Assembly (NCBI GenBank): GCA_903875575.1
Contig: CAIQWJ010000052.1
Coordinates: 1 to 64,000 of the forward strand
Direction of reading: 5' to 3'
DNA: 64,000 nt
Source: an uncultured Acidobacteriia bacterium
GTDB taxonomy: Bacteria; Acidobacteriota; Terriglobia; Bryobacterales; Bryobacteraceae
In this document: piece after piece, positions 1 through 64,000 of the stretch
Numbering within the stretch: position 1 is the stretch's first letter
How the letters are laid out: every line of letters begins with the position of its first letter
Made by a program: the position numbers and the translations under genes
Notes under the pieces: generated by a model
The model's input: only the letters and a program-made list of their open reading frames with translations
Database searches by the model: none
What the model was told of the DNA's origin: nothing

Positions 1-170
1 CTATTGGGATATAACCTGATCCAGTGTTCCAGACGGAACCCCACACCATCACCTGCTTACGCTTTCTTCTCTTAAAGACACCCTCCAACCGCGCTCTTCA
101 CCCGCAGCCGTTTACCGCGCAGCGGTTTAGTTCACTGATTTGGACGGTAATTACAGACGCGGATTGTGCA

Positions 171-196
171 GCCGCTCCTTCCAGTCGCGGTTCAGT
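171..196 (+). repeat. REP-like repeat, copy 1
   Basis: A 26-nt element beginning GCCGCTCCTT and ending CGCGGTTCAGT. It matches the copies at 291-320, 3476-3505 and 4912-4938. It lies between genes, as REP elements do. Confidence 0.6.
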
Positions 197-290
197 ATGC
201 AGATGTGCGGCAGCGGGCGGCGGCGGCGGGCGGCGGCAATCATGGTGCAAACAGAAACGCGGCCAGCATTACGGGCTGACCGCGCATTGT

Positions 291-320
291 GAATCGCTCC
301 CTTGCGGTCGCGGCTCAGTA
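291..320 (+). repeat. REP-like repeat, copy 2
   Basis: It contains CGCTCCCTTGCGGTCGCGGC followed by TCAGT, identical over 25 nt to the copy at 3476-3505. It can form a small hairpin. It sits 30 nt past the leuD stop. Confidence 0.7.
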
Positions 321-349
321 TTCAGTTTCGCTTTGAACGGGCTGCCGGG

Positions 350-951
350 TTACGCTACCAGCAATGTGTTCAGGGTGCCGGGGTGGCTGCCTTCGAACTT
401 AGCGATGTCGGCATCCTGCTTCAGGATCCAGCCCAGTTCGTCTACGCCTTCCAGCAGACAGTTCTTGTTGAACGGGTCCACCGGGAACTCGACGCGCGTG
501 CCATCGGGGAGGCCGATCGTCTGCGAGGGGAGGTCCAACTGGATTTCGGCGTCTTCCGGGAGCGCCACGAGCTTCGCGTGCACTTCGGGCGAAACCACGA
601 TGGGCAGCAGCGAATTCTTCAGGGAGTTGCCCTTGAAGATATCGGCAAAGCTGGTGCTGATCACGGCGCGGAAACCGAACTGCGTGATGGCCCACGGAGC
701 GTGCTCGCGCGAACTGCCGCAACCGAAGTTGTCGCCGGCCAGCAGAATCTGCGCACCCTTGCCGCGGGGCGTGTTCAGGATGAAATCGGCCTTCTCCGAA
801 CCATCGGCGTTGTAGCGCCAGTCGCAGAAGAGGTTCTTGTCGAGGCCCTCTTTGGAGACGGTCTTGAGGAAGCGCGCCGGGATGATCTGGTCGGTATCGA
901 TGTTGTTGATGAGGATCGGCACGAGGCGCGATTTGAAAGGTGTAAACGGGA

Positions 952-955
<4 letters not shown>
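350..955 (-). CDS. leuD: 3-isopropylmalate dehydratase small subunit
   Basis: LeuD is the small swivelling subunit of isopropylmalate isomerase, which interconverts 2- and 3-isopropylmalate in leucine synthesis in the cytoplasm. The 201-aa product has the usual family length. It shows the hallmark early segment [15 protein letters not shown] and the conserved [15 protein letters not shown] motif that contacts substrate. The ATG overlaps the end of leuC by 4 nt (ATGA), so translation is probably coupled. It is the last gene of leuA-leuB-leuC-leuD. Nothing unusual is seen. Confidence 0.96.
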
Positions 956-2349
<1,394 letters not shown>

Positions 2350-2363
2350 GGTTGGACTTTCGC

Positions 2364-3449
2364 TTAAATTGCCTGGCAGACTGCTTCGCCGGCTTGTTCC
2401 GTGGTGGCCGGGGTGCCGGCGGGGCGGAGGTCGGCAGTGACGCGGCCACTGTTGAGCACCATTTCCATGGCGCGGTTGACTGCTGCCGCTTCTTCGGTGA
2501 GTCCGAAGCTGTATTCGAGCATGGCGGCTACGGAGCCGATGGCACCGAACGGATTCGCCTTGTTCTGACCGGCGATGTCCGGGGCGGAACCGTGGACGGG
2601 CTCATAGAGTCCGGTCCATGCGCCTGAGGCTTTCTTCGCGCCGATGGAGGCGGAGGGCAACATGCCGATGGAGCCGGCGAGGACTGCGCCTTCGTCGCTG
2701 AGGATGTCGCCGAACATGTTTTCCATGACGACCACATCGAAGCGCTTCGGGTTGAGCACTAGCTGCATGGCGCAGTTGTCGACCAGGAGGTGGTCGAGTT
2801 CGACATCGGGATAATCGGGAGCAACGGCGGTGACGACGCGACGCCAGAGCTGGGAAACTTCGAGGACGTTTGACTTATCGACCGAGGTTACCTTCTTACG
2901 GCGCTTGCGGGCCAGTTCGAAGGCCATGCGGGTGACGCGTTCGATTTCGGTCCAGCTATAGGCCATCGTGTTGACGGCGTGGATTTCCTTGCCTTCTTCC
3001 TCATAGATACCGCGGGGGGTGCCGTAGTAGAGGCCGCCGGTGAGTTCGCGGACGATCACCATGTCGACGCCGTCGACCAGGTGGTTCTTGAGGGGGGAGG
3101 AATCGAGCAGAGCTTTGTAGCTGCGGACGGGGCGGAGGTTGGCGTAGACGCCCATGGTCTTGCGGATGCCGAGGAGGCCGCGTTCGGGGCGCTTTTCGGG
3201 GGCCGCGTTATCGAACTCCGGCAGGCCGACGGCTCCCATGAGGACGGCGTCGGCTTCGCGAGAGAGTTTTTCGGTTTCTGCGGGGAAGGGGCCGCCGGTT
3301 TTGTGGATGGCGATGCCGCCGAGCAGACCTTCACGTAAGGTCAGCTGGTGATTCCATTTTTCGGCTACGACGCGCAGGACGCGGACGGCCTCTCGGGTGA
3401 CTTCAAGGCCGATCCCGTCTCCGGGCAGCACGAGGATGTTGAGATTCAA
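2364..3449 (-). CDS. leuB: 3-isopropylmalate dehydrogenase
   Basis: LeuB is the NAD-dependent oxidative decarboxylase of 3-isopropylmalate to 2-oxoisocaproate. The 361-aa protein opens with [20 protein letters not shown] and has the metal- and substrate-binding segments [13 protein letters not shown]-region equivalents and DNCAMQLV. The C-terminal nucleotide-binding stretch [18 protein letters not shown] is intact. It is the second gene of the leu operon. A 182-nt spacer carrying a REP-like element separates it from leuA. Confidence 0.97.
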
Positions 3450-3475
3450 AGTTTTACTGGCTCCTGATAAGTATT

Positions 3476-3505
3476 GGAACCGCTCCCTTGCGGTCGCGGC
3501 TCAGT
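3476..3505 (+). repeat. REP-like repeat, copy 3
   Basis: It lies in the leuA-leuB spacer and is identical over 25 nt to copy 2. A second imperfect hairpin follows immediately at 3511-3543. Confidence 0.7.
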
Positions 3506-3510
3506 TACGG

Positions 3511-3543
3511 GTTGTGCAACCGCCGGTTTGGTTGCGGCACAAC
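3511..3543. other. Imperfect stem-loop in leuA-leuB spacer
   Basis: GTTGTGCAACC faces GGTTGCGGCACAAC, which pairs as an 11-bp stem apart from a 3-nt bulge. Together with the adjacent REP-like repeat it resembles a paired REP element. In the leu transcript it could affect processing or stability between leuA and leuB. That role is inferred. Confidence 0.45.
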
Positions 3544-3631
3544 GGGGTTACGATATCAACGGCAAAACGCAGGCCAAAGGCCTACTCCACACAGATCACA
3601 GCACTGCACAGCAAAAAAGCCGGCAAAAGGT

Positions 3632-4804
3632 CTACCCTACAAGTGCTGCGGCAGAGTGTTCCTGGCTGCGTTTGGCCATGGCGGCAATTTCGTCGTCCAT
3701 GAGGCCTTTTTTGTTGTCGGCAAGCGCCGTTACCTGCTCGTAAACCGAGTCCAGCTCGTCGTGGGTTAACTGGAAACCCAGCTCCTCGCAACGCTTTTTG
3801 AGGGCGTGGCGACCACTGTGTTTACCCAGCACCAGACGGCTTTCCGGCACTCCGACCGACTTCGGATTGATGATCTCATACGTGGTTGGCTCCTTCAGGA
3901 ATCCGTCCTGATGGATACCGGCTTCATGGGCAAAGGCGTTGGCACCGACGATGGCCTTATTCGGCTGGGGGCCGAAGCTGATGATGGAGCTCAGCATCTG
4001 ACTGGCGGGGAAGAGGAATTCGGGGTGAATTCCGGTTGTATAAGGATAGCGGTCATGGCGGGTCTTCATGACCATGACGATTTCTTCGAGCGAGCAGTTG
4101 CCGGCGCGTTCGCCGATGCCGTTGACGGTGCATTCCACCTGGCGCGCGCCCGCTTTGACCGCGGCGAGGGAGTTGGCGACGGCGAGGCCGAGATCGTCAT
4201 GGCAGTGGACGCTGACCACGGCGGTATCGCCGAGGGCTTTGCAAATGCGGCCGATCAGTTCGCCGTATTCGTCCGGCGTGGAGTAGCCGACCGTATCTGG
4301 GATGTTGACGGTGCGGGCACCGGCGGCGACGACGGCTTTGGAGACCTGTTCGAGGTAATCGGGATCGGTGCGGGCACCGTCTTCGGCGGAGAATTCAACG
4401 TCATCCACGTAAGTGCGGGCCAGTTCGACGGCGGAAACCGCGGCATCGAGGACTTCCTGGCGGGACTTTTTGAGTTTGTACTTGAGGTGGATGTCGCTGG
4501 TGGCGAGGAAGGTGTGGATGCGCGGGCGCTTGGCGTGTTCGAGGGAGCGGGCGGCGCGTTCGACGTCCAGTTTCATGGAGCGGGCGAGGGCGGCGACCTG
4601 AACCCAGGGGAATTCGCGGCTGACGGCGTCCACGGCCTGGAAATCGCCTTCGGAGGCGATCGGGAAGCCGGCTTCGAGGATGTCGACGCCGAGTTCGACG
4701 AGTTTGGCTGCCATGCGTAGCTTCTCGGGCACGTTCATGCTGCAGCCGGGCGATTGTTCACCGTCACGTAGGGTGGTATCGAAGATCCATACTCGATTGT
4801 TCAT
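3632..4804 (-). CDS. leuA: 2-isopropylmalate synthase, short form
   Basis: LeuA condenses 2-ketoisovalerate with acetyl-CoA, the committed step of leucine synthesis. The 390-aa protein has the HMGL-like TIM barrel: [13 protein letters not shown] at residues 8-20, the [13 protein letters not shown] metal site near residue 200, NGIGERAGN, and the linker segment [12 protein letters not shown]. The common long form has about 510-560 residues. The C-terminal leucine-binding regulatory domain (about 130 residues) is absent here. The protein ends shortly after the communication subdomain, and the next 180 nt hold only repeats. It is the first gene of the operon. Homocitrate synthase or citramalate synthase are alternatives, but leuBCD context favours LeuA. 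Confidence 0.93.
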
Positions 4805-4821
4805 TGGGGTGCTCTGGGTTT

Positions 4822-4851
4822 ATTATGCGATGTTGGCTGCGGATTAAGCAA
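4822..4851 (-). promoter_or_regulatory. Predicted sigma70 promoter of the leu operon
   Basis: Read on the minus strand: TTGCTT (-35, 4851-4846), an 18-nt spacer and CATAAT (-10, 4827-4822), with an A/T-rich tract just upstream. The transcript would begin near 4815, giving a leader of only about 10 nt before the leuA ATG. That leaves no room for a peptide attenuator or T-box. Confidence 0.5.
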
Positions 4852-4911
4852 ATTTATTTAATTACGGTCATGCATTAGTTTCAGTAATGGATGGAACCTG
4901 GGGATTTGAGT

Positions 4912-4938
4912 GCCGCTCCTTACCAGTCACGGTTCGGT
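4912..4938 (+). repeat. REP-like repeat, copy 4
   Basis: It starts GCCGCTCCTTACCAGTCACG and resembles copy 1 most closely. It lies between leuA and the SEC-C gene, just past that gene's stop codon. Confidence 0.55.
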
Positions 4939-4956
4939 TGGGGTGTGCTCGACCGG

Positions 4957-5727
4957 TCAGGCGGCTTGCTGGAGGACCGGTGGGGCGTTTTTGCCGCAGC
5001 AGCGCTTGTGTTTCTGGCCGGAACCGCAGGGACAGGTGGCGTTTCTGGGTACCGGGTGCGGTTGATTTTGATTTTTACAAAGCGAAGCCGATTTTTCGGG
5101 GGCGGCTGGTTCCGGTTGCGGGTTTTCCACTTTGGGGAGTGGGGCGTCGTTCCTGGCGATGAAGGTTTCGACTTCCAGCATGGCGGCGCGGGCATCCTTC
5201 ACTTTGTAGTCGGTGATGTCTTTGCAGACGGCGCGGACTTCGGTGAGGCCGAGTTTGCTGGTGTTGTAGCCAGGGACGAAGTAGTCGACGCGGAACTGGC
5301 GTTCGGTCTGGAGGCGGCGGAGTTCGGCCATGGCGAGGCGGAGTTGGCGGCTGGCTTGGGCGCGGGCGCGGTCGAGGGAGAGCTGGGTGTGGAAGTTGGG
5401 GGATTCGGCGCGCATGGGGTCGAGGATGTTGGCGTCGGCTGAAAGTTGGGCTTCGACGAGCGAGCAGCGGCGGAGACGCCAGTGGGCGCGGTGGATTTGG
5501 GCGACGAATTCGCGTTCGAGGGTGGTGCGGGGGGCGAGTTCTTTGAAGAGGTTGTCGAGGCGGGAATCGTAGTCGGATTGTTCGCCGGGGCGGATGTAGT
5601 CGGCGGCGGTGTAGAGGCCGAGGGTGATGCCGTTTTTGGATGAGGTGGATTTGCCTTCGTCGGAGCGGGGGCCGGTGGCGGATTGGGCGTTTTCGCGGTT
5701 GGCGTTGAGTTGGGCGCAGGAGGGCAT
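4957..5727 (-). CDS. Uncharacterised protein with C-terminal SEC-C motif
   Basis: A 256-aa protein of unknown function. The N-terminus (about residues 5-45) has the pattern NANRENAQSATGP, a GK and a serine-rich turn, then SKNGITLGL. This arrangement recurs in the protein at 61657-62346, so the two are probably distant paralogues. The middle is charged and helical. The C-terminus carries CPCGSGQKHKRCCG, the zinc-binding SEC-C motif known from SecA tails and many stand-alone proteins. A proline-rich linker precedes it. No neighbour suggests a pathway. A short GCGCCAAG-type repeat lies about 130 nt upstream of its start. Confidence 0.75.
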   Translation of the reverse strand: MPSCAQLNANRENAQSATGPRSDEGKSTSSKNGITLGLYTAADYIRPGEQSDYDSRLDNLFKELAPRTTLEREFVAQIHRAHWRLRRCSLVEAQLSADANILDPMRAESPNFHTQLSLDRARAQASRQLRLAMAELRRLQTERQFRVDYFVPGYNTSKLGLTEVRAVCKDITDYKVKDARAAMLEVETFIARNDAPLPKVENPQPEPAAPEKSASLCKNQNQPHPVPRNATCPCGSGQKHKRCCGKNAPPVLQQAA

Positions 5728-5854
5728 GGTGAGGTCCTTTCACTTTGAGGAGAACATAGGGAGTGGGGGGATATTGGTGGTGAATTTTGCAAGATCATGA
5801 AGACAGGGGAAATATAGTCCAAAACTCGACAGCACTGGGGATTGTGCTGGTTTG

Positions 5855-5891
5855 TTTTTCACGCGAAGGCGCCAAGAGCGCCAAGAAAGGC
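5855..5891 (+). repeat. Short CGCCAAGA-type direct repeat
   Basis: TTTTCACGCGAAGGCGCCAA is followed at once by GAGCGCCAAGAAAGGCG. The GCGCCAAGA unit occurs twice in tandem. It resembles the intergenic CACGCAAAGGCGC-type tracts that I know from other bacterial genomes. A related tract (ACGCAAAGTACGCAAAG, minus strand) lies at 31724-31741. Confidence 0.45.
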
Positions 5892-5909
5892 GTTTTGAGC
5901 ACTTGATGT

Positions 5910-5928
5910 GTACGGATAGTTACCGTAC
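5910..5928. promoter_or_regulatory. Candidate operator of the DUF1778/GNAT TA operon
   Basis: GTACGG-ATAGTTA-CCGTAC is a perfect 6-bp inverted repeat centred about 26 nt before the antitoxin ATG and just upstream of its ribosome-binding site (GGGAGG, 5932-5937). Ribbon-helix-helix antitoxins of this family bind palindromes in their own promoters. The placement fits autoregulation. Confidence 0.55.
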
Positions 5929-5944
5929 TCTGGGAGGTAACGAT

Positions 5945-6268
5945 ATGCGTTCTTTAACGGCTAAGACGATCCTGAGAAATCCTCCTGCCCGGGGATATCG
6001 ATTTGATGCGCGTATTAATGAGCATCAAAAGACACTGATTCAGCGAGCCGCGGATCTGGAGGGCCGGAGCATGACTGACTTCGTACTTCATAGCGCAGAG
6101 GTTGCTGCGGAGCGAACCATCCAGGATCGTTCGATGCTCGTTCTGAGCGCACGTGAGACCGAGGCATTCGTCGAGGCCATTCTCAATCCTCCACCGCCCG
6201 GGCGGGTCCTGAAGAACGCAGCGAAACACTACAAGAAGCATCGGGAAGCGACTGCGGACAAGAAGTGA
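5945..6268 (+). CDS. DUF1778-family antitoxin (TacA-like)
   Basis: Probable antitoxin of a type II TA pair with the acetyltransferase that follows. I chose the ATG at 5945 because GGGAGG lies 7 nt upstream. This gives 107 aa, and the longer open frame upstream encodes repeat-derived sequence. The N-terminal half (RFDARINEHQKTLIQRAADL, then a TDFVLHSA helix) fits the ribbon-helix-helix DUF1778 fold that binds DNA and neutralises TacT/AtaT-like toxins. The basic C-terminus would wrap the toxin. The stop overlaps the toxin start by 4 nt (GTGA). A palindromic operator lies just upstream. Confidence 0.85.
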   Translation: MRSLTAKTILRNPPARGYRFDARINEHQKTLIQRAADLEGRSMTDFVLHSAEVAAERTIQDRSMLVLSARETEAFVEAILNPPPPGRVLKNAAKHYKKHREATADKK

Positions 6269-6777
6269 AACCGTCAGACGGGCGGTACTCCTTCGAACGG
6301 CTTGGGGATCACGACCGGGAATCATTTGTCTGCGGGATTGGGACACTGGACGAGTATCTGCGTCGCCAGGCTACTCAGGATGCAAGACGGAAGGTAGCAG
6401 CACCGTTTGTGATGACCGACTGCGACGGCGTGATTCTCGGCTACTACACTTTATCCGCATACGCGGTGAAGGCGGCGGAGTTGCCTGCGGCTATCACAAA
6501 GAAGCTGCCACGTTATCCGCTTCTTCCGGCCACGATGCTGGGGCGGCTGGCAATCGGCAGGGACCACCAGGGGAAGAAGCTGGGTGGGTTGTTGCTGATG
6601 GACGCGCTTTACCGGAGTTGGCGGAACACGTCAGAGGTGGCGTCCGTGGGTGTTATCGCCGAAGCTTACGATGAGAGCGCACAAGCATTTTATGAGCACC
6701 ATGAGTTCGTGCCGTTTGCGGATAATCCACGGAAACTTTTTCTGGCAATGAAAACGATTGAGAAAGCGCTGGCCTGA
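6265..6777 (+). CDS. GNAT-family toxin (TacT/AtaT-like)
   Basis: A 170-aa GNAT acetyltransferase. Toxins of this family acetylate aminoacyl-tRNA and stop translation. Visible features are the early FxCGxxxLDxYL pattern (FVCGIGTLDEYL), GYYTLSAYAV, the acceptor-site stretch LPATMLGRLAIG, the acetyl-CoA loop RDHQGKKLGGLLL, and the C-terminal AQAFYEHHEFVPF. All are typical of the toxin subgroup encoded beside DUF1778. The start is a GTG overlapping the antitoxin stop. The alternative, a plain small-molecule acetyltransferase, is less likely given the partner. Confidence 0.87.
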   Translation: MKPSDGRYSFERLGDHDRESFVCGIGTLDEYLRRQATQDARRKVAAPFVMTDCDGVILGYYTLSAYAVKAAELPAAITKKLPRYPLLPATMLGRLAIGRDHQGKKLGGLLLMDALYRSWRNTSEVASVGVIAEAYDESAQAFYEHHEFVPFADNPRKLFLAMKTIEKALA

Positions 6778-6780
6778 TCA

Positions 6781-6852
6781 GCGGGCTGCGGTCCTGGAAA
6801 TCGGGAGCAAGCCAGATTTCGCCTTCCGTCGGGCCGGCGACGTTGGGCAGCC
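6781..6852 (-). pseudogene. Remnant of a second Phd-type antitoxin
   Basis: On the minus strand, 24 codons read WLPNVAGPTEGEIWLAPDFQ then DRSP. The core GEIWLAPDF closely matches GEIWIAPDF near the C-terminus of the intact Phd antitoxin at 7422-7667. No N-terminal half, start codon or toxin partner is left. The frame is closed just upstream (stop at 6856-6854) and runs downstream into the end of the GNAT gene. I read it as a decayed paralogous antitoxin tail. Confidence 0.5.
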
Positions 6853-6996
6853 ATCACTTCCGGAATCGCGTTCGGGCATATCCCGATAAACGTAAGTTTT
6901 GCCGAGCCCGATCCTGCGCAGTTTCAGATTCCATCGGGCTATCGAATTGTGGATGAAAAAGGCCCGTTCCAGATTGTGTTCCCTATTTCGAAATGA
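6853..6996 (+). pseudogene. C-terminal fragment of a lost surface protein
   Basis: The plus frame ending at the TGA 6994-6996 reads GHIPINVSFAEPDPAQFQIP, SGYRIVDEKGPFQIVFPISK. The pattern EPDPAxFQxPxGYxxxDEKGPF is one I associate with tails of acidobacterial secreted proteins. There is no start codon or upstream domain, so it appears to be a gene stump. The family assignment is from memory and is weak. Confidence 0.4.
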
Positions 6997-7044
6997 TGAG
7001 ATGCTCGCCCCATTTGCGCGGAGACCCTGGCGCAGTGGCCGGAA

Positions 7045-7425
7045 CTACCCGGCAACCCGAACGGACTGACCATAGGCACGGAGCGCTTTGTCGGCCGTCA
7101 GCAACACAAGGTCTTCCCGAATCGCCTGGGCGATCAGCATGCGATCAAAAGGATCGCGATGGTGCCACTCGAGCGCGGCCACCGCGGATGTATGTTCAGT
7201 GCGCAGGGGCAGTTCCACAAATGACTCTGCCACCATCCTTTGACCAAAGCCAGCGGGCACACGAAGCTTGCCGATACTGCTCTTCAGCCAGACTTCCCAG
7301 TGACTGACTGCACTCACAAAGATTGTGTTGGCGGGATCGCCAATCAGCTCGGCAGCCTGCGCGGACAGCAATGGGCTGTTGGAGAGCCACCATAACAACA
7401 GGTGGGTGTCCAGCAGAAACCTCAC
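7045..7425 (-). CDS. PIN-domain toxin (VapC type)
   Basis: A 126-aa PIN-domain ribonuclease, toxin of a type II TA pair. It has the four acidic positions of the fold: LLDTHLLLWW (Asp6), the SHWEVWLKSSIGKL helix with its Glu, HRDPFDRMLIAQA and LTADKAL. This spacing matches the COG3744 branch of VapC-like toxins, which usually pair with Phd/YefM antitoxins. The ATG overlaps the antitoxin stop by 4 nt. No mutation of a catalytic residue is seen, so the toxin looks functional. Confidence 0.9.
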   Translation of the reverse strand: MRFLLDTHLLLWWLSNSPLLSAQAAELIGDPANTIFVSAVSHWEVWLKSSIGKLRVPAGFGQRMVAESFVELPLRTEHTSAVAALEWHHRDPFDRMLIAQAIREDLVLLTADKALRAYGQSVRVAG

Positions 7426-7667
7426 TTGCCTGGCTCCAGCATGCCAAACGCTTCCGCCATGTCATCCGGAAGCTCGTCGAAATCGGGAGCGATCCAGATC
7501 TCACCTACCATTGAGCCGGGAACGCGACGCTGGGCAATGCCCCCGTAAGGAACGATCTTCGCCACCGGTTTCCCGGACTTCGCCAAAATGACTTCATCAC
7601 CCTGCTGGACCATGGCGATCAGCGCGGAGAGTTCGGCCTTCGCTTCAGAGATGTTGCGTATCACCAT
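7422..7667 (-). CDS. Phd/YefM-family antitoxin
   Basis: An 81-aa antitoxin upstream of, and overlapping, its PIN toxin. The N-terminus (IRNISEAKAELSALIAMVQQ, then GDEVILAKSGKPVAKIVPY) is the classic Phd/YefM DNA-binding and dimerisation fold. The acidic C-terminal tail (APDFDELPDDMAEAFG) is the expected toxin-wrapping segment. A fragment of the same tail survives at 6781-6852. It probably represses its own promoter, but no clear operator palindrome was found in 7668-7750. Confidence 0.9.
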   Translation of the reverse strand: MVIRNISEAKAELSALIAMVQQGDEVILAKSGKPVAKIVPYGGIAQRRVPGSMVGEIWIAPDFDELPDDMAEAFGMLEPGK

Positions 7668-7906
7668 AGCTTAATTTTACACGAACCAGACCAGACCAGA
7701 TCTGAAGTTCCAGGCCGGGCATCGCCATAAGGTTGACGGCAGACGGATGCGGCGCACGTGATGGCAATTGACGCGGCGGGCGCGCCGGTTTTTCCGCCAG
7801 CACGGCCCGCACTGTCTGATCAATTTCGGCTTCGGCAATGGAACCTGCGACAAACCTGGTAGTCCGGTCCAAATGATCGCGGTGATCATAGGCGCGCCGA
7901 TTCGCT

Positions 7907-9028
7907 TCAGCTGACCCGGAATTCCCGACGCTTCGCCCAGGCCCGGATCCACACGCTGGCCGGCGCTTCAAAATAATGGAAAACCAGACTCGCCGCTAAC
8001 ATGACGGTCGCGAGATAGACCGATGCGCCCACCGGCCGCGGCAAGTGCAGTTTGCCGTGCACGAGGTACCTGCCCATCCACCAAAGGATCGGCACATGCA
8101 GCACGTACATGGAGTAGCTGGCCTTGCCCAGAAAATCGCAGACGCTGGTGGAAAGCCAGCGCGCCAGTGCGCCGCCGCTGAGGGCAAAGCCTACCAGGAG
8201 CGCCACGTTGAGAGGGCGGAGGTAGGTGTTGAGATCCGCCCCGGTATTATCCACGACGTGTGGATGAATGATCAGCCAGCCACCCAGCAACAGTCCCGGC
8301 CAATACAGCCAATAGCCACGCTCGGGCCACCAGGCTTGCTCCCGCAACAGGTCGAAAATCCGCGCTGCTGCAATACCTGCGATGAAATCCGCCGTGTGAT
8401 AGACGGGCTTCCAGTCCCACGGCACGCCGGAGTGGTCGAACGCGATCGGCATCAGCACCGCCACCGCCATGGCGACGGAAATCATCATCCATCGCGCTTT
8501 TCGCAGCGGCGCGAACAACAGGGGGAACCAGAGGTAGAAAAAGAACTCGCAGGAAAGCGACCAGGCCGGCGTGTTCCAGCCGACAGCTAACGACCCGTAC
8601 CACCCCTGGAGCACGAACAGGTAAATCGTCATGAGGTGCAAGCGCTGCCCCGGTGCCCAGCCTGGTGCCACCAGCATCTCAATGATGAAAGGCGAGAGCA
8701 CGATCAGGCTGACGAAATACACGGGATAGATACGCGCAAACCGCGCCGTGAAGAAGCGCACGAGGCTGCGCCGGTCCCATTTGGCGTACGCGTAGGTTCG
8801 AGCCAGCACAAATCCGGAAAGGATAAAGAAGGTCTGTACGGCGAGGTAGCCGCCGTGAATGAGTCCGCCGAGCGAGGGTGGCAGGGCGTTCGTCCACGCC
8901 TCCAGCATCATCCCTTTGCCGCAGATATGGTGCAGGATCACCCAGATGGCCAGCCAGAAACGTAGTCCCGTCAGTGCCGGAAGATAGTCAACTGAAACGC
9001 CCGCGACTCTGCCCGCGACCGGACGCAC
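7907..9028 (-). CDS. Acyltransferase family 3 membrane protein (OafA/YrhL-like)
   Basis: An integral-membrane O-acyltransferase of the Acyltransferase_3 family, which typically transfers acetyl or other acyl groups to extracellular glycans. It begins with YLPALTGLRFWLAIWVILHH, which contains the catalytic-type His after TM1. FFILSGFVLARTYA and RFFTARFARIYPVYF are family hallmarks. About ten hydrophobic helices follow. The frame is open to an ATG at 9250, but that start would overlap the divergent gene at 9222, and residues before VSVDYLPAL look non-coding. The GTG at 9028 (373 aa) is my choice and is uncertain. The substrate is unknown. Confidence 0.82.
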   Translation of the reverse strand: MRPVAGRVAGVSVDYLPALTGLRFWLAIWVILHHICGKGMMLEAWTNALPPSLGGLIHGGYLAVQTFFILSGFVLARTYAYAKWDRRSLVRFFTARFARIYPVYFVSLIVLSPFIIEMLVAPGWAPGQRLHLMTIYLFVLQGWYGSLAVGWNTPAWSLSCEFFFYLWFPLLFAPLRKARWMMISVAMAVAVLMPIAFDHSGVPWDWKPVYHTADFIAGIAAARIFDLLREQAWWPERGYWLYWPGLLLGGWLIIHPHVVDNTGADLNTYLRPLNVALLVGFALSGGALARWLSTSVCDFLGKASYSMYVLHVPILWWMGRYLVHGKLHLPRPVGASVYLATVMLAASLVFHYFEAPASVWIRAWAKRREFRVS

Positions 9029-9221
9029 GGCGATAGGCGGCGGCGTCGGTGTACCGCCGGGAAGGACGCGAACTGCGGAATCCCCGTCGGCGTTCTCTGC
9101 CGCTAAGGCGGTCTGATCAGGAGGGGCGATGACCTGTATTGTACATTTTGTGGCTCCGGCGCGCTCTGGCGCGGGCGAGTTACCGCTCCATCGGACCCCC
9201 GACGTTACAATTGGAGCAGCA

Positions 9222-9782
9222 ATGGGTAGCACAGGGGAAACCAAAGGCACCTGCTATTTCGCACTGGTGTCCTACATTGACGGGCGTCTGGCCGAGTTTC
9301 TCAACCAGCTGCGGTTTGAATTGAAACCGGGTTGTGTCCTGCGATCCCACGTCACCGTATTGCCGCCCCGCCCCATCGACCTCAACATAGAAGAAAGCGT
9401 CCGCCAGATTGCGGCCGAAGCCAGCGATTCGCACAGCTTTACCATCGAGTTGGGCCCTGTGGCTGTTTTCGAAAGATCGAGTGTCGTCTATCTTTCGTTA
9501 AGCACCGGCGTGAATGAGCTCCACGCTCTGCATGAGAATCTCAACTCGGGCCAACTGGAATACGATGGCCCGTTCCCGTACCATCCGCACATCACGCTGG
9601 CGCAGGATCTGACCCCGGAAGAGGCGCAATCACTCGCAGTTATTGCCCGCGAACGATGGGCGGAATACACCGGACCACGCAGTTTTTCCGTGGATACGCT
9701 TTCCTTCGTCCGCAGCAACTGCCCCGGCGTGTGGAGCGATCTCGCCTTCGTCGATCTGCTGCAACCCGTTGCCGTCGAGTAA
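9222..9782 (+). CDS. 2H phosphoesterase (2'-5' RNA ligase-like)
   Basis: A 186-aa protein with the two HxT/S motifs that define the 2H phosphoesterase superfamily: SHVTVLPPRP in the first half and YHPHITLAQDL in the second. The length matches the LigT/ThpR group. Members hydrolyse or ligate 2'-5' or cyclic phosphodiesters in RNA or nucleotides; the substrate here cannot be read from sequence. The start at 9222 was chosen because TTGGAG lies 5 nt before it. The open frame extends further upstream with no motif. It is divergent from the acyltransferase. Confidence 0.8.
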   Translation: MGSTGETKGTCYFALVSYIDGRLAEFLNQLRFELKPGCVLRSHVTVLPPRPIDLNIEESVRQIAAEASDSHSFTIELGPVAVFERSSVVYLSLSTGVNELHALHENLNSGQLEYDGPFPYHPHITLAQDLTPEEAQSLAVIARERWAEYTGPRSFSVDTLSFVRSNCPGVWSDLAFVDLLQPVAVE

Positions 9783-9844
9783 GCCGCCTCTCCCTCATTC
9801 CGGAAACGGACCGCGCTCCGCCCCCTGATCTTTAGTATATTAAA

Positions 9845-9862
9845 CAGGATCGGAACATCCTG
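9845..9862. other. Stem-loop in the mscS leader
   Basis: CAGGAT-CGGAAC-ATCCTG forms a 6-bp stem just upstream of the ribosome-binding site (TGAGGA, from 9861) and 10 nt before the mscS ATG. The stem shares its last bases with the Shine-Dalgarno sequence. It might modulate initiation. Confidence 0.35.
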
Positions 9863-9871
9863 AGGATAATT

Positions 9872-10690
9872 ATGAACCTGGACAACATCGTAAGAATCGC
9901 TGAAACAACACTGACCGGAGTGGGCCTGAGGGTCCTTGGGGCTATCGTTCTTTACATCGTTGGCCGCTGGCTGATCACGTTTGCGGTTGGCCTTGTGCAA
10001 AAAGGCCTGACCCGTCAGAAGCTGGAGCCCACCCTGCTCCGCTTCATCGGCAACACGATCTCGGTCGTTCTCAATATCACGCTGGTGCTGGCGATCCTTG
10101 GCTACTTCGGAGTCCAGACCACGAGTTTCGCCGCGCTGCTGGCAGGCGCTGGGCTTGCGATTGGTTCCGCGTGGGGAGGTCTGCTGGCCAACTTCGCCGC
10201 CGGCATCTTTTTGGTGGTGTTGCGGCCTTTTAAAGTGGGAGATTTCATTTCCGCCGGCGGCACCACGGGCACGGTGGAAGAAGTTGGCCTGTTCGTGACG
10301 ACCATCGACACACCGGACAACGTCCGCACGTTTGTCGGCAACAACAAGCTGTTTTCCGACAACATTCAGAACTTCTCCACCAACTCCTACCGGCGGGTGG
10401 ATCTCACCGCGCAGATTTCCGGCGCGGCCGACCCCAAACAGGTCATCGCGGCACTCAAGGCGCGCATTCGTCAGATTCCCAACGTGGTGGCAAAACCAGA
10501 GCCCGACGTCGTGATCGGCACGTTTACCGCCGTTGGCCCGGTACTCTCGATTCGTCCGTACACGAATAACGATTTCTACTGGCAGGTTTATTTCGATACC
10601 AATCTCGCGATACGCGAAGTCCTGGGCGACGGTGCGTTCCCCGCCCCCATGCCGGTCTTCGGTATCCAGCAGATTGAGCCGAAAGCGTAG
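9872..10690 (+). CDS. Small-conductance mechanosensitive channel (MscS family)
   Basis: A 272-aa inner-membrane channel that opens under membrane tension to release solutes on hypo-osmotic shock. Three N-terminal helices are visible. The third carries the glycine/alanine-rich pore pattern FAALLAGAGLAIGSAWGGLL, then LANFAAGIFLVVLRPFKVGD, which leads into the beta domain (GTTGTVEEVGLFVTTIDTPD). These are diagnostic of MscS. The length is close to E. coli MscS (286 aa). The ATG has GAGG 6 nt upstream. It stands alone, followed by a stem-loop. Confidence 0.93.
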   Translation: MNLDNIVRIAETTLTGVGLRVLGAIVLYIVGRWLITFAVGLVQKGLTRQKLEPTLLRFIGNTISVVLNITLVLAILGYFGVQTTSFAALLAGAGLAIGSAWGGLLANFAAGIFLVVLRPFKVGDFISAGGTTGTVEEVGLFVTTIDTPDNVRTFVGNNKLFSDNIQNFSTNSYRRVDLTAQISGAADPKQVIAALKARIRQIPNVVAKPEPDVVIGTFTAVGPVLSIRPYTNNDFYWQVYFDTNLAIREVLGDGAFPAPMPVFGIQQIEPKA

Positions 10691-10700
10691 CGCGGCAGGG

Positions 10701-10721
10701 GATTTCGGCCAATCCGAAATC
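10701..10721. terminator. Stem-loop after mscS (possible terminator)
   Basis: GATTTCGG-CCAAT-CCGAAATC is a perfect 8-bp inverted repeat 10 nt past the mscS stop. No T-run follows, so intrinsic termination is doubtful. Confidence 0.3.
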
Positions 10722-10755
10722 GTTCCGGCGACGTAGTCATTTCTGAAGTCGCCTG

Positions 10756-13038
10756 ATGACCCGCAAGCTTTACATCCTGCCCCTGCTGTTCAGCGCAGCC
10801 CTGGGCCTGAGCGCCCAGACACTGGAACTGACCGGGCAGGTGACGGACCCTCAGGGCCGCACCGTCGCAGGCGCGGCGGTTCACCTGCGGCGAGGCGCAA
10901 CGGATCTGGGTCTTGCGAAGACGGATGCCGACGGCCATTTCTCTTTCAGGGGTCTTTCCCCGGACGATTATCTTCTTGCGGCCGAGGCTCCCGGCTTTAC
11001 CAGAATCTCCCGCCAACTGCGCTTTCCCGCTGTGAACAGCACCGGCGACCTTCAGTTCCAGCAGGTTTCCGCGCAAACGCAAAGCCTGGTCATCACGGCG
11101 AAGACGCTGGAGCCCGCCATCGACCTTCGCAACTCCGAAGTCTTCAACCGTACTCTCTTCACCCGTGACGACCAGGTTTTTCAGCAACTCGATGCCGGCA
11201 TCAACGCGGGCCAGCATGAAGGCGGCGGTAAATCGCTGGAGATCCGCCGCTTCGGTTTCAATCTCGATCACGGCGGCGTCAACGGCGGCCTCAAGGTTCT
11301 GCTCGACGACGTGCAGCAGAATCAGGGAACTCAAGGGCACGGCCAGGGCTACCTCGGCTCATTGAAATCGCTGAGCCCAGAATTGATTCAGGACGCCACC
11401 ATCATCAATGGCCCGTTCAGCGCCGAATATGGAGACTTCAGCGGTCTCGGTGTCGTCCACATTCGCCAACGCGAGTCCATGCCGGATCCGTTCACCGCGC
11501 GGCTCGAAGGCGGCAACTACGATACCGGGCGCGGCTTCTTCGCTTACAGCCCGAACGCCGCCAAAGTGGATTCCTACATCGCTTATGACGGGTCTTACGC
11601 AGACGGGCCGTTCATCAATGCCGGCCGCTACCGCCGCGACAATATCAACGCGAACTACAGCCGCGCGCTGTCGGAGAAAACGAAGATCGGTTTCCGGTTT
11701 ATCTTCGGCCGCAATGATTTTTATTCATCCGGCCAGATTCCGCTTGATCTGGTCGCAGCCGGCACTCTCGACCGCTTCGGTTATATCGATCCTTCCGATG
11801 GCGGCCGCGTCAAACTGGGCACTCTCTCCGCTTACTACAGCACGGTGCGGAAGAACGGCGACACCCTGCGTGTGGATGGTTTCGTCGGCCGGTCGCTGTT
11901 TGACCTGTATTCGAACTTCACTTACTTCCTGAATGATCCCGTCAATGGCGATGCCTTCCAGCAGCACGATTCGCGGCTGCAGCAGGGAGCGAACGCGCAG
12001 TACACCCACGTTCACAAGCTGGCCGGCGCGCTCGCCACCTTCACGGCGGGAAGTAACTTTCACGATAACCAGATCAACGTGGGCCTCTACCCACGCGAGG
12101 GTCGCACGCCCACCGGCGTGACCACGCGGGCGCATGCGCACGTCACCAACGAAGCCGGCTACGGTCAGGAAACGGTCAGCCTCTGGAACGGACGCGTGAT
12201 TCTGGGCGCGGGCCTTCGCTTTGACGAATTTCGTTACAGCGTGCTCGATCTGGTCAATCCGGCAGATAGCGGCACAAAGCCTGCAGGACGCTGGCAGGGC
12301 AAGGGCAGCATCGCTTACACGCCCTCGCACCGCGCGCCCGTGACGTTCCACGCTAATTACGGCCGGGGCATTAACAGCATCGACGCGCGCGGCGTGGTGC
12401 AGCAACCGGACCAGCCGCGTCTGGCCACGACGGACTTCTATCAGGTGGGCACTGCATCGAACTTCCGCCGGCTCTCTATCAGTACCGACGCGTTTCTGAT
12501 CAACCACTCGAACGAGCAGGTTTACATTCCGGACGATGGCAGCTTTGAGTTCAAAGGCCCCAGCCGCTCTTACGGCTATGAGGCCAAAGCGTCTGTGGAA
12601 CTGACCCACCATGTTTCCGTGAATGGCGGGCTGACAAAGATCGGCAACTCTTACTTCCTGGGCGGCGATCACCGCGTGTATGTGGACAGCGCGCCGCATT
12701 TTGTCGCTAACGCCGCGCTGACGGTGGCTGCATGGAATGGCTGGAGCGGTTCGCTGCGTATGCGCGCCATCAACCACTATCGCCTCGATGGCGACAATCC
12801 CTCCATCTTTGCCTCCGGTCACACGGTGCTGGATATGGGGGTTTCGAAGCAAGTGAGCCATCGTGTGGAACTGAGTCTCGCGCTCGATAATCTGACGAAC
12901 CGCGATTACTACGAAACGCAGAACTATTTCGAATCCCGCGTCTCTCCGGATGCACCTGCAATCGCGCGAATCCATGCGACGCCGGCGTATCCGTTCAGCG
13001 CGGTTTTAGGCATGACGATGCGCTTCGGCGGCAGGTGA
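10756..13038 (+). CDS. TonB-dependent receptor with N-terminal carboxypeptidase-regulatory domain
   Basis: A 760-aa outer-membrane receptor. A signal peptide (LLFSAALGLSAQ, cut near residue 21) is followed by a carboxypeptidase-regulatory-like beta-sandwich (LTGQVTDPQGRTVAGAAVHL, about residues 25-105). Next comes a plug domain (about 115-240, with IINGPFSAEYGDFSGLGVVH), then a long beta barrel ending in an aromatic-rich strand (MTMRFGGR). This build is greatly expanded in Acidobacteria and Bacteroidetes for uptake of large or chelated substrates. No canonical TonB box stands out. The ligand is unknown, and the neighbours (mscS, DUF3738, GH99-like) do not settle it. Confidence 0.87.
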   Translation: MTRKLYILPLLFSAALGLSAQTLELTGQVTDPQGRTVAGAAVHLRRGATDLGLAKTDADGHFSFRGLSPDDYLLAAEAPGFTRISRQLRFPAVNSTGDLQFQQVSAQTQSLVITAKTLEPAIDLRNSEVFNRTLFTRDDQVFQQLDAGINAGQHEGGGKSLEIRRFGFNLDHGGVNGGLKVLLDDVQQNQGTQGHGQGYLGSLKSLSPELIQDATIINGPFSAEYGDFSGLGVVHIRQRESMPDPFTARLEGGNYDTGRGFFAYSPNAAKVDSYIAYDGSYADGPFINAGRYRRDNINANYSRALSEKTKIGFRFIFGRNDFYSSGQIPLDLVAAGTLDRFGYIDPSDGGRVKLGTLSAYYSTVRKNGDTLRVDGFVGRSLFDLYSNFTYFLNDPVNGDAFQQHDSRLQQGANAQYTHVHKLAGALATFTAGSNFHDNQINVGLYPREGRTPTGVTTRAHAHVTNEAGYGQETVSLWNGRVILGAGLRFDEFRYSVLDLVNPADSGTKPAGRWQGKGSIAYTPSHRAPVTFHANYGRGINSIDARGVVQQPDQPRLATTDFYQVGTASNFRRLSISTDAFLINHSNEQVYIPDDGSFEFKGPSRSYGYEAKASVELTHHVSVNGGLTKIGNSYFLGGDHRVYVDSAPHFVANAALTVAAWNGWSGSLRMRAINHYRLDGDNPSIFASGHTVLDMGVSKQVSHRVELSLALDNLTNRDYYETQNYFESRVSPDAPAIARIHATPAYPFSAVLGMTMRFGGR

Positions 13039-13069
13039 GGATGCCGGACAAAGAGTTTTCACCTGTCCG

Positions 13070-13804
13070 TCAATTGGACGAAGGCTTCTCCACCTGATCG
13101 ATTACAACAATCTCCACCTGCCGTCTCGTCGAAACCAACCGAAGCCCGAGCGGCTGCAGCGCGGCAAAAATGGATGGGCCGGCGGCGTCCGGTGCCTGGT
13201 CGGGCGTCCATCGCAGGTCGAAATCGAATTCTCCCTGTACTCCTGTCGCGTCCACAACGGGCCGGCCAACCTGCCGGGCCAGCGAGGCAGCGAAGTCCGG
13301 CAACGATAACCGGGTCGCCCGGAGCGTCACCGTTCCCGAACCGGAATTCGTGCTCATCGAGGGCTCGCCCCCGCCGGTATGCGGACGAAGCCTGAGACCG
13401 TCTTTCGCCGTCTCCAGCGTGAACACCGTCTCTTCTTTGGCGTTACGGTGATACCTTAGCCGGAACCGGTCTTCGAGCAACTGCAACATCAGGGCCTGAA
13501 TGTTGGTGCGGTCGATTTCGATTCCACCTGCCGTCCTGGCATTGATGTCATAGCTCACGGAATCCACCCACCCCGGTATTCCGGAAATCCTTTGGTCTTC
13601 AATGGCGAAAGCATTGCGGATCAGCTTTCGGATCCCGACGTTACTCCCGACAAACCTTCCGCCGGGCAGGACCTTCGTGTCCGAACTCTCGGAATTTGGA
13701 TCCGACAGGAATACATGCGGTCGGATCGAAGCAACCTCAAACGCGGGCGACTGCGCGAGGCAGACAGCAACCGACGCGACGGCAAAGACGAGCGGACGGA
13801 ACAT
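13070..13804 (-). CDS. DUF3738 (TIGR03435) secreted protein
   Basis: A 244-aa member of the DUF3738/TIGR03435 family, which is strongly expanded in Solibacter and relatives and has no established function. After a signal peptide (FAVASVAVCLA) come the family marks: FEVASIRPH at the mature N-terminus, a PGGRFVGSNVGIRKLIRNAF segment, ISGIPGWVDSVSYDINAR, LLEDRFRLRYHRNAKE, and a C-terminal GEFDFDLRWTPD. I chose the ATG at 13804 because it leaves a compact signal peptide; a GTG at 13828 is the alternative. It is convergent with the TonB receptor. Related family members sit beside or fused to M56 peptidases, and here a BlaI/M56 locus lies 2.7 kb away. Confidence 0.9.
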   Translation of the reverse strand: MFRPLVFAVASVAVCLAQSPAFEVASIRPHVFLSDPNSESSDTKVLPGGRFVGSNVGIRKLIRNAFAIEDQRISGIPGWVDSVSYDINARTAGGIEIDRTNIQALMLQLLEDRFRLRYHRNAKEETVFTLETAKDGLRLRPHTGGGEPSMSTNSGSGTVTLRATRLSLPDFAASLARQVGRPVVDATGVQGEFDFDLRWTPDQAPDAAGPSIFAALQPLGLRLVSTRRQVEIVVIDQVEKPSSN

Positions 13805-13889
13805 GAAACCTGATACGAACGTTGCCACCGGGAAAGTTCACAAGAAGCGGCACCTGCGCGTTGATACGATGGCGTTGCGCCGCCATAAC

Positions 13890-15170
13890 ATGAGTACTTT
13901 CGTTTACGCCCGCGTTTTCCTCACCCTTACGTTTGCCGCCATCACCCTCCGCGCCGCCGACGTGGTTGACCCTTCGACGCTCGACCACAAAGTCCTCATC
14001 GGCTACCAGGGCTGGTTCACTTGCCCCTCCGACGGTTCCGGCCGCTGGAGCCACTGGTCACGCGGTGTTCCCACTCCCGCCACGCTCACCGTGGAACTAT
14101 TCCCGGATACCACCGAACTCGGCCCTGATGAACGCTGCGAGATTCCGGGCATGACGATAGCAGGCAAGCCCGCCTACCTCTTCTCCCCGCGCAATCCGAA
14201 AACCGTCAGCCGTCACTTCCAGTGGATGAAGCAATACGGGCTCGATGGCGTCCTGGTCCAGCGCTTCGTCGGCGAAATCCGCCGCAAGCGGCAGGATGGC
14301 GATGTCGTCCTGAAGAACATCATGCGGGCCGCTGCCGAATCGGGCCGCACGTTCGCTATTGAATACGACATCTCCGGCGGCAATCCCGACACGTTCGCAC
14401 AGACCATCGAAGACGACTGGCGCTACCTGGTCGACGAACTCAAGGTAACTTCCCACCCCAACTATCAGCGCCATGCCGGAAAGCCCGTGGTTTCCATCTG
14501 GGGCATGGGACTCGGCGATGGCAACGCGCATCCGCCCGCCGATCCGAAGGCCGCGCTCGAAATCATCGCGTGGTTCAAGTCAGGTGCCGCAGCGAAGTAT
14601 CAGGCCACCTATATGGGAGGCACGCCCGCACACTGGTCTTCCCTCACCGCCGATGCGCGCAGCGACCCCGCCTGGGCCGGTGTCTACGCCGCCATGGACG
14701 TCGTGCAGCCGTGGAACGTGGGCAGATACGGCACCCTTGCCGCCGTGGATAAGTGGAAGGACGACGTGCTCGCGCCTGATATCAAAACCGCTGCGGCCAA
14801 TCACCAGATCTATATGCCAGTCGTGTTCCCTGGCTTCTCATGGCATAACCTGAAACCGGGCGCGAAGGAAAACCAGATCCCGCGTCTGGGCGGTGAATTC
14901 CTGTGGCGTCAGGCTTACAACGCGAAGGTGGCTGGAGCGACGGTCCTCAAGATTGCGATGTTTGATGAAGTCGACGAAGGCACCGCGATTCTGAAAGCCG
15001 TGCCACACCGTAATCAGGCTCCCGACCAGGGCTATTGGCTCACGCTCGACGCTGATGGGAAGGAACTCCCGAACGACTGGTATCTGCGGCTGGCGGGCGA
15101 GATCACGCGGATGTTTCATGGGGAACTGGAGCCCAGCCCGAAGCTGCCGAAACTCACTCCAGTTAAGTAG
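13890..15170 (+). CDS. Secreted GH99/GH71-like glycoside hydrolase
   Basis: A 426-aa secreted protein. A signal peptide (VFLTLTFAAITLRA) is followed by VLIGYQGWFTCPSDGSG, the start of the GH99/GH71-like TIM barrel. Further family segments are FQWMKQYGLDGVLVQRF, FAIEYDISGG, GKPVVSIWGMGLGD, MDVVQPWNVGRYG and KIAMFDEVDEGTA. Relatives act on alpha-mannans or alpha-glucans, or are annotated as xylosidase/arabinosidase; the exact bond is not predictable here. The frame is open far upstream, but the ATG at 13890 places the signal peptide correctly. It runs divergent from the DUF3738 gene. Confidence 0.8.
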   Translation: MSTFVYARVFLTLTFAAITLRAADVVDPSTLDHKVLIGYQGWFTCPSDGSGRWSHWSRGVPTPATLTVELFPDTTELGPDERCEIPGMTIAGKPAYLFSPRNPKTVSRHFQWMKQYGLDGVLVQRFVGEIRRKRQDGDVVLKNIMRAAAESGRTFAIEYDISGGNPDTFAQTIEDDWRYLVDELKVTSHPNYQRHAGKPVVSIWGMGLGDGNAHPPADPKAALEIIAWFKSGAAAKYQATYMGGTPAHWSSLTADARSDPAWAGVYAAMDVVQPWNVGRYGTLAAVDKWKDDVLAPDIKTAAANHQIYMPVVFPGFSWHNLKPGAKENQIPRLGGEFLWRQAYNAKVAGATVLKIAMFDEVDEGTAILKAVPHRNQAPDQGYWLTLDADGKELPNDWYLRLAGEITRMFHGELEPSPKLPKLTPVK

Positions 15171-15263
15171 TAGTTTTTCACCCCCTGCGAATAGGCAATT
15201 CGCACAATTCTTCAGCATTTGCTATTCGCGCTTCTCCTCGCTGGTGGTCAGCTTGAAACCGGG

Positions 15264-15692
15264 TCAATTGAGAGTTTGATGAACGAAGATTCTCCAATTC
15301 GGTGATTTAGTGACGCTCTCGTTCACTAAGACAAACACTTCAGAATGCAGACCCGTGATCCCCGTATCGGGGTGGTACTGACATGAGACCCGCACTGTGG
15401 CGATATCCGGACCCGGAAACTCGATGGCATTAATTGTGCGATCCACATGCCCTGTAATACCGTTCCATAACTTGGCCAGGTTTGCCCTCCCACGGACCCT
15501 GGTCAACTCGTCGTTTTGAATCCACTCCCCGTCTTCTGTGTACAACGCCGCGACCGAGTTGCCGTCATGGGCGTTTCTGGCGTCTCCGAATGTCTTGATG
15601 AAGGCGCGGATCGCGTCTTCTCTGTTGGCCGGTGTCTGAGCGTGCCCTGCAAGAACAGTGAAGGCCAGGAGGGCGACGATGAGTCTTTGCAT
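15264..15692 (-). CDS. Secreted SnoaL/DUF4440-like protein
   Basis: A 142-aa protein with a clear signal peptide (LIVALLAFTVLAGHAQ). The NTF2-like cone fold follows: REDAIRAFIKTFGDARNAHD, AALYTEDGEWI, RGRANLAKLW and a final strand WRIFVHQTLN. This matches the SnoaL/DUF4440 group, small proteins that bind hydrophobic ligands or act as simple enzymes. No catalytic function can be assigned. It is a stand-alone gene convergent with the GH99-like gene. Confidence 0.75.
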   Translation of the reverse strand: MQRLIVALLAFTVLAGHAQTPANREDAIRAFIKTFGDARNAHDGNSVAALYTEDGEWIQNDELTRVRGRANLAKLWNGITGHVDRTINAIEFPGPDIATVRVSCQYHPDTGITGLHSEVFVLVNESVTKSPNWRIFVHQTLN

Positions 15693-15796
15693 ACGCGACA
15701 GTCCTCTCGTTCCATGATCCTATCACTTTTTCGTGTGGCACAACTTCCCAAGGCAGGCATGAGTAATCGGCCCGCCGCCCCCGTTCCATTTTTTTC

Positions 15797-15825
15797 TTGA
15801 CTTGACGATAAACATCGTCAATAAT
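15797..15825 (+). promoter_or_regulatory. Promoter of the blaI-like operon
   Basis: TTGACT (-35, 15797-15802), a 17-nt spacer and AATAAT (-10, 15820-15825). The predicted start site is about 7 nt downstream, at or next to the ATG at 15832, so the message is probably leaderless. The palindromic operator fills the spacer. Confidence 0.6.
15802..15821. promoter_or_regulatory. Candidate BlaI-family operator
   Basis: TTGACGAT-AAAC-ATCGTCAA is a perfect 8-bp inverted repeat with a 4-nt centre, lying between the -35 and -10 boxes. A dimeric winged-helix repressor of the BlaI/MecI type bound here would block RNA polymerase. The half-site differs from the staphylococcal TACA/TGTA type. Confidence 0.7.
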
Positions 15826-15831
15826 AACCCC

Positions 15832-16221
15832 ATGACGCTCGATGACCGTCCCCGCCCCACCGAAGCCGAGCTCATCATCCTCCGCGTCCTTTGGGATCAC
15901 GGCCCTCTCTCTGTCCGCGCCGTCCTCCGCATCCTCAACCTCGAAAAACCCTTCGGCTACACCAATATCCTCAAGACCATGCAGGTCATGACCGACAAAG
16001 GACTGCTGCTCCGCGATGAATCCTGCCGGCCTCAGATCTACCGCACCCGCGACTCCCGCGACCAAACGCAAAGCCAGCTCCTTCGCCACATGGTGGAACG
16101 CGCCTTCGGGGGTTCCACCCGCGCTATGGTTCTCCACGCGCTCTCCGACCAAAAATCCTCCGACGCGGATCTCGCGGAAATCGAAGCACTGCTGGACAAA
16201 CTCGAAGGAGCGAAGAAATGA
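15832..16221 (+). CDS. BlaI/MecI-family transcriptional repressor
   Basis: A 129-aa winged-helix repressor. It has the family's opening PTEAELIILRVLWDHGPLSVR, the recognition region YTNILKTMQVMTDKGLL, and the wing with the QIYRTRD motif. The acidic C-terminal helix bundle is used for dimerisation. In the beta-lactamase paradigm the partner M56 peptidase triggers cleavage of the repressor. The gene overlaps the M56 gene by 4 nt, so the pair forms one regulatory unit. The ATG at 15832 follows the operator directly with no Shine-Dalgarno sequence. No beta-lactamase is encoded nearby. Confidence 0.92.
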   Translation: MTLDDRPRPTEAELIILRVLWDHGPLSVRAVLRILNLEKPFGYTNILKTMQVMTDKGLLLRDESCRPQIYRTRDSRDQTQSQLLRHMVERAFGGSTRAMVLHALSDQKSSDADLAEIEALLDKLEGAKK

Positions 16222-19022
16222 CGCCCATCGCCCAGGCCGTCACCGGTGCCCTGCTCCAGTTCGTCTGGCAGGGTTGCCTGGTCGCCGCGCTGCTGTGGGC
16301 GGCCCTGTTTCTCCTGCGAAAACACTCGCCCAACGCGCGCTATCTGGCTGCCTGCGCCGCGCTCGCACTGTTGGCTATTCTGCCGTTCGCTACCGCGTTC
16401 GGCCTTTATACTCCCGCTACGGTAAGCCGCGAATCAGCGGTCCTTACCCTGACGATCCGCGCCGTCTGGTCCGGCAACCTGCCCGCGCCCCAACAGTTCA
16501 TCGCCGCCGCGCAACCATGGATCCTCCGCCTCTGGCTCCTCGGTGTGACATTCCTATCCATTCGTCTGGTCTGGACCGGCGCACGCATTGCCTCTCTGCG
16601 CCAAGCTGCCACTCCTGCCGAGCCTTACCTCAACGTGGTGGCGGTGCGCATCGCACAGCGCATGGGAACGCATCGCGCCGTTCGACTGCTGATCTCAGCC
16701 ATCCCCGATGGCCCGAGCCTCGCCGGCTGGATTCGCCCCGTCATCCTTCTGCCTGTATCAACACTTCTCAATCTGACGCCTGAGCAACTCGAGGCCGTGC
16801 TCGCTCACGAGATCGCACACCTTGCCCGGTATGACGACCTGGTCAACATCGCGCAATCTCTCATCGAAACGATACTCTTCTACCACCCGGCGGTCTGGTG
16901 GGTCTCGGGTCGCATCCGGCATGAGCGCGAACTTTGCTGTGACGATCTCGCCGTGCGAACCTGCGGCGACGCTCTCTGCTACGCCCGCGCTCTCACCACG
17001 CTCGATAAACTTCGCGTGCGTGCCCCGCGTCTCGCGCTCGGCACCACCGATGGTTCGCTCAAGTTCCGCATTCGCCGCATCGTAGGCGCGGGAAATCCGC
17101 CCACCTCCGAAATCGGGCAGGCTGCGCTCTCGGGACTTCTTGCTCTGTGCCTTACCCTGGCTGCTTTCACGATCGATGCCCATCCCGCCCATGGAGCGCC
17201 TGCGTTGTCCCGCAAGCCCCAGGTGGAATACCCGGCAGCCGCCATCGCGAACGGAATTCAGGGCACTGTGCCAGTGAACGTGGTAGTTGACGCTGCTGGA
17301 ACTGTCAGCCATGCGCGCGCCCTTGGCGGCCCGCGTGAATTGCGCGCTGCCGCTGAACAGTCGGTCGCTGCGTTGCACCTCGCGCCGGGCCCGCAACGGA
17401 TCGACGTCGCTTTCCAGTTGGCTGCGGCCACCCCGGCAGACAAGGCATCCGAAAAAGCGACCCTCGAAGGCACGATCATGGGTCCCGGCGGCAAGCCGCT
17501 CTCCAAGGCGACCGTGCGCCTGAACCCGGTCGGCAATCCGCAGGGCCGTCAGCCCCTGCTGGCCGTCACCACCGTGACGGATGCCAGCGGTCATTTCATC
17601 TTTGAGCAGGCGAATCCCGGCCGCTACAATGTTCGCGCCGAACACGCCGGCTACATATCTGGTCTGCTGAGCCTGGTAGAGCCGGCGCCCGGGCAGCGCA
17701 TCGCGGACCTGCGGCTTGCCCTGATCCCTATGGCTATCGTTTCGGGTCGCGTCGTCGACGAAGACGGCGATCCCATGGAAGGCGTCACCGTCCGCCGTTT
17801 CGTCTTCCGCTATTCCGATGGCCAACGCCTTCCCAACACACTCGGCGAAACCAAGACGGACGACCGCGGTGAATTCCGTATGGTCGGCGTCTCGGCAGGC
17901 AAAGTTTTTCTGAATTTCACGCCGGTGGGCAGTTCCTCCTACGGCACCGTGGGTGAAGATTATCAGCCGCGTGCGGCAGTTCGCACGAAAAGCGAAGAGA
18001 GTTACATCACCACGTATTATCCCGGCGTCACGGATGCCGCTGCTGCCGTGCCGCTCACCATAGGGCCGGGGCAGGACCTCGCCGGGCTGAAGGTCGTCAT
18101 GAAGAAGGCACCGGTCTTCCACGTTCGCGGCAAAGTTGTGGATGCGCCGCTGACGGGAGCCATCCGCAGGGTCGGTGACTGGCAACCGAATTCCGGTTTC
18201 GTCTTTACGCCCGTTGCGAAGGATGGCAGTTTCGATTTCGCCGGGCTTTCCCGGGGCCCTCATACTCTGATCGTGACCGGGGATAGCGATGAGATGGGGA
18301 TGGTCGCGGTCATCCCGGTCACGGTCGGTACGGAAGATAGCGAAATCACCATTGCCGTGCCGCCGCCCGCGAAGCTGGAGGGCATCGTCCGAATCGAAGG
18401 CACTCCGCCGCCTGATTTTTCGCTCACGTCGGTGAAAGTCACCATTGCCACAAACTCGTGGCTGTACTATCCCAAAGACGCAAACCCCGCCGCGGATGGA
18501 TCGTTTTCCATCGATGGCATTCGGCCACGTCAGTACAGCTTTCAGGTGACCGGTCTGCCCGTCGGCGGCTATCGGAAGTCCGCAACGCTCGGCGGTCGCG
18601 ACGTGCTTTCGAGCCAACTGGACCTCAGTGGTGGCATGGCAGGTACGCGTCTTGAAATCGTGATCAGCATGGCTGGCGGGAAGATCTCCGGCCTGGTCAC
18701 AGTGGCCGATGGCGAGCAACTCTCCGGAACTCGTCTGGCTCTTGTTCCGGATACGCCGATGTTCGATAAGAGTTGGCTCTACCGGCGTTTCAACGCGGAT
18801 CCACAAGGTCGGTTCGAACTGAACGGCATCTCGCCAGGCAAGTATCGTCTCTATGCGGTGGAGCAACTCGAGAACGGCGATGAAACCGATCCTGAATGGC
18901 TCCGCATCCATCGTGATCGCAGCATCCCGGTGACTGTCGCGGAACACGACGCGCTGCAATTGACGTTGAAGCGCGCCTCGCAGGCGCAACTGAACGATGA
19001 CCAAAAGGCGGCAGGCCAATGA
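16218..19022 (+). CDS. BlaR1-like M56 peptidase fused to TonB-C and carboxypeptidase-regulatory repeats
   Basis: A 934-aa membrane protein. Residues 1-310 hold several transmembrane helices and the M56 metallopeptidase domain, with the zinc motif HEIAH at 197-201 and ERELCCDD near 236-243. A last helix (LSGLLALCLTLAAFTI) leads outside. Then come a TonB C-terminal-like domain (about 330-405, VEYPAAAIANGIQGTVPVNV) and at least three carboxypeptidase-regulatory-like beta-sandwiches (ATLEGTIMGPGGKPLSKATV, IVSGRVVDEDGDPMEGVTV, GKISGLVTVADGEQLSGTRL). The penicillin-binding sensor of classical BlaR1 is missing, so the ligand is probably not a beta-lactam. The next gene overlaps by 4 nt. Confidence 0.9.
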   Translation: MTPIAQAVTGALLQFVWQGCLVAALLWAALFLLRKHSPNARYLAACAALALLAILPFATAFGLYTPATVSRESAVLTLTIRAVWSGNLPAPQQFIAAAQPWILRLWLLGVTFLSIRLVWTGARIASLRQAATPAEPYLNVVAVRIAQRMGTHRAVRLLISAIPDGPSLAGWIRPVILLPVSTLLNLTPEQLEAVLAHEIAHLARYDDLVNIAQSLIETILFYHPAVWWVSGRIRHERELCCDDLAVRTCGDALCYARALTTLDKLRVRAPRLALGTTDGSLKFRIRRIVGAGNPPTSEIGQAALSGLLALCLTLAAFTIDAHPAHGAPALSRKPQVEYPAAAIANGIQGTVPVNVVVDAAGTVSHARALGGPRELRAAAEQSVAALHLAPGPQRIDVAFQLAAATPADKASEKATLEGTIMGPGGKPLSKATVRLNPVGNPQGRQPLLAVTTVTDASGHFIFEQANPGRYNVRAEHAGYISGLLSLVEPAPGQRIADLRLALIPMAIVSGRVVDEDGDPMEGVTVRRFVFRYSDGQRLPNTLGETKTDDRGEFRMVGVSAGKVFLNFTPVGSSSYGTVGEDYQPRAAVRTKSEESYITTYYPGVTDAAAAVPLTIGPGQDLAGLKVVMKKAPVFHVRGKVVDAPLTGAIRRVGDWQPNSGFVFTPVAKDGSFDFAGLSRGPHTLIVTGDSDEMGMVAVIPVTVGTEDSEITIAVPPPAKLEGIVRIEGTPPPDFSLTSVKVTIATNSWLYYPKDANPAADGSFSIDGIRPRQYSFQVTGLPVGGYRKSATLGGRDVLSSQLDLSGGMAGTRLEIVISMAGGKISGLVTVADGEQLSGTRLALVPDTPMFDKSWLYRRFNADPQGRFELNGISPGKYRLYAVEQLENGDETDPEWLRIHRDRSIPVTVAEHDALQLTLKRASQAQLNDDQKAAGQ

Positions 19023-20632
19023 GGAAACTCCTGCTGTCTCTTCTGGCTGCGATGACCCTTGCCGCGCAGACCGGCGCGACCCTAACGGGTCACGTTGCTG
19101 ACCCTCATGGCCAGCCGATCACGAAAGCGACCATCCTCCTGCGTCCCGTGCCAACCGCGCCTGGTCCACCGCCGCAGCCCTACGCCGCGCTTACCAACGA
19201 CAAAGGCGATTTCTTTTTCGAGGGCGTTGACCCCGGCAACTATACTCTCTCCGCAACGAGGACGGGATTCCTGCCCTTCACTCTGGGCGCAACCCACGCG
19301 AGCCCGGCCGCCCGCCCCTTTACGCTGGTTGCCGGCAAGCCCGCCTCGCCCGTCGCCATCGTGCTCACGCCGGCCGCTGCCATCTCAGGCAAAGTCCTCG
19401 ATGAAGACGGCGAACCCGTCAGCGCGTTTCTCACCATATCCAGGGAGCGATTTGAGGAGGGCGTCCGCAAACTCGTCATCGTGAAAGGAGTCTTTCCGGA
19501 AGTGGATGGCGATGGCCGTTATCGGATCTCGGGGCTCGAAGCTGGTCGTTACTACCTCACGGCACGGGCTCCCGGGCCCGTGATTCCGTTTCCCAGTGGA
19601 GGCTATGCCAGCACGAACGGCGCCGTCTTCATCGCCACGCAGGTAAATTCAGCAGCGAGACCTGGCACCCCGAAGAGCGACTATACTGCAACCTGGTACC
19701 CCGATGCCATCGACCAGCGCGATGCCAGACCACTGGACCTCATCGCAGGACAGGAACTATCGGGCGTCGATATCAGAATGCGCAAGTCCGCAGTTTTCAC
19801 GATGCGCGGCCGGATCAACGGCGCAATACCCGGCCATCCGGTCGATCAATATCGAGTGCTACTTTCCGCGCCCGATCGCACGAGCGGCGTCATGGCGACG
19901 TTGTCACCCAACGTCTCGCCGGACGGCACTTTTGAAATCGTCGGGATTCCAAACGGCGATTACGATCTCACGGTCGCTTCCGGCAGACTCGGTGGCCCAA
20001 CCCCGCCGCTCTCAGCCCAGCGCGTCTCCGTTCGCGGTCACGATGCGGAGGGCGTTGTCATCGATCTCAAACCGCTCGGAAGCGTCTCCGGCAGCATCGT
20101 TTCCGGTAATGACAAACCGGCCAGCGGCGTGACGGTCAATCTGACGTCAGTCGATGGCCCGCTCGTCAAACTGAAATCCGGACCTACGAAAGAGACAGTC
20201 CAGTTCGAGCTTTCCGATGTTCCACCCGGCAACTATCGGGTCTCGGTTACCGGCAACGTGCCCGGCACCTATTTGAAACCAGGCCCCACACTCGAAGTCA
20301 TGTCCGGCGTGGCTATCGACAAACTCCAACTCACCCTCGGCCAGGCCGGTATCGTGACGGGCACTGCTCCCGCAGGCTACCTGATCACTTTGGTCCCCGA
20401 ACCCCTGCGTCCCGATCTACCCGAACTCTATAAACAGGCGGTCACCGACGACCGTGGCCAATTCGATCTCCCCAGCGTGCCCCCCGGAGCCTACCGAGTC
20501 TTCGCGTGGAAAGACATCGAGCCAGGTGCCTGGTTCGACCCCGAATTCCTGAAGCCGCATGCCGCCCAAAGCGTGCCGGTGACCATCGAAGAAAACGCCA
20601 CTGCGCAGGTCAAGCTACCAGGGATTCAGTAA
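19019..20632 (+). CDS. Secreted carboxypeptidase-regulatory-like repeat protein
   Basis: A 537-aa exported protein. A signal peptide (LLLSLLAAMTLAAQ) is followed by about five beta-sandwich repeats of the carboxypeptidase-regulatory/Cna-B-like type. The repeats start at ATLTGHVADPHGQPITKATI, AISGKVLDEDGEPVSAFLTI, and further on SVSGSIVSGNDKPASGVTVN and similar. It has no enzymatic motif. Its repeats closely resemble the external part of the preceding M56 protein, and the ATG overlaps that gene's stop. Part of the M56 ectodomain may therefore have been duplicated, or the two may form an extracytoplasmic complex. The second idea is inference. Confidence 0.85.
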   Translation: MRKLLLSLLAAMTLAAQTGATLTGHVADPHGQPITKATILLRPVPTAPGPPPQPYAALTNDKGDFFFEGVDPGNYTLSATRTGFLPFTLGATHASPAARPFTLVAGKPASPVAIVLTPAAAISGKVLDEDGEPVSAFLTISRERFEEGVRKLVIVKGVFPEVDGDGRYRISGLEAGRYYLTARAPGPVIPFPSGGYASTNGAVFIATQVNSAARPGTPKSDYTATWYPDAIDQRDARPLDLIAGQELSGVDIRMRKSAVFTMRGRINGAIPGHPVDQYRVLLSAPDRTSGVMATLSPNVSPDGTFEIVGIPNGDYDLTVASGRLGGPTPPLSAQRVSVRGHDAEGVVIDLKPLGSVSGSIVSGNDKPASGVTVNLTSVDGPLVKLKSGPTKETVQFELSDVPPGNYRVSVTGNVPGTYLKPGPTLEVMSGVAIDKLQLTLGQAGIVTGTAPAGYLITLVPEPLRPDLPELYKQAVTDDRGQFDLPSVPPGAYRVFAWKDIEPGAWFDPEFLKPHAAQSVPVTIEENATAQVKLPGIQ

Positions 20633-20692
20633 TCCGTGGACTTTCGTTTCTTCACGCACTAAAGACCGCCTGAACATCTGACCGCGACCGGG

Positions 20693-20703
20693 TGTCACTG
20701 ACA
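20693..20703. promoter_or_regulatory. Small palindrome upstream of the DUF3738 promoter
   Basis: TGTCA-C-TGACA is a perfect 5-1-5 palindrome ending 10 nt before the -35 box at 20714. It could be a regulator site. It is not the same sequence as the operator before blaI. Confidence 0.3.
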
Positions 20704-20713
20704 GAGAAAAGGG

Positions 20714-20742
20714 TTGCTTTTTCTGAATAGAGGGTCTAGAAT
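20714..20742 (+). promoter_or_regulatory. Predicted promoter of the second DUF3738 gene
   Basis: TTGCTT (-35), a 17-nt spacer and TAGAAT (-10, 20737-20742). Transcription would start near 20749, only about 3 nt before the ATG at 20752, and no Shine-Dalgarno sequence is present. This suggests a leaderless or nearly leaderless mRNA. Confidence 0.5.
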
Positions 20743-20751
20743 CGACCTCGC

Positions 20752-21633
20752 ATGAGATATATAACAGTTGCATTGTTCTTAGGGAGATTGGTCTGGGCTC
20801 AAACAACGACTGGAGCGCACGGGCCGGCGACGTTCGAAGTGGCTTCTGTTAAGTCAGATTCCGGACGATATATCAACCTGACAGGTGGTCCGGGTACTTC
20901 CGAGCCTGAGAGAATTTCCTATTCCGGTCTGACGCTGACGCACCTGATCACAATTGGCTACGATATTTTTGAAGATCAGCTTTCGGGTCCCGAATGGATG
21001 AACACTGAGAAATATGCCGTCGAAGCAAAATTGCCGGCAGGGACGAATCGTGAGCAGTTCCACGAAATGCTGCGAAACCTGCTGACGGAGCGTTTCGGAT
21101 TGCTTCTTCGACACGAGACTAAGAACACCGCAGTCTATGAATTGGTCGTCGCCAAAGGCGGCCCGAAGATGCAAAGGGCGGCCGTGAGTGTGTCGGCTCC
21201 CGGCGGGCTCCCCGTGCCTCAATCACTTTCTGACGCGCCGATCACTGACAAGAATGGTTGTCCGGTCAGGGCAGTGGGCCTTCACGGATATACTATTGAT
21301 CGCAATCATCCGGTTCCGTGTGGCACATTCCGGAACGTCTCGACATTGGATCTGGCCCAGTACCTTGAGCATTTTGTCGGATCAGAACTCTTTGGCCCGC
21401 TGACGGCTCGCGTGCATGTGACAGATGAGACGAACCTCGAGGGTAAATTTGACTTTACGCTGCACTGGGACTTCAACCCCAAACTGCCCCGAAGTGTAGC
21501 AGCCGAGCCCGACCTGGGTCCAACTATTTTTGAGGCTCTTGAAAAGGAGCTTGGCTTGAAGCTGCAAAAAGTGATACTGTCTCTTGAGTTTCTAGTAGTC
21601 GAGCGCGCCAATAGGGTGCCTACGAGCAATTAA
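20752..21633 (+). CDS. DUF3738 (TIGR03435) secreted protein
   Basis: A 293-aa DUF3738/TIGR03435 protein of unknown function. A short signal peptide is followed by FEVASVKSDSG, GLTLTHLITIGYDIFEDQLS, GPEWMNTEKYAVEAKLPAG, MLRNLLTERFGLLLRHETKN, LAQYLEHFVGS and the C-terminal GKFDFTLHWDFN. These occur in the same order as in the copy at 13070-13804, to which it is only distantly similar. It has its own promoter 120 nt after the carboxypeptidase-regulatory gene and reads in the same direction as the BlaI/M56 operon. Family members elsewhere are fused to M56 domains, which supports a link to that locus. Confidence 0.9.
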   Translation: MRYITVALFLGRLVWAQTTTGAHGPATFEVASVKSDSGRYINLTGGPGTSEPERISYSGLTLTHLITIGYDIFEDQLSGPEWMNTEKYAVEAKLPAGTNREQFHEMLRNLLTERFGLLLRHETKNTAVYELVVAKGGPKMQRAAVSVSAPGGLPVPQSLSDAPITDKNGCPVRAVGLHGYTIDRNHPVPCGTFRNVSTLDLAQYLEHFVGSELFGPLTARVHVTDETNLEGKFDFTLHWDFNPKLPRSVAAEPDLGPTIFEALEKELGLKLQKVILSLEFLVVERANRVPTSN

Positions 21634-21676
21634 TCGCTCTGAAACAGATCCTGACCGCCTCATTCAGTAATCCGGC

Positions 21677-21696
21677 TTATTCGCGTCCATTCGTGG
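21677..21696. repeat. Intergenic repeat-like motif at the dedA 3' end
   Basis: TTATTCGCGTCCATTCGTGG resembles the complement of the CCACGAATGGACACGAATAA-type tract I know as dispersed in many bacterial genomes. It supplies the last codons (TNGRE and stop) of the DedA gene. Recognition is from memory. Confidence 0.35.
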
Positions 21697-22276
21697 CGCT
21701 TCTCTTTTTCCACCACCACCACACCAAGCCCGCCACCACAACTACTACCGCAGCCACTATCGCGACCGTATCCAGTTGCTTCGCCACGCGCTGCCACTCT
21801 TCGCCCAGGTAGTAACCCATCGCCAGAAAACACCCCACCCACAACACGCCCCCCGGATACGCATGCAGCGCGAATGGCACCGGCCCTAACCCACTGGTCC
21901 CCGCCACAAGCGCCGTGAAATGCCGCACGCCGGCAATAAAATACCCGAAGAAAAGCGTCCACTTGCCGTAGCGATCGAACCAACGATGCGCCTCCGGCAA
22001 ATGATTCCCCACATGCCTGTCCAGCCACGGCACATGCTTCACCGCATAGACCAGGCCCGTCCGCCCCAGCAGATAACTCAGCGTGATTCCGCAAAGGCTC
22101 CCCGCCACCGCGGCCCCAAACGCAGGCAGCGGCGCCATCTCTCCGCGATGAATCGCAATCCCCGCCAGCACCAAAATCGTCTCATCCGGAATGAGCGGCC
22201 CCACAATTCCCAGCATGAGCAGCCCGAACAGGGCGAAGTACCCGTAATGCGCGAGGAACTGATCGACGTGCTGCAT
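21677..22276 (-). CDS. DedA-family membrane protein
   Basis: A 199-aa inner-membrane protein of the DedA/VTT family, associated with lipid flipping (undecaprenyl phosphate or phospholipid) and proton-dependent homeostasis. It has the N-terminal amphipathic re-entrant segment (VGPLIPDETILVLAGI), a glycine-rich LCGITLSYLLGR helix, the conserved FFGYFIAGVRHFTALVAGTS with its key arginine, and a C-terminal helix followed by a basic tail. The last five residues come from a repeat-like sequence, so the C-terminus may vary between strains. Its ATG lies just after the pyrF stop, so the two genes probably share a transcript. Confidence 0.88.
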   Translation of the reverse strand: MQHVDQFLAHYGYFALFGLLMLGIVGPLIPDETILVLAGIAIHRGEMAPLPAFGAAVAGSLCGITLSYLLGRTGLVYAVKHVPWLDRHVGNHLPEAHRWFDRYGKWTLFFGYFIAGVRHFTALVAGTSGLGPVPFALHAYPGGVLWVGCFLAMGYYLGEEWQRVAKQLDTVAIVAAVVVVVAGLVWWWWKKRSATNGRE

Positions 22277-22993
22277 TTAGTCGGCTTCAGCGAGTTCGAT
22301 GCGGAGGGCATTCACCGCTGCCACCGGATCTGCCGCGCGCGTCACCTGGCGGCCGATGACGAGGTAATTCGCGCCGTCGTGCATGGCTTGCCCCGGAGTC
22401 GCCACGCGCTTCTGATCGCCCTTCGAAGCCCCCGGCGACCGCACGCCCGGCGTCACAAGCAGCATGTCGGGCCCAGCCAGTTCGCGGATCGCGCGTGCTT
22501 CGAGGGGCGACGCCACAATCCCGTCGATACCGATCTCCCGTGCCTGCTTCACACGACGCGCTACGAGTTCGCTGACCGTTTCCGAGTGCCCCATCTCGCG
22601 CAGATCCGTTTCATCCAGACTTGTCAGCACGGTTACAGCGAGCAACTTCATGGGAGACTCGCCGCGACCTTCCATCGCCGCCCGCATGACCTGCGGCACC
22701 GCATGCACCGTCAGGAACGTGGCCCCGGTCTTCGCCGCCGTGCTCACCGCGCGCTTCACCGTCTCGCCGATATCGTAGTACTTCATATCGAGGAACACCC
22801 GCTTGCCCCGCGCCGTCAGGCTGCGAACATACCCAGGCCCGGTGGCTGCAAACAGTTCCATGCCGACTTTGTAAAATCCAACAGCATCGCCAAGCTTGCT
22901 GACAAGTGCTTCGGCATCTCCGGCGGAATCGACATCAAGAGCGACGATAATCGGGTCGTGTGGCGCGGTGTCGTGTGGGGCGTTCGGTGTAAT
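22277..22993 (-). CDS. pyrF: Orotidine 5'-phosphate decarboxylase
   Basis: PyrF makes UMP from OMP, the last step of pyrimidine synthesis. Visible are the N-terminal strand IIVALDVDS (substrate Asp), the catalytic FLDMKYYDIGETV (the DxKxxDI motif), TVHA, VTVLTSLDE, the phosphate loop LVTPGVRSPG and a final VIGRQVTRA. These segments require coding sequence to at least about 22957. No ATG, GTG or TTG occurs in frame between the stop at 23023-23021 and the first homologous residues. The best start is an ATT at 22993, 6 nt after GAGGAG (23005-23000), giving 238 aa. An ATG at 22861 would delete the first strand and the substrate aspartate. Confidence 0.88.
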   Translation of the reverse strand: MTPNAPHDTAPHDPIIVALDVDSAGDAEALVSKLGDAVGFYKVGMELFAATGPGYVRSLTARGKRVFLDMKYYDIGETVKRAVSTAAKTGATFLTVHAVPQVMRAAMEGRGESPMKLLAVTVLTSLDETDLREMGHSETVSELVARRVKQAREIGIDGIVASPLEARAIRELAGPDMLLVTPGVRSPGASKGDQKRVATPGQAMHDGANYLVIGRQVTRAADPVAAVNALRIELAEAD

Positions 22994-23050
22994 AACAGTC
23001 TCCTCGGTCCGTGTTCTCGTCTACAATCATAAGACGTAAGTGCGAATCAC

Positions 23051-23737
23051 ATGAAGACGGCACCCAGTCAGATTGTCGGCGTCAGTTTGCTGAGCCCGGA
23101 TATGCCGCCGTTCGAACCGGCGTTCCAGTCTCTGCTGGGCCGCGCGCCGCGCGCACTGCTGGCGCCAGCTGTACCGTTTTCCGTGATCGTCGTCAACGAT
23201 ACGGCCCACACCATCGCCCTGCTGGGAGTGCGTTTCGACATGACCGCGCCGCGAGGCAAACCCTACTCCGTCATTCATTACGCCGATACTCTGCGCAACC
23301 CGGAACAAGCCGACTTCCTGCCCGCCACCATGCGTTTCGTCTGCGCGGAACCGGGCTACACGTCGTTGCTGCTCCAGCGCGAAGGCGAGCCCAGTAGGCG
23401 TGGCCGCACGAATCTGGATAGTTTACGCAAGATGCTCGACATCCGCGCGTCCCTCGATTGCGTGGCTTATTCCGACGGTCGCTTCGAGGGGCCGGATTCG
23501 CTTGGTGCCTTCGCCCGACTCGCTGACCAGCGTGAAATGGAAGCGGAGTTCCTCGCGCTCGTCGCAAAGGCGGGGGCGCGGGCCGAGAAGCTTCTGCTCG
23601 ACGCCGCCGAAGACCCGCTCGACCGCGCCCGCCGCACTCTTGCCCGCCGACTCCTTGAAGGCTACCAGACCGGTGGCCAGGAAGAACTGGGGAATCGAAT
23701 CCGCGGCCATCGCCTGAAGATCCCTGTCTGGCGCTGA
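23051..23737 (+). CDS. Uncharacterised protein
   Basis: A 228-aa soluble protein that I do not recognise. It has no signal peptide or membrane helix. A central beta-rich region (VIVVNDTAHTIALLGVRFDM, later PATMRFVCAEPGYTSLLL) is followed by helical, charged sequence (LADQREMEAEFLALVAKAGA). The composition and codon use match neighbouring genes, so it is a real gene. It is divergent from pyrF, with 57 nt between starts, and is followed 24 nt later by the DUF423 gene. Neither neighbour suggests a role. Confidence 0.65.
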   Translation: MKTAPSQIVGVSLLSPDMPPFEPAFQSLLGRAPRALLAPAVPFSVIVVNDTAHTIALLGVRFDMTAPRGKPYSVIHYADTLRNPEQADFLPATMRFVCAEPGYTSLLLQREGEPSRRGRTNLDSLRKMLDIRASLDCVAYSDGRFEGPDSLGAFARLADQREMEAEFLALVAKAGARAEKLLLDAAEDPLDRARRTLARRLLEGYQTGGQEELGNRIRGHRLKIPVWR

Positions 23738-23761
23738 GTTCGACTCGCTAGACTTGTGTCT

Positions 23762-24142
23762 ATGAACTGGAGCGCAATCGCGGCGATACTGATGGGCCTG
23801 GCGGTGGGAATCGGTGCCTTCGGTGCGCATGGCCTCAAAGGGCGACTGGATGAGTACTCCATGGGCGTCTACGAAAAGGCGGTGCTCTATCATTTCTTCC
23901 ACGCGCTTGGCCTGATGATCGTATCCCTCATGCCGCGTCTGGGTGCGCTCTCGCAGTCGGCTGCGACATGGATTTGCGGGTTGCTGTTGGCGGGGATTGT
24001 GCTGTTCTCGGGTAGTCTGTATGCGCTGGCGATCAGCGGCGTCAAGACCCTGGGAGCCATCACACCGCTGGGCGGCCTGGCATTCCTCGCCGCGTGGTTC
24101 ATGCTGGCGTACTGTCTGTTGCGCAACAACCCTGCACGCTAA
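23762..24142 (+). CDS. DUF423 membrane protein (YgdD-like)
   Basis: A 126-aa protein with four predicted transmembrane helices. It shows the DUF423 signature GAFGAHGLKGRLDEYSMGVY followed by EKAVLYHFFHALGLMIVSL, then LFSGSLYALAISGVKTLGAITPLGG. The family is widespread and its function is unknown. The ATG at 23762 is preferred to a GTG 6 nt upstream because it gives the family's usual N-terminus. It lies back-to-back with hepT on the other strand (the stops are 1 nt apart). Confidence 0.88.
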   Translation: MNWSAIAAILMGLAVGIGAFGAHGLKGRLDEYSMGVYEKAVLYHFFHALGLMIVSLMPRLGALSQSAATWICGLLLAGIVLFSGSLYALAISGVKTLGAITPLGGLAFLAAWFMLAYCLLRNNPAR

Positions 24143-24143
24143 C

Positions 24144-24485
24144 CTATGCCGACTCACCGATCAGAACAGACAACGCCACGACCAATAGCGGAAGATCCTG
24201 GGTCACGGTGTCCCAAATGATATCGGGATCGACATCGAAGTACGCGTGAATGAGTCGATTTCTCATGCCGACAACATCTGCCCAAGGCAACCCGGAGCGC
24301 GCGTCGCGCAACTCTCTTGACACCTGAGACGCGGCCTCACCGATGATCTCCATGTTCCTGACCAGGGAGTGGAAAAGCATTCGGTTGTCGTCGAGGTCCG
24401 TCCTGGATCGCCCCTCGGCAAACGAAATCGCTTCCCTTGCGGCTTCGAGCATGTGCCGCAGCCTCACCTCATCATTGGAGTTCAT
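24144..24485 (-). CDS. HEPN-domain toxin (HepT/DUF86)
   Basis: A 113-aa HEPN protein, toxin of a HepT/MntA (type VII) system in which the nucleotidyltransferase adenylylates the toxin. The all-helical protein has LRHMLEAAREAISFAEG, LVRNMEIIGEAASQVS and the ribonuclease motif RNRLIHAYFDVD (RxxxxH with the following Tyr that is AMPylated in studied systems). The length is standard. It overlaps the 3' end of mntA by 14 nt. Nothing is mutated, so it looks functional. Confidence 0.9.
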   Translation of the reverse strand: MNSNDEVRLRHMLEAAREAISFAEGRSRTDLDDNRMLFHSLVRNMEIIGEAASQVSRELRDARSGLPWADVVGMRNRLIHAYFDVDPDIIWDTVTQDLPLLVVALSVLIGESA

Positions 24486-24777
24486 ATTGCGGGACGGCGG
24501 AGGCGACTACTTCGGCGCGGAAGTAACGACTGAGGTCACCGGCCGTGCGCAAATCAACCTTGCGCCCCAGCATCTGGGATAGCTCGCGTTCCATTCGAAC
24601 GATTCCCAGCAGTCCTGGACCGCGACCGGGTTCAAACTCCACCAGCATGTCGATGTCGCTCTCCTCCCGGAACCGGGGCGTGAGAATCGAACCAAACAGT
24701 GAGAGTTTCCGGATGCGATTGCGCACGCAGAATTCGGAAATAGCTTCGCGTGGTATCTCGACTGGAATCGTAACCAT
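24472..24777 (-). CDS. Minimal nucleotidyltransferase antitoxin (MntA)
   Basis: An MNT-fold protein that neutralises HepT. It has the catalytic signature LSLFGSILTPRFREESDIDM, then LVEF: GS, an Arg-containing spacer and the D-x-D pair. The spacer lacks the usual ARG run (normally GSRARG) but keeps the two aspartates. The start is uncertain. ATG codons at 24777 and 24786 are both possible, and the frame is open to 24846 without homology. The order mntA then hepT with overlapping ends is the normal arrangement. Confidence 0.87.
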   Translation of the reverse strand: MVTIPVEIPREAISEFCVRNRIRKLSLFGSILTPRFREESDIDMLVEFEPGRGPGLLGIVRMERELSQMLGRKVDLRTAGDLSRYFRAEVVASAVPQYELQ

Positions 24778-24821
24778 TTGCCACATTATCCCATTTATCG
24801 GAAGCCGCCGTCTCACCAGCG

Positions 24822-25157
24822 CTATTGAACCGCCCGCTGTCCCCACGTATGAAACGTTCCGTACAGGATTGCATGTTCATTTCCTTCGGCTTCCGACGCG
24901 AGCCTTGCGATCCCGGAATCGGAATCTACGGAACCCCAGTCCGGGAGCGGCTTCGCGCCTTCGATAGAATCAACCCGTAAATGGAGATGATCCATCAGCA
25001 CATTTGCCTTTGCCCGGAACTCTGTCAGATCTGACGCCCACGTCACGACTTGTACAAACGCGCCGGTTACGTCCGAACTTATTTGGGAATCGAACAGGGG
25101 ACTGACTTCCACCAGGCCAACCCAGATAATTTTCGTCTTTGGAATTTTCGTTGCCAA
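24822..25157 (-). CDS. Small uncharacterised protein downstream of an SDR gene
   Basis: A 111-aa protein I do not recognise. It begins with a TTG 4 nt after the SDR stop (an upstream in-frame ATG at 25226 would lie inside the SDR gene). The sequence KTKIIWVGLVEVSPLFDSQI, then an alternating hydrophobic/charged segment and VLMDHLHLRVDSIEG, has natural composition and looks like an alpha/beta fold of immunity- or stress-protein size. Position suggests co-transcription with the SDR. The start and function are uncertain. Confidence 0.5.
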   Translation of the reverse strand: MATKIPKTKIIWVGLVEVSPLFDSQISSDVTGAFVQVVTWASDLTEFRAKANVLMDHLHLRVDSIEGAKPLPDWGSVDSDSGIARLASEAEGNEHAILYGTFHTWGQRAVQ

Positions 25158-25161
25158 TGCC

Positions 25162-25866
25162 CTAATCCACAGGATTCGTGGCGAACACCGACAACTCCGG
25201 CACAAACCCGCGATCATCCATCTCAAGCCCCGCCTTCACGGCCCACGCAATCTCCTCGCCCCGCAGCTTCGAATCGTTCACTTTCTGCGACAGCCCGTTG
25301 GTCGCGAAGAAGTCCGTCACTACTTCGCTCGGATTCACCAGCATCACGCGCACGTTGTTTTTCCGCAGTTCCGCGCGCCAGTATTCCGTCATCCCGCGTA
25401 CCGCGAACTTGCTCGCGTAGTATACCGTGCCCTTCGGAGCGCCGCGCAGGCTCGCCGTCGAGCAGATATTCACGATGTTCCCGCGATTGCGCGCCACAAA
25501 GATCTTGGCCGCCTCGCGCCCCATCATCATCACGCCGGTGACGTTCGTCGCAAAGACGCGCTCGAAACCGACGGTGTCCATATCCACCAGGTTCTGAAAC
25601 GTGCCGATGCCTGCGTTATTCACCAGAATGTCCAGATCGCCGAAATGCGTGATGACTTCCTTGTACGTGCGGAGGACATCAGCCTCCACCGCCACGTCGG
25701 CCTGAATGGCGAACGCCCCCAACTCGCGCGCCGCCGCATCCAGTTTGGCCTTATCGCGTCCGGTGATCGCAACGCGGGCCCCGGCATCCACCAGACTCCG
25801 CGCGATGGCGAAACCAATCCCGCCGCTGCCACCAGTGATCAACGCAACTGCATTTGTAAGGTTCAT
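25162..25866 (-). CDS. Short-chain dehydrogenase/reductase
   Basis: A 234-aa classical SDR oxidoreductase using NAD(P). The Rossmann motif VALITGGSGGIGFAIARSL is followed by TGRDKAKLD (Arg suggests NADP), the NNAGIG motif, and the catalytic Ser-Tyr-Lys in CSTASLRGAPKGTVYYASKF. Family length is normal. The best general match is the 3-ketoacyl-ACP reductase-like group, but the substrate is not predictable. It is divergent from the metal efflux operon (90 nt between starts). Confidence 0.9.
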   Translation of the reverse strand: MNLTNAVALITGGSGGIGFAIARSLVDAGARVAITGRDKAKLDAAARELGAFAIQADVAVEADVLRTYKEVITHFGDLDILVNNAGIGTFQNLVDMDTVGFERVFATNVTGVMMMGREAAKIFVARNRGNIVNICSTASLRGAPKGTVYYASKFAVRGMTEYWRAELRKNNVRVMLVNPSEVVTDFFATNGLSQKVNDSKLRGEEIAWAVKAGLEMDDRGFVPELSVFATNPVD

Positions 25867-25956
25867 AAGGTTGTCCGCTTACAGTCTAGCGCCAAGACTA
25901 AACTGAAAAGCCGCTGAAACCAAAACCCCAACCGTTAAACTGTAAACTGTCTTACG

Positions 25957-27327
25957 GTGTCTGTTTCCATAAATCTCCGCCTGTCGATCGCGGCAGCTGC
26001 CGCGCTCCTGACCGGCTGCGTCCGCTATCAACCGCACCCGCTCGACCCTCCCCATTCCGAGAAACAATTCCGCGCCCGTTCGCTGTCTGACCCCGGCCTC
26101 GCCGCCTTCCTCAAGCGCTCCGATTGGCCGCCTGCCAAACTCACGCTCCGCGACCTCGAGTCCGTCGCTCTCTACTACAGTCCGGATCTGGATCTCGCGC
26201 GCGCTCGCCTGCGCACCACGCAGGCCGCCATCGCGACCGCCAACACGAAACCGAATCCGTCCATCTCCATCGGCGGCGGCTACACGAATTCGCCCGAGTC
26301 TCCGGTTGTTTTCTATTTCACGCCTTCCGTCATCCTTGAGACCGGTGGCAAACGCGCTCTGCGCGCGCTCGAAGCAACGAAACTCGCCGAAGCCGCCCGC
26401 GTGGATATCGATGCCACCGCCTGGCACGTCCTCAGCCGCGTCCGAGCCGCGTGGACCGACTACCGCATGGCACTCCGCTCCGTCGAAGTTCTCAACGCCG
26501 AAGTCACGGCCCGCAATGCCACCATCTCGATCCTCGAAAAACGTCTCGCGGCCGGGGAAGGCGCTCGTCCGGAAGTCGACACCGCCCGCGCCGCCGTGAT
26601 CGGCGTGCAAGCCGAAGTTCGTGCCGCAGTCACCGCTGTCGGTGAAGCCGAGGCCAACCTCGCGGCAGCGATCGGCCTCCCTGCCTTGCCGCCTCTGGAC
26701 ATCGAGTCCGCCGCCGAACTTCCTGACACCCTCGCGCAACTGCCGCTGGCCACTATTCAGAAAGCAGGCCTGCTCCACCGCGCCGATATCCGCCGCAGTC
26801 TCCTCGAATACGCCGCCGCCGAAGCCGCCCTGCAACTCGAAATCGCCAAACAGCGGCCCGATATCCAGCTCAGCCCCGGCTACAATTTCGACGAAGGCCA
26901 CTACAAGATCGCCTTCGGTCCCAGCTTCGAGATCCCGGTTTTCAACCGCAACAAGGGCCCCATCGCCGAAGCCGAGGCACGCCGCGCCGAAGCCGAAACC
27001 CGCTTCAACGCACTCCAGGCCAGCGCCATCGGCGAAATGGAAACCGCCCTCGCTCGTTTCAAAGGCGCACGGTCAGAACTCACGGAAGCGGACCGCACTT
27101 TGACTGCAATCCAGAACACGCGTATCGCCGCCATGGAACGCGCCGTCGCAGCGGGCGAAGAAGATCGGCTCTCGCTCGCAGGCGTCCGTGTGGAAGGAGC
27201 AGTTGCCGCCCGCGCTCGCCTGGACGCCGAACGTCGCCTGCAAAGCGCGCTTGGTGCGCTCGAAGACGCCGTGCAGCAATCGCTAGAAATCACCTCCCCG
27301 TTGCCCTCTCCGGAGACGAAACAATGA
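25957..27327 (+). CDS. TolC-family outer-membrane efflux lipoprotein (CusC/CzcC-like)
   Basis: A 456-aa outer-membrane channel of a tripartite efflux pump. A signal peptide ends in a lipobox (ALLTGC), so Cys24 is probably acylated. Two internal TolC repeats follow (YYSPDLDLARARLRTTQAAI and a later LEYAAAEAALQLEIAKQRPD) with long coiled-coil helices and FGPSFEIPVFNRNKGPIAEA, a CzcC/CusC mark. The only plausible start is a GTG. The stop overlaps the adaptor gene ATG by 4 nt. First gene of the operon. Confidence 0.92.
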   Translation: MSVSINLRLSIAAAAALLTGCVRYQPHPLDPPHSEKQFRARSLSDPGLAAFLKRSDWPPAKLTLRDLESVALYYSPDLDLARARLRTTQAAIATANTKPNPSISIGGGYTNSPESPVVFYFTPSVILETGGKRALRALEATKLAEAARVDIDATAWHVLSRVRAAWTDYRMALRSVEVLNAEVTARNATISILEKRLAAGEGARPEVDTARAAVIGVQAEVRAAVTAVGEAEANLAAAIGLPALPPLDIESAAELPDTLAQLPLATIQKAGLLHRADIRRSLLEYAAAEAALQLEIAKQRPDIQLSPGYNFDEGHYKIAFGPSFEIPVFNRNKGPIAEAEARRAEAETRFNALQASAIGEMETALARFKGARSELTEADRTLTAIQNTRIAAMERAVAAGEEDRLSLAGVRVEGAVAARARLDAERRLQSALGALEDAVQQSLEITSPLPSPETKQ

Positions 27328-28574
27328 ATAAACGAACTCTCGGCTGGCTACTGGCCGTTGTCATTCTCGCCGTCTCGGCAGGGCTGCTTTTTTGGTCCTA
27401 CCAGAACCATCACGCCCAGTTGGTCGCCGAAGCGACGGCCGGCACCGCAATCGAAAATCCAGCCAAAGTTGTCACTGAAAACGGCGAGCCAGTCGTGTCG
27501 CTCGATGACGAAATTCAGGACAAGATGGGCGTCAAATCCGAAGTCATCCGCGCCGTCACCGAACGGCCCCACGTCGTCGCCTACGGAGTGCTCGAAGAAG
27601 ACACCGCCGGTTCCTTCATCCTGCGCGCCCCGCTCGCAGGCACCATTCAGGGCAGCGCCGGAAAAGCGTGGCCGGCACCTGGCGACACCCTGGCCGATGG
27701 CCTGAACATTGGACAGATCGAACCCCGTCTGGCACCGGCAGACCGTGTCAATCTCAATGACCGACTCGCCTCCGCCCAGGCAGACGTTGAGTCTATCCGT
27801 CCCGGGCTCGCGGCCGCCCAGACCGCCCTGGCCCGCACCCGCACGCTCAACGCGGACGATAAGAACGTTTCCGATCGCGCCCTTCAGGAAGCCGAAGCCC
27901 GAGTCGCTACAGAACAGGCGAAGCTCAATGGCGCGCAGCAAAGCGTGCGCCTGTTGACCGCCGCGCTGGCTTCCACTCGCGACGCCGCAGTTCCGCTCGA
28001 ACTGACGCGCGGCGGTGTTGTCGTGGAAGTTCTCGCCCATCCCGGGGAAGCCGCTGAATCCGGGCAGCCTCTGCTGCGGCTCGCCAGATTCGATAAGCTG
28101 CTCGCGCGCGTCGATGTCCCCGCCGGCGAAGCCGTCGCCCCTGGAATTACCACGGCCAGCATCGTACCGCTCGGCAATAACGCGAGACCTCTGACCGGTG
28201 AGCGCATCAACTTCGCTGCCGCCATCGACCCGAAAACTCAGGGCCAGCCCTTCCTCTTCCGTATTACCGATTCATCCAACAGCCTGCGCCCCGGTCTTTC
28301 TGTGACAGCGTGGCTGGAAACTCCGGGCACCGCTCGAACGGGTGCCGTAGTGCCACGCGCCGCCGTTTTGTGGCAGGGCGGCAAGTCGTGGGTTTACGTG
28401 CAGACCGATAAGGAGAAGTTTGCGCGCCGCGAAGTCGTGCTGGAAGACCCCGCCACAACCGGCTGGTTCACACGTTCGCTTAAGCCCGACGACAAGGTGG
28501 TCACGCGCGGCGCGCAGATGCTGTTATCGGAGGAGTTTAAGTCCCAGATCCGCGTCGAGGACGACAACAATTGA
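27324..28574 (+). CDS. RND efflux periplasmic adaptor (CzcB/CusB-like)
   Basis: A 416-aa membrane-fusion protein linking the inner-membrane pump to the TolC channel. It has one N-terminal membrane anchor (WLLAVVILAVSAGLLFWSY), a lipoyl/barrel-sandwich half (LRAPLAGTIQGSAG), a coiled-coil hairpin (LASAQADVESIRPGLAAAQT and on), the second half-motif, then beta-barrel and membrane-proximal domains (VPRAAVLWQGGKSWVYVQTD). No His/Met-rich metal-binding N-terminal stretch is apparent. The cargo metal is therefore not obvious from this subunit. Confidence 0.9.
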   Translation: MNKRTLGWLLAVVILAVSAGLLFWSYQNHHAQLVAEATAGTAIENPAKVVTENGEPVVSLDDEIQDKMGVKSEVIRAVTERPHVVAYGVLEEDTAGSFILRAPLAGTIQGSAGKAWPAPGDTLADGLNIGQIEPRLAPADRVNLNDRLASAQADVESIRPGLAAAQTALARTRTLNADDKNVSDRALQEAEARVATEQAKLNGAQQSVRLLTAALASTRDAAVPLELTRGGVVVEVLAHPGEAAESGQPLLRLARFDKLLARVDVPAGEAVAPGITTASIVPLGNNARPLTGERINFAAAIDPKTQGQPFLFRITDSSNSLRPGLSVTAWLETPGTARTGAVVPRAAVLWQGGKSWVYVQTDKEKFARREVVLEDPATTGWFTRSLKPDDKVVTRGAQMLLSEEFKSQIRVEDDNN

Positions 28575-28625
28575 CCTCCCGCCAACCACTCCGCAAACGC
28601 GTACCCGGGGAGGCAGCGTAAGTCG

Positions 28626-31600
28626 ATGATCAAAGCCCTCATCGATTTTTCCATCCGCTTCCGCGGCGTCGTCATCGCCCTTGCCTGCGTCCTCACCGCC
28701 TACGGCGTCTACGTCGTCCGCAACGCCAAGTACGACGTCTATCCGGAATTCGCTCCACCCGAAGTCGTCGTCCAAACCGAAGCCCCTGGCCTCTCCCCGG
28801 AACAAGTCGAAGCCCTGGTCACTCAACCCATCGAAAACACGCTCAACGGCGTCTCCAGCATCGAATCTCTGCGCTCGGAATCCTCTCTGGGCCTCTCCGT
28901 CATCACCGCGATCTTCGCCGAACATACGGACGTTTACCGCGCCCGCCAGGTCGTCGGCGAGCGCCTCACCGAAGTCACGGGCGCGCTCCCGCAGGGCGTC
29001 AAAGAACCCGTCATGGCGCCGCTCACCTCCGCCGCCAGCATGGTCCTCGCGATCGGGCTGACCTCCGACACGAAGTCCCTGATGGACATCCGTACCTTCG
29101 CCGACTGGACCCTCCGCCCGCGTCTCCTCGGCGTTCCCGGCGTTGCCAAAGCCGTCATCTTCGGCGGCGAAATCCGCCAGCTTCAGATCCAGGTGCTGCC
29201 GGACCGCCTGGCCGCTTTTGACCTCACGCTCAACAACGTCCTCGAAGCCGCCCGCGCCTCCACGGGCGTGCGCGGCGCGGGTTTCGTCGAAAACGATTCT
29301 CAGCGGATCGTCCTCGAAACACAGGGACAGGCCCGCACCGCCGCTGAACTCGGCGAAGCCACGGTTTCACACCATAACGGCGTCACGGTGCGACTCAAGG
29401 ACGTCGCTCACGTGTCGGACGCCCCAGCCCCGCCCATCGGCGCGGCGGCTATCAACGGCAAGACCGGCGTCATGATTATGGTGTCCAGCCAGTACCTGGC
29501 CAACACGCTCGAAGTCACCGCCGAACTCGACAAGGCCCTCGCCGAAATCAAGCCCGCAGTCGCCGCCGAAGGCATCACGCTCAACGATCACATCTTCCGC
29601 CCGGCGAATTTCATCACCACGTCAGTCCACAACATCAACCAGTCCCTGATGCTGGGGGCGGTCCTTGTCGCGGTGGTGCTTTTCATCTTCCTGTACAACA
29701 TCCGCACCGCTCTGATCTCGCTCACCGCCATCCCGCTCTCTCTGCTGATCGCCGTCGCCATCCTCGATTACATGGGGATTTCGCTGAACACGCTCACCCT
29801 CGGCGGTCTCGCCATCGCCATCGGCGAAGTGGTTGACGACGCCATTATCGACGTCGAGAACATCTTTCGCCGGATGCGGGAAAACAAACTTTCCGCGCAT
29901 CCGAAATCCGTCCAACGCGTGGTCCTCGATGCCTCGCTCGAAGTTCGAGGCGCAGTGGTCTACGCCACTTTCGTGGTTGCCATGGTCTTCCTGCCGGTGC
30001 GCAGCATGAACGGCGTGCAGGGCCGCCTCTTCGGCCCTCTCGCGGTGGCCTACATCCTGGCCATCATGGCCTCGCTGGTCGTGGCGCTCACGGTCACGCC
30101 TGCACTCTCCGCGCTGCTGCTCCCCAAAGCCGCCGAACAAAGCGAGCCCCGCCTCATTACCTGGATGAAGCGCCATTACGCTTCCCTCATGGGCGCACTC
30201 ATGTCGCGCCCCCTGCCCGTGATCGGAGGAGCCGCCTTCCTCTGTATCGCCGCCGCGGCAGCCCTTCCCTTCTTCGGCAGCGAGTTCCTCCCGGATCTAA
30301 AAGAAGGCCACTTCATCGTCCACATGTCGGCCGTCCCCGGCACTTCCGTGAACGAAACGCTGCGCCTCGCGCGCTCTCTCACCGCTGAATTTAAAAAGCT
30401 CCCGTTCGTGGAATCCACCATGGATCAAATCGGCCGCGGCGAACAAGCGGACGACACCTGGGGCGTCAATTACGACGAAGTCCACGTGGAACTAAAGCCG
30501 CTCGAAGGCGACGAGGCCGAAGCCGCCGAAACCAAACTCCGCGCCTCTCTCAACAAATTCCCCGGCGTCTACTTCGCCGTCCGCCGCTTCTTATCCGAGC
30601 GCATCGAAGAAACCATCTCCGGCTCCACCGCCGACGTCGCCATCAAAATCTACGGTGATGATCTCGACGTTCTCGACGCCAAAGCCAAAGAAGTCGCCCG
30701 CGTCCTGCAAGCCGTGAAAGGTGCCGCCGACGTCCAGCAGGATTCGCCCCCCGGCTCCCCTCGCATGGTTGTGAAGCTCAAGCCCGAGCGCCTCCGCCAA
30801 TTCGGTTTCCGCGCCGTGGACGTCATGGAAGCCGTCGGCACCGCGTATCAGGGCACCACGGTGGCTCAGACCTATGAAGGCAGCCGCGTCTTCGATGTCG
30901 CCGTGATTCTGGACAACAGCGTGAGGCAGGACCCCGCCGCCGTCAGTTCCCTGCTGCTCTCCAACCCCGATGGCCTGCGCGTCCCGCTCAAACAACTGGC
31001 CGACATCTACGAAGATTCCGGTCGTGCAATCGTGCACCACGAAGGCGCACGCCGCCGCCTGACCGTCACCTGCGACGTGCGCGGCCGCGATCTCGAAGGC
31101 TTCGTGGACGACGCCAAGCAGCAGGTTCTCAGCAAAGTGAAATTCCCCGCCGGCACCTATGCCGTAGTCGGCGGAGCTTCCGACGCGTTAGAACAGGCGC
31201 AACATGAAATCCTGCTTTTCTCTCTGATCGCCGCGGCCGGAATCCTGCTCCTGCTCGCCGTCGTCTTCCGCCAGTTCCGTCACTTAATGCTGGTTCTGGC
31301 CAACCTCCCATTCGCGCTGGTGGGCGGAGTCCTCGCCGTCTTCGCGACAGGAGGTCTGCTGACCGTAGGTGCCATGGTGGGCTTCGTGACGCTCTTCGGC
31401 ATCACCATGCGCAACTCGATGATGATGGTTTCGCACTACGAGCATCTGGTAAACAAAGAAGGCCTGATCTGGAATATCGCCACGGCGATTCGGGGCGCAT
31501 CCGAACGCCTGGTCCCCGTCCTGATGACCGCGATTGTCACGGCCCTGGGGCTCCTCCCGTTAGCCATCGGCAGTGGCGAGCCAGGCCGCGAAATCGAAGG

Positions 31601-31721
31601 CCCGATGGCGGTAGTCATTCTGGGAGGCCTGGTCACATCCACAGCCCTTAACCTGCTCGTCCTCCCGATGCTCTCCCTGAAATACGGCAAATTCCAGGCC
31701 CCCATCAAAGAGACCGAATAA
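28626..31721 (+). CDS. Heavy-metal efflux RND transporter (CusA/CzcA family)
   Basis: A 1031-aa inner-membrane RND pump with two six-helix halves and two large periplasmic loops. It starts IKALIDFSIRFRGVVIALAC and contains YDVYPEFAPPEVVVQTEAPG, the HME-type loop-1 opening. TM4 reads AIGEVVDDAIIDVENIFRRM. This keeps one Asp and the Glu of the relay but has Ala at the first Asp position of CzcA, as in CusA-like pumps. That leans towards monovalent metals, though clear Met ladders were not checked. It is the third gene of tolC-adaptor-pump, after a 51-nt gap. No regulator gene is attached. Confidence 0.92.
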   Translation: MIKALIDFSIRFRGVVIALACVLTAYGVYVVRNAKYDVYPEFAPPEVVVQTEAPGLSPEQVEALVTQPIENTLNGVSSIESLRSESSLGLSVITAIFAEHTDVYRARQVVGERLTEVTGALPQGVKEPVMAPLTSAASMVLAIGLTSDTKSLMDIRTFADWTLRPRLLGVPGVAKAVIFGGEIRQLQIQVLPDRLAAFDLTLNNVLEAARASTGVRGAGFVENDSQRIVLETQGQARTAAELGEATVSHHNGVTVRLKDVAHVSDAPAPPIGAAAINGKTGVMIMVSSQYLANTLEVTAELDKALAEIKPAVAAEGITLNDHIFRPANFITTSVHNINQSLMLGAVLVAVVLFIFLYNIRTALISLTAIPLSLLIAVAILDYMGISLNTLTLGGLAIAIGEVVDDAIIDVENIFRRMRENKLSAHPKSVQRVVLDASLEVRGAVVYATFVVAMVFLPVRSMNGVQGRLFGPLAVAYILAIMASLVVALTVTPALSALLLPKAAEQSEPRLITWMKRHYASLMGALMSRPLPVIGGAAFLCIAAAAALPFFGSEFLPDLKEGHFIVHMSAVPGTSVNETLRLARSLTAEFKKLPFVESTMDQIGRGEQADDTWGVNYDEVHVELKPLEGDEAEAAETKLRASLNKFPGVYFAVRRFLSERIEETISGSTADVAIKIYGDDLDVLDAKAKEVARVLQAVKGAADVQQDSPPGSPRMVVKLKPERLRQFGFRAVDVMEAVGTAYQGTTVAQTYEGSRVFDVAVILDNSVRQDPAAVSSLLLSNPDGLRVPLKQLADIYEDSGRAIVHHEGARRRLTVTCDVRGRDLEGFVDDAKQQVLSKVKFPAGTYAVVGGASDALEQAQHEILLFSLIAAAGILLLLAVVFRQFRHLMLVLANLPFALVGGVLAVFATGGLLTVGAMVGFVTLFGITMRNSMMMVSHYEHLVNKEGLIWNIATAIRGASERLVPVLMTAIVTALGLLPLAIGSGEPGREIEGPMAVVILGGLVTSTALNLLVLPMLSLKYGKFQAPIKETE

Positions 31722-31723
31722 TC

Positions 31724-31741
31724 TTTGCGTACTTTGCGTTA
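31724..31741. repeat. Short CGCAAAG-type repeat tract
   Basis: CTTTGCGTACTTTGCGTT; on the minus strand it is two ACGCAAAG units. It resembles the tract at 5855-5891. It sits right after the RND pump stop. Confidence 0.35.
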
Positions 31742-31767
31742 AAGCTGGGACAGGTTAAAGTCAAGGT

Positions 31768-33411
31768 ATGCGCACCAGTCTCCTCTACCTCGCCATCCTG
31801 ACCGCCCCCCTATACGCGCAGGACCTCCCTGACGGCGCAGGCAAAGACGTCACCGTCCGCATCTGCTCCGGCTGCCACGGTGTCGAGATGTTCGCGAGCT
31901 ATCGCAAGTCCCCCAACGATTGGGACAACACCATCACCACCATGACGGACAAAGGCCTCGCGGTAACCGATGCCGACTACGCCACTATCATGGACTACTT
32001 CACAAAAAACATGAATGTGGCGAAACCTGCGGCCAAGCCGGCAGAAGCCGCGACGCCCGCGCCAGCTCCTGCTGCACCCGCCCAGTCCCCCCAGCAATTG
32101 GCCCGCGAAATCCTCAAACAACTCATCGAAATCAACACCACAGACCCCAACGGCGATAACACCCGCGCCGCCGAAGCCATGGCCGCCCGCTTCCGCGACG
32201 CCGGCTATCCCGCCGCCGATATCCAGGTCCTCGCCCCGGTCGCCCGCAAAGGCAATCTCGTCGTCCGCCTCCGCGGCTCAGGCGGCCCCACCGGCCCCCG
32301 CCCCGTCCTCTTCATCGGCCATCTCGACGTGGTGGAAGCCAAGCCCGCTGACTGGACCATCGACCCCTTCACTCTCCTCGAAAAAGACGGCTTCCTCTAC
32401 GGTCGCGGCACGCTCGACATGAAAGGTGACGACGCCACTCTCATCGCCGCCTTCCTCCGCCTCAAGCGCGAAGGCTTCACCCCGCCCCGCGACCTCATCC
32501 TCGCTCTCACTGCCGACGAAGAAAACGGCCCGGCCAACGGTATCCAGTTCCTGGTCAAAGAGCATCGCGACCTCATCGACGCCGCCTTCTGCATCAACCC
32601 CGATTCCGGCGGCGGCGATATCAAGAACGGCAAGCATCTTTTCATGACCATGGAAGCGGCGGAAAAAGTCTACGCCAGCTTCACCCTCACCGTCACCAAC
32701 GCCGGCGGCCACAGTTCCCGCCCGTCGAAAGACAACGCGATTTATCACCTGGCGGACGGCCTCTCTCGCCTCGCCAAATTCGACTTCCCCGTGCATCTCT
32801 TCGATGTCACCCGCTCGCAACTCGAACGCGCCGCGCCCTTCTATGAAGGCCAGCTCGGCGCCGACATGAAGACCATCGGGGCCGACCCCACCAACGCCGC
32901 CGCCATCGCGCGCCTCTCCGCCCAGCCGCAATACAACGCGCTGATCCGCACCACCTGCGTGCCCACACTGCTTTCCGGCGGGCACGCCGAAAACGCGCTC
33001 CCGCAACTGGCCACAGTCACGGTGAATTGCCGCGTCCTCCCGGTGGATAACGTGGACGAAGTCGAGAAGACGCTCAACAAGGTGGTTGCCGATCCCCAGG
33101 TCAAAATCACGCCGGTGAAGGCCGCTACCACCACGCCGTACACGCCCATTGATCCGAAAGTTCTCAGCGTAATCTCCGCCGTAACCACGAAGCATTGGCC
33201 CGGTCTGCCGGTAGTTCCGAAGCTGATGCTCGGTGCCAGCGACGGCATTTATCTGGTGCGTGCCGGTATCCCCACCTACGGTGTCAGCGGCATTTTCAGC
33301 GATGAAGACGACAACCGCGCCCATGGCCGCGACGAGCGCATTCTGGTGAAGTCCTTCGATGAAGCCGTCGATTTCATGTACGACGTCGTCACCGGCCTCG
33401 TGAAAAACTAG
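31768..33411 (+). CDS. Cytochrome c domain fused to M20 metallopeptidase
   Basis: A 547-aa exported protein with two parts. After the signal peptide (LLYLAILTAPLYA) comes a small cytochrome c-like domain with CSGCH at residues 33-37 (CxxCH heme attachment) and a DWDNTITTMTDKG segment, to about residue 85. A Pro/Ala linker (about 86-112) leads to a complete M20 peptidase: FIGHLDVV, GRGTLDMKGD, ALTADEENG and ASDGIYLVRAGIPTYGVSG carry the zinc ligands and catalytic acids. Either domain alone is common; the fusion is unusual. Heme attachment implies a periplasmic location. The substrate is unknown; carboxypeptidase or deacylase activity are the family options. Confidence 0.88.
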   Translation: MRTSLLYLAILTAPLYAQDLPDGAGKDVTVRICSGCHGVEMFASYRKSPNDWDNTITTMTDKGLAVTDADYATIMDYFTKNMNVAKPAAKPAEAATPAPAPAAPAQSPQQLAREILKQLIEINTTDPNGDNTRAAEAMAARFRDAGYPAADIQVLAPVARKGNLVVRLRGSGGPTGPRPVLFIGHLDVVEAKPADWTIDPFTLLEKDGFLYGRGTLDMKGDDATLIAAFLRLKREGFTPPRDLILALTADEENGPANGIQFLVKEHRDLIDAAFCINPDSGGGDIKNGKHLFMTMEAAEKVYASFTLTVTNAGGHSSRPSKDNAIYHLADGLSRLAKFDFPVHLFDVTRSQLERAAPFYEGQLGADMKTIGADPTNAAAIARLSAQPQYNALIRTTCVPTLLSGGHAENALPQLATVTVNCRVLPVDNVDEVEKTLNKVVADPQVKITPVKAATTTPYTPIDPKVLSVISAVTTKHWPGLPVVPKLMLGASDGIYLVRAGIPTYGVSGIFSDEDDNRAHGRDERILVKSFDEAVDFMYDVVTGLVKN

Positions 33412-33485
33412 CGTTGCGCCAGACGGCAACCCTCCGTTCGGGGGCGCGGTGACGTACAAATCCACACCACGCCCGCACGCGGTCT

Positions 33486-33497
33486 GGCTCGCGAGCC
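33486..33497. other. Perfect 12-nt palindrome upstream of tRNA-Asp
   Basis: GGCTCGCGAGCC reads the same on both strands. It lies 74 nt past the peptidase stop with no T-run, so its function is unclear. Confidence 0.3.
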
Positions 33498-33552
33498 GCT
33501 TCCCGGCTCCATCAAATCCTCCGTGTTACTCTAAGAGAGTTCGGTAAGGCGC

Positions 33553-33629
<77 letters not shown>

Positions 33630-33668
33630 TTTCCGTACAACCCCTCCTGATTTCCTCCGTCGTGTCAA

Positions 33669-33684
33669 AGTGATAAACATCACA
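33669..33684. promoter_or_regulatory. CRP-like palindrome upstream of zinc-ribbon gene
   Basis: AGTGA-TAAACA-TCACA matches the CRP/FNR-superfamily consensus TGTGA-N6-TCACA at 9 of 10 positions. It ends 73 nt before the ATG of the first zinc-ribbon gene, a suitable place for activation. Confidence 0.4.
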
Positions 33685-33757
33685 CGATAGCGAGCCGGGT
33701 TTTCTCCAAATCTGGTAATCTCCATAAGATCTGAACGTACTCAGCCCTTAGAACGTC

Positions 33758-34057
33758 ATGCTCGCAACTTCGATTTGCCCCCTGTGCAATTCGCGCGCGA
33801 TGCGCCGGTCCAAGCGCCGCAACGCCGCCGAGTGGCTCGTCAGCGTTGCCATTCTTCCCTGGCGCTGCGATCACTGCCAGGCACGCTTCTTCCGCCTGCG
33901 CGACGAACTCCCCTTCACTTCACCGAGGTGCCGGAACACTTCAGCTCCCAAACGATGGCCAGGCGGCAACCCGGCTGAGCGAATGATCTCGTTTCCGCGC
34001 GGGACTGTGCGGCTCATCCTTCTGGTACTATTAGTACCAGAGGGATTTCCTGGTTGA
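33758..34057 (+). CDS. Small zinc-ribbon protein, copy 1
   Basis: A 99-aa protein whose first 54 residues are nearly identical to copy 2 at 34068. It has CPLCNS at residues 7-12 and CDHCQ near 37-41, two CxxC knuckles that should bind one zinc. Between them is a very basic RRSKRR stretch. After TSP the two copies diverge completely. Here the frame runs on through spacer sequence, including an inverted repeat, so the last 40 residues may be a read-through tail rather than a selected domain. Function is unknown; nucleic-acid binding is plausible from charge. Confidence 0.6.
   Translation: MLATSICPLCNSRAMRRSKRRNAAEWLVSVAILPWRCDHCQARFFRLRDELPFTSPRCRNTSAPKRWPGGNPAERMISFPRGTVRLILLVLLVPEGFPG
34017..34045. 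repeat. Long near-perfect inverted repeat between the zinc-ribbon copies
   Basis: CTGGTACTA-T-TAGTACCAG is a perfect 9-bp palindrome around one T. The pairing extends to 14 bp (34017-34030 with 34032-34045) with a single G-T mismatch. It overlaps the C-terminal codons of copy 1 and ends 22 nt before the copy 2 ATG. Possible roles are operator, cruciform or hairpin in the mRNA. Confidence 0.6.
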
Positions 34058-34067
34058 TTTCGAGACT

Positions 34068-34295
34068 ATGCTCGCAACTTCGATTTGCCCCCTGTGCAAT
34101 TCGCGTTCCATGCGCCGGTCGAAGCGTCGCAACGTTGCCGAGTGGCTGATTAGCGCCGCTCTGCTTCCCTGGCGATGCGAGCACTGCCAGGCCCGCTTCT
34201 TCCGCATTCGCAACGAACTCCCGTTCACTTCGCCCAAACGCCGCGACTACCCCGATCCCCCGGACGACAACGACGCCGCGCAAACCAATGTATGA
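34068..34295 (+). CDS. Small zinc-ribbon protein, copy 2
   Basis: A 75-aa paralogue of the preceding gene, identical in the first 13 residues and with the same CPLCNS and CEHCQ zinc knuckles and basic RRSKRR region. The C-terminus is a short acidic, proline-rich tail (YPDPPDDNDA). The pair clearly arose by tandem duplication: the DNA is about 85-90% identical over 160 nt, then unrelated. It is followed 28 nt later by the GH28 gene. I do not recognise the family. Copy 2 looks like the intact form, since its tail has a normal length and composition. Confidence 0.7.
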   Translation: MLATSICPLCNSRSMRRSKRRNVAEWLISAALLPWRCEHCQARFFRIRNELPFTSPKRRDYPDPPDDNDAAQTNV

Positions 34296-34323
34296 TGATC
34301 TTCGCCACCACACGGAGATCCCT

Positions 34324-35904
34324 TTGAACCATTGCCGGCCAAATTACCGCATCCTCGCACTGACGCTCTGCCTTCTCCCCGCCTGCCTCCACGCCGCTAC
34401 CTTTGACGTGAAATCCTTCGGTGCCAAAGCCGACGGCACAACCCCGGATCGCGCCGCCATCAACAAGGCCATCGAAGCCGCCTCTGCGGCGGGCGGCGGC
34501 ACCGTCATCTTCCCGGCCGGCACCTATCTCACCGGCTCCATCCAGTTGCGCAGCAACATCACCCTCCAGTTCGACCCCGGCACCCGCCTCGAAGCCTCCG
34601 CCGACCCCGCCGCCTACGACGACCCCGAACCCAACTCCTCCGACAAGTTTCAGGACTTCGGCCACAGCCACTTCCACAACAGCCTCATCTGGGGCGAGAA
34701 TCTCGAGAACGTCGCCATCGTCGGCCCCGGCCTCATCAGCGGCAAGGCGCTTTCCCGCAATGATCGCGGTGCCGATAAGGCCATCGCCCTTAAGCTCTCA
34801 CGCCATGTCACTATGCGCGACTTCTCCATCCTAAACGGCGGCCACTTCGGCGTCCTCGCCACCGGCATCGATAACCTCACCATCGATAACGTCATGATCG
34901 ACACCAATCGCGACGGCATCGATATTGATTCCTGCCGCAATGTCCGCATCTCCAACGTGAGCGTCAACACGCCCAATGACGACGCCATCGTTCTCAAGGG
35001 CACCCACGCCCTCGGCTTCGCACGTGCCACGGAAAACGTGACGATCACCAACAGCCTGGTCAGCGGTTACGATATCGGCACGCTGCTCGATGGCACTTAC
35101 AAACGCACCGTCACCGCAGCGCCTGATCGCGACGGCCCGACTGGCCGCATCAAAATCGGCACCGAGTCCGAAGGCGATTTCCGCAACATCACCATCTCGA
35201 ATATCGTCTTCGACCGATCCCGCGGTCTCGCGCTGGAATCCGTCGACGGTGCCCACATCGAAGACGTCGCCGTCTCCAACATCACGATGCGTCAGATTTC
35301 GAACGCGCCGTTCTTCATCCGCCTCGGCAGCCGTATGCGCGCCCCGGAAGGAGTCGCCATCGGCAGCATCCGCCGCATCTCCATCTCGAACGTGGATGTC
35401 TATGATGCCGATCCACGCTACGGCTCCATCATCAGCGGCATCCCCGGTCATGATATTGAAGACGTGAAATTCAGCGATATCCGGATCGTCTATCGCGGCG
35501 GCCTTACTCTCGATCAGGTGGCGAAACAACCGGCCGATCTCGTGAATACGTTCTTCTTCCGCGCGACAGGCGGAGTCCCGCCGCGTGAGCCTTACGCCAC
35601 TCCGGAGCGCGAAAAAGAATATCCCGAGCCGTCTATGTTCGGCATGATGCCCGCGTACGGTTTCTTCTTCCGCCATGCGACAGGCATTGAACTGAATAAC
35701 GTGAGCGTCGGCTATATAAAGGAAGACACAAGGCCGGCCTTCGTCCTCGATCAGGTCAAAGACGCCGATTTCCAGCACGTCAAAGCGGCAAAAGCCTCCG
35801 CCGTTCCCACTTTCGTGTTGCAGAACGTCGAAGGCTTTTCCGTCAACCGGTCAACTCCGGTCCCGGACATGACGTTGCCCAAAACCGATCACAAGGAATT
35901 CTGA
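34324..35904 (+). CDS. Secreted glycoside hydrolase family 28 (polygalacturonase-like)
   Basis: A 526-aa exported right-handed beta-helix enzyme. A signal peptide (ILALTLCLLPACLHA) is followed by the pectate-lyase/GH28 opening FDVKSFGAKADGTTPDRAAI. Catalytic GH28 elements are visible: TNRDGIDIDS, PNDDAIVLKG and GRIKIGTES (the NTDGID, DD and RIK sites). The GHG site is not recognisable in its usual form. The length exceeds simple polygalacturonases, and the C-terminal part has extra helix turns. I chose the TTG at 34324 because GGAG sits 6 nt upstream; an ATG at 34288 would overlap the zinc-ribbon gene. It probably attacks pectin or a rhamnogalacturonan. Confidence 0.88.
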   Translation: MNHCRPNYRILALTLCLLPACLHAATFDVKSFGAKADGTTPDRAAINKAIEAASAAGGGTVIFPAGTYLTGSIQLRSNITLQFDPGTRLEASADPAAYDDPEPNSSDKFQDFGHSHFHNSLIWGENLENVAIVGPGLISGKALSRNDRGADKAIALKLSRHVTMRDFSILNGGHFGVLATGIDNLTIDNVMIDTNRDGIDIDSCRNVRISNVSVNTPNDDAIVLKGTHALGFARATENVTITNSLVSGYDIGTLLDGTYKRTVTAAPDRDGPTGRIKIGTESEGDFRNITISNIVFDRSRGLALESVDGAHIEDVAVSNITMRQISNAPFFIRLGSRMRAPEGVAIGSIRRISISNVDVYDADPRYGSIISGIPGHDIEDVKFSDIRIVYRGGLTLDQVAKQPADLVNTFFFRATGGVPPREPYATPEREKEYPEPSMFGMMPAYGFFFRHATGIELNNVSVGYIKEDTRPAFVLDQVKDADFQHVKAAKASAVPTFVLQNVEGFSVNRSTPVPDMTLPKTDHKEF

Positions 35905-37326
35905 TTAAACCGATTTCACCGGCTTATCCACAGACTTCCAGTTCTTCTCATCCCAGTACATGACTTTACCCTCGCGGTAAGACTCCGCCGCCAGGTTAAT
36001 CACCACCACGGCCTTCGCCCCGGTCTCCACATCCAGATGAGGCTTCTGCCTCGTGCGCATGCAGCTCAAAAAGTTGTCGATGTGCGCGGCCATGCTGTCT
36101 TTCTGATCAATCGGAATTTGAATCTCACTGGTTCCGAACTTCGCCTCATACTCCGCGCCGCCGATCGCCTTCGCCCCGGTCATCTTCCCGTCCACCATCT
36201 TGCCGCCAGTCGTCTGCGGCTTCACCGTGATGTACGGAACCGACCCCTCAAACTTCCCGTGATCCACAACAATCAGCGTCCCCGCATGTCCGCGAATCAG
36301 CCCCGGAATATGCGTGTCGTTCGCCATCGACGAACTCAGCACCAGCGAGTGCCCCTTCGAATACTCCGCCAGCAGATGGAACGTATCCGGCACTTCGCGG
36401 TCCGGCTTCCCGTTCGGCAGCTTGAACACATACGTGCCGCCAGTCGCCATCACCTTATAAGGGAACTGCGGCTCGTCCCAGCAGATATTCAGCGGCGCAA
36501 TCACGTGATAGAACAGGTCGCTCGCAATCCCCAGCGAATAATCCCAGTACTTGCGAAAACGGAAGAAACGGTCGGCGTCGAACTCGCGCTTCGGAGCCAG
36601 TTTGTATTGCGACCCCAGCCACATGTTCCAATCGATGTAATCGTCGCCCTTGCCGTTCGGCCCCGCGTTCGGGTCAATCGTGTAATTCCACTCCCCGCCC
36701 ACCGAGTTGCGATGATACGACCCCTGGCTCTCAATCATCTGCCCGATCATGCCATCCGCAATCGCCTTCTTCGCCTTCGCCCAGATATCGGCCGACGTCG
36801 TCTGCGATCCCACCTGCAGAATCCGCTTCGTCTCCTTCACCTTCTCCACCAGCAGGCGAGCTTCTTCGTTCGTATGCACCATGGGCTTTTCAAGGTAGAC
36901 GTCCTTGCCCGCGTCCATCGCGTCGCTCGCCATCCGGCCATGCCAGTGGTCCGGCGTCGCAATGACGACAGCGTCCAGATCCGGCTGCATCAGCAGTTCA
37001 CGATAATCCGAATAGCCCTTGACCTTGTGTTTCTCGGCCTGTGTCCGCTTGCGCTTTTCGTAGACATCGGAGACGGCCACCACCTGACAGCTGTTGGGAT
37101 TCGCGTTGCCGAACGAAGCAAACGATTGCGCGTCGGACGACCCACGCCCGCCGCAACCAATCACCCCGACATTGATGCGGTCATTCGCCCCGATGATGCG
37201 ATTGCTCATCTTGCTGGCGGCCTTCGCGGCAAAAGCCGGTGCGGCGCTCCCGGCCACAACGCCGGCGGCAGTCACGGTACGGATAAAATCTCGGCGGTCA
37301 AGTGCTTCTTGATTCTGGTCTGACAT
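35905..37326 (-). CDS. Gfo/Idh/MocA-family oxidoreductase with Tat signal
   Basis: A 473-aa NAD(P)-dependent sugar oxidoreductase of the exported Gfo/Idh/MocA type. The N-terminus has a twin-arginine signal ([17 protein letters not shown], about residues 10-35), then the Rossmann motif [17 protein letters not shown] and the family motif [20 protein letters not shown] with the catalytic-type EKP. Secreted members process sugar acids, acetylated sugars or glycosides. Its stop codon directly abuts the GH28 stop on the other strand, so the two genes are convergent. A joint role in pectin use is plausible but unproven. Confidence 0.92.
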
Positions 37327-37414
37327 GGAACCCCCTCAGGTCGAATGCCACGAGCGGTGGCAGCGACGATATTATCAAATTTCGCGATTCCGCGCAGAGC
37401 CTCTTCGCGATACG

Positions 37415-38278
37415 TCAGAACAAGACGGAAGGCAGCCACGCCCCGGCTGGCTCGTTGTAAAGTCCCACGCTCATCAGGTTCATCGGCTGCACGACGCGCA
37501 GACCGTTCGCAAGACACCAGCGCAGCAGTGCGCTGTTGCGGGTGGGCACCAGAATACCAGGGCCGCCGAAGGAATCCACCGAGGCAATGAGCGCCTGCAT
37601 GTCGAGGTTGGTCTCAGCTGTGGCGTGGCCGAAGAAGGCCATGTGCGTCGTGTAACCGGTGATGCGGCCACCGCGTTCCACTACCAACGCAGTACCCTGC
37701 TGGATGGCCGAAGGTAATTCCATCGCGCGGTTAAAGCCGTGCACGCGCAGAGACAACTGCGCGCACGCGTCCAGGTCGGCAGTTTGCGCGGGCCGGACGC
37801 CGCATCCGGGCACGCTGCGTTCGATGGTCCGCCCCTGAAGACAGGCGAGCGGATCGCGCACGTCGAAACCAAGCCGTGTATAGAGCGAGAGAGAACGGTT
37901 GTGAAACGCCGCCTGCACGAGCCGCACTCCGGCGAGGCCTCGTACGCTTGCCCTGTCCATCACGGCCTGCATCAGAGCACGCCCCACGCCGTGATTTTGC
38001 ACGTCAGGGTCAACGGTGATGGGCCCGACTCCCGCGATCACGGTGCGCTCATCGAGGCAATTGCTGCCGACGATCCGGCCGTCGATTTCTGCGACCACAC
38101 CGTAGCAACTCTCGCTCGCGAACATATGGGAAAGCACACCGATGGCGGCCTCCGGTCCCGGGAAGTCGCAAGGGAATCCGTGCGCGGCGTTGATTCGTGA
38201 AAAGGCGTTATAGCAGATTGAACCGCAGATTGCAGCGTCACTCGGTGTGGCCGTTCGAACGACTAATTCTGAGGACAT
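37415..38278 (-). CDS. GNAT-family N-acetyltransferase, two-domain
   Basis: A 287-aa protein with an N-terminal GNAT domain (about residues 1-150; acetyl-CoA site VDPDVQNHGVGRALMQAVMD and the LSLYTRLGFDVRD signature). The second half (PAQTADLDACAQLSLRVHGF onward) resembles a degenerate GNAT-like domain. The ATG at 38278 starts at MSSELVVRTATPSDAA, which fits a GNAT beta-1 strand; an in-frame ATG 33 nt upstream adds residues that look non-coding. The substrate is unknown. It is divergent from the unknown gene at 38374. Confidence 0.85.
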   Translation of the reverse strand: MSSELVVRTATPSDAAICGSICYNAFSRINAAHGFPCDFPGPEAAIGVLSHMFASESCYGVVAEIDGRIVGSNCLDERTVIAGVGPITVDPDVQNHGVGRALMQAVMDRASVRGLAGVRLVQAAFHNRSLSLYTRLGFDVRDPLACLQGRTIERSVPGCGVRPAQTADLDACAQLSLRVHGFNRAMELPSAIQQGTALVVERGGRITGYTTHMAFFGHATAETNLDMQALIASVDSFGGPGILVPTRNSALLRWCLANGLRVVQPMNLMSVGLYNEPAGAWLPSVLF

Positions 38279-38373
38279 GGGTGCAGCCTCCAATTGCAGA
38301 AATTGTAGCAATTCACACGACGCTGGAACCGAGCCACGACGTAGACTATGATTTTATAGAAACGAGTTTAACC

Positions 38374-39657
38374 ATGGCCAAAGCCCTTAATTCTAAACTA
38401 TATAGGTCCAACCTTTCCATCGTGGAAGAAGGTGCCGCAGCGTCCGTTCAGGCCGCCGCCGCAGCCGGTGGCGGCGTGCTCCGCTGCTTCCCCAGCTTCG
38501 TGGGCCGCAAGTTCTGTCTGCCCGGCAAGAACCTGGAACTGGTGGATGAGGACTACTTCCCCGAAGGCCGTTCCGGTTGGGCTATCGACGAACGCTGGAA
38601 CGGCAGCGCCATCCTGGCCGATACCGGAAACGGCATTCACGGCGAAGGCCTGTGCCATTTCCATCATCCCGATGGACACCTGATTCCGATGGATGCCGCC
38701 GTACACGGCGCGCCCGATTTCATGGTGGGGCCGCTCTACCGCACGCTGAACGGCACGGGTTTCTACAACAAGGAATTCGACAACCTCTATCCGCTGGGCC
38801 ACCACATGCATCCGTTCAAGCCGGAGGCGTATAACTTCAACGCGTGGCGCAACAAGCGTTATAAAAACGATTGGCACACGTCGGTGGGCCTGATGGATTA
38901 CGTCACCGAAGAAATGATGGCGCAGTTCGTGCGCGATTTCATTGACGGCAAGGACAACCACATTCGCAGCCATGCGCGCAATCTGCTGATCCGCATGGGC
39001 ACAGGCTTCATGACTCCAACCCGCATCCTGCACGGACCGGCGGCTGTAAATACGGAAGAACCGCAACGCGATCGCGACGACTTCCGGTTCTACCAGAGCC
39101 ACGTGCTCTGTCCGGAAGGCGAAGTCTATCTGGGCAACGAACTGCTGTTCCGCCATCTGCCCGAAGGCCTGGAAGGCGAGGATCGCGTGCAGCGCCTGGT
39201 GTCGGATATCGATATGGCCCGCAACAAGGATCCTTTCATTGTTGAAAAACACCTGCTAATGCCGGTCGTGGACAAAGAAGTCAGCCATGGCGGCTTCCAC
39301 GACGAGTGGCGTGTTTACGGCAAGCCAAATGGCGACGAACTGTTCAGCCTGCGTCAGTTCGAACTGGCTCCGGGAGCGGAGACAATTCTGACTGGCCCGG
39401 CTGCACTGTGCATCTTCCACTTCTGCCACGGACAGGGAACACTTGGAAACCACAAGGTGGAAGTGAAATCCGGCATTCGCCTGGGCGAAGCGCTCGATGA
39501 CGAGTTCGTGATTCCGTATGGTGCGGCGAAGACGGTGGGCGGCATCAAACTGAAGAACACCAGCAAGACGGAACCGCTGGTGGGTACGCGCTGCTGGGGG
39601 CCGGAAGCGTGGGGCCACAAGATGCCGAAGGCACCGTTCGAAACCTGGAAGTCATAA
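38374..39657 (+). CDS. Uncharacterised histidine-rich protein
   Basis: A 427-aa soluble protein I cannot place in a family with confidence. The ATG at 38374 follows a sequence with no ribosome-binding site; the open frame upstream is antisense to the GNAT gene. Residues near 75-150 have clustered histidines (LCHFHHPDGHLIPMDAAVHG and GHHMHPFKPE). Others lie near the end (CIFHFCHGQGTLGNHKVEVK), which looks like a metal-binding beta barrel such as a cupin. The conserved look and a strong downstream terminator indicate a highly expressed single gene. Confidence 0.7.
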   Translation: MAKALNSKLYRSNLSIVEEGAAASVQAAAAAGGGVLRCFPSFVGRKFCLPGKNLELVDEDYFPEGRSGWAIDERWNGSAILADTGNGIHGEGLCHFHHPDGHLIPMDAAVHGAPDFMVGPLYRTLNGTGFYNKEFDNLYPLGHHMHPFKPEAYNFNAWRNKRYKNDWHTSVGLMDYVTEEMMAQFVRDFIDGKDNHIRSHARNLLIRMGTGFMTPTRILHGPAAVNTEEPQRDRDDFRFYQSHVLCPEGEVYLGNELLFRHLPEGLEGEDRVQRLVSDIDMARNKDPFIVEKHLLMPVVDKEVSHGGFHDEWRVYGKPNGDELFSLRQFELAPGAETILTGPAALCIFHFCHGQGTLGNHKVEVKSGIRLGEALDDEFVIPYGAAKTVGGIKLKNTSKTEPLVGTRCWGPEAWGHKMPKAPFETWKS

Positions 39658-39676
39658 GCGGATAGTAGAAAGAAGA

Positions 39677-39712
39677 AAAGCCCTCGTCACTCGTGAAGTG
39701 GCGAGGGCTTTT
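39677..39712 (+). terminator. Rho-independent terminator
   Basis: AAAAGCCCTCG and CGAGGGCTTTT form an 11-bp stem, with the inner bases TCAC/GTGG adding partial pairing around a short loop. Runs of A and T on both flanks would let it work in both directions for these convergent genes. Confidence 0.88.
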
Positions 39713-39736
39713 GTCTTGCCGGAGCAACCCGCGGAT

Positions 39737-41307
39737 TTACTGATACACCACGCTTGCGTTGACGGTATTTGTATTCCACCCCCCGATGCTGAAATCCGTC
39801 CCCGGTATGACCACCTGCTGAGCGGACTGGATATACACAAACACCGACCCGTTCGGCGTACTCCCATTCGCCGGCGTCAGCGCCAGCAGGGTCGATGCCG
39901 GAACTGTAAACTGGCCTGGGCCTATCGGGGCTAAACACTCAAACTGCGTATAAGAATTGCCGCTGCCGTTCGTGTAGCCTGAGATGTTGACCACGCTGTT
40001 GGCATCTCCGCCCGCCCACGTGATCTTCAGCCCCTGATTCCGCACCACCGTCTTGATATTCGAGTTCGTCCACGTAAACGAGGGAGGCCCGCTAAGTGAC
40101 ACCGAAAATGGGCCAATGTCCTTGCCACCGGCACCGGAGAACTTGTAACTTCCCGAAGTCACGGTGGCAATATTGCCCGCGTAAATGCCGGCCTGCTGCA
40201 ATTGAAGCGCCACGCTCGCTCCTGCGGGAGGCGTCATCGTAATAGTACCGGCATCTAATCCCGTCCCCGCCGGAATCCCGGAGTCATTCGGATTGCCACT
40301 ATGGTTTCCACCCTGCCCAGGTAACACAAACGTGGTGCAATTGCCCGGCGATACCGGATCGCTGAAATTCACCTTGGCTACTGCCCACTGCGCTGGAGTG
40401 AAGCGAAGGATGAACGCAGCAGCCTGCTTCTGATCGGCATCCACCTGCACAGCGCCAATCGTCACGCTTCCCTTCGCCAGAGCGGCGTCAATCCCGATCT
40501 GTCCGGCAAGCACCGCACTATCCGTACATGCGCCGCCATTCGGCGCGATCGGAATAGTCGTCGAATTACTGATCTGCACCGGCGTCGTGTCCGACTGCAC
40601 TACCAGCGACACGTTGCACCCTGAAAGCCCCGCCGGCACCGTGAAATTAATCTGGTTCAGTCCGACGCCGCCGGAAACACCGGCATAAGTCTGGCTCGCC
40701 TCAATCCCGCCCACTAGGACGTGGATTGCCGGGAAAGTACCTTTCGTTGCATAGCCAGTGTCGTTATCCGTTGGCCCCAGACCAGTACCCCACAACGTGT
40801 AGGTCTTGCCTGGAATCGTTGAGTTGTGGGCGTCATGACGTTGTACGACGCATCTGTGACGACGGCGCGTCCCCCGCCTGACTGGTTCGCGGTGGAAATG
40901 CCGAAGTTGCTGACCACCACGGAAGTCGGGAACGAGTTTCCCGCCACTCCGTTGTAGATCACCTGTATTGTGGCGGTAGAGCCTGCGGGTACGTTCGACG
41001 GCATGACTGCGGCCACCTGGGTATTCAGTACATACAGAATCGGCGCGTTGTAGACAATCCCCTTTTGCGTGATCTTCACCTGCACGCCGTTCGTTGCGGG
41101 CAGTATGGTTGGCAGGGGAATGCCGGCCTGTACCAAAGACGTGGGACCAAGGTCCGTCCCGTACAGAATAAAGAGCGAACCTTCGGCGATACCGTAATTC
41201 GGCAAGCCGGAGAGAATGTTGCTGGCTGGGTTCTGGACGGAATTGATGGCGGGTGCGGCCGCGAACAGCGTGGGTGCGATGAGAACACTAAGGAGCAGTT
41301 TGTTCAT
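39737..41307 (-). pseudogene. TIGR03437-like surface protein, frameshifted
   Basis: Two open frames together make one secreted protein of about 520 aa. The 5' part (41307 to about 40830) has a signal peptide (LLLSVLIAPTLFAAAPA) and beta-rich sequence: EGSLFILYGTDLGPTSLVQA, then GIVYNAPILYVLNTQVAAVM. The second frame resumes with the in-phase continuation TYTLWGTGLGPTDNDTGYA, LNQINFTVPAGLSGCNVSLV. This is the Solibacter-type TIGR03437 pattern. The phase change falls near 40820-40840, without a long homopolymer. It is either a real inactivating indel or a sequence error. Confidence 0.75.
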
Positions 41308-41433
41308 AATGTTTGTATATTGTAATCATAAAGATTCTGGAAAGACAACGACAGTTTTCGGTCGCTTCGGGCGACAGAAGCGATCAGAACCCTGCTAAGG
41401 AAACCTGCGCTCAGCTATTATGAAGCCATTCCT

Positions 41434-44400
41434 ATGCACATCAGAGTTCTCAGCCATCTCCTGCTTGTCGCGACGGTGGTGCTGACCTCAGCCAGCGCCG
41501 TCGCAGCCACTTTCGATGCCGGACTTTTCTCCGAACTGCGCTGGCGCTCCATCGGCCCCATCCGCGGTGGCAGAACCAAGGCCGCTGCCGGAGTCCCGAG
41601 CCAGCCGAACGTCTTCTACATCGGCGTCGTCAACGGGGGAGTCTTCAAGACCACCGACTATGGCCGCACCTGGAATCCGATCTTCGACGACCAGCCCACC
41701 GGATCCATCGGAGCAGTCGCGGTGGCGCCTTCGAATCCGAACATTGTCTATGTGGGCAGCGGTGAAGGCCTGCAGCGGCCAGATCTCTCAACCGGCGACG
41801 GCATCTACAAGTCAATCGACGCAGGCAAAACGTGGACGCATCAGGGGCTTCGCAACGGCCAGCAGATCCCGCGCATCGTGGTGGACCCGCGCAATCCTGA
41901 CCGCATCCTGGTGGCCGTGCTCGGCCATCCCTATGGCCCGAACGAAGAACGCGGCGTTTATCGTTCCCTCGATGGCGGCCGAACCTTCGAACGAGTTCTC
42001 TACAAGGACGAGAACACCGGTGCCTCCGACATTGAGCTGGACCCCTCCGATCCAATGACCGTCTACGCATGCCTGTGGGAAGCACGCCAGGGTCCCTGGG
42101 AAAACGGCGCCTGGAGTGGCAAGCGGCGGCATCTTTAAATCGGTGGATGGCGGCACGACGTGGCAGCAACTCGCAGGCGGTCTTCCAGCCATCGTCCAGG
42201 CCTACGTTCGCGTGGCTCCGTCAAATCCGAAGCGGCTCATCGCGAATGTGGCGAGCACTAACGGCGTCGGGATCTACCGTTCCGACGATGCCGGCGCGAC
42301 CTGGACCCGCATCACGAACGATCCAAGGCCTGCCACGCGCATCGGCGGCGGCGACACGCCCGTGCCGGCGATTGATCCGAAGAATCCCGACACTATCTAC
42401 GTCACGAGTATTGTCACCTGGAAATCCACCGACGGCGGCAAGACCTGGACAGGCATTCGCGGTGCACCCGGCGGCGACGATTATCAGAACATCTGGATCA
42501 ACCCCGATAACCCCGATATCATTCTTCTGGCCAGCGATCAGGGCGCCATCATCACCGTGAATCGCGGAGCCACCTGGAGTTCCTGGTACAACCAGCCCAC
42601 CGCGCAGATGTATCACGTGAATGCCGACAACGCCTTCCCGTATCGGCTCTGTGGCGGGCAACAGGAAAGCGGGTCGGCCTGCGTCTCCAGCCGCGGCGAC
42701 GACGGCCAGATTACCTTTCGCGAGTGGCACCCAGCGGGTTCGCAGGAGTACGCATGGATTGCGCCCGACCCCCTGAATCCCGACATGGTTTACGGCGCGG
42801 CCCGCAGCGGCGTCACGCAGTTCAACCGCAAGACCGGGCAATCGCGCAACATCTCGCCCACGCCGATTCGCGCCGCGGATTTCCGCACCGTGCGCACCGC
42901 ACCTCTTGCCTTCTCCCCGGTCGATCCCCACACTCTCTACTTCGGTGCGAACACTTTGTGGAAGACGCGCGACGGCGGGAATACCTGGACGAAGATCAGC
43001 CCTGACCTAAGCCGTAAAACCTGGGATCAGCCCGCCACTCTCGGCAAGTACGCCAGCGAGGCCAGTGCAAAACCCACGCAGCGCGGCGTGATTTATTCGC
43101 TTGGCCTTTCGCCGCTTAGCGCCAACCGGATCTGGGCGGGCACGGATGATGGCCTGATCCACACGACGGCCGATGGAGGCGCGCACTGGAAAGATGTGAC
43201 GCCTCCCGCGCTGAAACCTTTCCAGAAAGTCGCGATTATCGACGCCGGGCACTTCGATGCCAACACCGCCTATGCAGCGATCAATACGTTCCGGCTGGAC
43301 GATATGAACCCGCACATCTACCGCACGCACGATGGCGGCAACACGTGGACAGAGATCGTGAAGGGAATTCCGGCAGGCGCGGCAACCGACGTCGTGCGGG
43401 AAGATCCAAAGCGCAAGGGACTGCTCTTTGCGGGTACCGAACAGGCCGTTTACGTTTCCTTTGACGATGGCGATAACTGGCAATCGCTACGCCAGAATAT
43501 GCCCGCGACGTCGATACGCGATCTCATCGTGAAAGACGACGATCTGGCGGTGGCAACGCACGGACGGGGCTTCTGGATTTTCGACGACATCACGGCGCTT
43601 CGCCAGCTGACGCCGGAAGTCGTCGCGTCACCAGCATTCGTGTTCAAGCCGGAGACCGCGGTGCGAATCCGCTGGAACATGAACACCGATACGCCGCTGC
43701 CGCCGGATGAGCCGGGCAGCGCGAACCCGCCGGATGGCGCTGTGATCGATTACTATCTGGGGGCGAGTGCCTCCGGAGCGGTCACGCTGGAGATTCTCGA
43801 TCGCGCCGGAGCCGTGGTTCGTCGTTATTCGAGCCAGTATAAGCCCGCGCAACCGGGCCCTGAGTTCGCCATTCCGACTTACTGGCTGCGGCCCGCGAAG
43901 ACGCTGGCCAGTACTCCGGGACTGCATCGTTTTGTGTGGGACCTGCATTACGAGCCTCTGCCGGGAGGCAGCACGGAACTCCCGATTGCCGCCATCCTGG
44001 GTGATACGGCCCCCACGCCGAACGCGCCCTGGGTCATGCCAGGCAACTACACGGTAAAACTGACGGCCGGAGACAAGACGTACGCGCAGCCTCTTGTTGT
44101 GAAGCTGGATCCTCGCGTGCATTCGTCGATCGCGGCGCAGGGCAGTCTGTCAAAGGCCTTGTATGACGACATGCTGAAAGCCACGGCCGTCTTGAATGAG
44201 ATCCGTGATCTGGAGCCACGAATTGCCTCGGCCCGAACAAGGGCTGGCAGCGCCGAGATCACGGCTTTGCTGGATGCGTTGACGAAAAAGATTGACCGGG
44301 GTTCCATCGCCAGAGTAAATCAGCAAATGGACACTCTGATGCAAACCCTCCAATCGGCTGACATGCCGCCAACCGTACCGCAAACCGCCGCCGTAACCAG

Positions 44401-44509
44401 CCAGCGAGCGGCACTGGCGAAACTGCTGAAGGACTGGAAGACCGTGCAGACTGCCGACGTGCCTGCCATGAACGCACAACTGGTGAAGGTCAATCTGGCA
44501 CCCCTATGA
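41434..44509 (+). pseudogene. Large BNR/VPS10-type repeat protein, frameshifted
   Basis: A secreted beta-propeller protein of about 1025 aa split by one frameshift near 42116-42126. A signal peptide (LLLVATVVLTSASAVAA) is followed by RWRSIGPIRGGRTKAAAGVP, then repeated Asp-box units (GGVFKTTDYGRTWNPI, GIYKSIDAGKTWTHQ, GIFKSVDGGTTWQQL, STDGGKTWTGI). The first frame ends just after GPWENGAWSG, and the second resumes with ASGGIFKSVDGG, the natural continuation. The C-terminal 350 residues form a separate domain with helices. These proteins are often labelled glycosyl hydrolase or exo-sialidase, but no sialidase catalytic set is evident. An assembly error would make it an intact gene. Confidence 0.78.
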
Positions 44510-45717
44510 AAATGACCAGAAGATCGATTGTCAGTGCCACCGCGGCCGGAGCGCTCGCGAGCGGGTTATCCGCGCAGGTGCGCGCGGCAGCGCCGGCGGA
44601 ACCCGACCGCGACTATTGGATCCGCACCCTGACGAAGATCGCAAACCCGGTGCTCACCTCGCTGAGCAGGCGTAGTCTGAAGCTCGACATGCCGGTAGAA
44701 GCCGCACCCGGCGTGACAGATCGTCCTGCCTTCACGCATCTCGAAGCTCTGGGCCGCCTCCTATCTGGTATGGCGCCATGGCTGGAGTCCGGCACCGGCG
44801 ATTCACCCCGCTTCGCCGTGATGGCCCGTTCCGCCATTGCCGCCGCAGTGGACCCCGCCTCACCCGACATGATGAATTTCTCGCGCGGCCAGCAGCCCGT
44901 AGTGGATGCGGCATTTCTCGCGCTCGGCATTTTGCGCGCCCCCACGGAACTCTGGGACAAACTCGATGCCACAACGAAGGCACACCTGATCAAGGCGATG
45001 CTCTCCACGCGCGTCATCCAGCCGGGCTTCAACAACTGGCTGCTCTTCAGCGCCATGGTGGAAGCTCTCCTGGCGCACGCGGGCGAGCAGTGGGACCCTA
45101 TGCGCGTCGACTACGCTATCCGCCAGCACGAGCAGTGGTACAAAGGCGATGGACTCTATGGCGACGGTCCGCAGTTCCACTGGGATTACTACAACAGCTT
45201 CGTGATCCAACCAATGCTGCTCCAGGTGATGGACACGATCTCGAAGGTGTCGAAGAGTTGGACGTCACTATCAGCCGGAGTCCTGACAAGAGCGAAGCGG
45301 TACGCGGCGATTCAGGAGCGACTCATCGCGCCGGATGGATCGTTTCCTGCAATCGGACGCTCCCTGGCCTATCGCAGCGGCGCATTCCACCATCTCGCCG
45401 CAATGGCTTTGCGGAAGGATTTGCCCGATGGCGTCCGACCGGAGCAAGTGCGGGGCGCACTGACAGCGGTGATTCGCCGGACGCTGGAGCCCGCAGGGAC
45501 ATTCGATGCGCGGGGCTGGCTACAAATCGGCCTCTGCGGACACCAGCCGTCGATCGGTGAAACCTACATCTCTACGGGAAGCCTGTACCTGTGCGCGAAT
45601 GCGTTTCTACCGCTGGGTTTGCCAGCCAGCGACCCATTCTGGAGTGTGCCGGCGCGCCGGACCACACAGCAGCGAGTTTGGAGCGGAGAAGATGTACCGG
45701 TGGACCACGCGATTTGA
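44506..45717 (+). CDS. DUF2264 protein with Tat-like signal
   Basis: A 403-aa exported protein of the DUF2264 family, an (alpha/alpha)6-barrel-type fold linked to polysaccharide degradation loci. The N-terminus TRRSIVSATAAGALASG is a Tat-type signal. Family segments are the DYWIRTLTKIANPVLTSLSR opening, EALGRLLSGMAPWLE, PGFNNWLLFSAMVEALL, YGDGPQFHWDYYNSFVIQPM and APDGSFPAIGRSLAYRSGAF. The ATG overlaps the stop of the BNR-repeat gene, so the two are co-translated. The enzymatic activity is not certain; some relatives are reported glycoside hydrolases. Confidence 0.87.
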   Translation: MKMTRRSIVSATAAGALASGLSAQVRAAAPAEPDRDYWIRTLTKIANPVLTSLSRRSLKLDMPVEAAPGVTDRPAFTHLEALGRLLSGMAPWLESGTGDSPRFAVMARSAIAAAVDPASPDMMNFSRGQQPVVDAAFLALGILRAPTELWDKLDATTKAHLIKAMLSTRVIQPGFNNWLLFSAMVEALLAHAGEQWDPMRVDYAIRQHEQWYKGDGLYGDGPQFHWDYYNSFVIQPMLLQVMDTISKVSKSWTSLSAGVLTRAKRYAAIQERLIAPDGSFPAIGRSLAYRSGAFHHLAAMALRKDLPDGVRPEQVRGALTAVIRRTLEPAGTFDARGWLQIGLCGHQPSIGETYISTGSLYLCANAFLPLGLPASDPFWSVPARRTTQQRVWSGEDVPVDHAI

Positions 45718-45756
45718 GCGTACGCTGAAGGAGTATAGGAGGATAATAAGGAGGAA

Positions 45757-46026
45757 ATGCAGCAAGTCTCCAAGCCACTCAACATCAAGGACCCGGAAGT
45801 CTATCAACTGGCCAGGCAGGTGGCGGACCTGACGGGCGAGACGCTTACGGACGCGGTACGGCACGCCCTTCGGGAGCGATTGAACCGCGAGTTGCGAACG
45901 CGCCCAGATCCACTGTTCATCGAAAAACTGCGCGAGATTTCGATTCGCTGCGCCTCCCGGCCCGTGATCGATCCGCGTTCGAACGATGAAATTTTCGGCT
46001 ATGACGAAATGGGAATCCCGCGGTAG
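45757..46026 (+). CDS. VapB-family antitoxin
   Basis: An 89-aa antitoxin. PLNIKDPEVYQLARQVADLT followed by GETLTDAVRHALRERLNREL is the ribbon-helix-helix region of the Rv0623/PSK-type VapB family. The C-terminal tail with DEIFGYDEMGIPR binds and inhibits the toxin. It is preceded by AGGAGG (45745-45752 region) and sits 14 nt before its vapC. Confidence 0.9.
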   Translation: MQQVSKPLNIKDPEVYQLARQVADLTGETLTDAVRHALRERLNRELRTRPDPLFIEKLREISIRCASRPVIDPRSNDEIFGYDEMGIPR

Positions 46027-46040
46027 CCCATCGCACGCAA

Positions 46041-46430
46041 ATGGTCATCGACACCTCAGCTCTTGTTGCTATCCTGCGAGGCGCGCCGGAACGGGATTCC
46101 ATGCTGCATGCCATCGGAAAAGATAGCCGGAGGCTCATCTCGGCTCTGACTGTGCTGGAAGCCGGAATGGTCCTTGAGGACCGTTTTGGGCCCGAGGCCC
46201 GAGTAGATCTGGAACTTTTCATCTTCGACGCACGAATAGAAATTATTCCTTTCAACTCACGTCAGGCTGAGGCCGCACTTCGTGCCTGGCGAACATACGG
46301 TAAAGGCAGGCGCCCGGCTGGGCTCAATATGGGCGATTGCTGCACTTACGCGCTGGCGAAGGCGACAGGAGAATCCGTATTGGCGATGGGTTTGGACTTT
46401 CCCCTGATGGATATCGTCCGGGTTGAATGA
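46041..46430 (+). CDS. VapC-family PIN toxin
   Basis: A 129-aa PIN-domain ribonuclease paired with the VapB just upstream. Catalytic acids are present: VIDTSALVAIL (Asp), the LTVLEAGMVLE helix (Glu), MGDCCTYALA (Asp) and LDFPLMDI (Asp). The usual late motif is LLFKGxDFxxTDI; here it reads VLAMGLDFPLMDI, so the Lys and Thr are replaced. The metal-binding acids are kept, so activity is likely but specificity may differ. The start sits 14 nt after vapB. It is convergent with the redoxin gene. Confidence 0.9.
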   Translation: MVIDTSALVAILRGAPERDSMLHAIGKDSRRLISALTVLEAGMVLEDRFGPEARVDLELFIFDARIEIIPFNSRQAEAALRAWRTYGKGRRPAGLNMGDCCTYALAKATGESVLAMGLDFPLMDIVRVE

Positions 46431-46443
46431 AACAGGTGAATCA

Positions 46444-46460
46444 GGCCTACTTCCCAGGCC
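46444..46460. other. Short inverted repeat between convergent stops
   Basis: GGCCT-ACTTCCC-AGGCC lies across the redoxin stop codon, 14 nt past vapC. Without a T-run it is at best a weak bidirectional terminator. Confidence 0.3.
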
Positions 46461-47016
46461 GGACCAGCAATTTCCTTTCCGGGATGTAGCAGCCCACCGC
46501 CGGAACCTCCGGCCTCGCCACTGGTCTCCCCGCCAGCACCGCGTCCAGCGCATCGCGCCAGTCGTGTTCCGTCACCTGCTGACGCGGCTTCGTGAGGTCC
46601 GCGTAGTAGTTGTCGATTCTTCCCCGATAAGCGATTGAGGCATCCGGACGAACAACCACCACTTCAGGAGTCACCGTCGCCCCCGTGGCTTTCACCAATG
46701 CATGATCCCGATCCACAATTTTCGGGTAATCGCCATGGCCATAGTCCTTCGCGTGTTGCGCGGTAACCGCATCGGTAAGCGTGGGATCCGTATAGACCAG
46801 CGAGCACTGCACGCCGCGCGAAGCGTAGGCGTCGCAGATCCGCCGGATCTCGTGCGAATAGTAATTCGCAATCGGGCAATCGTTCGTAACGAACACGAGT
46901 GCCGATAAATGGCCGGGCGCTGGTTTGAGCGGCTGACGCCGGACGCCGTCAATATCCGTTACGGTCAGACCCGGATGTAAAACCGCCGCAAGCGCGAACA
47001 GCGCCAGCCGGTTCAT
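46447..47016 (-). CDS. Secreted redoxin-like protein
   Basis: A 189-aa thioredoxin-fold protein with a signal peptide (LALFALAAVLHPG). The LVFVTNDCPIANYYSHEIRR segment is the redoxin active-site region with a single cysteine (DCPIAN). A second cysteine in PAVGCYIP near the C-terminus is shared by relatives encoded with cytochromes. The fold would place it in the periplasm, reducing or maintaining thiols or copper sites. The ATG overlaps the stop of the copper monooxygenase gene (ATGA), so the proteins are co-translated. A 248-codon open frame starts further upstream, but only from inside that gene. Confidence 0.87.
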   Translation of the reverse strand: MNRLALFALAAVLHPGLTVTDIDGVRRQPLKPAPGHLSALVFVTNDCPIANYYSHEIRRICDAYASRGVQCSLVYTDPTLTDAVTAQHAKDYGHGDYPKIVDRDHALVKATGATVTPEVVVVRPDASIAYRGRIDNYYADLTKPRQQVTEHDWRDALDAVLAGRPVARPEVPAVGCYIPERKLLVRPGK

Positions 47017-48395
47017 TGCGCCAGCAACTCCGCGATCTTTTTGATCAGTTGGGGATCGGAGAAGATCTTCTGTTGCGCCATCATGGCGCGCTTTTGCGAA
47101 ACATCGCGCTGCAGCATGCGATAGTCCATCTGCCGCCGGGGCACGGCGATCAACGTCAGAGCACCCATCTCGTCTTTCGACTGCTCGCCCCATGTCACGC
47201 GAATCGGCGGACTTGCGGGATTGTGCGGATTCTCCGCCGAATTATCCCAGTGGATTTCGGCATCGAGCCGCGTGCCACGCGGCAGGGCCACCATATCCTG
47301 GAAGAAATACTGATCCTGCCAGTTGAAGTTCCAGTCGCCAATGGAGAGCAGTGTTTTCACTTCGCCATCGGGCAGCGTTGCCGTCAGTTTCATCCGGCTG
47401 GCCAGATAATGCGCATGGGCACTGACTCCGGCGGCGTCGATTTCCACGGGCAGCGTGTAGGAATCGCGAATCACGAAATCCTTCTCGCCTGCCGGAATAT
47501 CCAGACCCGCAAAAAGAGAATACACGGGAGGCAACTGGATCGCCAGCATATTGCGGCTCGGAGCTTCTTTCGCGAAGTGCAGCCCGATCAGCGACTTCTC
47601 CGTTTCGGGCTTGCCCGTAGGATGGAAATGATACTGGAGCACGAGGTCAGACCCCTGCGGCACACGCAGCGCCAGGCCTTCGGGGAAGAACTGCGGCTGC
47701 GCGCCCACGGCCCAGCCACCCAGCGGCATGGTGGCACCCCCCGCCCGCATACCGCCAAAGCCCGGCTCGTCGCCATCGTTCGGCTTCAGATGGACGCGGC
47801 CATTGGGGTCAGCGAAATACAGAACGTGATGCACCGCAGCGCGCGCGGTGGTGCGCATTTCGATTGCGGTAATCCACTTTTCCCCGGTGAGGCCGAGCGG
47901 CAAGGCGATGTTGCGGTAAATATCCGGGCCATCCGCCTTCAGATGATACGCGGCGGGCATTTCCACCACAAGATCCGGCTCGCCCAGACGCCAACCGGAG
48001 TTAAACTTCGGTGCGTCCGGAGCCTTGCCTGCACCTTCCGGCATTCCTTGCTCCACCCAGTCGCGCAGCAGGGCAATGTCGGAATCGCTGAGGCGCCGCT
48101 CGTCGCGGTAGGCGTACGAAGCGGGCTCCGCGCGCCAGGGCGGCATAATGCGGGCGGTGGTCACCGCGGCGATTAGCTTGCCGCGTTTCGCAACGTCCTG
48201 ATAAGACAGCAGCGAAAACGGCGCGGCCTCGCCCGGCCGATGGCACGCCGAACAGTTCTTGTAGACGATGGCAGCAATTTGTCCGTTAAACGTAACTCTT
48301 GGGTGGGCGGGAGTCTGGGCCGCAATGCGATGCACAGGCTGGACAATAAAAAGGGCGCCCAGCGCCACACAAACAGCAGGTATTTTGAAGTTCAT
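47013..48395 (-). CDS. Cytochrome c fused to copper type II monooxygenase-like domain
   Basis: A 460-aa exported protein. After the signal peptide, CSACH at residues 48-52 attaches heme c, within a small cytochrome domain to about residue 115 (RIMPPWRAEP is a typical segment). The rest resembles the ascorbate-dependent type II copper monooxygenase fold (PHM/DBH): copper-ligand candidates are VHHVLYF, LQYHFHPTG and SAHAHYLASRM. Heme c on such an enzyme could replace ascorbate as electron source; this is inference. It is tightly packed between an outer-membrane protein (1-nt overlap) and the redoxin (4-nt overlap). Confidence 0.85.
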   Translation of the reverse strand: MNFKIPAVCVALGALFIVQPVHRIAAQTPAHPRVTFNGQIAAIVYKNCSACHRPGEAAPFSLLSYQDVAKRGKLIAAVTTARIMPPWRAEPASYAYRDERRLSDSDIALLRDWVEQGMPEGAGKAPDAPKFNSGWRLGEPDLVVEMPAAYHLKADGPDIYRNIALPLGLTGEKWITAIEMRTTARAAVHHVLYFADPNGRVHLKPNDGDEPGFGGMRAGGATMPLGGWAVGAQPQFFPEGLALRVPQGSDLVLQYHFHPTGKPETEKSLIGLHFAKEAPSRNMLAIQLPPVYSLFAGLDIPAGEKDFVIRDSYTLPVEIDAAGVSAHAHYLASRMKLTATLPDGEVKTLLSIGDWNFNWQDQYFFQDMVALPRGTRLDAEIHWDNSAENPHNPASPPIRVTWGEQSKDEMGALTLIAVPRRQMDYRMLQRDVSQKRAMMAQQKIFSDPQLIKKIAELLAQ

Positions 48396-50287
48396 CAGAA
48401 AACGAAGGCCAGACCGCCGCGGAAGACGCGGGGCGAGTTGACCACCAGAATCTGGCGGCCATCGGTCAGGGTCAGCGGCAGGTAGCCCTGCGCCAGAAGA
48501 TTGCGGATTTCCGCCGTGGCTTCCACGTGCCCGAATGACATGGGCAGGAATGGAATCGGCTGGCGGAACGCGATGTCCAGACCGGGTTCCGCGCGGTCCG
48601 GCTGCGTGGAAAACGACGCCATGGGAACGGCGGATTTCAGGTCGGCGTACTGGTAGCTCGCCATGTAACGGGTGCCGGTGACCTTCATGGTTCCTGCCAT
48701 GCGCACTGTCACCGCGTGACGATTGCTGGTTCTCATCGCTGCGCGAAGGCTGGCGGCGTCCGGTGAAATTGCGGAACCCAAACCAGAGCTCATCACCCCA
48801 AGTGTGCCCCAGGAAGCCGTGACCTTGTGGTTCGGTGACAGGCTGCGGGCTGCGGAAACCGTGTAGCCGTAAGAGGAAACATTGCCTGCGTTGAACAGAG
48901 CGCTGGAAGCGAACATCGACGGCAGCAAATCGCCGCTAAACAGGTTTGAGTCGGGGTTCGCGATCGACAGCGTCGTATTCGCCACGTATTGATGGTAACC
49001 GGAAACGCGATACTCCATGGCCCCGCGCACAGTCGAATAACCGACCTCATAATCGTCCCCGCGCTGCACCTTCACATGCCCGTTCAGTTCGCTCAGACGA
49101 GGCATCAGGGACAGGGCGGCCAGTTCATTCTGCAATGCGTCGTTCGGGTCGTGCGCGTCCAGACCCGGACGTGCATTCCCGGAAGTAAAAACCATATCCA
49201 GTTGCCCGCGAGGCAGGGCATAAGAAAGCCTGGACCAGGGGCTGAAGTACTGCAAATGATCCATGTACGCAATGGAATCGAGTTCAGATCCGTACTGGAG
49301 AGAGAGCGCCTCGCTCAATTGCGTCCTGTCCCGCAGGCTGACCGAAATCGTCCTCAGGGTGGGCATGGAGCCCTCGCCCCCCGCGCCGGTCACAAGTCCC
49401 TGGCCGACATGCGTCGGCATGTTCATCTGGCGCATGGTGACCGAAACGGACGGCGTACTGCCAGCTACTTCCCTGCTGTAGGTGGTCCGAATCGCCGCAG
49501 CCGGTTGACCGGTAGAGGATGCATAACCCAGGTCGCCGCTTACGCGGACATTATTGTTCGCATACACGGAGGTGGCGAAGGCAAACTGCGTACCAAGATC
49601 CGCAGCATTCGCTGTGGCATCAGTGAGAGCTGTATCCGAAGCGGAGATTCTGACGAGCGCGCTCGAATCGTGAAACACGCTGGGTTTTGATGCAACCCGG
49701 GCCAGACCGCTTTGGCCAGCCGCGGAAGCCATTGCTGGCCGCGCTGAAGGGGAGACCGGTAACAGCCGAAGCACAGGGCGCAGCCCAGGATCGCCTCGCA
49801 AAGTCCACTTCCAGTCGTCGCTCATCAACCCGCCGGGGGCTGGCAGGGTGGAAACCAGTTGAATCGAACTGAACATTCTGGAAAGGTTGACTTCCAGCAG
49901 GCTTCGCATCCCCGGGCGCACCACTACGCGATCGCGGGTGGCGGGCACAAAACTGGCGAGCGAAACCTGAACGGAGTAGACATCTGGCAGCAGGTCGCCA
50001 AAAGAAAAATTGCCGGCAAGGTCGGTATAGCTCTTTTGCAGAAGCCGGGCCTGCTGGTTGAACAGCGACACTGAAGCGCCGGCGCGGGGACTACCGATGG
50101 AATCGGTCACCAGGCCGCTGACCGCACCCGCAAAGCGAATCGGCGAAGCAGCCTGCAGACGAACCGGAGAAACGAATGTCAAAGGGGCAAGGAAAAGTAA
50201 AGCAATCGCGCCGGCAAAGCGCACGAACTTCACCCGTCGTCTGACGACGCCCTGCCTGGCGGCCTGTGCGCTTCCAGCTCTTGCCAT
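48395..50287 (-). CDS. Outer-membrane protein with carboxypeptidase-regulatory domain
   Basis: A 630-aa protein. The N-terminal signal region is long and basic (RRRVKFVRFAGAIALLFLAP). A carboxypeptidase-regulatory-like domain (AGAVSGLVTDSIGSPRAGAS, about residues 50-135) leads into a repetitive beta-strand region ending in a hydrophobic strand VFRGGLAFVF, typical of an outer-membrane barrel. There is no clear plug domain or TonB box, so it is shorter than a standard TonB receptor. The TGA shares one base with the ATG of the cytochrome-monooxygenase gene (TGATG). It could transport or anchor a product of that enzyme. Confidence 0.8.
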   Translation of the reverse strand: MARAGSAQAARQGVVRRRVKFVRFAGAIALLFLAPLTFVSPVRLQAASPIRFAGAVSGLVTDSIGSPRAGASVSLFNQQARLLQKSYTDLAGNFSFGDLLPDVYSVQVSLASFVPATRDRVVVRPGMRSLLEVNLSRMFSSIQLVSTLPAPGGLMSDDWKWTLRGDPGLRPVLRLLPVSPSARPAMASAAGQSGLARVASKPSVFHDSSALVRISASDTALTDATANAADLGTQFAFATSVYANNNVRVSGDLGYASSTGQPAAAIRTTYSREVAGSTPSVSVTMRQMNMPTHVGQGLVTGAGGEGSMPTLRTISVSLRDRTQLSEALSLQYGSELDSIAYMDHLQYFSPWSRLSYALPRGQLDMVFTSGNARPGLDAHDPNDALQNELAALSLMPRLSELNGHVKVQRGDDYEVGYSTVRGAMEYRVSGYHQYVANTTLSIANPDSNLFSGDLLPSMFASSALFNAGNVSSYGYTVSAARSLSPNHKVTASWGTLGVMSSGLGSAISPDAASLRAAMRTSNRHAVTVRMAGTMKVTGTRYMASYQYADLKSAVPMASFSTQPDRAEPGLDIAFRQPIPFLPMSFGHVEATAEIRNLLAQGYLPLTLTDGRQILVVNSPRVFRGGLAFVF

Positions 50288-50385
50288 ATCTGCTCCGGCC
50301 CTATTCTCCCCGGCAACTTGCGGCCCGGCTAACGTATTTCCGGTACCGGCGGGTTTCCGCTTTTGGGCGCGAAACCCGAACCCTG

Positions 50386-52086
50386 TCAGTTTACAACAAA
50401 ATTAGACTGCTGTTGAACGGTCTGGTTCGCCCGCCGGTCGGTGGCCTTCACCTTGAGGGTGTAGACGCCGGGACCCAGCTTGCTGAGCGGCAGCAGTTTC
50501 TGAACCGTCACCTGGTTAGCAGACGAATACTGAATAGAAGAAAGATCTTCCGTGAAATCGATCACACTCTCCGTCGACCCAACCTTACTGACCAGATATT
50601 GAATGGAACCATCCGGCTTATTCGTCTTTTCTTCCGGTGCGAAATTGTAGAACTGGAGGTAGACTCCCATTTTCTCGTCCGCCTTGAAAGTGCCACCCAC
50701 GCGCGGCCGGACCAGGGTATCGCCGATCGAGAACATGGTGCCGCCAATGTTGCGGGTTGCCAGCTTTTCCATCTTGTCCGCCAGAATGAGACTGCTGGAA
50801 GCCAGGCGGTCTTCCGCGAAATGCGGTACGTCGAGCGCCTGCTCGTAATTGTTCACGTTGCCGGACATGATGTCCTTGGCCACGATGTTGAGATGGTAGC
50901 GGCCCGGAGCCAGCGGCACCGTCGTCTGCCAGACCTGCTTCTGGTTGATGTAGCTCTGGAGCATGTCGAGGGGAACGGTGGTTTCCAGCGTCGGCTCGAA
51001 CTTCTGCATCGGGCGACGAGTCATGGAAGTGATGCGGCCAAAGACGTTGATGATGGCCTTATCAACGCCGTCTTTTTGGGTGAATTGCAGATCGTGGTTA
51101 TCGAAAAGCAGCGTGAGATTGACCAGAACGGAAGTCTCCGTCACACGGAGATAATCGGTGCGAACCTGCATAGGCAAAATATTGTAGGTAATGCGCGACG
51201 TGATAGCCGCTTCCAGATCCTTGAACTTGACCTGCGGCGGTTCCTGCAGTTTGAAGAACTGCGCCATGCGGTTAAATTCGTTCATTTCCTGGTTCATGTA
51301 CTGATCCGGCACACCGAGGTGGGTGCCGTCGCTGCGGCTGAATCGCTGGTCTTTTGTCAGCAGCCCCTGCTGTTCGTAAAGCGTAAGGCCCGCGTTCGGG
51401 ACGTTTACAAGGGCGTCCTTCTCGGTCGGATCCATCGTCATGCGGTATTCGCCGGACATTGTCTTGTCCACAAATTCGATGCGGATTTCCTGCCCAATGC
51501 CGTCAATGTAGCGGTAGCGCCACTGTTCGAACGGATAGGTTTCGGTTTCGCCCCCGCCTTCAGACATAGGACGCTCATAAGAGCCGCCCGAGGAGTGCGA
51601 TTCGATTTCATCCGGAGGACCGAACTGAATATAAATGCGACCGCGATCCGTGCGCCAGCCGGGAATGCCGGAAGCGTAGTGTTCGTTGGCGTAGGCGATT
51701 CGTCGGTAGTGCTCTTCCTTATATTCGTTTTCTTCCGAATCCGGGGTGGGATCGCGGCGCAGCCAGAACTGTTCGACGAACTGCTCGCGCTCTTCGTCGG
51801 TATTGAGCTGGTGGAAGGCCTTGCGCTCTTCGTCGGAAATAATGTAGAGGACGTCTTCGTCCATCCACTTCTTGTATGGGGTCTCAAGCTCTTTCTTCAG
51901 AGCCGCTTCCTTCGCCTTCAGTTGCTTTGCCGTCAATGGCTTAGCGACGGTTTCGCGCTTGGCTGGCGCGGGGGCAGCCGACTGTGCCGGCTTGGTGGCG
52001 GGTGCGGTCGTCTGGGCCGGAGTCGATGTAACCGCGAGCAGCAGGGCCAGGCCCGCCGCCGGGATAAACAGATGTCTGGTGTTCAT
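50386..52086 (-). CDS. GWxTD domain-containing protein
   Basis: A 566-aa exported protein. The signal peptide (FIPAAGLALLLAVTSTPAQ) is followed by a Thr/Pro/Ala-rich stretch, then the GWxTD domain: KWMDEDVLYIISDEERKAFH, FVEQFWLRRDPTPDSEENEY, and the signature GIPGWRTDRGRIYIQFGPPD. The C-terminal half is beta-rich with repeats like PGRYHLNIVAKD and LGPGVYTLKVKATDRRANQT. The family is common in Acidobacteria and has no known function. I chose the ATG at 52086 for the signal peptide. It is first in line with the outer-membrane protein, copper monooxygenase and redoxin genes (98-nt gap). Confidence 0.9.
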   Translation of the reverse strand: MNTRHLFIPAAGLALLLAVTSTPAQTTAPATKPAQSAAPAPAKRETVAKPLTAKQLKAKEAALKKELETPYKKWMDEDVLYIISDEERKAFHQLNTDEEREQFVEQFWLRRDPTPDSEENEYKEEHYRRIAYANEHYASGIPGWRTDRGRIYIQFGPPDEIESHSSGGSYERPMSEGGGETETYPFEQWRYRYIDGIGQEIRIEFVDKTMSGEYRMTMDPTEKDALVNVPNAGLTLYEQQGLLTKDQRFSRSDGTHLGVPDQYMNQEMNEFNRMAQFFKLQEPPQVKFKDLEAAITSRITYNILPMQVRTDYLRVTETSVLVNLTLLFDNHDLQFTQKDGVDKAIINVFGRITSMTRRPMQKFEPTLETTVPLDMLQSYINQKQVWQTTVPLAPGRYHLNIVAKDIMSGNVNNYEQALDVPHFAEDRLASSSLILADKMEKLATRNIGGTMFSIGDTLVRPRVGGTFKADEKMGVYLQFYNFAPEEKTNKPDGSIQYLVSKVGSTESVIDFTEDLSSIQYSSANQVTVQKLLPLSKLGPGVYTLKVKATDRRANQTVQQQSNFVVN

Positions 52087-52661
52087 ACCTGGCATGTCCT
52101 CTGAAAAAAATCCACTGTCTCCAGTGTAGCTCAGACGCAGGGGAGGGTTTTGCGGTTTCCTCCAGTGCGGGCTCTGAGGTCGCCGTTCCTGTCTGCACGC
52201 CGGTTTCCAGCCCGTAGCGCGGCAGAAACCGGGCACCCAGTTCGTATCCGGAGATCAAATCGGCAGACGGAGATTGGAAACCGTGTTGCGGTGTGTAGCC
52301 ACCTGTGCGCACACAGCCCACCAGAACGGCTCCGTTCAGGCCGCGTTGAGTCGGCGTGCTATTTGAGATACACCGGCAGCAACTGCCGGGCGTGAGCCGT
52401 CTTCCGTTGGTAGTACCCCGGCACCATCCGCGGTCCGCCTTGTAACCGGGCGACTCGAGCAACACGGGTTCCAGTCGAAACCTCGCAGGCCACCCTCATC
52501 CGATCATGGACTGCAACGAAGGCCACCGGGCCACGAGGGATGCCGCCATTGGCGTTCTGACACGACTCGCGATGGAAGATAATCCAAAGGTGTGGAGCAG
52601 CAGCCATTCCGATGAGACCGTTGCTGGTGTCCGGAGCCCTTGTTCCGCAGCCGCAAATAAA
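52087..52661. other. Intergenic region between GWxTD and MarR genes
   Basis: About 570 nt without a gene I can support. Several frames are open on both strands, but none has a recognisable domain. It contains two hairpins: CCGGTTTC (52200-52207) with GAAACCGG (52225-52232), and CCGGCAG-CAA-CTGCCGG (52373-52389). Promoters for both flanking genes must lie here, but no strong box was identified. Confidence 0.5.
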
Positions 52662-53117
52662 ATGTCCGCCTCCGGAACAAATCGCGAGACGCTCGGGACT
52701 GCGGAACTGGACGTCAGTCTCGGTTATTCGCTGCGACGCGCACAGCTATCCACTTATCTGGAGTACGACTCGGTGATGGCGAAGTTCGAGATTCGGCCTT
52801 CGCAGTACGCGGTAATCGTGCTGATCCGGTCCAATCCGGGGGCGTCGCAATCGGCGATCAGCGGCGCTTTGGGGATACAGAAAGCGAACTTTGTCGCTGT
52901 GCTCGATCGGCTGGAAGCGAGGGGCCTCATCGAACGCCGAAAGCTGCGCACGGACAAACGCGCGTCCGCGCTCTACCTGACGCGCACTGGTGAGGCGTTT
53001 TGCGAAAAGCTGCAGGCCGCCCATGCGGACCTGGAGTCCCGGCTCGCGGAACGACTCGGCGTGCGGCGAAGCAGGCAGTTCCTGAAAATGCTGCACGAGT
53101 TCGCGGGCTACGCGTAG
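52662..53117 (+). CDS. MarR-family transcriptional regulator
   Basis: A 151-aa winged-helix regulator. LGYSLRRAQLSTYLEYDSVM is the dimerisation helix. PGASQSAISGALGIQKANFV then AVLDRLEARGLIERR is the helix-turn-helix, and the DKRASALYLTRTG wing carries the D-x-R motif. The closest functional parallels are FerR/CouR-type repressors that sense hydroxycinnamoyl-CoA. That fits its neighbours: a CoA ligase, feruloyl-CoA hydratase/lyase and PobA. The ATG at 52662 gives the family length. Its 3' end overlaps the convergent CoA ligase gene by 10 nt. Confidence 0.87.
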   Translation: MSASGTNRETLGTAELDVSLGYSLRRAQLSTYLEYDSVMAKFEIRPSQYAVIVLIRSNPGASQSAISGALGIQKANFVAVLDRLEARGLIERRKLRTDKRASALYLTRTGEAFCEKLQAAHADLESRLAERLGVRRSRQFLKMLHEFAGYA

Positions 53118-55219
53118 ATCAGCCCATCCAGCGCCACTGCGCCTTCGGGGTAAACCAATACCGGGTTGATATCCACCTCCTGGACCGAAGGACTGTTCAG
53201 CATGAACTGCCCCAGCCTCGCCACAATGTTCGCCACCGCAGTCACATCGAGCGGGGGCACGCCGCGAAATCCGCGTAGCAGCGCGGCGCTGCGCAGACGG
53301 TAGAGTTCTTCCACGATCGCAGGCACCGACAGTTCCGGGGCGATGAGCCGGACATCGTGCAGCGCCTCGGCGAGCACGCCACCAAAACCGATGAGTAACA
53401 CCACACCCCAGTCGGGATCATTGCGTCCGCCGACGATGATCTCGGTTCCGCGCGGGCCCATCTTCTCCACCAGGATGCCGTCAAGAACAAGTTGCGGCAT
53501 GTGGTGCGCGACATCAGCCTGCATTTTTGACCACGCAGCATCCAGCGCGGCAGCATCCTGAATGTTCAGCGCCACACCACCCGCGTCGCTCTTGTGCGAG
53601 AGTGCGGCAGCCTGCGCTTTCAGAACTACCGGGTAGCCGATGCGCTCCGCTATCGCGCGCGCCTCGCCGATATTGGTCGCGAGTTCACCCTGCGGAACCG
53701 GGATTCCCACGGACGCGAGAATCTGTTTGCTTCGGTACTCCGGAATGACGCCAGGCTCCGGCAGCGTCACTGCCGCCACTTCCACAGGCGCTTCGGCTGT
53801 TCTGTTCATCGCGTTCGCGTAAGCGGTCAGCCGGGCCAGCGCGCGAAACGCACGCGTGGGTGAGTCGAAGAACGGCACTCCCAGTTGGCGCAACTGCGCG
53901 ACATGTTGCGGATCGATCTCAGCGCCTTCGTCCATCCCGGCGAAGATCACGGGCTTCGTCGATTTCGTCTCGCGGATGGCCTCCAGAATATTGGGCAGCT
54001 TGAGGTCACCAGTGGCCCTGTCAGTCAGGATGACGGTCAACACCAAACTCCCGAAACCCTCGTCATCGAGCAGCACGGGAAGAATGCGTCTGTAAATCCC
54101 CGGATCCACGAGCGCCTGCGCCGTGAGGTCGAGCGGATTGGTGGGAGGGATGAAGTCCGGTAGTGCTGCTTTCAGGCCCGCCGAAGTCTTGTCGCTCAAT
54201 GAAGGCAGCGGCAGTTCGAGCGTCTCGCAAAGGTCCATGGTCATGGCCTTGTAAGCGCCGGAATCGGTAATCACCGCGGTACCTGCCTGCGGCAGGGACT
54301 TGCAGCGAATCAGAATGTCGGCGACATCCACCATCTCCTCGACGGTGTCCACCATTACGACACCGGCATGTTCGACTTTCGTGTTCATGACCTGGAAATC
54401 GCCCACCATAGCTCCTGTATGTGTAGCGGCCGAGGCGCGCGCCGCACTGCTGCTGCCCGGATGGAGGAGGATGACTGACTTACCTGCGGCGCGGGCGCGC
54501 GTCACCAGCGAGAGGAAGCGCTTCGGCTCGCGAAACTGCTCGACGATCATGGCGATGACCTTCGAGTGCGGGTCTTCGATCACGTACTCGAGGTAATCTT
54601 CCACTCCGGACGCGGCCTCATTGCCGGTGGAGATCGAGAACGAGATCTCCAGTGCCCGATGACGGAGGCTCACGCCTAGCACCGCCGCCATGGCACCGCT
54701 CTGCGACAGAATCGCGATGCCTTCCGAACGCATCGGCGTAGCCATGTGCGTCGTCACGAAAGTGATGGCGACACAGTCCACGTAATTCGCCATGCCGAGG
54801 CAGTTGGGACCTTCCACAACCATGCCGTACTGCCTGGAAATCTCGCGGATGCGTTCCTGTTCGGCCCGGCCTTCTGCGCCTGATTCCGCGAAGCCCGCGG
54901 AGAAGATGATGACGCCGCCCACGCCCTTCTTGGCGCAGGCCAGAACGGCCTCCATCACGCCGGCGCGGGGGATGGCCAGCACAGCGCAGTCCACCGAATC
55001 CGGAAGATCGTCAACCGAGGCTACGCAGGGGCGGCCGCCAATCTCCGCGCGTTTCGGATTCACCAGGTGGATGGCTCCGCTGAACTTCGCGCGGTCGAGA
55101 TTCGCCAGCACGCTGGCACCGAGCGAACTCGGAGTTGCCGAGGCACCGACAATGGCGATGGACCGGGGCCGCAGCAGGCGGTCGATCATGGCGGAAGAAA
55201 ATTTTTGTGTGCTCTGCAT
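53108..55219 (-). CDS. ADP-forming acyl-CoA synthetase (FerA-like feruloyl-CoA synthetase candidate)
   Basis: A 703-aa single-chain NDP-forming acyl-CoA synthetase. The N-terminal CoA-binding domain opens LLRPRSIAIVGASATPSSLG, followed by ligase domains with the phospho-histidine region AATHTGAMVGD. The ATP-grasp part is C-terminal (KQILASVGIPVPQGELATN, VLKAQAAALSHKSDAGGVAL, IIVGGRNDPDWGVVLLIGFG). In Sphingobium SYK-6 the feruloyl-CoA synthetase FerA is of this type, unlike the AMP-forming Fcs of pseudomonads. Divergence from an ech-type gene makes hydroxycinnamates the likely substrates. Confidence 0.85.
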   Translation of the reverse strand: MQSTQKFSSAMIDRLLRPRSIAIVGASATPSSLGASVLANLDRAKFSGAIHLVNPKRAEIGGRPCVASVDDLPDSVDCAVLAIPRAGVMEAVLACAKKGVGGVIIFSAGFAESGAEGRAEQERIREISRQYGMVVEGPNCLGMANYVDCVAITFVTTHMATPMRSEGIAILSQSGAMAAVLGVSLRHRALEISFSISTGNEAASGVEDYLEYVIEDPHSKVIAMIVEQFREPKRFLSLVTRARAAGKSVILLHPGSSSAARASAATHTGAMVGDFQVMNTKVEHAGVVMVDTVEEMVDVADILIRCKSLPQAGTAVITDSGAYKAMTMDLCETLELPLPSLSDKTSAGLKAALPDFIPPTNPLDLTAQALVDPGIYRRILPVLLDDEGFGSLVLTVILTDRATGDLKLPNILEAIRETKSTKPVIFAGMDEGAEIDPQHVAQLRQLGVPFFDSPTRAFRALARLTAYANAMNRTAEAPVEVAAVTLPEPGVIPEYRSKQILASVGIPVPQGELATNIGEARAIAERIGYPVVLKAQAAALSHKSDAGGVALNIQDAAALDAAWSKMQADVAHHMPQLVLDGILVEKMGPRGTEIIVGGRNDPDWGVVLLIGFGGVLAEALHDVRLIAPELSVPAIVEELYRLRSAALLRGFRGVPPLDVTAVANIVARLGQFMLNSPSVQEVDINPVLVYPEGAVALDGLIYA

Positions 55220-55235
55220 CTGGGCTCTTGAATCG

Positions 55236-55254
55236 TGTACCGTTATACTTTACA
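55236..55254. promoter_or_regulatory. Candidate regulator site between CoA ligase and ech
   Basis: TGTA-N11-TACA flanks a -10-like TATACT (55244-55249) in the 66-nt divergent spacer. A second small inverted repeat, CCGGT-GT-ACCGG, lies at 55264-55275, just before the ribosome-binding site AGGAG. Either could be the MarR operator. Assignment is tentative. Confidence 0.35.
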
Positions 55255-55285
55255 ACTATTATTCCGGTGTACCGGCAGGAGCGTT

Positions 55286-56119
55286 ATGGAACCATACGAG
55301 GGTAAGTGGGAAACAGTGAAGGTGGAACTGGATGCCGATGGCATCGCCTGGGTGATCTTCAATCGCCCGGCGAAACGCAATGCCATGAGCCCCACGCTCA
55401 ACCGGGAGATGGCGAACGTGCTGGAGACGCTGGAACTCGACCCGGCGGCGAAGGTTCTGGTGCTCACTGGGGCGGGCGAGTCATTCTCGGCCGGTATGGA
55501 TCTGAAGGAGTACTTCCGCGAAGTGGACGGCCAGCCGGAATGCTATCAGGAGAAGATCCGAAGGGACGCCTCCTACTGGCAGTGGAAGCTACTGCGAATG
55601 TACGCGAAGCCGACCATCGCAATGGTGAACGGCTGGTGCTTCGGCGGGGCATTCTCGCCGCTGGTGGCGTGCGATCTGGCAATCGCGGATGAGAAGGCTG
55701 TCTTCGGGCTCTCCGAGATCAACTGGGGCATCCCTCCCGGTAATCTGGTCAGCAAGGCCGTGGCGGATACCGTGGGGCAGCGCAAGGCGCTGGAGTATAT
55801 CATGACCGGCGAGACTTTCACCGGCGCGCAGGCCGCTGCGATGGGGCTGGTGAACTCGGCCGTGCCGGCGGGCGAACTGCGAGAGACCACCCGCACCCTC
55901 GCGTTGAAGCTGGCGGGTAAGAATCCGGTCATCCTGCGGGCCGCGAAGCACGGCTTCAAGCGGTCGCGCGAACTGACGTGGGAACAGAACGAAGACTATC
56001 TCTACGCCAAGCTGGATCAGGCGATGCATCGCGATCCCGAAGACGGCCGCGCGCAGGGGATGAAGCAGTTTCTCGATGAGAAGAGCATCAAGCCGGGGCT
56101 GCAGTCATACAAGCGGTGA
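55286..56119 (+). CDS. ech: p-Hydroxycinnamoyl-CoA hydratase/lyase (feruloyl-CoA hydratase/aldolase)
   Basis: A 277-aa crotonase-fold enzyme that converts feruloyl-, caffeoyl- or p-coumaroyl-CoA to the benzaldehyde plus acetyl-CoA. Long stretches match the Pseudomonas HCHL/Ech family: RPAKRNAMSPTLNREM, GMDLKEYFREVDGQPE, AKPTIAMVNGWCFGGAFSPL, GLSEINWGIPPGNLVSKA (with the catalytic Glu) and RELTWEQNEDYLYAKLDQ. The final KSIKPGLQSYKR is almost invariant in that family. The ATG at 55286 has AGGAG 4 nt upstream. It is followed directly by pobA. Product specificity between vanillin, protocatechualdehyde and 4-hydroxybenzaldehyde is not set. Confidence 0.95.
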   Translation: MEPYEGKWETVKVELDADGIAWVIFNRPAKRNAMSPTLNREMANVLETLELDPAAKVLVLTGAGESFSAGMDLKEYFREVDGQPECYQEKIRRDASYWQWKLLRMYAKPTIAMVNGWCFGGAFSPLVACDLAIADEKAVFGLSEINWGIPPGNLVSKAVADTVGQRKALEYIMTGETFTGAQAAAMGLVNSAVPAGELRETTRTLALKLAGKNPVILRAAKHGFKRSRELTWEQNEDYLYAKLDQAMHRDPEDGRAQGMKQFLDEKSIKPGLQSYKR

Positions 56120-56124
56120 GAGCG

Positions 56125-57297
56125 ATGAAACAACTGAAGACACAGGTCGGCATTGTGGGGGCGGGCCCGGCGGGACTCCTGCTGGGCCACCTGCTGCACC
56201 TCCAGGGTATCGACTCGATCATCATTGAGCACCGCAGCCTGGAGTACGTGGTGGAGCGGGTGCGCGCGGGCGTGCTGGAGCAGGGCACGGTCGATCTCAT
56301 GCGCGACGCCGGCGTGGGTGAGCGGTTGCTACGGGAAGGCATGCGGCACGAGGGCATTTACCTGGCCTTCGGAGGCGAGCGGCATCGCGTCGACATGGCG
56401 ATGGCGACTGGTGGGCGCGCCATTTATGTGTATGGCCAAAACGAGGTTGTCAAAGACCTGAGCGCCGCGCGGGTGGCCACCGGCAGGCCTCTGTATTACG
56501 AGGTGGACAAGGTTGCTGTGCATGGGTATGACACGCCTTCGCCCTCGATCACGTTTGAGGCGGGAGGCGAGCCGCATGAGATTCGCTGCGATTTCATCGC
56601 CGGGTGCGACGGATTCCACGGGGTGTGCCGGCAGTCGGTGCCTGCGGCCGATTTGCAGGTCTTCGATCGGGTGTATCCGTTCGGGTGGCTGGGCATTCTC
56701 GCAGAGGCGGCGCCCTCCTGCGAGGAACTGGTCTACAGCCTGCATGAGCGGGGCTTCGCGCTCTTCAGCATGCGGTCGCACAGCATCACCCGACTGTATC
56801 TGCAATGCGCGCCGGATGAGGATTTGGCGAAGTGGCCGGATGATCGGGTGTGGGAGGAACTCCAGATTCGGCTGGGGACGAGCGACGGCTGGAAGCCGAA
56901 CACCGGCAGGATTCTGCAAAAGAGCGTGACCGGGATGAGGAGCTTCGTGGCGGAGCCGATGCGGTTCGGACGGCTGTTTCTGGCCGGCGATGCCGCGCAT
57001 ATTGTGCCGCCCACCGGTGCTAAGGGGCTGAACCTTGCGGCGTCCGACGTTCGTTACCTTTGCGATGCGCTCGCGGCGTTCTACAGGACCGGCGACGAGG
57101 CGTTGCTCACGGGGTACTCGGCGAAGGCGTTGCGGCGGATCTGGAAGGCGCAGAGGTTCAGCTGGTGGATGACGTCCATGCTGCATCTGGACCCGGCTGC
57201 GAGCGCGTTCGACCGGCGGCGGCAGATGGCGGAACTGGACTACGTGACGGGGTCAGAGGCCGCGATGGCGAGTCTGTCGGAGAGTTATGTGGGGTGA
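56125..57297 (+). CDS. pobA: 4-Hydroxybenzoate 3-monooxygenase
   Basis: A 390-aa FAD hydroxylase that turns 4-hydroxybenzoate into protocatechuate with NADPH. The FAD motif GAGPAGLLLG is at residues 12-21. The NADPH/substrate loop EYVVERVRAGVLEQGTVDLM matches PobA exactly in pattern, and FAD-binding FLAGDAAHIVPPTGAKGLNL lies in the C-terminal half. The length agrees with Pseudomonas PobA (394 aa). A GTG at 56116, overlapping the ech stop, is an alternative start. It completes the route from p-coumarate to ring-cleavage substrate, except for the aldehyde dehydrogenase, which is not in this window. Confidence 0.95.
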   Translation: MKQLKTQVGIVGAGPAGLLLGHLLHLQGIDSIIIEHRSLEYVVERVRAGVLEQGTVDLMRDAGVGERLLREGMRHEGIYLAFGGERHRVDMAMATGGRAIYVYGQNEVVKDLSAARVATGRPLYYEVDKVAVHGYDTPSPSITFEAGGEPHEIRCDFIAGCDGFHGVCRQSVPAADLQVFDRVYPFGWLGILAEAAPSCEELVYSLHERGFALFSMRSHSITRLYLQCAPDEDLAKWPDDRVWEELQIRLGTSDGWKPNTGRILQKSVTGMRSFVAEPMRFGRLFLAGDAAHIVPPTGAKGLNLAASDVRYLCDALAAFYRTGDEALLTGYSAKALRRIWKAQRFSWWMTSMLHLDPAASAFDRRRQMAELDYVTGSEAAMASLSESYVG

Positions 57298-57302
57298 GGA
57301 AT

Positions 57303-57377
57303 TGGAGGTGCGAGTCGGGATCGAACCGACGAATAAGGGTTTTGCAGACCCTTGCCTTACCACTTGGCTACCGCACC
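57303..57377 (-). tRNA. tRNA-Cys(GCA)
   Basis: A 75-nt cloverleaf including encoded CCA, read on the minus strand. The acceptor stem GGTGCGG pairs with TCGCACC, discriminator U as usual for Cys. D arm GCC...GGC. Anticodon stem AGGGT/ACCCT with loop CTGCAAA (anticodon GCA). T arm GTCGG-TTCGATC-CCGAC. It starts 6 nt past the pobA stop on the opposite strand. No sign of an integrated element was found. Confidence 0.96.
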
Positions 57378-57443
57378 CCTTTTAAGAAAAGAGCTATTTG
57401 AAACATAGCGCGTCCGGGCATCGGAAGTCAATCTTCCCCTCTA

Positions 57444-58832
57444 TTATTTAATAGAATCAATTACTTGCAGATACTGCATCGCCGCGCTCTCCAGCGAATG
57501 GTGTTGCCGGATGTGGCTCGCTGCCGCCTGACCGATGTCTTTCGCAAGATAGGGGAACTCCGCGATGAAAGCCATGTGGGCGAAGAGTTCTTCGGTCTCC
57601 TTCGGGCCGGCGGATACGCGGAGGCAGGCGGATTCCGGGATGTCGGCGGTTTCGGGCCCTTCGGTGACGATTACGGGCTTGCCGAGACCCATGAGGCGGA
57701 TGGCGATGCCTGATGTCTCTCCAGCAGGCGGGTAGCGGAGATTCAGGCAGCAATCGACGGACGCGGCGGCGACCAGGAAATCGGCATCGGGCAGGTGGCC
57801 GACGCGGTGAATCGCGGGGTGGGGCGGTTCGCTGGCGAGGAGGCGTTCGAGGTCGCGGGAGACGATGTCGCCGGCGATGAGGAGGGCGGTGGCGGGGCGC
57901 ACGGCATGGAGGCGGCGGAAGGCCTTGATCGCGGGGATGAGGCGTTTCGTCTCGCGGAGGTAGCCGAAGATGCCGAACAGGGTGGCTCCGGGGGCGATGC
58001 CTGCGCGTTGGCGGAAGCGCTCGATGGCGAAGCCGTCGGGGGCGGGGTGGTTTGGTGCGTTGGCGTGGGGGGTAAAGGTGGGGGTGGTCGCTTGAGTCGC
58101 GGAGGTGCTCACGTTGGGGCTGGGGGGTAGGGTGTCCGCGTGAGAGGTGGAAGTAGGGGTGTTCGTGTGTGAACTGGGGGCTGAGGTGATGGCGTGGGGG
58201 CTGGGGGCTTCGGCGTGTATGGTGTGCGCCGGGGCGTCCGTTTGGGCTGTGGTGGCGACGGGGGTGGGTGTGAGGGCTGGCTTGTGGGTGGTCGGGGCTG
58301 CCGCGTGAGTGGTGGCGGGGGGCTGGCCCGCGGGCTGATAAAAATGGGGCACGATGTGGATATTTTTCGCTCCGTGCTCTCGTGCGATGGCTGCGGCTCC
58401 GGGGTTGTGGACGATCACTGCCTTCGCGCGCTCGACCGCGCGGCGCAGCATCGGATAGCGGAAGAAACGCGGGTCGGCGGCGCAGGCGGCTCGGTCTCGC
58501 CAGAGCTCTTCGGCGATGTGTCGGCTCCATTCGCCGTAGTTGTAGATGAACTCCTCCACATACTCGGTCGGTGACAGGGCACCCAGCAGGAAATGGTGGA
58601 GGACGGCGTCGTGAATCACCACGACGCCCGGCTCGGCGAGGGCTCGACGATAGATTTCCGCGTGCAGACGGTTGTTGCCGAGGTGGTAGATGCGTAGATC
58701 GGCGGCGGGGAGGTCGCGGGCGATGACGGTGCCTGCGGGTGCGGCGAGTTGCAGAGCGCCGAGGAGGGTTTCGGCGTAGTCCGCCACGCCCGTCGGGGCT
58801 CCTGCCGGGGGCGCGTGATAACCGATTTTCAA
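57444..58832 (-). CDS. Family-4-type glycosyltransferase with Thr/Pro/His-rich insert
   Basis: A 462-aa GT-B glycosyltransferase. The N-terminal Rossmann half starts KIGYHAPPAGAPTGVADYAE and has VVVIHDAVLHHFLLGALSPT. The C-terminal nucleotide-sugar half has FGIFGYLRETKRLIPAIKAF, ALLIAGDIVSRDLERLL and RYPPAGETSGIAIRLMGLGK with the GT4-type ExxGxxxxE-like region. Between them, residues about 167-266 are almost only A, T, P, S, H and N, an insertion of about 100 aa absent from normal GT4 enzymes. The TTG start overlaps the yggS stop (TTGA). Donor and acceptor are unknown. The upstream open frame running antisense through yggS and speA is not part of the gene. Confidence 0.83.
   Translation of the reverse strand: MKIGYHAPPAGAPTGVADYAETLLGALQLAAPAGTVIARDLPAADLRIYHLGNNRLHAEIYRRALAEPGVVVIHDAVLHHFLLGALSPTEYVEEFIYNYGEWSRHIAEELWRDRAACAADPRFFRYPMLRRAVERAKAVIVHNPGAAAIAREHGAKNIHIVPHFYQPAGQPPATTHAAAPTTHKPALTPTPVATTAQTDAPAHTIHAEAPSPHAITSAPSSHTNTPTSTSHADTLPPSPNVSTSATQATTPTFTPHANAPNHPAPDGFAIERFRQRAGIAPGATLFGIFGYLRETKRLIPAIKAFRRLHAVRPATALLIAGDIVSRDLERLLASEPPHPAIHRVGHLPDADFLVAAASVDCCLNLRYPPAGETSGIAIRLMGLGKPVIVTEGPETADIPESACLRVSAGPKETEELFAHMAFIAEFPYLAKDIGQAAASHIRQHHSLESAAMQYLQVIDSIK
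58035..58334 (-). repeat. Low-complexity C/A-rich tract inside the glycosyltransferase gene
   Basis: About 300 nt that are nearly free of T-rich codons on the coding strand and G-rich on the plus strand (for example GGGGGTGGGTGTGAGGG at 58260-58276). It encodes the Thr/Pro/Ala/His-rich insert, with a histidine roughly every ten residues. The plus strand has several G-runs that could form G-quadruplexes. The frame is kept throughout. Confidence 0.75.
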
Positions 58833-59515
58833 GGCGTCAGGCCCAGCAGGGGCCTGCGGCTGCCGAACAACGCCGTGCCGACGCGCACCCATGTCGCACC
58901 CTCTTCGATCGCTACCTCCATGTCGTTCGACATCCCCATGGAGAGTTCTTCGATGCTGTGAGCCGCCGCCAGTTCGCGAAGACGCGCGAAATAAGGCCGC
59001 GAAAGTTCGGGGTCTTCCGACCAGGGCGGCACGGTCATGAGGCCGCGCAATTTCAGGTGCTTCGAACTGCGGATTGCCTCCACAATGGCGGGGAGTTCGG
59101 CCGCGGCGGCACCGGTCTTGGCATCTTCCTCCGACAATTTCACTTCGACGGTGATATCGAGAGGCACGCCTTCGGCATCCAGACGGTTGGCCAGTTTGAC
59201 GGAATCGAGCGAGTCGATCGCCGCAAACAACTGCGACGCCTTCTTTGTTTTGTTGGACTGGAGGTGTCCGATGAGGTGGAAGCGCGCGCCGGCGAGGTCC
59301 GCCACTACGGGTGCTTTCCGTTCCATTTCCTGCACGTAATTCTCGCCAAACTCGCGCAGACCGACAGCCCAAGCCTCGCGGATGACTTCCGGTCCGAAGA
59401 TTTTGGTGACTGCGAGGAGCTTCACTGTCGCGGGATCCCTGTGGGCGCGGGCGCAGGCTCGCTCGATCCGCTCGCGGACGAGCAACAGGCGGTTGGCTAG
59501 CGTATCGTCGGTCAC
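58829..59515 (-). CDS. YggS-family PLP homeostasis protein
   Basis: A 228-aa alanine-racemase-fold protein that binds pyridoxal phosphate and balances vitamin B6 and amino-acid pools. It has LLLVRERIERACARAHRDPA, the PLP lysine in LLAVTKIFGPEVIREAW, FGENYVQEMERKAP, FHLIGHLQSNKTKKAS, KLRGLMTVPPWSEDP, LSMGMSNDMEVAIEEGATWV and RVGTALFGSR. All are standard. It is divergent from speA (115 nt between starts) and overlaps the glycosyltransferase gene by 4 nt. Confidence 0.94.
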   Translation of the reverse strand: MTDDTLANRLLLVRERIERACARAHRDPATVKLLAVTKIFGPEVIREAWAVGLREFGENYVQEMERKAPVVADLAGARFHLIGHLQSNKTKKASQLFAAIDSLDSVKLANRLDAEGVPLDITVEVKLSEEDAKTGAAAAELPAIVEAIRSSKHLKLRGLMTVPPWSEDPELSRPYFARLRELAAAHSIEELSMGMSNDMEVAIEEGATWVRVGTALFGSRRPLLGLTP

Positions 59516-59630
59516 GAACTCCTATTGTGTCAAAGCCGTATACAAACTTTCGCTTGCGGGAAACGTCAATCCGAAGGACACTAATAATTCCGGCCTCAGT
59601 GTGGTTCCTGGGGCTGAAAGTGACAATTCT

Positions 59631-61601
59631 GTGAACGAGGAAAACGTAAAGTTGGAAAAGAACGGACGCAAAGGCGCTTCGGTGCTGGAGCCCACTGACC
59701 GCTGGACCGCGCAGGACGCCAGCGAGTTGTACGATGTCACACGCTGGGGAAAGGGCTACTTTTCCGTCAGCGACGAGGGGCACGTCCTTGTGCATCCCGA
59801 AAAAGATTCGACGCGCTCGATCGATCTCAAGAAGCTGATCGACACGCTGGTGCTGCGCGGTATCTCGCTGCCGATTCTGATTCGCTTCGCGGAGATTCTG
59901 AAGCATCGGCTGGGCGAACTGCACGACGCGTTCGAAAACGCCATCAACGAGCACAAGTACAACGGCAAGTATTGCTGCGTTTATCCGATCAAGGTCAACC
60001 AGCAGCGGCAGGTTGTGGAAGAAGTGCTGGAGTTCGGGAAGCCGTACAAGTTCGGGCTGGAAGCGGGCTCGAAGCCGGAACTGCTGGCCGTGATGGCGCT
60101 GGCCGATAACGACACGCCGATCATCTGCAACGGTTTCAAAGACGATGAATACATCGAGATGGCGATGCTGGCCCAGAAGATTGGCCGCAAGATCATTCCG
60201 GTGGTGGAGAAGTACACGGAACTGGCGCTGATTGCGAAGTACTCCGAGAAAGTCGGCGTGCGGCCGATGATCGGCATTCGCGCGAAGCTGGCGAGTCGCG
60301 GTTCGGGACGCTGGAAATCGAGCGGCGGGTATCGTTCGAAGTTCGGCCTGAGCACGACGGAAGTGATGCGAGCGCTCGAAGAGCTGAAGCTGTGGGGCAT
60401 GGCCGATTGCCTGAAGTTGCTGCACTTCCATCTGGGCAGCCAGATCACGAACATCCGGCAGGTGAAGGGCGCGGTAAATGAAGCGGCGCGTATCTACGCC
60501 GAGCTTTGGCGCGAAGGCGCGACCGGCCTGGAGTTCATGGACGTGGGCGGCGGGCTGGGCATCGACTACGACGGTTCGCAGACGGATTTCGAATCGAGCG
60601 TGAATTACACGCTCCAGGAATACGCGAACGACGTGGTCTATCACATCCAGAATGTGTGCGACGAATCGAACGTGCCGCATCCGACGATCATCACGGAGAG
60701 CGGGCGCGCGATTGCTGCCTATCACAGCGTGCTGGTGTTTAACGTTCTGGGCGTTTCCGGAATGGGCGACGAAGAGGGCGCGAAGGAACTGACTGGCGAT
60801 CCGGAACAGCCGCTGATCGATCTGCAGGAAACGTTTAAATCGGTCAACCAGCGCAATCTGCTGGAGGCGTATCACGATGCGCAGCAGGCGCTGGATTCGT
60901 CGATGAACCTGTTCAGCCTGGGGTATCTGCCGCTGGATCAGCGCTGTATTGCGGAGAACCTTTACTGGGCGATCTGCCGCAAGATTCAGAAGCTGGCGCG
61001 CGAGCTGGATTTTTATCCGGAAGAGCTGGAAGGCATTGACGCGACGCTTTCCGATACGTATTTCTGCAATTTCTCGTTGTTCCAGAGCATGCCGGACAGC
61101 TGGGCGATTAAGCAACTGTTCCCGATCATGCCGATTCACCGGCTTGAAGAGAAGCCGACACAGCACGCGGTGCTGGGCGATATCACGTGCGATTCGGACG
61201 GCAAGGTGGATCAGTTTATCGACCGCCGCGACGTGAAGCGCACGCTGCCGCTGCATCCTTACACGGGCGGCGATTACTATCTGGGCACGTTCCTGGTGGG
61301 CGCGTATCAGGAGATTCTGGGCGACCTGCACAATCTGTTTGGCGATACGAACGCAGTGCATGTGCGGCTGAGCGCCGAAGGCGAAACGATGCTGGAGGAA
61401 GTGATCAAGGGCGACACGGTGCGCGAGGTGCTGGACTACGTGCAGTACAAAACGGAGTCTCTGGTGGCGAGTCTTCGGCGCAGCGTGGAGGCGGCGGTGC
61501 GGGAAGGCCGGCTCGGGTATGAGGAGTCCGGGAGACTGCTGCGGTTCTATGAAGAAGGACTGCATGGGTATACGTACCTGGAAGATCCGCACGAACGGTA
61601 G
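59631..61601 (+). CDS. speA: Biosynthetic arginine decarboxylase
   Basis: SpeA converts arginine to agmatine for putrescine synthesis, using PLP. From the GTG at 59631 it is 656 aa, close to the family norm of about 630-660. The PLP-binding barrel has CCVYPIKVNQQRQVVEEVLE with the Schiff-base lysine, FGLEAGSKPELLAVMA, LHFHLGSQITNIRQVKGAVN, FMDVGGGLGIDYDGS and ITESGRAIAAYHSVLVF. A C-terminal helical region (GYTYLEDPHER) completes it. Other starts are possible (GTG 59601, TTG 59652), and the frame is open upstream into yggS without homology. Confidence 0.94.
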   Translation: MNEENVKLEKNGRKGASVLEPTDRWTAQDASELYDVTRWGKGYFSVSDEGHVLVHPEKDSTRSIDLKKLIDTLVLRGISLPILIRFAEILKHRLGELHDAFENAINEHKYNGKYCCVYPIKVNQQRQVVEEVLEFGKPYKFGLEAGSKPELLAVMALADNDTPIICNGFKDDEYIEMAMLAQKIGRKIIPVVEKYTELALIAKYSEKVGVRPMIGIRAKLASRGSGRWKSSGGYRSKFGLSTTEVMRALEELKLWGMADCLKLLHFHLGSQITNIRQVKGAVNEAARIYAELWREGATGLEFMDVGGGLGIDYDGSQTDFESSVNYTLQEYANDVVYHIQNVCDESNVPHPTIITESGRAIAAYHSVLVFNVLGVSGMGDEEGAKELTGDPEQPLIDLQETFKSVNQRNLLEAYHDAQQALDSSMNLFSLGYLPLDQRCIAENLYWAICRKIQKLARELDFYPEELEGIDATLSDTYFCNFSLFQSMPDSWAIKQLFPIMPIHRLEEKPTQHAVLGDITCDSDGKVDQFIDRRDVKRTLPLHPYTGGDYYLGTFLVGAYQEILGDLHNLFGDTNAVHVRLSAEGETMLEEVIKGDTVREVLDYVQYKTESLVASLRRSVEAAVREGRLGYEESGRLLRFYEEGLHGYTYLEDPHER

Positions 61602-61607
61602 ACGTTT

Positions 61608-61651
61608 CACACAGAGACCACAGAGGCCCCACAGAGAGTACAGAGAAAGCC
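61608..61651 (+). repeat. ACAGAG-type direct repeat tract
   Basis: CACACAGAGACCACAGAGGC then CCCACAGAGAGTACAGAGA: four ACAGAG units at irregular 8-12-nt spacing. It lies between the speA stop and the end of the KHGLT-type gene. Similar CACAGAG tracts occur between genes in other bacteria. Confidence 0.5.
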
Positions 61652-61656
61652 TTTTT

Positions 61657-62346
61657 TTAGGCCGCCTTCCTCATTCTTTGCGGTTGCGGGCTGTGGAAGA
61701 ATTGCCTTCTAAACTCGCTTGCCGCCTCTTTTCCGAGGATTTCGCGGTGGAAGCGGGATGTGTAGCGCTCGATTTCTTCGGCCGAAAAAACGAATCCTTC
61801 GTCGGACGGTTGCCAGGGTAAGTTATTCATTTTGCTGAACTGGTAGAGATTGCGTGCTGCCTCCAGTTCGCTCTGACGCTTGGCTTCCCGCTCCGCCTGG
61901 AGCTGTTTGAGCTGGCCGAGGAAGCGCTCGTAGGATTTGTGGAGGCGTTGCTCGTAGAGGGAGATGCGCACGAGGTCGGAGGAGCTGGCGGCGGTGGCTG
62001 CGGCGGTGACGAGGGCGTCCTGGAGGTTGGGGTCGTCGGAGTAGACGCGGTCCTGAGAGATGTCGAAGTGGGCGAGGGCCATGATGTTTTCGCAGATGGT
62101 GGGGACGGTGCGGAGACGCCAGGCCTGGCTGATGGCGGCGGTGGCGAGGAAGGTTTCGGTATCGCCTACCGGGGCGAGTTCGGCCATGAAACCGGCGGCA
62201 AAGGCGTTGTAGCGTTCGCGATCTTCGGGGGAGAGGATCAGGGTTTTGGCTGTGAGGCCGTGTTTGTACGCGTTGTGACGGGTTTTGGCCTTGGATTCCG
62301 GGGTCTTTGGGCCGGGTTTTTGGTGGGTGGATTCAGCGTTCGTCAT
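61657..62346 (-). CDS. Uncharacterised helical protein (KHGLTAK-type N-terminus)
   Basis: A 229-aa soluble, mostly helical protein of unknown function. The N-terminal pattern GPKTPESKAKTRHNAYKHGL, then TAKTLILSPED, corresponds in layout to NAQSATGPRSDEGK followed by SSKNGITLGL in the SEC-C protein at 4957-5727. Both go on with PxD/E-x-x-Y, a TLERE- or TETF-type helix, an AWRLR/HWRLRRC motif and long helices. This one lacks the SEC-C tail. I read them as two members of one multicopy family. Both lie next to short direct-repeat tracts. Confidence 0.72.
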   Translation of the reverse strand: MTNAESTHQKPGPKTPESKAKTRHNAYKHGLTAKTLILSPEDRERYNAFAAGFMAELAPVGDTETFLATAAISQAWRLRTVPTICENIMALAHFDISQDRVYSDDPNLQDALVTAAATAASSSDLVRISLYEQRLHKSYERFLGQLKQLQAEREAKRQSELEAARNLYQFSKMNNLPWQPSDEGFVFSAEEIERYTSRFHREILGKEAASEFRRQFFHSPQPQRMRKAA

Positions 62347-62479
62347 GCTTAGGGTTTAGCATGCGCTGGGGATGGGGTTTTGGCGAAAATTTATTATATT
62401 GCTGATTTCAGGGTAGATATAGTTACAAAATCGACAATACCGTTATCTGTCAACTCTTGATTGGGCACAATGTTCCGAC

Positions 62480-62713
62480 GTGGAAAGTGTTCCTGGCCGG
62501 GTAGGCGGAGTGTGGGTTCTGCGCGATACGCGGATGCCCGTCTCCGTCATTTTCCAAAATCTCGAATATGGCTCCAGTATTGAGGAGATCATCGAGAATT
62601 ACGGTGTGACCCGCGCCCAGATTCAGGCTGTCCTCGATTTTGCGGCGCAGAGCGCCGCACCGCCTTCCTTGCCGCCCGATCCGGCGCGTGCCACAGATGC
62701 GCATACTCTTTGA
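62480..62713 (+). CDS. DUF433 antitoxin-like protein
   Basis: A 77-aa DUF433 protein (VapB45/MazE-like small DNA-binding fold), normally the antitoxin partner of a DUF5615 PIN-like protein. It has VGGVWVLRDTRMPVSVIFQN, LEYGSSIEEIIENYGVTRAQ and IQAVLDFAA. The frame is open upstream to 62423 and encodes YLSTLDWAQCSDVE, which also fits the DUF433 N-terminus. No ATG, GTG or TTG exists there, so the real start is either this GTG or a rare codon such as the CTG at 62447. The downstream partner is truncated. Confidence 0.72.
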   Translation: MESVPGRVGGVWVLRDTRMPVSVIFQNLEYGSSIEEIIENYGVTRAQIQAVLDFAAQSAAPPSLPPDPARATDAHTL

Positions 62714-62804
62714 CAAGAGCGCTGGGCAACTCACCCTGGCAACTCGTAGTTCTGCATCTCGGCGAAATCAGGTACGGGGCGGAGTGCATCACGCAGCCTC
62801 ATGA
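62697..62804 (+). pseudogene. Truncated DUF5615 PIN-like toxin
   Basis: An ATG overlapping the end of the DUF433 gene starts MRILFDKS, the typical N-terminus of DUF5615 proteins that follow DUF433. After about 8 codons the similarity stops. The frame then runs through 27 unrelated codons, antisense to the next gene, to a TGA at 62802. The toxin body (about 100 residues) is missing. Confidence 0.55.
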
Positions 62805-62970
62805 TTGAGTTGACATGCGCCTGGAGGACCTGCAGCCGTTCACGCGGAGTCAACGAAAGCATCCAGCGGATCAGGGAGACGTCCCCGCCGCTGGCCGCCT
62901 CCTGCGCCGATGCAGATATCGCGTCGCCGCTATTTACCGGATCCATGCTCCTGAGTTTACTGCCTGGCAA
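62731..62970 (-). CDS. Small uncharacterised helical protein (WMLSLTPRERLQVLQ type)
   Basis: A 79-aa protein with SLIRWMLSLTPRERLQVLQA followed by HVNSIMRLRDALRPVPDFAE. From memory, small proteins with this helix usually precede a nucleotidyltransferase-like gene in TA-like pairs. Here no such gene follows; downstream lie the stumps of a DUF5615 toxin. The start may be TTG (62970, with AGGAT upstream) or ATG (62946). It may be an orphan left by a deletion. Confidence 0.55.
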   Translation of the reverse strand: MPGSKLRSMDPVNSGDAISASAQEAASGGDVSLIRWMLSLTPRERLQVLQAHVNSIMRLRDALRPVPDFAEMQNYELPG

Positions 62971-63011
62971 TAGATCCTGGATTTGACGCTACCGACCCAA
63001 CCTGACGCCGC

Positions 63012-63752
63012 TCAAAGCACCCAGCCCTCAAGCCACGAGCGCGATATCGCTTTCCATGTTTCGTTGAAGTAGAGGCCCGTGGCCGTCAGGCCCACAGCAA
63101 TGACGAGAAAGGCCGCCACCAGGAAGTGTTTCATGATCCGATTCCGTTTCCAGTCCCAGAGAAACATGAGAAGGATGAGGAGCAGATTGCCTCCCTCGTA
63201 GAACAGGTAAGTGCCGGGAAAGGTAGTTGGTGCGGGCAGAAAGAGGCTCACTAACCGGGAAAAGCCGGCGTCGCTGATGCAGATGGTGGCCAGAATGAGC
63301 ACGCGTCGATGGGCGGCGGAGTTGCGACGCAGGAGAATGCCCCAGGTCAGCAGCACGGCCATACAAATGACTCCGCTGAAGGCGATGGAAAGGAATTGAG
63401 GAGGGAGCGTACCTGGAGTCTTCAGGTTCAGGGCCTGCCAACTGAGTTCGGACCAGGGGGCGATCACGACGATAAGAGCGGCGTAGCCGGCCGCAAACCA
63501 GCCGAAACGACGATGGAAGCGGACGTTGCCCGTTTCGACCATGAGAACAAGCGCGGTAGCGATGAGCAGCCAGAGCGTGGTGGCGATGGCATGTACGTGG
63601 ACGATCCGGGGAACGGGCGGCTGCTCGTGGAGATAGTTGTGGAGATCAAAGCCGAAGCCGACGCCCACGAAGAGCCAGAAGATTGCAAGCCACACCAGCG
63701 CGGCCCGGCGATCGTCACGCGCTGGCCAGGATGCGGTCGTATGGATTTGCAT
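63012..63752 (-). CDS. Polytopic membrane protein
   Basis: A 246-aa integral-membrane protein with about seven hydrophobic helices (WLAIFWLFVGVGFGFDL, IATTLWLLIATALVLMV, FGWFAAGYAALIVVIA, FSGVICMAVLLTWGIL and so on). Histidines near helix ends (VHVHAIATTLW, RFHRRFGWFA, AAHRRVLIL) suggest a heme or metal site, as in several small membrane families, but I cannot name the family. The ATG at 63752 removes an N-terminal stretch without hydrophobic character. It is divergent from the DUF1569 gene. Confidence 0.72.
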   Translation of the reverse strand: MQIHTTASWPARDDRRAALVWLAIFWLFVGVGFGFDLHNYLHEQPPVPRIVHVHAIATTLWLLIATALVLMVETGNVRFHRRFGWFAAGYAALIVVIAPWSELSWQALNLKTPGTLPPQFLSIAFSGVICMAVLLTWGILLRRNSAAHRRVLILATICISDAGFSRLVSLFLPAPTTFPGTYLFYEGGNLLLILLMFLWDWKRNRIMKHFLVAAFLVIAVGLTATGLYFNETWKAISRSWLEGWVL

Positions 63753-63836
63753 AGGAGCGATCATACTACGTGCAATGGCTCTGACATTTTGCGACCAGCA
63801 TTCAAGGTTACTCTGATTCCAGGGAGGTATCTGATC

Positions 63837-64000
63837 ATGAAGAACCTGTTCGATGCGACGGTGGCGAATGAAGTGAAGACCCGGCTGGGTAAACTGGGGC
63901 CGCAAAATGAGAGGCACTGGGGCAAGATGACGGCGGCGCAGATGCTGGCGCATTGCTCGGTGAGTATGCAGTGGGCGGTGGGAGAAACGGTGCCCGACAA
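63837..64000 (+). CDS. DUF1569 protein, partial
   Basis: The first 54 codons of a gene that continues past the window end. MKNLFDATVANEVKTRLGKL, then WGKMTAAQMLAHCSVSMQWA, matches the DUF1569 family, small DinB-like four-helix proteins with a metal-binding His (MLAHC). The ribosome-binding site GGGAGG (63822-63827) lies 9 nt before the ATG. Confidence 0.8.
   Translation, partial: MKNLFDATVANEVKTRLGKLGPQNERHWGKMTAAQMLAHCSVSMQWAVGETVPD

Follow-up and report, generated by a model that had tools for sequence, protein, structure and literature searches.

The window analysed here is a stretch of 64,000 nucleotides of DNA from an uncultured bacterium of the Bryobacteraceae (Acidobacteriota). Its host is a soil bacterium. 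The genes of interest form a compact cassette, which is listed together with its surroundings in Table 1. An earlier note on this DNA described blaI, a gene for an M56 peptidase and a gene for a secreted repeat protein as overlapping by 4 nt each, and this is what is found: the blaI/M56 junction and the junction between M56 and the CPR (carboxypeptidase-regulatory-like) gene are each a 4-nt ATGA overlap. The DUF3738 gene starts 119 nt past the CPR stop, without overlap. BlaI scores 75.7 bits against the Pfam family PF03965 (Penicillinase_R), for which the cut-off is 22.6. Its start is plausibly the ATG at 15832; the TTG start at 15802 given by the open reading frame tool falls within the putative operator.

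Table 1 Genes and features of the cassette and its surroundings. Positions are nucleotides of the window, or residues for parts of the M56 protein.
Feature	Position	Strand or placing	Basis
TonB-dependent receptor with N-terminal CPR domain	10756-13038	2.8 kb upstream	Pfam
Second DUF3738 gene, probably a bystander	13070-13828	-	TIGR03435 190.2 bits; strand, intervening genes
GH99-like gene	ends 15170	between upstream DUF3738 and blaI	Pfam
SnoaL-like gene	15264-15692	between upstream DUF3738 and blaI	Pfam
blaI promoter with putative BlaI operator in spacer	15797-15825	+	sequence; -35/-10 by eye
blaI, BlaI/MecI-family repressor, 129 aa	15832-16221	+	PF03965 E 4.9e-21
M56 gluzincin protease/sensor, 934 aa	16218-19022	+	Pfam, model, structural matches, HEXXH and EXXXD
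M56 part: BlaR1-like membrane and zinc protease	about residues 1-320		
M56 part: TonB-C domain	about residues 327-402		
M56 part: CPR/transthyretin-like beta-sandwich chain	about residues 409-920		
Secreted CPR protein, 537 aa	19019-20632	+	PF13620 x4, phmmer, blastp, hydropathy
Possible separate DUF3738 promoter, TTGCTT-17 nt-TAGAAT	20714-20742	+	sequence, by eye
DUF3738/TIGR03435 protein, signal-like N-terminus	20752-21633	+	TIGR03435 198.7 bits; reciprocal best hit with DUF3738 of the G006 cassette

Upstream of blaI, in its own promoter region, there is an inverted repeat TTGACGAT-AAAC-ATCGTCAA at 15802-15821 (in full TTGACGATAAACATCGTCAA), with the core ACGA-N6-TCGT. It fills the spacer between a -35 box (TTGACT, 15797-15802) and a -10 box (AATAAT, 15820-15825), both assigned by eye. 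The blaI message is probably leaderless, because the ATG starts only 6 nt after the -10 box.

In other loci, the 150 bp preceding the BlaI domain were searched for the same core. It is present upstream of 77 of the 84 blaI genes in loci related to the sensor, as against 30 of 1680 random windows from the same loci, which supports a BlaI-type repeat at 15802-15821, the stretch that the earlier note proposed to test for BlaI binding. At least two copies occur in 67 of these 84 upstream regions, and TTGAC stands directly before one core in 64. The core is less common elsewhere, being found upstream of 3 of the 12 blaI genes of the genome itself (0 of 240 random windows) and of 10 of 62 in a phylum-wide set (3 of 1240). 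Because just 10 of the 62 carry it, the core is specific to the clade of the focal blaI, and not a property of all blaI genes. Different inverted repeats precede other blaI genes of the same genome (those of L110, L111 and L112, for example), which suggests that these are insulated switches.

Within the window the core occurs only at 10055 and 15805. The longer pattern GACGA-N6-TCGTC has 10 sites in the whole genome, and the pattern read backwards has 1. Four of the 10 are at promoters or gene starts, namely that of the focal blaI and three in the C74 sister locus. By eye, the remaining six are not in recognisable promoters, and five of these fall within open reading frames of at least 150 aa.

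The M56 protein matches PF05569 (E 2.8e-21; 76.4 bits, cut-off 31), TonB_C (PF03544, E 8.7e-9) and, in three stretches, PF13620 (106.3 bits, cut-off 32.3). The HEIAH motif (HEXXH), reported earlier to be intact, is indeed so at residues 197-201, and an EXXXD motif, ELCCD, starts at residue 238. Hydrophobic windows peak at residues 15-33, 43-61, 102-120 and 299-317, in agreement with the four membrane helices given for BlaR1 in the available text of PMC9834060; weaker windows above the threshold are seen at 168-186, 495-513 and 812-830.

An AlphaFold model of the protein (mean pLDDT 79, pTM 0.51, from an alignment of 16 sequences) was compared with the PDB. Residues 8-280 of the model superimpose on S. 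aureus BlaR1 (8exs; Z 19.3, 4.2 A over 244 residues), residues 327-402 on the C-terminal domain of TonB (9ddz; Z 9.7), and residues 414-505 on the transthyretin-like domain of carboxypeptidase D (5aq0; Z 12.2, 1.5 A over 80 residues). When the whole model is submitted to Foldseek, Gram-positive pilins and adhesins come out on top, with large rmsd, and BlaR1 is at rank 28.

The earlier note proposed that a TonB-C-like domain and CPR repeats replace the penicillin-binding sensor, and named a penicillin-binding fold in the ectodomain as the observation that would speak against it. Pfam finds no transpeptidase or beta-lactamase family in the protein at E<=0.01, and there is no penicillin-binding domain among the 50 structural matches listed for the model. 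The NCBIfam models blaR1_generic (an equivalog; 51.7 bits, cut-off 400, residues 101-250) and MecR1 (16.2 bits, cut-off 1200, residues 102-243) score only in the protease region, outside which NCBIfam finds no penicillin-binding domain. Pfam, NCBIfam and the fold matches thus agree on the replacement. Among named records, the best matches to the sensor come from Bryobacterales and further Acidobacteriota, other phyla appearing lower down, and a plasmid search with the M56 protein gave 12 records, none reaching 80% coverage.

The secreted CPR protein has four PF13620 stretches (127.4 bits, cut-off 32.3), and its hydropathy shows an N-terminal hydrophobic stretch resembling a signal peptide. It is 29% identical to the M56 ectodomain over 566 columns (phmmer E 1.2e-42) and is, by this comparison, a paralogue of it. 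A scan of ten neighbours of CPR genes showed no common function.

The fusion of M56 to CPR is rare. A profile search found it in at least 4 of 257 genomes of the order, a count that rests on four full-length matches among 150 listed, with mostly 3 candidates scored per genome. The three loci beside the window are L147 (genome G006, of the same genus), L034 (CAIRXZ, coordinates matching G191) and L032 (PMTT, likewise matching G292). The linkage to a CPR gene expected by the earlier note is conserved, in that a CPR gene on the same strand adjoins the fusion in all four loci, that of L032 being cut by the contig end. A DUF3738 gene follows the CPR gene in the window and in L147, where it starts 1 nt past the CPR stop. 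A local profile found none downstream in L034. The L032 contig, which ends inside the CPR gene, is too short to show one, and carries a DUF3738 gene 2.5 kb upstream of its blaI. A fourth frame after the CPR gene of L034 looks spurious and has no Pfam match.

Trees were calculated for chosen rows, with identical ones dropped (35 CPR, 74 M56 and 71 DUF3738 rows). In the M56 tree the focal protease belongs to a TonB-C clade of 15 rows (support 100/100), 13 of which match a local TonB-C profile. It forms a group of five rows (100/99) with the C74 paralogue of the same genome and the M56 proteins of L027, L030 and L120, and none of these four has a CPR match, unlike the focal protein. The M56 proteins of L147, L034 and L032 form a separate clade (100/99). 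In the CPR tree, placing the four ectodomains together in a single clade is rejected (AU p 0.0012; p 0.0026 without L032). Because the proteases lie in separate clades and a single ectodomain clade is rejected, the trees support the conclusion that M56 acquired a CPR ectodomain on at least two occasions, with a CPR gene adjoining in each case. In the CPR tree the ectodomains of L034 and L147 group together, as do their secreted proteins, and these two groups are sisters (four rows, 100/100). The focal ectodomain and its secreted partner are not sisters in this tree, but a sister relation is not rejected (AU p 0.17).

M56 ectodomains with a length of 80 aa or more were then set against the open reading frames, other than M56 and BlaI, within 5 kb. 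This goes beyond the earlier note, as it concerns paralogy of sensor and neighbour in other M56 systems, with other domains. Set one comprised 80 loci fetched by likeness to the focal sensor. A homologous neighbour was found for 17 of its 81 ectodomains (permutation mean 2.4, maximum 7 of 2000); the query was the whole sensor including its CPR part, which could favour CPR loci, and one of the 17 (L034) is CPR. Set two comprised the first 60 M56 places with frames of at least 550 aa listed from a phylum sample of 149 genomes, leaving out the genome itself and two places within regions already taken; here 8 of 63 ectodomains have a homologous neighbour (permutation mean 0.7, maximum 5). For the union the figure is 24 of 143, as against 2.6 expected and a maximum of 9 in 2000 permutations, with a contig common to both sets merged and L032 uncounted, its overlapping CPR frame falling outside the neighbour rule. 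This replaces an earlier count of 24 of 108 (mean 2.7, maximum 9 of 1000), which included loci chosen for their DUF3738 or CPR matches.

All 27 matching neighbours are on the strand of the sensor, as against 48% of all neighbouring frames. The 24 positives fall into eight ectodomain sequence clusters, one of which holds 16 of them. Among the ectodomains are CPR, DUF3738, leucine-rich repeats and some families that match nothing in Pfam. The pattern, as judged by sequence, is thus recurrent but not universal, because no homologous neighbour was found for 119 of the 143 M56 proteins. The genome itself has 14 M56 matches, in ten groups headed by blaI, and their outside parts include CPR, DUF3738, TonB-C, SLBB/polysaccharide-export, TPR and GWxTD.

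In the sister TonB-C systems (C74, which is L113, of the same genome, and L027, L030 and L209), a look-alike gene, homologous to the ectodomain of the sensor, precedes blaI. In all four, the operator core is present both before blaI and at the start of the look-alike gene. The position of the core is the strongest hint that the look-alike is an output.

The place of DUF3738 is less clear. The earlier note regarded DUF3738 as partner or output of the system and pointed to two neighbouring genes, both of which are confirmed by a DUF3738 match in Pfam and by scores above the TIGR03435 cut-off of 40 bits. Counting fragments, the genome contains 134 TIGR03435 matches, and 10% of its length is no more than 3 kb away from one, so that mere closeness means little. 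The upstream gene was rejected as a part of the system: it is on the opposite strand, two unrelated genes lie between it and blaI, and the background density is high. The background density is also the first point for regarding DUF3738 altogether as a bystander that stands near many genes by chance. Such a view is helped by the promoter-like sequence before the focal downstream gene, in which there is no BlaI-type core and which may be a promoter of its own, by the lack of a downstream DUF3738 match in L034, and by a related copy in G012 (L197), around which the 19 kb fetched contain no BlaI, M56 or CPR gene.

On the other side, 7 of the 12 blaI genes of the genome are within 3 kb of a DUF3738, where 10% would be expected (binomial p 6e-5, the lowest value among five distances tried; the remaining four range from p 0.016 at 1 kb to 2.6e-4, with 8e-4 at 5 kb, and the test assumes independent loci and counts the focal locus through its upstream copy). 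DUF3738 is fused to M56 in L109 and L111, both of the same genome, and in L075, L079, L211 and L212. In searches of 41 genomes, the focal downstream protein and that of L147 are reciprocal best hits (205.1 bits, next 149, in one direction; a narrow 204.9, next 200.9, in the other), with fewer than 60 of the 130-180 candidates scored in the richest genomes. In the DUF3738 tree these two form a clade of three rows with the unlinked G012 copy (100/95), within which the L147 copy pairs with that of G012 rather than with the focal one (99/71). Chance proximity is a real possibility, though on the unlikely side. DUF3738 is likely to be a loose associate of BlaI/M56 systems, and the downstream gene is a probable, but not certain, member of the cassette.

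No function or structure of TIGR03435/DUF3738 was found on record in the literature searched or in the PDB. The model of the focal DUF3738 protein has a pLDDT of 75, and the best Foldseek match has E 1.7. A second look gave six rows with Z up to 2.9, five of them penicillin-binding or DacA-type proteins; this likeness is non-significant and was taken as noise. A search of PDB sequences with the DUF3738 alignment reached E 0.48 at best. The succession of helices and strands in the model called the STN-type signalling domain to mind; the 13 genomes searched contained no STN match, and none of the fold matches for DUF3738 was significant.

Gene order, domains, motifs, the inverted repeat and the paralogy can all be read in the sequence, and repeated independent fusion is supported by the trees. 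Binding, proteolysis and derepression are inferred, as are what the ligand is and what DUF3738 does. Our hypothesis, to which we give an even chance, is that the cassette works as a BlaR1-type BlaI/M56 signalling operon under its own control, responding to something other than a beta-lactam, in which the sensor is a paralogue of the secreted output. BlaI would keep its own promoter shut through ACGA-N6-TCGT in the spacer between -35 and -10. The M56 protein would sit in the membrane with its zinc protease on the cytoplasmic side, and present to the outside the TonB-C domain, along with a string of transthyretin-like (CPR) sandwiches that share their family with the secreted CPR protein. On meeting a ligand or partner, the ectodomain would activate the protease, BlaI would be cleaved, and the operon would be expressed, its chief product being the secreted CPR protein. 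Ligand-driven activation, cleavage and derepression are modelled here on BlaR1, as far as the available text of PMC9834060 describes it. The sensor would then be a tethered paralogue of its own output, much as the sensor of BlaR1 resembles a beta-lactamase. As to the transmembrane signalling system for a non-beta-lactam ligand proposed in the earlier note, BlaI and M56 with a TonB-C/CPR ectodomain speak for it, and its DUF3738 component holds only in part.

The secreted CPR protein could instead be an accessory of the sensor, which binds the ligand or caps the ectodomain and signals to M56 by contacts from sandwich to sandwich. The gene overlap in the window and the short distances in L147 and L034 would suit a stoichiometric partner, and the two sister groups formed by the ectodomains and secreted proteins of L034 and L147 are what is expected of a two-subunit assembly. 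We nevertheless consider this unlikely, as the look-alike genes of the sister TonB-C systems have the core at their own start, as outputs would; the roles of output and accessory are in any case compatible with each other. It is less likely again, and indeed improbable, that the TonB-C domain is the real sensor, contacting a TonB-dependent receptor such as that encoded at 10756-13038 and reporting on transport. The domain is identified by both Pfam and fold, it is widespread in the focal M56 clade (the 13 of 15 rows noted above), and the nearby receptor is itself headed by a CPR domain, but other genes separate that receptor from the cassette, and the local profile finds no TonB-C in the independent M56-CPR lineage of L147, L034 and L032. 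The TonB-C domain may add a contact with TonB-dependent receptors to the signalling proposed above.

That this is simply an ordinary BlaI/BlaR1 beta-lactam resistance system, mis-described, is hardly credible. The BlaI and M56 families are those of such a system, and the DUF3738 model bears a weak, non-significant resemblance in fold to penicillin-binding proteins (best E 1.7, Z up to 2.7). Pfam assigns none of the 8 window proteins scanned to a beta-lactamase or transpeptidase family, and beta-lactam sensing was rejected because TonB-C and CPR occupy the place of the penicillin-binding domain.

The preferred reading, of an output paralogous to its sensor, can be extended to M56/BlaI systems at large as a self-mirroring architecture, in which the ectodomain is a tethered paralogue of the induced secreted protein and both recognise one ligand. 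This extension is speculative, and we think it rather unlikely to hold as stated. If it did, the beta-lactam sensing of BlaR1 would be one case beside the eight ectodomain clusters, and the function of an orphan M56 sensor could be read from the adjoining gene. If the ectodomain copies the output, the question of the ligand becomes testable through the secreted partner for many orphan sensors, and DUF3738 also gains its first experimental handle. BlaR1 is known as an antibiotic sensor, yet the outside parts of the M56 proteins in this one genome are highly varied. The arrangement recurs, with different domains, in some other M56 switches, and may show what they sense.

Fusions of M56 to a periplasmic TonB-C domain are annotated as BlaR1/TonB. 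The focal protein differs from these in adding the chain of CPR sandwiches, and its secreted paralogue is encoded with it. The downstream gene is a clear member of the TIGR03435/DUF3738 paralogous family. A literature search for M56 proteins with CPR or DUF3738 ectodomains gave no paper among the matches listed, which is weak evidence of absence as few subscription journals were covered.

In Clostridium thermocellum, small self-regulated BlaI regulons with inverted repeats are described in the available text of PMC8457756, one operon consisting of BlaI, BlaR1 and two hypothetical proteins. The focal operon resembles these in being small, with an inverted repeat and putative self-regulation, but the operator reported there, GTCTAT/GACTAT, differs from ACGA-N6-TCGT. 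With S. aureus BlaI/BlaR1 the cassette shares a repressor and a membrane gluzincin protease (HEXXH, EXXXD) whose sensor is outside, and the protease parts superimpose (Z 19). It differs in that the ectodomain consists of TonB-C and transthyretin-like sandwiches instead of a penicillin-binding domain, that the operon is overlapping and includes a secreted CPR paralogue, and that the 8 window proteins scanned include no beta-lactamase or penicillin-binding protein. Classical BlaR1 fits the scheme of a sensor resembling the induced protein, because its sensor resembles class D beta-lactamases, as stated in the available text of PMC7593790. The focal switch, a relative of the penicillin-sensing one, carries on its outside a chain of beta-sandwich domains that share their family with the secreted product of the adjoining gene.

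Among the look-alike pairs, in which an M56 ectodomain resembles the protein of the adjacent gene, the short-repeat loci L054 and L048 fall within the largest cluster of the ectodomain/neighbour comparison. Their M56 ectodomains and downstream proteins are built from numerous short 'RDHGV'-type repeats, and none of these repeat proteins scored over the Pfam cut-off. The look-alike genes of L113 (the sister locus on contig C74), L027 and L209 constitute one family, which shares homology with the adjoining M56-TonB-C sensor's ectodomain. A BlaI-type core, the putative operator ACGA-N6-TCGT, is found at the start of these genes and also before blaI. The two family members scanned were both without a Pfam match.

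Coordinates of the loci and genes discussed
Feature	Location	Remark
TonB-dependent receptor, N-terminal CPR domain	window 10756-13038	2.8 kb upstream of blaI
Short-repeat M56 look-alike locus	L054:10165-11286	
Short-repeat M56 look-alike locus	L048:10139-11296	
Ectodomain-homologous gene, M56-TonB-C locus	L113:6816-8183	G000 C74
Ectodomain-homologous gene, M56-TonB-C locus	L027:6083-7381	
Ectodomain-homologous gene, M56-TonB-C locus	L209:10095-11435	
blaI, M56 fragment and DUF3738 array	L115 = G000:C22:67400-87375	
M56-DUF3738 fusion locus	L212 = G008:C109:10000-29900	

Secreted stand-alone proteins of carboxypeptidase-regulatory-like (CPR) repeats, about 530 residues long, form a large paralogous family in Bryobacterales (L150, L153, L154, L157, L160, L161). 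Their genes are frequently paired in tandem, with four consecutive copies in L150, and a small number of neighbouring genes that were scanned have no common function.

The M56 ectodomains of the window's own genome (L107, L108, L109, L111-L114) are highly diverse, and include SLBB/polysaccharide-export, TPR, GWxTD, DUF3738 and one or two TonB-C domains. A single blaI is followed by three M56 genes in L107, and by two in each of L108 and L114.

In L115, an M56 fragment (about 90 residues) comes after blaI, and beyond it ten DUF3738 domains across seven frames extend toward the contig end; this may be a sensor locus in decay, or else an expansion hot spot. L212 carries three tandem M56-DUF3738 fusions behind one blaI, and a further such fusion with a standalone DUF3738 gene close by.
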